A stretch of DNA of 35,088 bases from Methanothrix sp. (GTDB taxonomy: Archaea; Halobacteriota; Methanosarcinia; Methanotrichales; Methanotrichaceae). The notes below the pieces were generated by a model. That model was given only the letters and a program-made list of their open reading frames with translations, was not told where the DNA came from and searched no databases. The stretch lies in contig JAPKYC010000177.1 in the NCBI GenBank assembly GCA_026394505.1, forward strand, positions 1-35,088, in the 5' to 3' direction. A program made the translations under genes and the position numbers. Below are positions 1 through 35,088 of the stretch, piece after piece. Every line of letters starts with the position of its first letter. The first letter of the stretch is position 1.

Positions 1-1
1 C

Positions 2-1189
2 CTAGTCGACGACTGCAACGTTCGCGTCTTCACCGGCGACGATGCCCTGGCAGACGAGATTGATGATCAGTACCTGATCGACATCAACAAGATGTTCCCA
101 GCCGACCAGGCCGAGGCCCTCAAGGCCGCTATCGGCAAGACAAGCTGGCAGGCCATCCATGTTCCAACCATCGTCGTCAGGTCCTGCGACGGCGGCACCA
201 CCTCCCGGTGGAGCGCCATGCAGCTATGTATGACCTTCATCGACGCCTACAACATGTGCGCCGGTGAGGCCGCTGTGGCTGATCTGGCCTACGCCGCCAA
301 GCACGCAGCCGTTCTGCAGATGTCCGAGATGCTGCCCGCAAGACGCGCACGCGGACCCAACAACCCCGGAGGACTGTCCTTTGGATTCCTGGCCGATATG
401 ATCCAGACCTCCAGGACACATGCTGCCGACCCAGTGAAGGTCTCCCTGAACGTAGTCGCCGCAGGCGCTGCGCTCTACGATCAGATCTGGCTGGGAAGCT
501 ACATGTCCGGCGGTGTCGGATTCACCCAGTACGCCACTGCAGCCTACACCAACGATGTCCTGGACGACTTCTGCTACTACGGCGTCGATTTCGCCGCAGA
601 CAAGTTCGGAGGATTCGCCAAGGCACCCCAGACTCTGGATCTAGCCAAGGAGCTGGCCACTGAGGTCAACGCCTACGGCATGGAGCAGTATGAGGAATTC
701 CCGACTCTGCTCGAGGATCACTTCGGTGGATCCCAGAGGGCATCCGTTCTGGCAGCCGCATCCGGTATTAGCTGCGCTATCGCCTCCGGCCACAGCCAGG
801 TAGGTCTCGCCGGCTGGTACCTGTCCATGCTCCTGCATAAGGAAGGATGGGGACGCCTGGGCTTCTTCGGCTACGACCTGCAGGATCAATGCGGTCCAAC
901 CAACGTGTTCTCCTACCAGTCAGACGAGGGCGCACCACTCGAGCTGAGGGGAGCTAACTACCCCAACTACGCGATGAACGTAGGTCACCAGGGCGAGTAC
1001 GCAGGCATCTCCAGCGCCGCACACGCCGGCCGCATGGACGCCTTCGCATGCAACCCCTTGATCAAGGTAACCTTCGCCAACCCCGGCATGGTATTCGACT
1101 GGGCAGATGTCCGCGCTTGCTTCGGCAAGGGTGGCGCCCGCGAGTTCCGCGCTGCAGGCGAGAGAAGCCTGGTCATGCCCGCAGTGTAG
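2..1189 (+). CDS. mcrA: Methyl-coenzyme M reductase alpha subunit, C-terminal part (5' truncated by window edge)
   Basis: Open frame from base 2 ([36 protein letters not shown]...). Contains [44 protein letters not shown] and [28 protein letters not shown], hallmark McrA motifs. Confidence 0.98.
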
Positions 1190-1219
1190 GCCAAAAGCCT
1201 ACAGCTTTTCTCTTTTTTT
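1186..1219 (+). terminator. Putative transcription terminator of the mcr operon: stem-loop plus T tract
   Basis: GTAGGC-caaaa-GCCTAC (1186-1191/1197-1202) followed by agcTTTTcTcTTTTTTT; the stem includes the mcrA stop codon. Confidence 0.65.
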
Positions 1220-1296
1220 AGCTGTTCTTCGATATTTCTATTGCCTAGCGCTTGTAGCCTAATCGGCTAATGAATAATTTAATTAGAAGCTTGTCA

Positions 1297-1914
1297 TCAG
1301 GTCAGGGTCATTATGCCCTCGCCGTAGGCCACATTGTGCTTGAGGCTGATATCGGAGTTGTTGGATAGCGCCCAGATTATGGAGATCGCCTGGCCGGGCG
1401 AGAAAGATTTGTCGAACCTGTCTCCCGTATCCAGCTTTCTCTTAAGCTCGATGACAGTGCGACCGGCGCCTTTGCTGCCGCCAAATTCCTCAATGTCGTT
1501 TGTGCCTCCTAGCATGGTGTCCTCGATATGCGGACCGTAGTTGCCCGTGCAATACTCGTCCAGTGCCATCGCCTTGCCTGCTTGCACTGAGGCCAGGATT
1601 ATGTCGGCGTTCTTCATCCATTCCAGGGGCTCGAAGCCAATGGCCAGCCAGCCATCAGTGCTGCCGTTCAGGGCCAGGTAGAGATATTCCCCATCGTTCT
1701 TCCAGGAGATCTCCATCTCTCCTCCGCTGTATCCCTGCCTGGCCGGGCCCTGCAGGAGCATGCTGCGGGAGTATTCGCTCTCACCCACAATTCCATCAGC
1801 TTTCCACTCCGTTGTGGCTGCCTTCTCCGCTACGATCGGGGCTTCTTTAGGCTGAATGCAGCCGGAGGACAGGAGCAGCAAACCTAATAATAACGCGACA
1901 AGAATTGACTTCAT
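1297..1914 (-). CDS. DOMON-domain-like lipoprotein
   Basis: N-terminal lipobox-type signal (LLLGLLLLSSGC); DOMON-like pattern EYLYLALNGSTDGWLAIGFEP...MKNADIILASV and GRTVIELKRKLDTGD. Confidence 0.75.
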   Translation of the reverse strand: MKSILVALLLGLLLLSSGCIQPKEAPIVAEKAATTEWKADGIVGESEYSRSMLLQGPARQGYSGGEMEISWKNDGEYLYLALNGSTDGWLAIGFEPLEWMKNADIILASVQAGKAMALDEYCTGNYGPHIEDTMLGGTNDIEEFGGSKGAGRTVIELKRKLDTGDRFDKSFSPGQAISIIWALSNNSDISLKHNVAYGEGIMTLT

Positions 1915-2152
1915 ATTGCAATTATATTGGTCTGAGGGATATATCAGATTTTCGAATTAGTGGTAAAGGCTTGGCTGGGCTGAGGCAGTCCTTTTGGACG
2001 AGAGCCGGGTCAGGATTTACGGGGGCGATCCAATCCAAATATTTGATGCCGTCCTGCAGTTCACTTCGAGCTGCGCTGCTGCACAAGAGGTTTAAGTGAC
2101 TGATCCGCAGATAGGCAGCAAATTAAAATAGATTCTTCCCTATCAGATTCTT

Positions 2153-2911
2153 GTGGAAGAAAATATTCTGGCAGCTCTCGCGCTCACCCTCTTTGCCGGC
2201 CTGGCCACCGGCATAGGCAGCCTGATCTCCTATTTCATCCCAAAACCCGACATGCGCTACCTCTCCGTGAGCCTGGGATTTGCGGCCGGAGTGATGATCT
2301 ACGTGGGCTTTGTGGACCTCTTCTTTAGCGCCAAAGCCGTATTGGGATTAGGCTACGCCAATCTCTTCTTCTTGTGCGGGCTTGTCCTCATCTATCTGCT
2401 GGACCATCTCATTCCTCATATTCACATGGACGGACAGGTGGATTCTCAGTGCAACCGTCTCTACCGGAGTGGGATAATGACCACCATCGGCATAGCCATC
2501 CACAATCTGCCCGAGGGCATGACCGTGGCTTTGGTCTCCCTGGCGGATCTCCGTCTGGGAATTCCCGTTGCCATAGCCATCGCCATTCACAATATTCCGG
2601 AAGGGATTGCCTGCTGCATACCGCTTTACTGCGCCACATCCGACAGAAAGAAATCCTGCTTGCTCTCTTTCGCCGCCGGCATGACCGAGCCCCTGGGAGG
2701 AGTCGTGGCTGTGCTTCTGCTCTATCCCTTTCTTAATGCCTGGATCTTGGCGGCAGCATCGGCCCTGGTGGCAGGGATCATGGTCTTCATCTGTTTTGAT
2801 GAGCTCATACCCATTGCCAATAAATATGGCAGCGAGCATCTCACCAATCTGGGAATCATAGTCGGATTTATCATAATGATGATTGGACTTGGCTTGATGG
2901 AAAATTTTTGA
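2153..2911 (+). CDS. zupT: ZIP-family divalent metal transporter (ZupT-like)
   Basis: GIAIHNLPEGMTVAL and AIAIHNIPEGIACCIPLY metal-binding helices, multiple TM segments; GTG start. Confidence 0.9.
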   Translation: MEENILAALALTLFAGLATGIGSLISYFIPKPDMRYLSVSLGFAAGVMIYVGFVDLFFSAKAVLGLGYANLFFLCGLVLIYLLDHLIPHIHMDGQVDSQCNRLYRSGIMTTIGIAIHNLPEGMTVALVSLADLRLGIPVAIAIAIHNIPEGIACCIPLYCATSDRKKSCLLSFAAGMTEPLGGVVAVLLLYPFLNAWILAAASALVAGIMVFICFDELIPIANKYGSEHLTNLGIIVGFIIMMIGLGLMENF

Positions 2912-3018
2912 GGCATTGTGAACATAGCTTCATGGCCGCAGAAGGCGCAAATCCTGCGTCTCCCATGTCAAGGTATAAATAATTTCTCACAATGTTGCTA
3001 TTTACTATTACTATAAGA

Positions 3019-3069
3019 AAAGCTGATCTCGAACGAAATAGGATTACGCTCATTCGAGATCAAGGCTTT
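3019..3069. repeat. Inverted repeat / hairpin
   Basis: AAAGC-TGATCTCGAA ... 19-nt loop ... TTCGAGATCA-ag-GCTTT: perfect 10-bp stem plus 5 bp beyond a 2-nt bulge. Confidence 0.7.
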
Positions 3070-3083
3070 CGATCTGGTGATGG

Positions 3084-3297
3084 ATGATGAAGGCAATGCT
3101 CTTGGGCAGCTTCTGTCTGCTGCTGGCGTCAGTTTTAAGCACGGTTTATGCTTCTGATCGTAGGAGCAGTCGGCTAAGTGTTGGATGCCGTCGATGACTG
3201 GCGGGCGGAAATGCTGACCCGCGCCGATCTGGACATTGCCTGCAAAGACCCTAAGCATGGCCTCAATTCGAGGCCAGCTTTCTCACCAGAGGCATGA
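3084..3297 (+). pseudogene. Remnant of a small exported protein (frameshifted)
   Basis: ATG-initiated signal-peptide-like MMKAMLLGSFCLLLASVLSTVYASD..., then a frame change to ...VLDAVDDWRAEMLTRADLDIACKDPKHGLNSRPAFSPEA*. Neither part alone makes a sensible protein. Confidence 0.35.
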
Positions 3298-4447
3298 TTG
3301 CCGGCCTGGTGCCCTTCGCCGGCTTTGCCGGCCCGGCTGAAAGGCCCATCTCCAGGCCCAGGGATCCCATCATCTCCTGGTTGAAGCGCTCACCAATCTC
3401 ATCGAAGATCCTCTGATAGGCAATGCAATGAGGGTCGACCCCCTTAATCTCGCCGTTCGTGGGCGCTATGGCATTGTAGGGGCAGCCTCCCCGGCAGTAG
3501 CGGATATGCTTGCAGCCTTTGCATTCCCGGTCCACATACTCCTTGAAGCGGCCCATGCGCACTCCTGCCGCGGATTCTGCCAGATCCTTCCGGCTGGGAT
3601 GATCGCGGACATGGCCCATGACGTACTCCGGCATGCCCACGAAGCGATAGCAGGGATAGATGCTGCCATCCGGGCCCACGGCAAAGGTGTTCTCCATGCA
3701 GTCTACAAAGGTGCAGACAGTGCCCCGCCCGGTGAAGACGCATCGGCAGTAGTCATTGATATTGCGAACCTCTATCCGGTTCATGTTCTCCAGGTACTTG
3801 TCCAGCAAATAGACCAGAAGCTCGCCGTACTTTTCCGGAGAGAGCGCCCATTTGTCCGGCTCGTTGCTTCGCAGCGACGGCAATGCCGGATGCAGCTTGA
3901 GCGTGAGATCGTTTTCCAGGAAAAAATTGAATATATCTTCTTTGAATTGCACGGAGTAAGAGGTAAAAGTGCATATGAACTGCACCTGCAGACCGTGGCT
4001 CTTTGCCAGTTCATAGCCTCGCATGGTTCTCTCGTAGTAGCCCTCCGATCTTTGCAGGTCGTTTAACTCCTGGGGCCCATCCAGGCTGGAGCCGATGGGG
4101 ATGCTGTACTGGGCCAGGACATCGGCTAATTCAGGAGTAAGCTTCCAGAGGTTGGTCTGCAAAGCGAAGTTGGGCTCTAGATGCTGGAGTTCACCGGTAA
4201 GCAGGGGAAGAGCCTGCCGATAGAAATCGGCCCCGGCTAAGAGGGGTTCGCCTCCATGAAATGTGAAGGTGACGGGATCGCTCCGGAAATCCTTGAGCCA
4301 GGCCACAGTATCCTTAACGGTCTCTATGCTCATAATAGGAGAGCCCACCTCAGAACTCCAGCAATAAGCGCATTTGGATGGACAGCCAAGGGTGGGGATG
4401 ATCATGACGTGAAAAGGCCTTTTTTGTTTCATCTTTTGTCTCATCAA
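3263..4447 (-). CDS. Radical SAM/SPASM protein, putative peptide- or protein-modifying maturase
   Basis: CPSKCAYC (CxxxCxxC), FTFHGGEPLLAG, SPASM-like Cys-rich C terminus (CKGCKHIRYCRGGCPYNAI...DPHC). Confidence 0.88.
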   Translation of the reverse strand: MMRQKMKQKRPFHVMIIPTLGCPSKCAYCWSSEVGSPIMSIETVKDTVAWLKDFRSDPVTFTFHGGEPLLAGADFYRQALPLLTGELQHLEPNFALQTNLWKLTPELADVLAQYSIPIGSSLDGPQELNDLQRSEGYYERTMRGYELAKSHGLQVQFICTFTSYSVQFKEDIFNFFLENDLTLKLHPALPSLRSNEPDKWALSPEKYGELLVYLLDKYLENMNRIEVRNINDYCRCVFTGRGTVCTFVDCMENTFAVGPDGSIYPCYRFVGMPEYVMGHVRDHPSRKDLAESAAGVRMGRFKEYVDRECKGCKHIRYCRGGCPYNAIAPTNGEIKGVDPHCIAYQRIFDEIGERFNQEMMGSLGLEMGLSAGPAKPAKGTRPAIMPLVRKLASN

Positions 4448-4701
4448 TTTTTGCCCTTCTTTAAACTACAAATAGTTTATCTCGAAAGGTTCTGTCAACT
4501 CTTCGGTAGTTCACCTTATCCCAAGCGACCTGTCAAGACTCGGTGAAAAAGAATGGATACCATTCGTCATAAGGATATCTTCTAAAATTAATTCACTGGC
4601 AATTTCATCGCAAGCCAGGAAAAATCGGATGTAGTGCACGACCAGGCTAGCCTTTCTGGCGGAGAGGAGGCTGGAGATGAACAAGCCTTCCGCCCAATCA
4701 A

Positions 4702-5604
4702 TCAGCTCTTGACCGCCAGCATCCTCTCAATCGACCGGCGCGCCCTCACCGCTATCTCCTCGGGCACCGTCACCTGCGGCTGCAACGTTTGCAGCGCCTG
4801 CAACACCAGGGCCAGGGTGGTCTTCTTCATATTCTGGCAGATGGCGTTCGTGCTCAGCGGATAAAACTCCTTCAGAGGATTCTCCTTCTTCAGTCGGTAG
4901 ATCATGCCCGTCTCCGTGCCGATGATAAACTCCCTGGCAGCGCCGTCCTTGGCATGTCTGCCCATTCCGGCCGTGCTGTAGACGAAATCGGCCTGATCGA
5001 TGACTTCCGGTCGGCACTCCGGGTGCACCAGCACCTCTGCATTCGGGTGCTTTGACCGGGCGGCCTGCACCTCCTCCGCAGTGAGGTGATCGTGCACATA
5101 GCAGTAGCCGTTCCAGGGAATGATCTTCTTATCGGTATGGCGGGCCACGTAGGCGGCCAGATTCCTGTCCGGAACAAAGATGACCTCCTTCTCGGACAGT
5201 GAGTTTACCACCTGCACGCCGTTGGCGGAAGTGCAACAGACATCGCTCTCCGCTTTTATCTCAGCCGTGGAATTGACATAACAGACCACTGCTGCACCCG
5301 GATTCAGGGCTATAAGATCGCGGAGCTGATCAGGTGTAATCATGTGGGCCATGGGGCACCAGGCACCCTTAACCGGCAGAACGACCTTTTTTTGCGGGGA
5401 GAGAATGGCCGCAGTCTCCGCCATGAAGTCCACTCCACAAAAGATAATGACCTCCGAGTCCAGGCGGGCTGCAGCCCGGGAGAGCTCCAGGGAGTCGCCC
5501 ACCAGGTCGGCTGCATCCTGCACTTGCGGCATCTGGTAGTTATGGGCCAGGATGGTCGCATGGCGCTCCTTTTTTAAAGCGAGAATCTCTTCTATCATAG
5601 CCAT
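4702..5604 (-). CDS. nadA: Quinolinate synthase A
   Basis: ILAHNYQMPQVQDAADLVGDSLELS, GAWCPMAHMITPDQL, CCTSANGVQVV, VHPECRPEV, STAGMGRHAKD, STNAICQNMKKTTL. Confidence 0.97.
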   Translation of the reverse strand: MAMIEEILALKKERHATILAHNYQMPQVQDAADLVGDSLELSRAAARLDSEVIIFCGVDFMAETAAILSPQKKVVLPVKGAWCPMAHMITPDQLRDLIALNPGAAVVCYVNSTAEIKAESDVCCTSANGVQVVNSLSEKEVIFVPDRNLAAYVARHTDKKIIPWNGYCYVHDHLTAEEVQAARSKHPNAEVLVHPECRPEVIDQADFVYSTAGMGRHAKDGAAREFIIGTETGMIYRLKKENPLKEFYPLSTNAICQNMKKTTLALVLQALQTLQPQVTVPEEIAVRARRSIERMLAVKS

Positions 5605-5640
5605 TGAACTGTCCCCCTGTCTGAGAACTATTATTTCAAC

Positions 5641-6300
5641 CTAGTCATCTGCCATTCTGCGGACCCGCTCCAGGGCCAGCAGCGCATCCTCCATCTTGAA
5701 GTCCCGCTTCTCCCTGGCCAAAAATTCGCGAAAACGCTGCAGCTCCTTTTCCTTCACCAGGCCTGATGCATCCGAAAGCATGCGCTCATAGGTTCGATCG
5801 GGAAAGTATTGGGCCTCTGCGAAATGAAATAGCTTGTCTTTGCAGGAAGCGCTAATTACCCCCATCTGCCAGGCCAAATCCAAATTGAAGCGAATATTCA
5901 CCAGCGGCTCGGACCTGGGCTCATAGGAGAATGGATCGAAGACCAGAGCCACCTCATCATCCGAGACCAGATGGCCGCTTTTGTAAGCCTGATAAATCTT
6001 GCCTATGCCCTCCATGCCGTAAATGTCCAGCTCTGAGGCACGCAAGGCTCCCATGCTGGAGGCGCCCAGGACCTTTGCCCCCGCCTCCAGAGCATAGATT
6101 ACCTCCTTGTGAGCCACGGAGCATTCCTGAAAGAAGACGCCATCGATGAGCAGAATGATCCCGGCCCCTTCCTTGGCAGCCAGGTAAATGTCGCCCCGCT
6201 TGGCTGGTGGCCGATAGTCAGCCTCCAAAATCTGCTCCGCCCTAGCCCTGGAGAGGCTTGGCCCTAGGAAGACGACGATTCCTGGCATTTCTGCTGGCAT
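5641..6300 (-). CDS. tfuA: TfuA-like protein (partner of YcaO in thioamide formation)
   Basis: VVFLGPSLSRARAEQIL, DGVFFQECSVAHKEVIYALEAGAKVLGASSMGALRASEL. Alternative start ATG at 6288. Confidence 0.92.
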   Translation of the reverse strand: MPAEMPGIVVFLGPSLSRARAEQILEADYRPPAKRGDIYLAAKEGAGIILLIDGVFFQECSVAHKEVIYALEAGAKVLGASSMGALRASELDIYGMEGIGKIYQAYKSGHLVSDDEVALVFDPFSYEPRSEPLVNIRFNLDLAWQMGVISASCKDKLFHFAEAQYFPDRTYERMLSDASGLVKEKELQRFREFLAREKRDFKMEDALLALERVRRMADD

Positions 6301-7507
6301 CTTTGCACCTTTTCCCCACCCTTTCCGGGTCCACCGCCGCTATCTCAAGCCCCGGCACAATCACCCTGACCACGGGAAGGCCTATCTCCTCGCGAGTCAA
6401 GTCCACTACCACTACCCGATCGAGGCTTGCCTCTTCCAGTTTCTTTAGCATGTATTTTATGTCAAGCAGAAAGTCATCGCTCTCAAAGGACTGGATCTTT
6501 GCAAAGCACTTCGTATCGGTTGCTTCAAACCAGTGCTTGTTAAGCCTCTTGGTCCGATCGTAGCCGATCTGCTTTCTAAAATCAGCTATCGTTGTGTCCT
6601 CTCTCGCCCCGTGAATCTGGGTGAGACGGCTTTGCGCCACCTCGGTGAGGGCGCGCAGCACGGCCACGCCGGCGCTGGTGTGCGTGCCCATGCCCGTGGT
6701 GAGAAGGGTTGGATCGCGCAGCCGTACATCATCGGCCGCGGCCGCGCAGGTCGGAACGCCAATGTCGCTGGTGATATCCCTCAGATAGACATCTACCTCG
6801 GCAGCCGCGAATTTATCCAGGAGGCCTTTCGCCAGGCCGTCCTCAACGTCGCAGATCAAAGGGCCGGCCCTCCTCGTCGCCTCCACCAGGGCCCAGGCAT
6901 CTCTTTCAATAACCTCGGCCAGACCATGAAATATTGCCTCTTCAATCACATTGCCCGAGGCCAGGCCAGTGGTATTGGTTCTAAAGAGGCGTTTGTAATC
7001 GGAGGGCAACGGATGAAAAACGGCATTGGCCGGAACTAAGATCTCTTCGTCATTCATGATGTCCCAGCCGGAAATCCAGGGTATCATGGCATCCGGCTCT
7101 GCCCCCTCCGGCAGGATCAGCTCGCGTGGGTCCAGCGCCCCGTCCAGACGGGAGAAGCAGTCGATTTTAAGCTCCCTGTCTTTCACCTCAGCGGAGTAGC
7201 GCTCCAGGCCCTCCATCATGGCCGATACTTTGGCCTCGGTGGGCGTGGCTCCTTTGCCGTTGTAGACGGAGATGGCACCGCGATCAGCCATGGGCCGGAT
7301 GGAGGAGAAGACGGGTATACCGATTCGGTCCAGATTGGTTATGTCCGCCACCCTGGTGATCCCGGCGGCGGGCAATTTGGCCTCGGCGCGCTTTAGCGTC
7401 TCCTCGGGTGGCAGAGCCCGATGGGTATCGTCTTTGTACTTTTTTATGCAGGACGCAAGTCTCATTGCCTGGGCTAAGGGCAGCGATGGAATATAAACTC
7501 TGTTCAA
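6242..7507 (-). CDS. ycaO: YcaO-domain protein (ATP-dependent backbone-activating enzyme, thioamidation type)
   Basis: NGKGATPTEAKVSAMMEGLERYSAE, GLASGNVIEEAIFHGLAEVIERDAWALVE, AVLRALTEVAQSRLTQIHGARED; overlaps tfuA start. Confidence 0.95.
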   Translation of the reverse strand: MNRVYIPSLPLAQAMRLASCIKKYKDDTHRALPPEETLKRAEAKLPAAGITRVADITNLDRIGIPVFSSIRPMADRGAISVYNGKGATPTEAKVSAMMEGLERYSAEVKDRELKIDCFSRLDGALDPRELILPEGAEPDAMIPWISGWDIMNDEEILVPANAVFHPLPSDYKRLFRTNTTGLASGNVIEEAIFHGLAEVIERDAWALVEATRRAGPLICDVEDGLAKGLLDKFAAAEVDVYLRDITSDIGVPTCAAAADDVRLRDPTLLTTGMGTHTSAGVAVLRALTEVAQSRLTQIHGAREDTTIADFRKQIGYDRTKRLNKHWFEATDTKCFAKIQSFESDDFLLDIKYMLKKLEEASLDRVVVVDLTREEIGLPVVRVIVPGLEIAAVDPERVGKRCKDASRNARNRRLPRAKPLQG

Positions 7508-7920
7508 AGGAAGGGCAATTTGTCCTTCTTTCGGTAAGCCAGGGCCTGGCAGGTCGCGATCAATCGCCCGTCTTCGCCGGTGACGGAAATCTGGCAGGCC
7601 GAGATCTTTCGAGAGCGATTGACCTCCCGCCCCTCTGCCAGCAAGCTCTCGCCGGCAAGAGGCGCGCTGAGGTAATTCATATTCACGCCTAAGGCCACAG
7701 CCACTGTGCCGTGCGAGTTGACGGCCAACTCGAAGGCGGCATCCACCAGCGAGTAGATGGCGGCTCCATGAGTAGTGCCGAAGAGGTTGTTCATATTCTC
7801 GGAGGTCTTCATCTTGAGAAGAGCGCGGCCCTCATCGAGCTCTACAATCCGAATGCCGAAGATCTTAGCATAAGGCTCCTCCAAAAAGCGTTTCTCTAAA
7901 GCTGCCAGGCATTGGTCCAA
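7504..7920 (-). CDS. PaaI-type hotdog thioesterase
   Basis: NNLFGTTHGAAIYSLVDAAFELAVNSHG, VNMNYLSAPLAGESLLAEG; 4-nt ATGA overlap with ycaO. Confidence 0.88.
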   Translation of the reverse strand: MDQCLAALEKRFLEEPYAKIFGIRIVELDEGRALLKMKTSENMNNLFGTTHGAAIYSLVDAAFELAVNSHGTVAVALGVNMNYLSAPLAGESLLAEGREVNRSRKISACQISVTGEDGRLIATCQALAYRKKDKLPFL

Positions 7921-7988
7921 AGCATCATCCCTCTCTTGGATGAGTATTCTCGAAACGGTTATATCTGCTCCGCTCGATCTAGGGGCCT

Positions 7989-8492
7989 ATGCCCAGCTCC
8001 TCAGGCAATAGGCCGGAGCCGGTCTCCATTGAGGTGAGCGGCTCTGCGGTATCCATTGTCCTCACCCAGGGCGCTATCAATATCTGGTTCGGAAGAAAAT
8101 TAGATAAGTCACTTATCGCCAAGATTCTTCTGATAATCTCCAAGGTCGATGGAACAGCGGAGCACGAAAAGGAGGTCTTATGCCGTTTCGATGAGATCAG
8201 CGAGTTTGAGAACAACGGATATATCCTCACCTCCTACGCCCGCAAGAAAGAGTTGTACAGGGCCATATTTGTGGTTCCGTTCTCCAATTGCCGGGCGCTG
8301 GAGATGTTCATGGAGTCCATCTCCCAGGAGACGGAGAAAGAGGATGTTAAGATCACCCTTTATTGGAGAGGGGGCAGAATCAGGATGAATCTTATAAAAG
8401 AGGAGCTGTCCAGGCTCAATTGCTTTGGCACACAGAATGTGGTTTATAAGGATGAGCCGGCGGGAAATGTAGGCAGGAGGGAGGAGCCATGA
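7989..8492 (+). CDS. Conserved-looking hypothetical protein
   Basis: 167-aa ORF with coding-like composition; its stop overlaps the start of the aminotransferase gene (4 nt), suggesting co-translation. Confidence 0.65.
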   Translation: MPSSSGNRPEPVSIEVSGSAVSIVLTQGAINIWFGRKLDKSLIAKILLIISKVDGTAEHEKEVLCRFDEISEFENNGYILTSYARKKELYRAIFVVPFSNCRALEMFMESISQETEKEDVKITLYWRGGRIRMNLIKEELSRLNCFGTQNVVYKDEPAGNVGRREEP

Positions 8493-9592
8493 GATTTGCA
8501 AGCTGCACGGAAAAGATTGAGATTTCAGGCATAAGGAAATGTTTTGAGGGAGCGGCCCCGGGTTCTGTGAATTTGGGACTGGGCCAGCCCGACTTCGACA
8601 CGCCGGAGCACATCAAGAAAGCGGCCATTGAGGCTATTGAAAAGGGACTGTGCGGCTACACTCCCAACTGCGGAGTGCCGGCCCTTCGCTCTGCCCTCGC
8701 GGAAAAATTCCGCTCCGAGAACCGGATCGATTGCACGGCGGAGGAGATAATGGTGACCAGCGGGGCCAGTGAAGCTCTCTTCCTGGTTATAGCCGCGCTG
8801 GTCGATAGGGGCGATGAGGTCCTGATAGGCGATCCGAGCTTCCTGTCCTATGCCGAGCTGACCCGCCTGGTGGGCGGTAGACCAGTGTGCGTCCCTCTCG
8901 ATGACAGCCTGCGACTCGCGCCCGAGGCCATAGAGGAGAGGATTACAGACAAAACCCGGCTGATAATAGTCAATTCGCCCTCCAATCCCACTGGATCGGT
9001 GGCAACGCCCCAGCAGATGCACGCTATTGCAAAAATCGCCGAGGATAGAGGCATTGCTGTGCTCTCCGATGAGGTCTATGAGCATTTCATCTACAAAGGA
9101 GAACATGTCAGCCCAGGCCGGTTCTCGGACAACGTCATCACCGTCAATGCCGTCTCCAAGACCTATGCCATGACGGGCTGGAGGCTGGGCTATCTGGTGG
9201 CCAAAGGCGGCGCTCTGGAGCAACTGCTCAAGATTCACCAGTATGTTCAGGCCTGCGCCGGCTCCATCTCTCAGGCGGCGGCAATAGAAGCCATCACCGG
9301 GCCGCAGGACTGCGTGACCCGGATGAGGGACGAATTCAAAGCTCGCCGGGATCTGCTGGTAAAAGGCTTCAGGGAGATGGGCATAGATCTCATTGAGCCG
9401 GAGGGCGCATTCTATCTCTTCCCCCGGGTAGGAGACGGCGACGCTGTCGCTGCCAGGCTGGGCCAGGCCGGGGTCATTGTCGTTCCCGGATCGGCCTTTG
9501 GGCCGGGCGGAAAAGAGCACATCAGAATCTCTTATGCTGCGGCGCGCTCAGAGCTTGAGGAAGCAATGCGACGCATGAAAGACATCCTTTAA
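8489..9592 (+). CDS. Class I/II PLP-dependent aminotransferase
   Basis: NLGLGQPDFDTPEHI, NSPSNPTGS, SDEVYEHFIY, AVSKTYAMTGWRLGYLVA (PLP lysine), HIRISYAA. Confidence 0.95.
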   Translation: MRFASCTEKIEISGIRKCFEGAAPGSVNLGLGQPDFDTPEHIKKAAIEAIEKGLCGYTPNCGVPALRSALAEKFRSENRIDCTAEEIMVTSGASEALFLVIAALVDRGDEVLIGDPSFLSYAELTRLVGGRPVCVPLDDSLRLAPEAIEERITDKTRLIIVNSPSNPTGSVATPQQMHAIAKIAEDRGIAVLSDEVYEHFIYKGEHVSPGRFSDNVITVNAVSKTYAMTGWRLGYLVAKGGALEQLLKIHQYVQACAGSISQAAAIEAITGPQDCVTRMRDEFKARRDLLVKGFREMGIDLIEPEGAFYLFPRVGDGDAVAARLGQAGVIVVPGSAFGPGGKEHIRISYAAARSELEEAMRRMKDIL

Positions 9593-9627
9593 ATAGGAGA
9601 GTTGCATTCGTCGCTAGGAGTGATGAA

Positions 9628-10011
9628 ATGAAGGAGCAGGTTGAGGTCAGAGAGCTGAAAGAAGGAAGATACGTTATCATCGACGAAGAGCCCTGCATAA
9701 TCAAGAGCATATCCCATTCCAAGCCCGGCAAGCACGGCAGCGCTAAAGCCAGGGTGGACGCCATAGGCATCTTCGATAACCAGAAGAAGTCCATCGTTCA
9801 GCCGGTTACCACCAAGATTTATGTGCCCAATGTGGAGCGCAAAACTGGCCAGGTTCTATCCATCGGCAGCACATCGGTGCAGATCATGGACCTGGGCAGC
9901 TACGCCACAGTCGAGGTTCCCATAACCGCAGATCAGAAGCCGAAGATCAAGGAAGGAAAAGAGGTTTCCTATCTCTCCGTCATGGGCAGGACCAAGCTGG
10001 ACGTGAGCTGA
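9628..10011 (+). CDS. eif5A: Translation initiation factor 5A (aIF5A)
   Basis: SKPGKHGSAKARVDAIGIFDNQKK hypusination-loop signature, length 127 aa. Confidence 0.97.
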   Translation: MKEQVEVRELKEGRYVIIDEEPCIIKSISHSKPGKHGSAKARVDAIGIFDNQKKSIVQPVTTKIYVPNVERKTGQVLSIGSTSVQIMDLGSYATVEVPITADQKPKIKEGKEVSYLSVMGRTKLDVS

Positions 10012-10021
10012 AATCCTTTTC

Positions 10022-10594
10022 ATGTTTCAAAGGTGCGGCTTTGCCGACGCCGATGCAAATTTGCCGGATGCGGACTGCGTGGTAGTTGGACTGCCCTTCG
10101 ACTGCATCGCCTCTTTTAATTTCGAGAGCTATGATCACTATTACGACGTGGATCTGGCAGAGCTAGCTATTTGCGATCTTTTAGGGGGAGAGCATTCCAT
10201 CACTCCGCCCATTGTGGAGAGCCTGGCGCGGCGAAGCGCGCCGGGGCGCGCTCAGCGTGCTGGTGCTGGACGCGCACCTGGACCTGCGCGATGAATTCGG
10301 CAACACCCGGTACAGCCACGCCTGCGCCAGCCGGAGAATCCTGAAAAAGAAGGGCGTCAAGGCTTACGCCTCCATCGGCATTCGCAGCGGCAGCAAAGAG
10401 GAGTTCTCATTCGCGAAGGTGAATAACATCTCGTATTTCGAGTGATCGAGCGCGCTGCGCCGAAGGCGATAGGCCTGGATATAAACGAGCTTACCCCAGC
10501 CTATGATCGCGGCGAGACGGCGCTGCTGGCGGCAAGGCTGGCGCGGGAGTTTATAGCGGCGAAGGAAAAAATGAATTCAAAAACAAAAATTTAA
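10022..10594 (+). pseudogene. speB: Degenerate agmatinase/ureohydrolase gene
   Basis: Ureohydrolase pieces in two frames: ADCVVVGLPFDCIASF|NFESYDHYYDVDLAELAICDL|LGGEHSITPPIVESL, then (shift) SVLVLDAHLDLRDEFGNTRYSHACASRRIL...ASIGIRSGSKEEF...NNISYFE*, then ERAAPKAIGLDINELTPAYDRGETALLAARLAREFIAA*. Internal segments are missing. Confidence 0.9.
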
Positions 10595-11055
10595 CCAATC
10601 AAAATCTTGCCATGCATATCGATCTTTCCCTCAGAGATCCGGGTAGAGCTTATGCGGACAAGATCCTGAGCCAGTTGATACTCAATCACCGATATTTGCA
10701 GCGGCTTCAGGTTTTTCTTTACCCTCAGCCGGTTAATCTTCTCGGCCATGGGCATGGTCTCCGGAGAGACGACAATGAAATCAAAGTCTTCGTAGATGGA
10801 GGAGCCGCATTGATCGTCGATCTTTATGATGTTGGCATGCTTGATGCCAAAGCACCTTCGCACGATCGCCCGCAAATTCTTCTCCCTTGCCTCAAAACTG
10901 CGCACGGCTCTGGTTCTGCTCTCTCTGGCCATCCCGTCAGAGGTGAGACCAATTACTACCTCGCCTTCTCCCCCCAGCTCATAGGCACGCCTCAGCAAGG
11001 AGATATGCCCATCATGAATGGGATCGAAGGTGCCTCCTACTGCAACTCTGGCCAT
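10591..11055 (-). CDS. coaD: Archaeal phosphopantetheine adenylyltransferase
   Basis: MARVAVGGTFDPIHDGHISLLRRAYELG, nucleotidyltransferase HxGH-type motif, ISSTRIS. Internal ATG at 11055 chosen as start. Confidence 0.93.
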   Translation of the reverse strand: MARVAVGGTFDPIHDGHISLLRRAYELGGEGEVVIGLTSDGMARESRTRAVRSFEAREKNLRAIVRRCFGIKHANIIKIDDQCGSSIYEDFDFIVVSPETMPMAEKINRLRVKKNLKPLQISVIEYQLAQDLVRISSTRISEGKIDMHGKILIG

Positions 11056-11367
11056 CAGGCCCGCTAACGAGAGAGCCGTATAAGTACTTGACGGCATTGC
11101 CCGGCCTCTCTATTTTCAGGTGCCGGTGGTGAGCCTGTAAGTGTAAGCCGCAAAGATGTAGTGGAAGCCTTTCGCGCCCTGGCGGAGACTAAAGGCTATG
11201 GCTCTTCAGCCCCAAAATCTCATCGACCTTGACGCCCACCAGCTTCCAGACGGAGCTTTTCTCCCCCGGCAGCAAGACCTCCACCGACTCTTCCAACGAA
11301 TGGCCCAGAGATTACTTTCGCCCCGCAAGCATATTGGTTATAATCCATAAGTTCACAGATAATCCCA

Positions 11368-12588
11368 ATGGTCACCCTGGAGAAGATCGCCCACCTGGCT
11401 GAGGAGTGCAAATTTGACTCCCTGGGCCCGGCCCGATGCCCGACGGTGGTGGGCGTGAACGCTGAGAAGCTCAGCACTTTGGGAGAGGGCACGCGTCATG
11501 ACGTTTGCGCGTCCACCTTCTCCCCACGCGAAACGCCTTTGCCCGGAATTTGCCATGCCTTCACCCAAGACGGCAGATGCGTCAGCCTCTTCAAGACCCT
11601 TTACACCAACCACTGCACCCATCAGTGCAGCTACTGCACCAATGCTGTAAACTGCAGCCGCAAAGCCAGAGCCTTCTCCTATACCCCGCAAGAGCTGGCC
11701 AGGATCACCCTCTCCCTTTACCGGTCGAATTATATTGAAGGTCTCTTTCTCAGTTCCGGCGCGGGTCGAGATGAGGACAACGTCATGGAAAAGATGGTAG
11801 AGACCGCCAGGCTGCTTCGCCAAAAATTCGCTTTTTCCGGATACATTCATCTCAAGGTCCTGCCCGGCGCATCCCAGGCTCATATCCAGGAGGCTGTAGA
11901 GCTGGCGGATCGGGTAAGCATAAATTTAGAGGCGGCATCTGCCTCGCGCATGTTTGATATCTGTGCTACCAAGAACTACGAGAGCGATATCCTGCAAAGA
12001 CAGAGATATATCCGCGATATGTCATCCGAGACCTCCCATGCCGCCCAGACCATTCTGCCTGCCGGCCAGACCACGCAGCTTGTGGTAGGTGCAGCCGGGG
12101 AGAGCGATGAGGAGATCTTCAAAAGGGTCCTTTATGAGTACAAAGAGATTGGAGTGCGAAGGGCCTACTACAGCGCTTTTTCCCCTCAGCGGGGTACATT
12201 CTTTGAGAACAAAAAGGCCCAGCCGCTCTGGCGAGAGCACCGCCTCTATCAGATGGACTGGCTATTTCGGGTCTACCACTTCCAGCCAGGCGAGATCCGT
12301 CATGCCTTTAATGAGAATGGCTTTCTCTGCAATGCCGACCCCAAGACGGCCATCGCCAGGGAGTTTCTGGACTTGCCAGTGGACCCAAATACCGCCTCAT
12401 TCCGGGAATTGCTGAGAGTGCCGGGCATAGGGCCCAGGAGCGCAGAAAGAATTGTTGCCTACCGCAAACGGCAGCCGATTGCGGCCAAAGCAGAGCTGGC
12501 GACAATGGGGGTGCGAATCAAGAGTGCCTCGACCTTTCTGAAGATCAACGGCTGGAGAGATACAACTCTGGAGATGTGGCAGGCTTGA
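11368..12588 (+). CDS. Radical SAM protein with C-terminal helix-hairpin-helix (family linked to DUF4130/uracil-DNA-glycosylase-like proteins)
   Basis: CVSLFKTLYTNHCTHQCSYCTN cluster motif; C-terminal DPNTASFRELLRVPGIGPRSAERIVAYRK HhH. Confidence 0.88.
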   Translation: MVTLEKIAHLAEECKFDSLGPARCPTVVGVNAEKLSTLGEGTRHDVCASTFSPRETPLPGICHAFTQDGRCVSLFKTLYTNHCTHQCSYCTNAVNCSRKARAFSYTPQELARITLSLYRSNYIEGLFLSSGAGRDEDNVMEKMVETARLLRQKFAFSGYIHLKVLPGASQAHIQEAVELADRVSINLEAASASRMFDICATKNYESDILQRQRYIRDMSSETSHAAQTILPAGQTTQLVVGAAGESDEEIFKRVLYEYKEIGVRRAYYSAFSPQRGTFFENKKAQPLWREHRLYQMDWLFRVYHFQPGEIRHAFNENGFLCNADPKTAIAREFLDLPVDPNTASFRELLRVPGIGPRSAERIVAYRKRQPIAAKAELATMGVRIKSASTFLKINGWRDTTLEMWQA

Positions 12589-13202
12589 AGATTCCGGAAA
12601 AATTCCACTACTACCTCTCCCTGCATGAGGACTGCAATGAATTGCTTCTTGCCAGAGCGAAGCACCTGCGAGCTGAAGATGTGGAAGTCTCCCAACATAT
12701 CGAAGCTGCCCGCATAAGAAAGATGGTCTTTGCCGTTTTAGGAGAGTCGCATAGGATGAAGGCGTTTGTGAGGCTCTCTTTTCTTGGCACCACTGTCCTT
12801 TACGGCTTTCTAAAGCCCAGGCACAGAATAGGAGAGCATACCTGCGACCACTTCGCCCGCAGGAATCCTGGGATAATAGTAGTACTGGGAAACGGCAGGG
12901 AGAGCTGGATCTCGCTTTGCCGGGGGGGCAGAGTCTGGCGCGATCACGGCCGAGGATTGAATGAGAGCCTGGAGAGGCTGAAGTCGGCCTTGCATTGCAG
13001 CGAGAATGGACCCGATGTGGAGGGCCTCTGGCAGGTCTACTACGACAGCCAATACTGTCCGGAAAGAAAGAATCCGGCGGCATTTCACAGGCATATGCCC
13101 CGGAGAGATCAGGAGGCAGCGGGACTGCGGCTGGTGCAAAGTCAAATCTTGCTTATCGCTTCTTTCGCAACGCCACTGCGGCCAGACCGATCATGGCCAT
13201 AG
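12576..13202 (+). CDS. DUF4130-type putative DNA-metabolism protein
   Basis: Overlaps the preceding radical SAM gene by 13 nt. VSQHIEAARIRKMVFAVLGESHRMKAFVRLSFLGTTVLYGFLKPRHRIGEHTCDHFARRNPGIIVVLGNGRESWI...FHRHMPRR. The C-terminal ~25 aa run into the convergent gene. Confidence 0.75.
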   Translation: MAGLKIPEKFHYYLSLHEDCNELLLARAKHLRAEDVEVSQHIEAARIRKMVFAVLGESHRMKAFVRLSFLGTTVLYGFLKPRHRIGEHTCDHFARRNPGIIVVLGNGRESWISLCRGGRVWRDHGRGLNESLERLKSALHCSENGPDVEGLWQVYYDSQYCPERKNPAAFHRHMPRRDQEAAGLRLVQSQILLIASFATPLRPDRSWP

Positions 13203-14145
13203 CCATCAACGCCATGAAATCAGGCGCTTCTGCCGACGTCTTTTGTGCCGTGCTGTTTTCAAACGCACTGACACTCATTTCGGCAGGCTCAGCAGCCGCT
13301 CCTTCAGTGACGAATGCTCCCGTCCTCGTTCCTCTGGCCGCCAAACGCTCCTTTTCTCCCAGCATTGTCGTGGCATTGAGCTGCACATAGTCCTGCCCCT
13401 GGCCTACGATTGTGGAATTGCTCCAGATGAGTACATCAACAACATAGTTGTACCTGTCCGGTACAGTGAGGTTGACACTCCTGATGGCCGTCTCGTCGGG
13501 AGCGATTATCCCGGTATTGCTCCACTGCTTATCCGCCACCAACTTTGAATCGATGTCGGTAGCTTTTAGCATCAGCTCATAATCCTGGCTTGTCCTGGCT
13601 CCAAAGTTGGTTACGTAGATGTCGCTCTGGATGACTACCTTCTCCTCCGCCGCCTTTCGCACCAGGAAGTCGATGCCATCGATTCGCAGGCTGATCGCCT
13701 TGCTGTCGGCGGGAAGGCTCTCCAGATTGTAAACCGTCCTGTACCCCCGGTCCACTTCCTTATCCTCCTCAAAGAGAATGGCCTCCAGCTTGTAGCCGCC
13801 CTTCTTGGGAAGCGTCAGGATCTGAGTGACGTTAACGGTCTTCTCCGGCGCGATCTTGCCGATAAATGTCGTGGTCTGGTTGACAAGGAAGTCTCTGTCT
13901 GAACTGGTGGCCTTTAGCAGCAGAGATGTGTTTTGGCTGCTCTTGCCAGCCGTGCCCTCATCAGAGTTCTTGATATAAGTCGTGACCTTCAATTCGATCG
14001 TCGATGTCTTTATCTGGCCGGGAACAATTTCCAGGTTCGTTACCGATAGTGGATTCCTATCGGGTTTGCTAACGCAGCCGCTCAAGGCGACCACAGAAAT
14101 TAAAGCTAGCAAAATCAGCAATGACACAGCCTTATTTTGGAGCAT
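13153..14145 (-). CDS. Exported/lipobox-bearing surface protein with C-terminal TM-plus-basic tail
   Basis: LILLALISVVALSGC lipobox; many N-x-S/T sequons; C-terminal APDFMALMAMAMIGLAAVALRKKR resembles PGF-CTERM-like sorting signals. Confidence 0.8.
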   Translation of the reverse strand: MLQNKAVSLLILLALISVVALSGCVSKPDRNPLSVTNLEIVPGQIKTSTIELKVTTYIKNSDEGTAGKSSQNTSLLLKATSSDRDFLVNQTTTFIGKIAPEKTVNVTQILTLPKKGGYKLEAILFEEDKEVDRGYRTVYNLESLPADSKAISLRIDGIDFLVRKAAEEKVVIQSDIYVTNFGARTSQDYELMLKATDIDSKLVADKQWSNTGIIAPDETAIRSVNLTVPDRYNYVVDVLIWSNSTIVGQGQDYVQLNATTMLGEKERLAARGTRTGAFVTEGAAAEPAEMSVSAFENSTAQKTSAEAPDFMALMAMAMIGLAAVALRKKR

Positions 14146-14182
14146 TATCTTTCCCCCACAGTTAGCATATTCCTAAATCTAT

Positions 14183-14231
14183 GTGAACTACCGCGCCCTG
14201 AAGGATGGGGACTTCCCGCTTCGTCCTTCGC
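14183..14231. mobile_element. Possible terminal remnant of an IS200/IS605 (IS1341-type) element
   Basis: GTGAACTACCGCGCCCTGAAGGATGGGGACTTCCCGCTTCGTCCTTCG: resembles the GAACTACC..CGCCCTGAAGGGCGGGG-CTTCC right-end sequence common next to tnpB genes; nested palindrome GAAGGA...GGGG..CCC...TCCTTC (14200-14229). Confidence 0.35.
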
Positions 14232-14428
14232 AATCCTACATGTTAAACCTTTGGCTCTTCGCCAAGTCCCTGATTAAGGCATGCATAGCAAAAGGGCCGC
14301 TTACTCGATTGTTCTATTACCCACTCGGAACAGCGAGGAACCGCTTATCTTTTTCCTCCCGATTTTATCCCCCTTGCTCGATCCGACTGGAAAAAGGATT
14401 TATCCTAATCCAGCTTAATAAGGATCAG

Positions 14429-15361
14429 ATGAAACCGATGGACCAGATATTGGAAACTTCTGCAAAGATTCGCAGCATGGAGATCAGAGGAGCGGGCCGA
14501 ATTGCCACAGCCGCAGCAGCATCCATGCGCGACTTTTCCATGACTTTAGAAGCGCTAAGCCTTGAGGATTTCAACCTGCAGATGGAGAAGGCCGCCGACA
14601 TCCTTCTCAAGACCAGGCCTACAGCGGTCTCCCTCTCCAACGCCATACGCATGGTGATGAAGTACAGGGCCGAGACCCTGGCTTCGGCTCGTTCGGCCGT
14701 AGTTCTTAACGCCAATCGCTTCATCGAGAATTCCGAAAAGGCTCTGGAGAGAATCGGCCAGATCGGCAGCCGCAGGATCAGGGATGGCGATACCGTGCTC
14801 ACCCACTGCAACTCTCTGGCAGCCATCTCCGTCATCAGTACCGCCCATAAGTCGGGAAAGAAGATCAAGGTGATAGCCACCGAGTCGCGACCCAGGTTTC
14901 AGGGCATCACCACCATCGGCATGCTGGACCGGTTGGGGATCGAGACGGAGCTGATTATCGACTCGGCGGCCAGAAGCGTCATGAATGAGGTAGATCTGGT
15001 GGTGGTGGGAGCAGACGTGATAATGGTCAACGGAACTCTGGTAAATAAGATCGGCACATCCCAGATCGCCCTCTCCGCTCATGAGGCCAGGACCTGCTTC
15101 ATGGTGGCTGCCGAAACCTACAAGTTCAGCCCCCGAACCATCCTTGGCGAACTGGTTACCATCGAGGAGCGCGAGGCCGGCGAGGTCTTGCCCGATATTT
15201 CCAAGTACAGCCACGTTCGAGTGAGAAATCCGGCCTTTGATGTCACGCCCCATCAGTACATCGACCTGATCAGCACCGAGGTGGGGGCCATACCCCCAGA
15301 GATGAGCTACCTGATCATCAGGGAGCGGCTGGGCTGGGAGATGGAAGAGGATCTGATCTAA
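14429..15361 (+). CDS. Ribose-1,5-bisphosphate isomerase (e2b2-type)
   Basis: GAGRIATAAAASM, LTHCNSLAAISVISTAHKSGKKIKVIATESRPRFQG, VVGADVIMVNGTLVNKIGTSQIALSAHEA. The conserved frame begins at the internal ATG at 14429, not 14183. Confidence 0.92.
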   Translation: MKPMDQILETSAKIRSMEIRGAGRIATAAAASMRDFSMTLEALSLEDFNLQMEKAADILLKTRPTAVSLSNAIRMVMKYRAETLASARSAVVLNANRFIENSEKALERIGQIGSRRIRDGDTVLTHCNSLAAISVISTAHKSGKKIKVIATESRPRFQGITTIGMLDRLGIETELIIDSAARSVMNEVDLVVVGADVIMVNGTLVNKIGTSQIALSAHEARTCFMVAAETYKFSPRTILGELVTIEEREAGEVLPDISKYSHVRVRNPAFDVTPHQYIDLISTEVGAIPPEMSYLIIRERLGWEMEEDLI

Positions 15362-15362
15362 A

Positions 15363-15833
15363 TTACGGCCAGCACATGGCGGGCCGGTTGAAGACGCTAT
15401 TGATAATGATCTTCCTTTGGGCGGCGAACCTTTCGCCCGTATTGGCCCAACCGCGAAGCTCATTTGGGTCAAGATCTATGCTGCTATTTTGAGCTTTCTT
15501 AGGGATTTGCAGCTTTGCCGGAAAGCCAAGCACTTCTGCCATTGTTCCATCAATTTTCCTGCAATCTCCCGGCTTATCGCAGACAATCAGATGCTCGATA
15601 ATCCAAATTCCCCCTTCGCGGGACGGGGAAAAGGACATGTTAATAGTATAGTTGCCGTTCCTGGCGTCTCACGAGAACAGATTCGTGGAATTCATGATCG
15701 CCGCTATGGATTGGTTTTGCGAGGGGCTCTGAAAGACCGCCTCAATAGAACTTATATCGCCGTTATCATCGGCAACATGAGTCTGCAGGGCAATCTGCAA
15801 GGATGCATCATCCAGGATTTGCTTAATAGTAGT
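15363..15833 (-). pseudogene. Fragment of an exported Ig-like/adhesin-type protein with an in-frame TGA
   Basis: Minus-strand reading: HFHTTIKQILDDASLQIALQTHVADDNGDISSIEAVFQSPSQNQSIAAIMNSTNLFS*DARNGNYTINMSFSPSREGGIWIIEHLIVCDKPGDCRKIDGTMAEVLGFPAKLQI...; stop at 15669-15671; no start found upstream. Confidence 0.7.
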
Positions 15834-15861
15834 ATGAAAATGTTTTGGGCGAATTATTTAT

Positions 15862-16437
15862 TTATCTCTTCATCCTCCGCATAGCAACCAGCATGGCTAA
15901 AATTGCCGCCATTGCCCCTGGGGCAGGAGTTTTCTGGACCTGGGGCACCTTCGCGGGGGTTTGATTGCCCTGGTCTGCCCCGGATGCATTATATGCTTGC
16001 AGCGCTGGCCCCGTTGGGATCGGCTGCTTCCCGGGCTCAGTTGCCGCATTGCTCTTTGCCGCTACCACATTAATGAAGGCGGTCTTCTTGCCGGAGGGCG
16101 ATCCCCTGGCGGCAACATCCACCACAAAGGAGTAGTTGCCCGGCACCACATCCGCTGCCTTGACGGTGCAGTTGTATTTTGTCACGCCCGCCGGAAAGAC
16201 ATTTTTAATCATCGTCGGGCAGGTGAAATCCAATCCCTCGGTCATGTTCTTGAAGACCAGCTCCACATAGGCCCTCTCGCTGCCCAGGCCCTTGACAGAG
16301 ACGGTGAAGTTGGCTTCGCTATGGGGCGTCATCTCAATGGGCGTGACATCGATCACCTGGAACCAGTAGGAAGCACCGGCCAGGCCCGCCAGGAGCAAGA
16401 GGAGCGGGATGAAGAGAAGAGAGATGTGAGTTTTCAT
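15862..16437 (-). CDS. Exported protein with Ig-like domain and C-terminal sorting-like tail
   Basis: Signal peptide; FTVSVKGLGSERAYVELVFKNMTEGLDFTCPTMIKNVFPAGVTKYNCTVKAADVVPGNYSFVVDV; C-terminal TPAPGAMAAILAMLVAMRRMKR. Confidence 0.8.
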   Translation of the reverse strand: MKTHISLLFIPLLLLLAGLAGASYWFQVIDVTPIEMTPHSEANFTVSVKGLGSERAYVELVFKNMTEGLDFTCPTMIKNVFPAGVTKYNCTVKAADVVPGNYSFVVDVAARGSPSGKKTAFINVVAAKSNAATEPGKQPIPTGPALQAYNASGADQGNQTPAKVPQVQKTPAPGAMAAILAMLVAMRRMKR

Positions 16438-16481
16438 GAGCAGCAGGTTGTCTGGAAGATTATAAAGAGGTTTCGGAATTT

Positions 16482-16524
16482 AAAAAAAAAACAAGCCGGG
16501 CCTTCACCAAAGCAAGAACCCGGC
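16482..16524 (-). terminator. Putative terminator of the thioredoxin/CcdA gene
   Basis: Minus strand: GCCGGG (16524-16519) ... CCCGGC (16500-16495), followed by TTGTTTTTTTTTT. Confidence 0.5.
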
Positions 16525-17919
16525 ATACCTCGCCGCATACACCACGCCCACTACTATCACCAGCAGCCCGAAGAATTTGGTAGTCCACTCTCCAATGGAG
16601 ACATACTTCTCTGCGATCCTTCCCCCCACCGTCCGGGAGAAGGTGGCAATGGGAATGATGGGCACGCCATGCCCAAGTCCGAAGATGGCAAGCATCACGC
16701 CTCCCGCCAGGGGTGTGACGTTTTGCGATGCCAGCCAGATCAATACCGGCATCACCATGGAGAGGGCACAGGGCGCCCAGCCCAGGGCAAAGAATATGCC
16801 CAGCGTGAAGGCTCCAAGGAAGGCGGAGTACTTGAATAGACCAATAGAGGTCTCAACCGACCTTTGCAGCAGGCTCTTCTTTGTCTCACAATACGTCCCC
16901 CCTCGATCAGGCCGAATTCGAGAGGTTATGGGCTCCAAGATCTCTTCCAGGGGCTTGAGGTTGCTGATGCCGAGGATGATCATGATCAGGCCGGCTGCCA
17001 GGTCGAAGAGCCTTGAGTCGCGAATGAAAAGGCCCACCTGAGAGATGAAAAGCCCCAGCACAAAGAAGACGGCGGCCATTCCCAGGGTAAAGGCAACTCC
17101 AATCATAAATCCCTCTCTGGAAGTGGAGGCACTCTTCCGCAGATAATCATCCTTCCTGCGCACCGTCAGAACATAGGAGAATACAGCAATCAAGAGAGCG
17201 ATGGAGCATGGAGCCAGCGATGTAAAAATGCCCGCTAAAAACATTGTGGAGGCGGTCACTTCCTGCCCGAAGACCTTTCCCTCCAGGCCCTTCCACATTG
17301 AGCCGCCCACATCTTGCAGCTCTTGGTAAAGCTTCTCTGCACTTTGCACGCCGTCTAACTCGCCCTCGCCCACCCGGTAGACGTGATAGACTCCGGCGAT
17401 ATTGCCATCTTTGTCGATCAGTAGGAGAGTGGGATTTGAGGAGCCGCCCCTCACATTCCAGTAGTCGAGATATTTGCCGGCGATGGTATAAGGCTCAATA
17501 TCCTCCGCCCAGGGCCAGGTGACATTGACCTTCCACCACTTCTCCGCCAGGGACTTGCCATCCCGGGAATAGGGATTCTTCCTCATGTTCAATGTGACTA
17601 TCTGGACACCGGGGTCCATGGCCTTGAGCTTTGCCAGCTCCTCTACCTGTCCTTTCAGGGACTTTTCGCATTCAACGCATAACGGGATCTCGATGTTGGT
17701 GATATGAAAAATAAGGGGAGAGCCCTGAAAGTCGGAAAGAGAGAAGTTCTTACCGTCCACACCAACGGCAGTGAACTCTGGGGCCTGGATGGCCTCGCCG
17801 GCAAAGACGGGGCTGGAAAAGAGAGAGAGGGCGGCCAGGGCGAAAAGGAGCAGAAAAGCTGCCGATTGCAGCTTCTTTTTGTAGGTATTGGCAATTATTG
17901 ATATCACTCTCAGATCCAT
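16504..17919 (-). CDS. Thioredoxin/TlpA-like domain fused to CcdA/DsbD-type transmembrane domain
   Basis: N-terminal signal and PEFTAVGVDGKNFSLSDFQGSPLIFHI...CVEC; C-terminal GIFTSLAPCSIALLIAVFSYVL...GIFFALGWAPCALSMVMPVLIWLASQNV (CcdA helices with paired Cys). Confidence 0.88.
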   Translation of the reverse strand: MDLRVISIIANTYKKKLQSAAFLLLFALAALSLFSSPVFAGEAIQAPEFTAVGVDGKNFSLSDFQGSPLIFHITNIEIPLCVECEKSLKGQVEELAKLKAMDPGVQIVTLNMRKNPYSRDGKSLAEKWWKVNVTWPWAEDIEPYTIAGKYLDYWNVRGGSSNPTLLLIDKDGNIAGVYHVYRVGEGELDGVQSAEKLYQELQDVGGSMWKGLEGKVFGQEVTASTMFLAGIFTSLAPCSIALLIAVFSYVLTVRRKDDYLRKSASTSREGFMIGVAFTLGMAAVFFVLGLFISQVGLFIRDSRLFDLAAGLIMIILGISNLKPLEEILEPITSRIRPDRGGTYCETKKSLLQRSVETSIGLFKYSAFLGAFTLGIFFALGWAPCALSMVMPVLIWLASQNVTPLAGGVMLAIFGLGHGVPIIPIATFSRTVGGRIAEKYVSIGEWTTKFFGLLVIVVGVVYAARYAGFLLW

Positions 17920-18494
17920 GCGGCTCTATTCTGCTTGTAGTAGTAGATGGAATCCTTCACGTAAGCATCGATTCTTTCCTGGCTCATGGCATCAATCTCG
18001 CTGCGCCAGACTACATCCACCGCTCCATCCGGGCCCTTGGCCAGGGTGATGAAGATGGTCGTTGGAACGACCGGTTTTCCGCCGCCGGCCGGATCATAGA
18101 CATCCAGGATATCAATAGCCTGTTGCAAGCTACTTCCTTCCCCCAGAACATCGTCGTATTTGAGATCGCCGCTAAAGCTCTTTGCAGCCGCTTTAATTCT
18201 TGGCGTCTGAGTCAGACACGGTACGCAGTTGCTGCTATGAATCAGGATGAGCACCGACTTCTCCTTGAGAGCTTTCAGAATCCAGTCAGGATGTTTTACC
18301 ACCGAGCCGGAGTTTTCATGCTGATCGGGGTATGTCGTCCACCAGTCGTCATCACCGGAGCCTACTGCATGTGCCGGACTGTAGCTATTCCAATCCAGAG
18401 AAAGGGCAGTGTCCGCCGTTATGAATACGGCCATCGAAAAAGCCGCCATTGCCGCCAATACCAGTAACGTGAAATTCTTGAACTCACTGAGCAT
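17910..18494 (-). CDS. Exported thioredoxin-fold protein
   Basis: Signal-anchor at N terminus; KEKSVLILIHSSNCVPCLTQTPRI (CxxC); overlaps the next gene by 10 nt. Confidence 0.8.
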   Translation of the reverse strand: MLSEFKNFTLLVLAAMAAFSMAVFITADTALSLDWNSYSPAHAVGSGDDDWWTTYPDQHENSGSVVKHPDWILKALKEKSVLILIHSSNCVPCLTQTPRIKAAAKSFSGDLKYDDVLGEGSSLQQAIDILDVYDPAGGGKPVVPTTIFITLAKGPDGAVDVVWRSEIDAMSQERIDAYVKDSIYYYKQNRAAWI

Positions 18495-18809
18495 GATTTA
18501 AACCCCCGAAATATCTCTTGCTCCATTCATCTGCTAAATATTTAGAGCTTATCTTCAATCAGCCTCAAAACTCATCAAGGACCTTAAGAATTCGGTTTGG
18601 TCGGAGATCGACAAAAGACTGGAAAATCGCGCCTATCCCCGGCCTCTCGCATCCACAGCATAGAAACATTAGCAGGAACCAGGATGTAACGCTTCATATT
18701 TATTGTTTTTGGGCCAGAATTTGGAAGACAACGTCACTACGTTTAAATCCCTAAATTAAAAAGAAAATGAGACGATATGTGCATCGTCCCCTATCGTGCT
18801 ACCCAAGAT

Positions 18810-20000
18810 TTAATGATTCTTCAGTATTTTCTTTAGTGCTTCTGCAGCACTTGATTTGACAGAATCGCTCTCATCATCTTGGACTGATTTGATAAGCGCA
18901 TCTGCCGCTTTTGGATCACCAATCCTCCCTAATGCTTCAGCAGAACTTGCTCTAACATTTGACTCTTCATCGTCTTCCAGAACCTCAATCAATGGATCTA
19001 TGGCATTGGAATTGCCGATCATTCCTAAAGCTAAAGCAGCATTAGATCTAACGAGGTTATCTTCGTCGCTTAATGCCGATATCAGGGCATCATTGGCCTG
19101 ATTATTGCCCATGAAACCGAGAGCTTTTGCTGAATTGGCGCGAATATCGCGATCGTTATCGTTGAGTGATTCCGAAAGAGCGTTTATTGCCCTGGCATCT
19201 CCTAAAGATCCCAAAGCAATGGCTGCACCAGCTCTCTTTTCAGGTTTTTCGTTAATGTCACTTAACACCTGCATTAGAGGTGCTAAAACTGGCTCTCCCA
19301 TGAAAGCCAGAGCTCCTGGGACTACTTCATTACTGCAGGATGAACTGCCCATGATATCAATCATTGGGACTATTGCTCTGGTGTCATTGATAAATGCCAA
19401 AGAGACTGCAGCCATGCATGATGTTGGTGAGTCGTTCTTCATTGCTTGAATAAGAGAATCAACAGCTCTGGGATCTTTTATCCAACCAAGAGCAACGGAA
19501 CTTGCGTCTCTCACCTCTCTATTTTCATCCTGCAAACTCTTTATAAGCGGATCTACAGCTCTAGAATCTCTTATCCACCCCAAGGCGATTGCAGAATAAG
19601 CCCTAACTAGGGCGTCGCTATCTTCCAGGCTTATTATGAGTGGATCCACAGCCCTTGGATCCTTAATCCAACCAAGAGAAAGAGCTGCCACCATCCTCGT
19701 TTCTTCATCATCGCTAGACAGAGATTCGATCAGTGGTTCTACAGCCATTGGGTCTTCAATTATATCCATCGCAATTAATGCGAAAACACTGGTTTCCATA
19801 TCATCAGATTTCAATGCCTGTGCGGCAAGATCAATGCCTGTCGCACCCATGTCTACAATCGATGCAAATGCTAATACTTTCGTAACTGGGTTCGAATCGT
19901 TCATTGCATTTTCTATCTTATCTGTGACCTGGTCTGTCGCAGAGCAGCTTCCCGCGGATAGTATCAACAACATTAGGACAAACATAGATATTATTTTCAT
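18810..20000 (-). CDS. Exported HEAT-repeat (PBS-lyase-type) protein
   Basis: Repeats such as ALGWIKDPRAVDPLIISLEDSDALVRAYSAIALGWIRDSRAVDPLIKSLQDENREVRDASS. Start at internal ATG 20000 (MKIISMFVLMLLILSAGSCSATDQ, signal peptide). Confidence 0.9.
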   Translation of the reverse strand: MKIISMFVLMLLILSAGSCSATDQVTDKIENAMNDSNPVTKVLAFASIVDMGATGIDLAAQALKSDDMETSVFALIAMDIIEDPMAVEPLIESLSSDDEETRMVAALSLGWIKDPRAVDPLIISLEDSDALVRAYSAIALGWIRDSRAVDPLIKSLQDENREVRDASSVALGWIKDPRAVDSLIQAMKNDSPTSCMAAVSLAFINDTRAIVPMIDIMGSSSCSNEVVPGALAFMGEPVLAPLMQVLSDINEKPEKRAGAAIALGSLGDARAINALSESLNDNDRDIRANSAKALGFMGNNQANDALISALSDEDNLVRSNAALALGMIGNSNAIDPLIEVLEDDEESNVRASSAEALGRIGDPKAADALIKSVQDDESDSVKSSAAEALKKILKNH

Positions 20001-20072
20001 GAAATCCCTCACTGCAAAAAGGAGGGTTTTCACATAGATATATCTTTGCAGAGCAGTTGATGGAGCCATGCA

Positions 20073-20261
20073 GTGCCAGGTATTCAAGGGGCAGGTGAAC
20101 TGTGGGCCCAGCAGCCAGGGAAGCATCTGGTGGAGAACCTGGTGGCCGATCTGAGCCACGTCACCGACCCAGCCAAACAGAAGCGAGCTATCGAGAACCT
20201 GAAGAAAGCAGATGAGGGAATGGGCAGAGCCGTGGCGGTGGGACTCGGGCTGGAGAGGTAG
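20073..20261 (+). pseudogene. Catalase C-terminal remnant
   Basis: GIQGAGELWAQQPGKHLVENLVADLSHVTDPAKQKRAIENLKKADEGMGRAVAVGLGLE resembles the catalase C-terminal (immune-responsive) domain; no upstream catalytic domain. Confidence 0.55.
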
Positions 20262-20270
20262 ATAGATAAG

Positions 20271-20370
20271 CAAGAGTGCCTGAAGAACGGCATGGATGAG
20301 TACATCAGCTAGCCTGCTCTGGTGGAAGAGCTGCAAAAGGCGCTGGAGAATGCCTCAAAATTAGAACAAG
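20271..20370 (+). pseudogene. Response-regulator receiver-domain remnant
   Basis: DKQECLKNGMDEYIS*PALVEELQKALENA matches the receiver C-terminal pattern (xxCLxxGMDDYISKPxxxxELxxAL); the conserved KP lysine is replaced by TAG at 20310-20312. Confidence 0.55.
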
Positions 20371-20404
20371 GAGGGAGGGGAAGCATAAGAACGAATCGAT
20401 TCGC

Positions 20405-22468
20405 TCAGTTTCCACCCTTTGCAATCTCCTTGACCTTCTGATTGAACTCCGGCCTTGCCAGCATATCCTGGAACTTTTTCTCAAACAGCTCCTCAAATTC
20501 CTTGTTATCGATCTCTTTGGATTCTCGTTTTGTGGGATCGGATGTGACCGCAGCTGAACTGTCCTCAAAATCCAAGTATATGTTTAGCACATTATTTTCC
20601 ATCTTTGCTATGAATCTGTCAGTTCTACCGTCATCAATTTCCAAGATTACTTCAAGATTTTTATCGTTAAGTTTTAATGAAAGGGAATTTTTTTCGTTGG
20701 ATACTTTGATAGTCTTACTACTACCGATTTTTTCAATGTTTTCAGTTTTTATCCAATCAATACCAAATTTCTGAGTTAGAAATTCTATGAGTATTCCGTT
20801 ATCGTTTCCTGGAATTTCATTCCACCTAAACAACTTCGGGAATATATTGAGCTGTTTGATGAATATCGGCTTCTTGCCCTCTTCAATTCTCTTGAGAGCC
20901 TTCTTAAGCTCCTCCCGCAGGCCGCCGCTGCCATAGAGGTAATTTCTCAGGTATTTCTTGGTGAGATCTGAATAGCCCAGGTAGTCGATGATATTTATTT
21001 CATTTGTCTCGATGTATCTGATGGCTGAATCTATGAGGTCGTAGAGGCGCGACTCAAAGGTCAGATCATTTCCGTTCTGCTTTTTGTTTTGCTCTCCGGC
21101 TTTGCCTCCGTAGGGATTTCGCAGGAGGATCAAGATATCCTCTCCAAAGCCGTTGCCTAGCTTCCTGTAAACATTAGTGTGATCTTCTGCAATTCCCGTC
21201 AAATCCTTTATGGCGGACTTGACCTTTTCAGCGTTGACATAGCCTCTGGCAAAGACATAAGCTCTATCTGCCTTGGATGGAGTACACGGGAACAGCCGGC
21301 ATTCCTCGCTCAAAGCATGCTCTACCAAGGACTTCTCGCCGCCATCAGACTCACCATGCGAATAATAGCAGGGAACTAGAATTGGCGGAAGCAGGATTGT
21401 CTTACCGTTCTCATCTTTAACAACATCATCCGCATCAGCATCCCAGAACACCCTCTTCATCGCCGGAGCGTCATCTTGAAGCTTTGCCCCGGGATAGTTT
21501 CTCAGATCGAACATAGGCTTCATGGAGGCGTAAATGGCGCTATCATTGGCATTGAAGTTGCCCTTGCCATATCTTCTTCTCAAAACCTCGTTGTCTATTA
21601 CAATCAGAGCGTCTAATCCCTCGCCAGCCGGTTTTGTGAGGAGATCGTACATGGCAATAGTTGCTCCGAGGTTTCTCTGGCCTTCTTTGGCTTGTCTTGC
21701 ATCATCTCCTTTCTCAGTTAATATCCCCAGCGCGAAGAACGGAAAGGCTTTTTCTTCCCGTCTGACGTAGCTGGTTATGGGATTGATGAAGCCCGTTCCC
21801 GTTCCCCCTCCAAGCGACGCCAGAAAGAGTATGCTGTCGCACAGCTTATTTTGCATTTCCGGACCGCAAGAAGCTTCCTTATTTTTATTCATCAGGGCGC
21901 CGATCGACCCCAAGGAAGAGCCAATGTTTTTAAGAACTGCAAATTTTGATTTGTTATCCTCGGACGCAGCGACTGATGCCGGGTCAGCCTTCATGCCTGA
22001 GCTTGCTCCTGCTCTCATGCCCAGTACCGTAAACGGTCTGATGCCGACCTTCCACATATACCCGGGAAGCGGATTATCCTCCTTATTGAACTCCTTTCTG
22101 GCCATCGCCTTGACTTTCTCGATTTCAAAGACCTCAAAGATGCCCTTCAAGTACTCAGCACGCCTGTCATAACCCTGCGCCTTGAGGTCGAAACCGTAAG
22201 TGTCCTTAATCCATTTCTTAAAGGGGGAACCTGCAGATATCATTCCGTGGCATATCAGATATCCTGGATACTTTCCTTCCTCAAGGTTCCCAAAGTATGT
22301 CTGGTCCTGAGTATCCTGAGTTGCCGAGTCGAGCCATATTCCCTTCGCATTTCCAAAAGCCAGGTGCTCTCCAAGACGGAACACTGGAAGTTGCACGTCC
22401 TGCGTTTCCAGGAATTTTCCCAGTATATTGCCGCCGGCTCCTCCTATTCCGACTACCATTGGTTTCAT
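20405..22468 (-). CDS. Divergent tubulin/FtsZ-superfamily protein (687 aa)
   Basis: N-terminal VVGIGGAGGNILGKF, tubulin/FtsZ signature LASLGGGTGTGFINPI (about 21788-21811), DALIVIDNEVLRRRYG, C-terminal extension; not a canonical FtsZ. Confidence 0.85.
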   Translation of the reverse strand: MKPMVVGIGGAGGNILGKFLETQDVQLPVFRLGEHLAFGNAKGIWLDSATQDTQDQTYFGNLEEGKYPGYLICHGMISAGSPFKKWIKDTYGFDLKAQGYDRRAEYLKGIFEVFEIEKVKAMARKEFNKEDNPLPGYMWKVGIRPFTVLGMRAGASSGMKADPASVAASEDNKSKFAVLKNIGSSLGSIGALMNKNKEASCGPEMQNKLCDSILFLASLGGGTGTGFINPITSYVRREEKAFPFFALGILTEKGDDARQAKEGQRNLGATIAMYDLLTKPAGEGLDALIVIDNEVLRRRYGKGNFNANDSAIYASMKPMFDLRNYPGAKLQDDAPAMKRVFWDADADDVVKDENGKTILLPPILVPCYYSHGESDGGEKSLVEHALSEECRLFPCTPSKADRAYVFARGYVNAEKVKSAIKDLTGIAEDHTNVYRKLGNGFGEDILILLRNPYGGKAGEQNKKQNGNDLTFESRLYDLIDSAIRYIETNEINIIDYLGYSDLTKKYLRNYLYGSGGLREELKKALKRIEEGKKPIFIKQLNIFPKLFRWNEIPGNDNGILIEFLTQKFGIDWIKTENIEKIGSSKTIKVSNEKNSLSLKLNDKNLEVILEIDDGRTDRFIAKMENNVLNIYLDFEDSSAAVTSDPTKRESKEIDNKEFEELFEKKFQDMLARPEFNQKVKEIAKGGN

Positions 22469-23058
22469 TTTGCTACCTCCTTAAGGCTGCAAACTATGGG
22501 CGTGATCAAAAGGATCAAAGGTGCCACAAGCGTAACATATCCCAGGATCCAGAAAAGATCCCATGATTGCTCACTGGCTTGTGGATAAACCGTCCCATGG
22601 TATATCGATATGGCTATGGATATCATGAGAAGCGGCAGTGCAAAGTTGACCATCAGTGCCTTGATGCCTCTTGATACGATATAATAGCGGTAAACTTTGG
22701 GGATGCTAAAGGCGGCCAAGGCCGTGACGATCATAACCGCAAGACCGAAGACTATCAGGCCGAATTCGCTGGAGGCTATCTGAATCGCCTGGAAGTAGTA
22801 CCAGGGAGATATTCCCGGCGTCTGGAAGAAAAATAAGGCCAGAGCTACAAAGAAGAGCATCCAGGAGGCGATCATAAATGTATTGAAGTTGGAGCCTTGC
22901 GGCAGCTCCAGATGCGTCAATAGCTCCTCCTTCTTAAAGCCGCCATCATTGGTCTCCTTTACCTTTCTGAAGATCTTATTTATGTACAGATTATGAAAGA
23001 CCAATGCCCCGGCCATAATAGCCAGAATCACTACGAGAGGAAAGACTCCCATGCTCAT
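22465..23058 (-). CDS. Polytopic membrane protein (about 5 TM) of the tubulin-like operon
   Basis: Hydrophobic segments FPLVVILAIMAGALVF, IASWMLFFVALALFFF, GLIVFGLAVMIVTALAAF, FALPLLMISIAISIY, ILGYVTLVAPLILLITPIV; ATGA overlaps on both sides. Confidence 0.8.
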   Translation of the reverse strand: MSMGVFPLVVILAIMAGALVFHNLYINKIFRKVKETNDGGFKKEELLTHLELPQGSNFNTFMIASWMLFFVALALFFFQTPGISPWYYFQAIQIASSEFGLIVFGLAVMIVTALAAFSIPKVYRYYIVSRGIKALMVNFALPLLMISIAISIYHGTVYPQASEQSWDLFWILGYVTLVAPLILLITPIVCSLKEVAK

Positions 23059-24491
23059 CTGTAGAACCTCCTTTCAACTAATACCGCGCCCGCCAATGCA
23101 ATGCAAAGCAATGCCAGCCAGTTCACCAGCGCAGGAATTGAGAAGATATCATACTTGACCAGTTTTGCATTGATCTTTCCTTCTCCAATGCCTTCTCTGC
23201 TATTGCTGCTGTGTTGATCGACCTCATCATACACGAATCTGTATCTAAATGGCTGATTCGCATCCTCCACCAGGAAAGGCCTGACATTATACCAGACGGT
23301 GGTTCCCTGGCTGGAGATGTCCCAGTCATTGGATGCCGCAGGCTTCCATTGGTGAGACGGGGTGTATGTCTCCAGCGATACACGCACCTTTGCAGTTCCA
23401 GCTTCCTGGTTTCTCATACCTATGCTGAAATTGTAATCCTGCCACCAGTATTGGTTCTTTTCACCGCTTAGTTTGGGATCTTCAACATATAACGTTACGC
23501 TCTTCCTTAAATTCGGCCCATCAAAGGATCTGGTATTAGTAGTATTGATTCCATCGCTGATCGTGTAATCGTAAGTGAAGTTCTTGCCGGAATCGTCCTT
23601 CGAGAAGAATCCATAATCACCAGCCATGAATACAACATCCTCCCCGGATTTAGCGCTTTGGGTGGCATTGATCTTCTCTGTGTGGTTCAGATCCTGAATA
23701 TGAAGAGTCACAGTGACGGGATCGCTCTCATTATCGACGACACGGGCAATATACTTGATGGGCTCTTTGAACCTTGGCTGAGAGTTCTGAGTAATCAGGC
23801 TGACATTTTCAAGAGTTGGCGGCGTGTTTATGATATTCAATACCAGCTCTGAGAAGAACGGTTCCTGATTTATCTTTTCTTTCGTTGTGTTCCATTCATT
23901 TCGTGTATCTGATACATTGACCATGAATCGGACCACTCCAACCTTTTTCATGTCCTTGAAGTCCACAATCTCCGGCCAGTCGATGGTAGTATAGTTGTAG
24001 TTTCCCTCATCGTTATGCCATTTGTAATCGCTCTGCCCGATGATCTGGGGATATTTGCTGATCTGCTCGTAGCTCTCTCCAGGTTTCTTCTCTTGGAGAT
24101 ATAGCCAGATCACCCGTCTCATGGAATCCTGGGGATTTGTATCCTTAATGTAGCTCATTATTTTTATGGGCTGGGTTCTGGTAATATTGGTTCTGTTCCC
24201 CTTAAAGTACATGTAGACGACTGGCTGGATGTTGTCGCCCTTGGAGGCCGGCTCCTTGTAAAGCAGATCTCGAAGCTGCTGATACTTCTTGTTGTTGTTC
24301 TTCTCATCCTTGGCCTTCTTCACGACATTGATGAGGTCGTCAATAGTTGTCTGCTTATGGCTGCTTCCACTGCTTCCGCTGCTTACCGTGGAATCCGGGG
24401 CACTTGGCTGCGGCCCTGGCACTGCAATCACAGGAACTATTGATAGCAGAAAAGCTGCAATAACAAGCAAGCAAATAGCCTTTTGTCTCAT
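23055..24491 (-). CDS. Exported, C-terminally membrane-anchored protein with Ig/cadherin-like segments
   Basis: Signal peptide AICLLVIAAFLLSIVPVIAV; C-terminal TM IPALVNWLALLCIALAGAVLVERRFYR; many N-x-S/T sequons. Confidence 0.82.
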   Translation of the reverse strand: MRQKAICLLVIAAFLLSIVPVIAVPGPQPSAPDSTVSSGSSGSSHKQTTIDDLINVVKKAKDEKNNNKKYQQLRDLLYKEPASKGDNIQPVVYMYFKGNRTNITRTQPIKIMSYIKDTNPQDSMRRVIWLYLQEKKPGESYEQISKYPQIIGQSDYKWHNDEGNYNYTTIDWPEIVDFKDMKKVGVVRFMVNVSDTRNEWNTTKEKINQEPFFSELVLNIINTPPTLENVSLITQNSQPRFKEPIKYIARVVDNESDPVTVTLHIQDLNHTEKINATQSAKSGEDVVFMAGDYGFFSKDDSGKNFTYDYTISDGINTTNTRSFDGPNLRKSVTLYVEDPKLSGEKNQYWWQDYNFSIGMRNQEAGTAKVRVSLETYTPSHQWKPAASNDWDISSQGTTVWYNVRPFLVEDANQPFRYRFVYDEVDQHSSNSREGIGEGKINAKLVKYDIFSIPALVNWLALLCIALAGAVLVERRFYR

Positions 24492-27400
24492 CAGCTAATC
24501 ACCTCACCGGCAGCCGTTTTGATATCAAACTCAAAATTTCGTATAACGGGCAGGTCTCTCCAGATGATCAGCACCTCGCCGCTTCCTGCCAAATAATTCT
24601 GAGGTTTGCCAATATTCCTCCAATGCACTTTATCTTCTGAACCCAATAGGTCAACAGTAAGGTTGATGGACCCGTTGATCTTGCCGAAATAGTTATACTT
24701 GCCTCTACTCGTCGAATTGAAATTCAAATCCTTATAGATAGCCACGATCTCAGGTCCATTAAACGGAGCGCTATCTAATCCGTTGATGATGAATTTGAAC
24801 TCTGCTGTTCCCAGGAACTCTGTATTGTAGAAGGGCTTGACATCCCAACTTAAATTGCCTTGGGCCGGATCATACTGTTGCTTTTGGCCCGCTCCCTCCC
24901 AGGAACGACCGGGGGCCTTGACGGAAAGCTCTACCCAAGGCCTCTCCTCTAAGCTCAAATTATTGAAATGGGCCGTGTAGACGAAAGCATATAACTCATT
25001 TGGATCCTGCCAAGCCTGCAGTACACCTCTTCTCGGGCTAACATTGCCGATTACATCTAGATGTGATTTTGACGTAGTGCTTGAGCCATTAATTCCGTTG
25101 GAATTCGGTCCACTTTCCCCTGTTTTGACTCCGCTGATGAACGGTCCATAATATTCATCTGATTTAAAAGTCTTCCCTTCGAAGCGGGCAACAAAGTGGT
25201 ATCTAGCATTCTTTCCTTCTGCCTCGGCGCATTTATATTTGAAAGGCTTGGCCGTGAGATTGACCCGGCTCTCACCAGGCGCAGCCGTGCCAGAAGCTCG
25301 CTCTACCCACTCAATGTCAATGTCGCAGGGATTATAGACCTCCAATGCGACCTTCGTCTCGACGCTGGAGTTTACCTGCACAGAGTAGGTAAAGGTATCA
25401 TTCCATTTGCCTTTATCAGGCGCCACAGTCGCATCGGCAAAGTTGATTGATATTGCTTTGACGTCAATCGACTTTTCTGCCAGCGAGAACTCTGCGGCAA
25501 GGCTGGGGTGCTTGTAGCTGATAGTGTAATTGAAACTCTTGTCGATATCTGCCTCATCGAAGGGCAGGCTCCAATCGTAACGATATAGATTGCCGCCCAG
25601 GATAACTCCCTGGCTTGTCTCATCTATGTTCTTTTCCGGCACCTTCAGATGGAGAGTTGCCTGGCCCGGGCCCTGGTCGGCTCCATATTCCACCACAGCC
25701 TGAATGCTGCTGGATGATTCGCTGCCTTCGGAGACATAGACCACCATGGGATCGCTCTCCGGGGAGAGGGAGATCAGTGTTGGTTTTGCTCCCAGGATGG
25801 TCGGACCCCTGTAGGCCTGGGATGATGCAATCTCTTCCCCGGCAAAGATGGCCATAAACTGGTACTTTGCCCCTTGTTGTGCCATCTCCTGGCATTCATT
25901 GGCAAAGGGTCGCAGCGTCCAGTTGATGGACGTATTTGCTCCAATTGCGGCCTCCTTCGTCTCTTTCTTTATCCATGCAAACCTGCATGGATCGAAGATC
26001 TGAAGTTGAACCTTGAGTGGAACGGTGGTGTCCATCTTAAGCGAATATGTGTAGCTGTCATTCCACTGTCCGGCAGGCAAAGAGACGTCTCCTTTCAAGA
26101 ACTGCACGGAGACGGGAGATACATGTATGGTCTTTTTCTCCACGAAGTCGTACCTGCCCCCTTCCAGTTGATCCTGGAGGAAGGATAGGGACAGAGTGTA
26201 ATTATTATTGACGTGGCTTTCATTGAATGTGACCGGCCACTTGTACCGGTACTTGTTGCCTCCCAGAGGAGTTCCCTTCTCTGAGGATTTGAAATCCATA
26301 GAGGGGCCGGTCAGCCTGACTTCAAGATCTCCTGGACCCTTGCTAAACGTAACTGTAGCTGCCATGTCCTGAGGAGAGTCCTCGCCTGAGGAGATGTAAA
26401 CGTTAGCAGGATATAAAAGATCGCCGAGCTTGGGAACCTCTTCTATAACAATAAAGGTTACATTGGCGCTCTTTGCCGAGAAGCCCCATTTATCATTCTT
26501 ATATTCGAATCTGCCCGTAAATGGCGCTATTTTGCTCAATTCTACATCGCTGCGGTTGAAGAGAGCCGGATCGTTCTCATTTGTCCACCTGAATACAAGC
26601 TTCTCTCCGCTGATCTCCGGATCGGATGAGGTGTAAGCGATCTCGCCCTTCTGGGGCTGGCTTATTATGAGCCGTCCCTCCGCATTGCTTCCTTCCATCC
26701 TGGCAGAGGCATCCCGGACGGTGGCCAGAATGGTGAAGTTGGTATAATCAAGTTTTTTGTCAATCTTCGGGCTCTCTGCGGCGGGAGTATAGGGGAGAAG
26801 GGTAATGTTGTAAGGCCCAAAGGTGAGAGGACTCATCTTGAGGTTGTTATAGACCAGCTTGAAAGTGAAATTTCCTCCGTTTCTGTAAGTGGAGAGGGGC
26901 TCATTGAGAGTACAGGTGTAGATGCTCTTTCCAGAGGAGCGGCAATTGACGTCATCCGAATTCCAGGTCCTGGATTCACTGGTTCCCAGAGGGCCTGTGA
27001 TCACCAGAAGGCATGTCGGCTTGGGGTCCAGCCCGTCCTGGTCCTTGAAACCGACTGAGGCGGAGATTCCTTGGAAGAAATAGGGAGTCGCCTTGAAATT
27101 GATTCCCGTTAATTCGGGCTGATGGACGATGGGGCCTGGCAATTTTCCTGTAGTATCCCGAGGGCCGCCTACATTAAGAGAGAACGCAAATGTGGCATTG
27201 TCGGTTTCTTCTATGCCGAATCTATTCTTGAAGTTATAGGGTCCGAAGACAAAAGACAATTTTCCCTGTTGGGTTATTGTTTCAGTGTGTATCTGTTTAT
27301 TATTATAGATAACCAGCGTTAGCTGAAATTTAGTCACTGCGACGGCCCCCGATTTGGCCGCGACTTCAGGACTGAGTGCTACATCTGCAGAGTAGGTGAA

Positions 27401-27655
27401 ATCCTCATAACCATATTCAGGAGTAACTACTGCATTTGCGATTTGATAGTACTGGTCCGCTGCACATGTTGGGACAAGGCATAAAGCAGAAATTATGCTT
27501 ACTAATAATAGCAATAGTGTGAGATTTAGTCTCTCTTTTGCTGCATTCTTGCATAGTGATAAACATAGATCCAATCCTTTGGCAACCAAATCTGCTTTAA
27601 TTCCATTCAAATGCTTCAGCCCCCATGAAATCAAGATGTACTTTACCCCTATCAC
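24491..27655 (-). CDS. Large exported protein with tandem Ig-like repeats (1054 aa)
   Basis: Internal signal-like LTLLLLLVSIISALCLVPTCAADQ; repeated modules (WNDTFTYS/WNDSYTYS, LGGNLYRYDW/LGGNKYRYKW, YNPC/FDPC). Exact start uncertain. Confidence 0.8.
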   Translation of the reverse strand: MIGVKYILISWGLKHLNGIKADLVAKGLDLCLSLCKNAAKERLNLTLLLLLVSIISALCLVPTCAADQYYQIANAVVTPEYGYEDFTYSADVALSPEVAAKSGAVAVTKFQLTLVIYNNKQIHTETITQQGKLSFVFGPYNFKNRFGIEETDNATFAFSLNVGGPRDTTGKLPGPIVHQPELTGINFKATPYFFQGISASVGFKDQDGLDPKPTCLLVITGPLGTSESRTWNSDDVNCRSSGKSIYTCTLNEPLSTYRNGGNFTFKLVYNNLKMSPLTFGPYNITLLPYTPAAESPKIDKKLDYTNFTILATVRDASARMEGSNAEGRLIISQPQKGEIAYTSSDPEISGEKLVFRWTNENDPALFNRSDVELSKIAPFTGRFEYKNDKWGFSAKSANVTFIVIEEVPKLGDLLYPANVYISSGEDSPQDMAATVTFSKGPGDLEVRLTGPSMDFKSSEKGTPLGGNKYRYKWPVTFNESHVNNNYTLSLSFLQDQLEGGRYDFVEKKTIHVSPVSVQFLKGDVSLPAGQWNDSYTYSLKMDTTVPLKVQLQIFDPCRFAWIKKETKEAAIGANTSINWTLRPFANECQEMAQQGAKYQFMAIFAGEEIASSQAYRGPTILGAKPTLISLSPESDPMVVYVSEGSESSSSIQAVVEYGADQGPGQATLHLKVPEKNIDETSQGVILGGNLYRYDWSLPFDEADIDKSFNYTISYKHPSLAAEFSLAEKSIDVKAISINFADATVAPDKGKWNDTFTYSVQVNSSVETKVALEVYNPCDIDIEWVERASGTAAPGESRVNLTAKPFKYKCAEAEGKNARYHFVARFEGKTFKSDEYYGPFISGVKTGESGPNSNGINGSSTTSKSHLDVIGNVSPRRGVLQAWQDPNELYAFVYTAHFNNLSLEERPWVELSVKAPGRSWEGAGQKQQYDPAQGNLSWDVKPFYNTEFLGTAEFKFIINGLDSAPFNGPEIVAIYKDLNFNSTSRGKYNYFGKINGSINLTVDLLGSEDKVHWRNIGKPQNYLAGSGEVLIIWRDLPVIRNFEFDIKTAAGEVIS
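25128..26440 (-). repeat. Two tandem, diverged protein-coding repeat units (~660 nt each)
   Basis: GQWNDSYTYSLKMDTTVPLKVQLQIFDPC at ~26.05 kb versus GKWNDTFTYSVQVNSSVETKVALEVYNPC at ~25.4 kb; LGGNKYRYKWPVTF versus LGGNLYRYDWSLPF at the same spacing. Confidence 0.75.
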
Positions 27656-27972
27656 ACATATTAAGGCTTTTTGCCTCAGTCTACCTGTCTAAATTCTCTG
27701 AGAGCTTACTGCTCAATTGCAGTCAATTCGAGAGAGCATCACGCCAGGCAATTTTGCGCGACTCCAGCACAGACTCAAACGTAGATGAAATTATTTCTAT
27801 CTGGAGTACCAGCGCTCCGCCTCCTCCGGGGGCAGATCGTAGATCACCACGCCCTTTTCGGCCAACTGGTCGATCATCCTGGTGCAGTCGCTCTCGTTTA
27901 AACGGCAAAAGCAAGACTTATCGTGTTCGCCCCCATGAAATAGCGATGAGCCAAAAAAATATTTTGGGTCTA

Positions 27973-28157
27973 CTTCCTCGCCGACATCTCCAGCACCTTA
28001 GCAGCCTGCGCCCCTGCCTCCAGAATATCGAGGTTCTTGGCGATGAGCCTGGGTTTCTTGGCAAAGGTCACACGAAAGGCGTTCCCATAGGCTTCGCGGG
28101 GCAGGCCCAGCTTTCCTGCCTGCATCAAGGCCCCGAACATGGCTATGTTCGCGGCCT
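27973..28157 (-). pseudogene. Truncated duplicate of the C terminus of the 2-oxoacid:ferredoxin oxidoreductase gamma domain
   Basis: Encodes [61 protein letters not shown], closely matching the tail of the protein at 30296-31741 ([61 protein letters not shown]), with evident nucleotide identity. Confidence 0.92.
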
Positions 28158-28172
28158 ATGGCACGCACTTCT

Positions 28173-28433
28173 CTACTTATACGATTTATACCAGCGCTCG
28201 TACTCCTTGTGATTGGCGAAGCAGTGCAGGACGCAAATCAGATCTCCTTTGATATCGTAGACTATTCTCGCCTGCTTGGTCACCTTTTCTACGTGGCAGG
28301 GTATGCCGTACTTCATATGCTTGCGATGGGATCCCCTTTGCATCTTCTCAAGGTGCTCGATGAATTGATATTTCAGCTCCTGCTCCAGATCCTCCATCTC
28401 CCTTTTGGCGGAGTCTGAAAAGATAATCTCCAT
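28173..28433 (-). CDS. RelE/ParE-family toxin
   Basis: 86 aa; EIIFSDSAKREMEDLEQELKYQFIEHLEKM...KYGIPCHVEKVTKQARIVYDIKGDLICVLHCFANHKEYERWYKSYK. Confidence 0.85.
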   Translation of the reverse strand: MEIIFSDSAKREMEDLEQELKYQFIEHLEKMQRGSHRKHMKYGIPCHVEKVTKQARIVYDIKGDLICVLHCFANHKEYERWYKSYK

Positions 28434-28443
28434 AGCCGCAGTG

Positions 28444-28680
28444 CTACCTCTTGACGATCTTCTTTATGTCCTCGAAAGAATAGGTTTTGCTCTTTTTGGC
28501 CTCGATATCTTCCATCTCTATCTCGACCGCTTTGTGCACCAGGGCCAGTTCTTCCTCCTCGATCATCCGCTCGTAGGCAAGGATGGCCTGGCGTATGACC
28601 TCAGTTTGGCTTCCAGCATAGCCCTTCTCAATGATGCTCTTTATGGCGGCCTCATACGGCGCGCCCAGATTGATGTTCAT
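28444..28680 (-). CDS. Cognate ribbon-helix-helix-type antitoxin
   Basis: 78 aa directly upstream of the toxin; NINLGAPYEAAIKSIIEKGYAGSQTEVIRQAILAYERMIEEEE, RHH-like. Confidence 0.8.
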   Translation of the reverse strand: MNINLGAPYEAAIKSIIEKGYAGSQTEVIRQAILAYERMIEEEELALVHKAVEIEMEDIEAKKSKTYSFEDIKKIVKR

Positions 28681-28727
28681 GGCCCATCACTCAATGTACG
28701 TTTAATGGGCATTAAGGCATAAAAGCA

Positions 28728-29003
28728 TTGTTCATCGACAATAACCTTAACTTCAGCTTCAAAGACCGCCGAGGTTCCTGTCGCGCTTGGGCATGGTGGG
28801 CGAGATCATCGCGACGCCTGGTCTACTGGGATGACAGCGTCAGCCTGATCCTAGATGGAGGTGTGGCTTTTGCTGGCAACTTGTCCGGTCGGGCCTGGGG
28901 AGCAGACCCGATGCATCAGGTCGAAATAAGCTGGCAGAGGATACGAGCCATGAATGTGGAGAAAATTTATCCGGGGCACGGGACGGTGAGGAGATTGGAA
29001 TAA
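28728..29003 (+). pseudogene. Metallo-beta-lactamase-fold hydrolase fragment (5' truncated, frameshifted)
   Basis: GEIIATPG in one frame, continuing in another as DDSVSLILDGGVAFAGNLSGRAWGADPMHQVEISWQRIRAMNVEKIYPGHGTV; metal-binding N-terminal half absent. Confidence 0.75.
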
Positions 29004-29171
29004 TACGACCATCCGTGGAGCTGGGCATCCAGGATCGTGCTTGATGTCTATTGTTTGATTATTGCGGCTTATTGGAGTTCAAGGATATCTCCACAATGAG
29101 CAGACCGAACTTGGCCATCAAAATCTTTAATGCTGAATATCTAAGAGGTTGTCACTAAGGCGGGAGGAGAG

Positions 29172-30221
29172 ATTACGTTATATAAGGTTGATATCGCTGG
29201 AAAGCAACTTAATAAGCTTGATTCCAAAAATTTTGCTGATCTAGGCATTAGAGAGCGATTTGATATCGAGAAATGGATTGAAAGATCGCCGGATGTTTTA
29301 GGTGAAGATCTTCTGGTGATTCAAAAAGAACTTCCTCTTCCATCAGGGATTCGACTTGATCTCTTAGCGATAGATGGTGAGGCAAATTTGGTTGTGATTG
29401 AACTTAAGCGTGATAAATCTGGCAATGACGCTGAATTGCAGGCGATTAAATATGCCTCTTATTGCTCTGCCTTCCATTCCGATGAAATTTTTTCGTATTA
29501 TGCTCTCTACCTTAAATCGAATGTCGATGAGGCCAAACGGAAAATAAGAGAGTTTATCGACGATGAATTGGATGACGAAGAATTAGAGGACAGCTTGAAT
29601 CGGGATCAGCGCATTATTCTTGTTGCTGGTGAATTCAACTCTGACGTAATTTCCGCTGTATTATGGCTTCTTTCTCATGAAATAGAAATTAAATGTATAC
29701 GATTAGAGACATATATAGATAGTAATGGTAGCTTATTTATAAACCCTGATGTAATACTCCCCTTACCAGAAGCTGAAGACATTTTAAAACGCAAACAAAT
29801 AAAAGAAAAAGAATCGAGGCCACCAATAATCACTTATGACGATAAAGGTACCTTTAATTTGTCCGATTTGGAGGAAAGACTTAGAACTACTCTAAATCGA
29901 CCAAGTAAACTAACACCAAGATTGATTAATCTCTTAGAGATTCTGCTATCTGAAGACAGGGTATTTCGCAGGGAAGAGGTTTTGCGGATGTTATTTGAAA
30001 AGAAAGTCGGCTCTGACGTAGGACAAACGGGAAGATATCTTAGTGGTCTTTCCCAATTCTTAACAAAGAAGAGAAATTCACATTTGCGCCAAATAATTGA
30101 GTATACGACGACAGGGGGACCAGGAGGGTTGAAAGATAACTATAAAATTACATCAGAATATAGGGAATTAATAAAATCCCTTGTTGATCAGTTGAACAAA
30201 GGCAAACCCACATGTGAATAG
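29172..30221 (+). CDS. Putative PD-(D/E)XK (NucS/DUF91-like) nuclease-domain protein; canonical start lacking
   Basis: GIRLDLLAIDGEANLVVIELKRDKSGNDAELQAIKYASYCS (D...ExK core). Frame open from 29172 (ITLYKVDIAGKQLNKLDSKNFADLGIRERFDIEKWIERSPDVLGEDLLV...); first ATG/GTG/TTG in frame is GTG at 29316. Confidence 0.75.
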   Translation: MTLYKVDIAGKQLNKLDSKNFADLGIRERFDIEKWIERSPDVLGEDLLVIQKELPLPSGIRLDLLAIDGEANLVVIELKRDKSGNDAELQAIKYASYCSAFHSDEIFSYYALYLKSNVDEAKRKIREFIDDELDDEELEDSLNRDQRIILVAGEFNSDVISAVLWLLSHEIEIKCIRLETYIDSNGSLFINPDVILPLPEAEDILKRKQIKEKESRPPIITYDDKGTFNLSDLEERLRTTLNRPSKLTPRLINLLEILLSEDRVFRREEVLRMLFEKKVGSDVGQTGRYLSGLSQFLTKKRNSHLRQIIEYTTTGGPGGLKDNYKITSEYRELIKSLVDQLNKGKPTCE

Positions 30222-30295
30222 CTATAGATGGATCAAGAGACATATTCCTAAAAATGATAAATGAGTCCCCTCTTCTCCCGAGTGGACCCCAATCC

Positions 30296-31741
30296 TCACT
30301 TCCTCGCCACCATCTCCAGAACCATAGCCGCCTGCGCCCCTGCCTCCAGAATCTCCAGGTTCTTGGTTATGAGCTTGGGCTTCTTGGCAAAGGTCACACG
30401 GAAGGCGTCCCCATAAGCCTCCCTGGGCAGGCCCAGCTTTCCTGCCTGAATCAGGGCCCCGAACATGGCCGTGTTGGCCGCCTGGGTTACCCCCTGCTCC
30501 GTAGCGATCTTTGTTGCCGGGACGGATATGGCTTTGACGCCCTCCGCTGCCTGGAACTGTCCGGCTAAAGAGTCGTAGATAATCAAGCCGCCCTTCTTGA
30601 CAAAGGGCGCGAACTTCTCCAGAGACGGCCGATTGAAGGCCACCAGCACATCGGGATGATCCACCACCGGCGAGCTGATGGGCAGGCCGGAAATGATCAC
30701 GGAGCAGTTCGAGGTTCCGCCTCTCTGCTCCGGCCCGTAGTCCGGATAGTAAGACACATAGCGCCCGCTGCCGAAGCCCGCCTGGGCCAGGGCCAGGCCC
30801 ATGCTCAGCACTCCCTGCCCTCCGAAGCCGGCGATCTTCACGCCCCTGGCCGCAAACTCCGGGTCCTCCTGGAACTGCACGCAAACCCCGCCCTCACAGC
30901 CGAAGATCTTATCCAGGGATTCCCGGGAAAAGTCGCTCTTTGGCCTGGTAATGGCCTCTGCTTCCCCGGATCTGTCCCGGAATCTCTTTAAAGGAAACTC
31001 CTTTTCCATCTGCTCATTGATGAACCTGGTAATGCCATGCACATCCATCCTCAGGATGGTAGGACAGGGGGAGAGCAACTCCACGAAGGCGTAGCCTTTT
31101 TTGTCCCTCTGAATCTCCAGAGCCTTCTTGACCGCTCGTCGCGCTTTTCTGATATGCTCGATGTCTGAAAGCGATGCCCGCTCGATGAATACCGGCGCTT
31201 TTAGCGTATCCAACAGCTCGCAGATGTGAATGGGATAACCCTGCTCCTGCGCATCACGCCCGTTGGGAGTGGTGGCCGTGACCTCTCCAATCAAGGTGGT
31301 GGGCGCCATCTGCCCTCCCGTCATGCCGTAGACGCTGTTGTTGACGAAAAATACCGCCAGCTTCTCGCCCCGGTTGGCAGCCTGAATGGTCTCGTTCAGG
31401 CCGATGGACCCCAGATCGCCGTCTCCCTGATAGGAGATGACGACGGCATTGTCCTCGGCCCGGGATATGCCTGTGGCGACAGCCGGAGCCCGACCATGAG
31501 CGGCCTGCACATGGCCGCAGTCCAGATAATAGTAGGCGAAGACGGCGCAGCCCACAGGACTGATCACGACGCACCGATCCTGGATACCCAGGTCAGCAAC
31601 GGCCTCGCCGATGAGCTTATGCAAAATGCCGTGGCCGCAGCCGGGACAGTAATGGGTGGCAGTAGGAGCACCTCCGCCTTTTCTGGGAAACTCTGCATAT
31701 ATGCCGGGATGCCCCCCGATAACCTTTTCTTTTGCCGCCAT
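30296..31741 (-). CDS. 2-oxoacid:ferredoxin oxidoreductase (VOR/KOR-like), fused beta (TPP) and gamma subunits
   Basis: [69 protein letters not shown] (TPP) followed by [22 protein letters not shown]...[21 protein letters not shown] (gamma). Start at internal ATG 31741. Confidence 0.94.
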
Positions 31742-31742
31742 T

Positions 31743-32786
31743 TTAGGCCACCTCCCTGATCTTCTCCAAGATTGCATCCAGCCGGATCAAATTTCCTCCG
31801 TAGCGGCAGACCAGCTCTACCGACCGGCCTCCACTGGCCAGGCGAATGTCTTCACGCATCTGTCCGTTGCTCATCTCCACGGAGATAAACTTGCAGCCCC
31901 TTTCCGCCAGAAGGCGCACAGCCTTTTCCGGGAAGGGGAAGAGGGTGATGGGCCGGAAGAGACCGGCCTTGATGCCCTCCTTTCGGGCGGCATCCACCGC
32001 AGACCTCGCGATTCTGCTGCTGATGCCGTAGGAGACCAGCACAACGCCGGCGTCCTCCAGCCGATAGCCTTCCCATGCCGCTTCGCTGCTCTTTATGCGC
32101 TCGTATTTTTCCTGCAGCAAGCAATTATGCCTCTCCAAATCATCGAAGTTGAGCATAATTGAGGTTATCAGATTTCCTCTGGTCTCGGCCCGACCGGCCA
32201 CCGCCCAGGTGGTGTCGATGCTGGGCAGGGGCGCCTCTTTCGGGAACTCCAGGGGCTCAACCATATGCCCCAGCACACCGTCCGCCAAAATCAGCACGGG
32301 ATTCCTGTACTTGAAGGCCAGAGCGAAACCCTTGCTGGCATTGTCGCACATCTCCTGCACGCTTGCCGGTGCCAGAACGATGTTGTGATAGCAGCCATGC
32401 CCTCCCCCCTTGCAGGCCTGATTGTAGTCCGACTGCTCCGGCCCGATGTTGCCCAGGCCCGGCCCCGCCCGGCAGATATCAACAATAACGCAGGGAAGCT
32501 CAGCTCCTGCAAGGTATGTTATCCCCTCCTGCTTCAGGCTCATGCCGGGGCCGGAAGAGGCCGCCAGCACGCGGTGTCCTGCGGCTGCCGCCCCGTAGAC
32601 CATGTTGATTGCCGCCTCTTCCGATTCGGCCTGAACGAACTTGCGGCCAACCAGGGGGAAAATGCGAGAGGCTTCGTGCAATATCTCGCTGGCGGGAGTG
32701 ATGGGGTAGCCAAAGAAGCAGTCACAGCCTGCATAAAGAGCTCCCACGATCACGGCGCTGTTTCCGTCAATTAACTGAGACGCCAT
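31743..32786 (-). CDS. 2-oxoacid:ferredoxin oxidoreductase alpha subunit (VorB/KorA-like)
   Basis: [84 protein letters not shown]. Confidence 0.94.
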
Positions 32787-32789
32787 TCT

Positions 32790-34688
32790 TCATTTCTCCT
32801 CTGTCTTCTCTTTCTGGGGCACATGGACCTCAACGGCCAGCGGCTCGGGGCAGGTGTAATAGCATGCTGCGCAGCCAATGCAACCGTCGCCGCTATAGAG
32901 CACATAGTGATAGCCTCGGGAATTAATATCTTCGCCCATCTTCAATACATTCGCAGGGCATGCCTCAATACACCGCTCGCAAGCCTTGCATTCCAGGGCA
33001 TTGATGAGTGGATAGGGCTTGTCTTTGTCTCTGATCTCCACCCGCCGGATCTTTCCGCTTATGGTCTTGGGCAGCTCCTCTACAAACTCGATGATTCTCG
33101 GGTACTTGTAGGGTGCAGTGACCAACTTTACGTGGTCTTGCAGCTCCTTTTTCAGCTCCTCGGAGCCGGCATATCCCCGGGCCAGAACCACAGTTGCCTT
33201 CACCACCTGTCCCCGAATAGGGTCAGGAACACCGGTAATGGCCACCTCCAAGACAGAGGGATGAGACATGAGGGCACTTTCCACCTCGAAGGGCCCGACC
33301 CGATAACCGGAGCTCTTGATCATGTCATCTGTGCGGCCTATGAACCAGAAGAATCCGTCCTCGTCTTGCCAGGCGGTGTCTCCAGTATGATAGTAATCGT
33401 CATGCCAGGTGTTACGGGTCTTGTCCGGATCGGAATGGTAATCGGTGAAAAGGCCGACGGGCTTTCCCTTGTCCGTCTTGATCACAATCTCGCCCTCTTC
33501 GCCCACCTCGCATAATTTGTCGTTCTTGCCCACCAGTACGACATCAAATCCTGGTGCAGGCTTGCCCATGGAGCCGGGCTTGGGATTCATCCAGGGATAG
33601 TTGGCAATGCAGACCACAGTCTCCGTCTGACCGAATCCTTCCATGAGCCTTAGATCGGTGGTCTCCAGGAAGCTCTCATATACCGATGGATTGAGCGGCT
33701 CTCCGGTGGTGACCGCATATTTAAGCCGGGAGAAGTCGTACCTGGACATGTCGCTCTTGATCATGAACCTGAAGATGGTCGGCGGAGCGCAGAAGGTCGT
33801 CACCCCATATTTGCCCATCTCGTCCATCATCTTTCCTGCGTCAAAGCGATCATAATCGTAGACGAAGACCGCCGAGCCGGCCAGCCACTGGCCATAGATC
33901 TTGCCCCAGGCGCACTTGGCCCATCCCGTATCCGCCACGGTGTAATGCAGTCCGTCGTCCTCCACATTCTGCCAGTACTTGGCAGTGAGGATATGACCCA
34001 GAGGATAGGTCTGATCGTGTTCGACCATTTTTGGGTATCCGGTAGTTCCGGAGGTAAAGTACCCGAGGAGGATGTCCTCATTTCTCGTCGCCTGCTCTCC
34101 CACCGGGCGGACGAAATCAGCCGAGGCCTCCTCTAGCTCCTTATTGAAATTGATCCAGCCCTCCCGCTTCTGGTCGGCACTTCCTGCAAGCGCTTTGACC
34201 AGGGAAATATTGCCCAGATCCTTGTGGGCCGCATCGAATTCATCAGGCACCCCGTTCTCTGCTATGCAAATGATCATTTTCAGATCGGCCTTCTTGATGC
34301 GATAGACGAAGTCCTTGGCCTTGAGCATATGTGTAGAAGGAATGGAGACGGCCCCGATCTTGTTTAAACCCACCATGCAGACCCAGAACTCCCAGCGGCT
34401 CTTGAGGGTGAGCATGACTGTATCCCCTTTCTGCAGTCCATATTTCGAAAAGAGATTGGCGGCCCGATCACTCATGATCTTCAGATCTTTGAAGGTGATG
34501 ATCATCTCTTCTCCGTGATCATTGCACCAGACTAAGGCGCGTTTATCAGGATATTCTTTTGCATAGGCATCAACTACATCGTAAGCAAAATTGAAGTTAT
34601 CGGGAACCAGGATCTTCAGATTTTCCTTAAAATCCTCGTATGATTTGTATTCGACCCGAGAGACGAACTTCTGCAATAATGACGACAT
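32790..34688 (-). CDS. AMP-forming acyl-CoA synthetase fused to a C-terminal 2[4Fe-4S] ferredoxin domain
   Basis: [72 protein letters not shown] then [19 protein letters not shown]...[14 protein letters not shown] in one uninterrupted frame. Confidence 0.93.
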
Positions 34689-34709
34689 TTTTCCTTTCCT
34701 CTTTCTCTC

Positions 34710-35088
34710 CTACATGACCACAGCCAGCAGCTTCACCGGCTTGTCGTTTAAGGCTTCCATGAAGTGATCATAAGACGAATCGAAGAATATGGAGTCTCCA
34801 ACGTTTAGCACTACATCGTTGTCGTGAATGGTGATCTTCAGAGACCCCTCGAGCACATATTCAAACTCCTGGCCAGGATGATTGTAGAATGATGGGCTGC
34901 CTTTTCTGGGATCGATGATGACTATAAACGGCTCGGCCTTCTTATGGGCGAACTTTCTGGCCAGGCTCTGGTAGTGGTATTGCTTTCTGCGCTCCACTTC
35001 CACCGCCTCGCCCTTTCGAGTAATGGTGAAGATGCTCATCTTGGACTCTTCGCCTGTGAGCAGCAGGCCTGTATCTACGTTGAGTTTT
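34710..35088 (-). CDS. Cupin-domain regulator (probable XRE-cupin), N terminus beyond window
   Basis: Frame open to the window edge ([31 protein letters not shown]...); cupin core [45 protein letters not shown]. Confidence 0.8.

Follow-up and report, generated by a model that had tools for sequence, protein, structure and literature searches.

The window, the whole 35,088-nucleotide stretch of Methanothrix DNA analyzed here, carries on its minus strand four open reading frames encoding products of 1054, 478, 197, and 687 aa, with successive gene gaps of −1, −4, and −4 nt (Table 1). The initial annotation had read these as a four-gene operon, and we reproduced its coordinates, product lengths, and overlaps of 1, 4, and 4 nt. 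The topology that it proposed (an exported protein, an exported protein with a C-terminal anchor, a protein of about five transmembrane [TM] segments, and a cytosolic protein) agrees with hydropathy for all four products.

Table 1. Positions of the operon genes, of features within the FtsZ-like gene, and of conserved neighbors in the window
Feature	Position	Strand	Description
Gene 1	24491..27655	−	Up to 1054 aa; exported, Ig-like repeats
Gene 2	23055..24491	−	478 aa; exported, Ig-like, C-terminal TM anchor
Gene 3	22465..23058	−	197 aa; five TM segments
Gene 4	20405..22468	−	687 aa; tubulin/FtsZ superfamily: core 1-544, linker, C-terminal helix
T1 loop GIGGAGG, residues 7-13	22430..22450	−	From alignment of 24
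T4 signature GGGTGTG, residues 220-226	21791..21811	−	Invariant in 24 homologs
T6 Asp-Asn, residues 292-293	21590..21595	−	Invariant; H7 then begins with Tyr/Phe-x3-Asp/Asn
T7 region PGAKLQDDAPAMKRV, residues 326-340	21449..21493	−	No conserved catalytic acid pair across the family
Mobile protein module, 88 aa, about residues 547-631	20576..20830	−	Within the linker; the closest relative, L032, does not have it
C-terminal amphipathic helices, residues 655-683	20420..20506	−	In all homologs
Thioredoxin-like exported protein	17910..18494	−	Outside the core operon; conserved downstream in the window's genus
Redoxin/DsbD-type membrane protein	16504..17919	−	Outside the core operon; conserved downstream in the window's genus

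By hydropathy, the only TM-like segment of the 1054-aa protein is a signal-like helix. Since the GTG start of gene 1 lies ∼40 codons upstream of this helix, the true start may be later than the annotated one. The C-terminal region of the product (about 866-1053) is conserved, and the number of repeats varies, relatives being 537-1460 aa in length. The 478-aa protein has a signal peptide and a C-terminal TM segment at 454-472, again by hydropathy, together with a Ser/Gly-rich linker, a short helical region, and a chain of Ig-like beta-domains (model pLDDT 80.5); Foldseek with this model returned generic Ig/MG-domain matches only. N-glycosylation sequons are enriched in the exported pair (23 observed vs. 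9.2 shuffled, and 12 vs. 4.6) and not in the 5-TM and FtsZ-like proteins (0 vs. 0.6 and 2 vs. 3.7). The five TM segments that hydropathy assigns to the 197-aa protein are predicted to run N-out/C-in, and its conserved loops at 24-59 and 120-133 (loops 1 and 3) are predicted to be cytoplasmic because of the positive-inside pattern.

We find the FtsZ-like gene in 45 of 50 Methanotrichaceae genomes, including 32 of the 33 with a completeness of at least 90%. The order Ig-repeat, anchored Ig-like, 5-TM, FtsZ-like is kept wherever contigs allow, in ten Methanotrichaceae genera, and three of the operon genes have dN/dS values of 0.12-0.15 between the window and its closest relative. We therefore reject a chance arrangement of four neighbors, and the co-encoding with a polytopic and two exported Ig-like proteins, first proposed from this locus, extends across the ten genera. 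The sole exception among the 33 is Methanothrix soehngenii GP6, in which the FtsZ-like gene and the genes for both exported proteins are missing and FtsZ1, FtsZ2, and CetZ are kept. M. thermoacetophila PT and M. harundinacea 6Ac both carry the operon. The absence in one other genome (G030) is not taken as a true loss, its contig stopping within the 1054-aa homolog. By comparison of the genomes, the operon genes are inherited and lost together. Beyond Methanotrichaceae, the whole operon occurs in only one unrelated MAG (G105) among the sampled genomes, where it was probably acquired by transfer; contamination is less likely because the GC content of the contig (0.41) is close to that of the genome (0.45), compared with 0.54-0.57 at two Methanotrichaceae loci.

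Several neighbors were considered as further components. The HEAT-repeat gene at 18810-20180 was rejected as a partner, its adjacency to the operon not being conserved. RNase HII and a class V aminotransferase, which lie upstream in many relatives, were set aside as housekeeping synteny, because the window operon sits apart from both and GP6 keeps both without the operon. Neither PADLOC nor PHROGs gave a match, and a defense or phage system was rejected. No vWA, kinase, or P-loop GTPase gene was found adjoining the operon, and no division gene was found in its neighborhood.

The 687-aa protein is a previously undescribed member of the tubulin/FtsZ superfamily, and hydropathy gives it no TM segment. 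The PF00091 GTPase-domain profile scores 33.4 bits against the window protein (cut-off 33), its match spanning the GGGTGTG motif, and matches all 24 homologs scanned (best E 4e-9). Profile matches of the family in the PDB are to CetZ, FtsZ, and tubulin. In a Foldseek search with the predicted model, the top-ranked matches are solved tubulins (E 4e-13; TM-score by target 0.5-0.6). Confidence in this model is moderate, the placement of its domains is uncertain, and the fold assignment is a prediction. Together, these matches rule out coincidence as the source of GGGTGTG; the GIGGAGG and GGGTGTG motifs noticed in the initial annotation are true T1 and T4 loops. Likeness to the tubulin/FtsZ fold and conservation of the neighbors, on which that annotation had staked its case, are thus both observed.

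Within the superfamily, the FtsZ-like family forms its own clade (support 100/100), apart from FtsZ1, FtsZ2, CetZ, and Tubulin_2/FtsZl1. It falls with CetZ on one side against FtsZ (100/99), the CetZ clade itself being weak (38/6). The tree and the NCBIfam ftsZ score (23.5 bits vs. a cut-off of 295) rule out a divergent FtsZ. A divergent CetZ is not supported, although CetZ is the nearest profile in profile-profile comparison (E 4e-15). The proposed distinction from FtsZl1 likewise stands: Tubulin_2 (PF13809) scores 12 bits for the window protein against a cut-off of 27, with a best E of 5e-4 in the family, and this score and the profile-profile alignment rule out membership, in keeping with the separate clade and the lack of vWA and GTPase partners. 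FtsZ-like 2 (the PFL_1302 family) is reported to be proteobacterial and to have no conserved neighbors (Makarova and Koonin 2010; PMC2875224). The genome that encodes the 687-aa protein also has separate FtsZ1, FtsZ2, and CetZ genes.

The T7 loop completes the active site of the neighboring subunit within a filament, and its acid pair, found in FtsZ and alpha-tubulin but not in every superfamily member, drives GTP hydrolysis. In the alignment of 24 homologs, the T1 glycine loop, T4 GGGTG[ST]G, and the T6 base-binding Asn are all conserved, and no catalytic acid is conserved across the T7 region. Because this loop is eroded, the label "GTPase" is uncertain for the 687-aa protein. Loss of the acids is nevertheless compatible with polymerization, since beta-tubulin lacks the acid.

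All FtsZ-like homologs have a flexible linker and a terminal amphipathic helix. The length of 687 aa is atypical because an 88-aa mobile module is inserted in the window protein near residues 546-630, exactly in the linker; homologs of 515-560 aa do not have it. The C-terminal helix could serve in dimerization rather than tethering.

The conserved co-encoding with a membrane protein and two surface proteins suggests an internal scaffold with a physical connection to the cell exterior. The reading that we favor, held at somewhat below even confidence, is that the FtsZ-like protein is a Methanotrichaceae-specific, membrane-tethered, slowly hydrolyzing tubulin-type scaffold that makes up the cytoplasmic part of one trans-envelope complex and positions a surface complex. 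Its fold, pocket, T7 loss, linker and helix, and co-encoding are sequence, comparative, and predicted-structure evidence, from which we infer the function. GTP-bound FtsZ-like subunits would assemble into filaments with slow or no turnover, and the C-terminal helix would dock onto the loops that the 5-TM protein exposes to the cytoplasm. This 5-TM protein would hold the anchored Ig-like protein, which in turn would keep the secreted protein on the outer side of the membrane. In this way, the filament would place and cluster the surface complex, whether for attachment of cells to the sheath or to one another or for local shape, and would not build the sheath itself. Conserved order is no proof of a complex, and one high-quality relative (GP6) manages without the genes.

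The protein might instead belong to an accessory divisome or septation module that acts with or after the FtsZ1/FtsZ2 ring and ties septation within the shared filament to the envelope or to intercellular plugs. Its FtsZ-like architecture, in which a linker joins the core to a terminal helix, fits such a role, as do hosts that form filaments with plugs between cells (PMC11576556). However, we consider this unlikely: the 687-aa protein exists alongside FtsZ1, FtsZ2, and CetZ, GP6 dispenses with the FtsZ-like gene while retaining all three, and the neighborhood contains no division gene. Rather less probable is a GTP-binding switch that regulates the 5-TM protein or surface-protein display without forming filaments. 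A kept GTP pocket beside an eroded T7 loop would be expected of such a switch, but profile and fold comparisons still show a tubulin-type C-terminal domain and a connecting region, beyond a switch's needs, and the case of beta-tubulin leaves polymerization possible. We give slightly less credence still to a machine for membrane remodeling or secretion such as has been suggested for FtsZl1, since the similarly laid out archaeal FtsZl1 loci have partners for which no homology was found to those of the operon, beside which no vWA, kinase, or P-loop GTPase gene was found. That the operon builds or positions amyloid sheath rings, the sheath having been among the organized objects suggested initially, is very improbable despite a sheathed host family, Ig-like domains shared with sheath adhesins (PMC11576556), and downstream thioredoxin/DsbD-type genes in the window's genus, because GP6 lacks the genes while sheath proteins are reported in all Methanotrichales (PMC11576556), sheath genes are reported to have no conserved genomic context (PMC11576556), and the operon was not found in sampled genomes of other families, bar one MAG.

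More tentatively than the scaffold reading, the family may add a class to the archaeal cytoskeletons of the tubulin superfamily, besides FtsZ1, FtsZ2, CetZ, and FtsZl1, and be specialized in a lineage of multicellular filament formers. A dedicated 5-TM receptor and the anchored Ig-like protein would couple it physically to a secreted, adhesin-like protein, so that a transmembrane linkage from cytoskeleton to surface would have evolved in archaea. Methanothrix is a major methanogen that uses acetate and lives as multicellular sheathed chains, and the family-wide operon is a concrete, testable candidate for organizing the envelope and filaments of its cells. A new clade close to CetZ whose T7 loop is eroded also helps to ask which superfamily members need GTP turnover, and M. 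soehngenii GP6 provides a natural absence and a comparison lineage.

Among known systems, CetZ shares with the FtsZ-like family a VDNQ-type T6 and a tubulin-like C-terminal region. The FtsZ-like family differs in its long T1-T4 insertions, linker, terminal helix, and own four-gene operon and in lacking the T7 acids. From structure matches and the literature (PMC9856176), PDB entry 3ZID is probably the CetZ of Methanothrix thermoacetophila. FtsZ1 and FtsZ2 resemble the family in their core fold and in a flexible linker that leads to a short terminal helix, but the family lies in a separate clade and has lost the T7 acids. Tubulins (eukaryotic, Asgard, and bacterial BtubA) are the best fold matches, with alignments that span H7 and T7 and extend into the C-terminal domain; identity is, however, ∼11%, the family is from archaeal methanogens, and microtubule-type assembly is not indicated.

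FtsZl1/Tubulin_2 is likewise divergent and shares its loci with genes for membrane and exported proteins (Makarova and Koonin 2010; PMC2875224), and archaeal FtsZl1 loci have a similar layout of an FtsZ-like protein, an exported single-anchor protein, and TM proteins. In contrast, the FtsZ-like family aligns with FtsZl1 over T4 alone in profile-profile comparison, no extended coiled coil is seen, and the Methanotrichaceae operon has no vWA, kinase, or GTPase partner. We found no homology between the partners in the two archaeal systems, and FtsZl1 was not found in the sampled Methanotrichaceae genomes. Finally, the SH sheath proteins resemble the exported pair of the operon in being exported, in having Ig-like domains, and in belonging to the same archaeal family, but they reach up to 40 copies per genome (PMC11576556), whereas the 1054-aa protein is present in essentially one copy per genome and is tied to the four-gene operon.

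The four minus-strand ORFs read by the initial annotation were confirmed in their coordinates, with gaps of -1, -4, and -4 nt, and its export and membrane assignments agree with the signal and transmembrane (TM) predictions. In the 1054-aa product there is a signal-like helix and no C-terminal TM segment; the 478-aa product combines a signal with a C-terminal TM segment; five TM segments are seen in the 197-aa product and none in the 687-aa FtsZ-like product. Among the four, only the two exported proteins are enriched in sequons (two- to threefold over the shuffled expectation). Against the closest relative, dN/dS over aligned codons is 0.12 (478 aa), 0.15 (197 aa), and 0.12 (FtsZ-like); the comparison covers these three genes because the relative's contig ends too early for the 1054-aa gene.

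The four genes co-occur in relatives, in the order 1054-like, 478-like, 197-like, FtsZ-like at every locus with a sufficiently long contig. Successive genes mostly overlap or lie a few bases apart, a few larger overlaps arising from a mechanical ORF caller that takes upstream in-frame start codons. Ten genera carry the FtsZ-like gene, and in an eleventh the first operon gene lies at a contig end. The surroundings vary: RNase HII and aminotransferase genes lie upstream in many genera, and in the window's genus the operon is followed by one gene of thioredoxin-like and one of redoxin/DsbD type. Since the order is constant while the neighbors differ, the four genes are the unit. The HEAT/PBS-lyase-type repeat gene is not conserved at its position in relatives. 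DsbB and DsbD are mentioned for sheathed archaea, whose hoops are held together by disulfides (PMC11576556).

Named records of the FtsZ-like family come from Methanothrix/Methanosaeta and other Methanotrichaceae. With a 24-sequence profile, 45 of 50 Methanotrichaceae genomes give a strong match (best E below 1e-100), and the gene is present in 32 of the 33 genomes with at least 90% completeness and at most 5% contamination. Among the five genomes lacking a strong match, three (G003, G005, G008) are 69% complete or less, and in G030 the contig stops within the 1054-aa homolog, right after the aminotransferase locus. The fifth is M. soehngenii GP6 (G004), in which the 478-aa and 1054-aa homologs were also searched for and are absent (the search covered these two and the FtsZ-like gene); after rnhB and the class V aminotransferase, the operon site in many relatives, GP6 continues into other genes. 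The operon is probably carried by the complete genomes of M. thermoacetophila PT and M. harundinacea 6Ac, which are probably G073 and G064, respectively. Outside the family, the 394 sampled genomes of the phylum yield one strong match, in MAG UBA148 (G105, matched by coordinates), labeled Methanocellaceae. Because the whole operon is present (locus L180), its FtsZ-like sequence nests within the Methanotrichaceae clade of the tree, and its contig has a host-like GC content, horizontal transfer of the whole unit is probable over misbinning.

The window protein alone scores 33.4 bits against PF00091 (cut-off 33), and all 24 homologs match (best E 4e-9). A profile search of PDB sequences retrieves archaeal CetZ, FtsZ, and tubulins with E values between 6e-5 and 1e-3; in places the alignments run from T4 past H7 and on into the C-terminal domain. 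An AlphaFold2 model built on the 24-sequence alignment (pLDDT 71, pTM 0.71) matches solved tubulins at E 4e-13, with moderate TM-scores and uncertain domain placement. Profile-profile comparison ranks CetZ (E 4e-15) above FtsZ (1e-7) and FtsZl1 (1.5e-5, T4 only). In trees, 16 FtsZ-like sequences form one fully supported branch apart from FtsZ, CetZ, and Tubulin_2; we are unsure of its exact attachment, given its long stem and a weakly supported CetZ clade. Three further PF00091 proteins of the window's genome fall with two FtsZ clades and CetZ.

The GTP-pocket features T1, T4, T6 (Asp-Asn), and H7 (Tyr/Phe-x3-Asp/Asn) are conserved. In the T7 loop, FtsZ and CetZ have an aligned acid pair (LDYAD, TDLGD); at the same positions the window's clade has QDDAP and the other homologs PPSLA, PPSQA, or the like, with no acid conserved across the homologs. 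Given such a T7 loop, what is generally known of the superfamily predicts that GTP hydrolysis of the usual type is weak or absent. Beyond the core (about residue 544), all homologs have a variable linker and then an amphipathic helix, a layout like that of FtsZ, in which the terminal peptide serves to bind membrane tethers. Among 24 aligned sequences, only the window protein has an 88-aa linker insert. The module (85-88 aa; F.W.EIPG.D...L.EFL..KFGIDW ... EIDDGRTD.FIAKMENN.LNIY) also occurs in frame within unrelated TPR, PDDEXK, and Tail_P2_I proteins; counting the FtsZ-like linker too, it is present in 12 of 50 Methanotrichaceae genomes at one to three copies each, and it looks like a mobile in-frame element.

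In most homologs of the 5-TM protein, loops 1 and 3 are positive and loops 2 and 4 neutral to negative, and an N-out/C-in topology is therefore predicted, with loops 24-59 and 120-133 cytoplasmic; these could meet the FtsZ-like tail. The predicted 478-aa structure is a string of Ig-like domain beads on a single TM helix. The secreted 1054-aa protein, essentially single-copy, shares its C-terminal region with relatives and varies in its repeats, as expected if surface-exposed. The analysis shows the fold and motifs, the tail, the signals for topology, and the co-inheritance. At slightly short of an even chance, we favor a stable FtsZ-like scaffold that positions a surface attachment complex: the protein would form filaments tethered via the 5-TM protein, and a chain of operon products would reach out to the secreted protein. 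Alternatively, the operon may be a division accessory, the FtsZ-like protein a nucleotide switch, or the whole a membrane remodeling or secretion system. Of the structures the annotation thought might be organized, the sheath is disfavored as a necessary role, since GP6 lacks the FtsZ-like gene and both exported-protein genes yet sheath proteins are reported in all Methanotrichales (2024 survey, PMC11576556).

Features in the window and in compared loci
Feature	Location	Strand	Remark
YcaO-family gene	window 6242-7507	-	PF02624, E 8e-95
Thioredoxin-like and redoxin/DsbD-type genes	window 16504-18494	-	after operon in window's genus
Exported HEAT/PBS-lyase-type repeat protein	window 18810-20180	-	directly downstream of operon
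Mobile module in FtsZ-like linker	window 20576-20830	-	also in loci L064-L071 and further loci
Second small tubulin-superfamily protein	L218:10566-11459; L219:11630-12529	-	297-299 aa

The FtsZ-like family is undescribed in the main text of Makarova and Koonin 2010 (PMC2875224) and of the 2023 CetZ survey (PMC9856176); a survey table may include its members as non-canonical proteins. In three families other than Methanotrichaceae, archaeal FtsZl1 loci contain FtsZl1, an exported single-anchor protein, and TM proteins. Two of the three (L218, L219) add a small tubulin-like protein (PF00091, E 0.003 and 8e-9), encoded in the same gene run as FtsZl1 and beside the exported single-anchor protein. 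Since the layout resembles that of the Methanothrix operon but the partners are not homologous, the operon may have arisen in parallel as an answer to the problem that the FtsZl1 loci solve.
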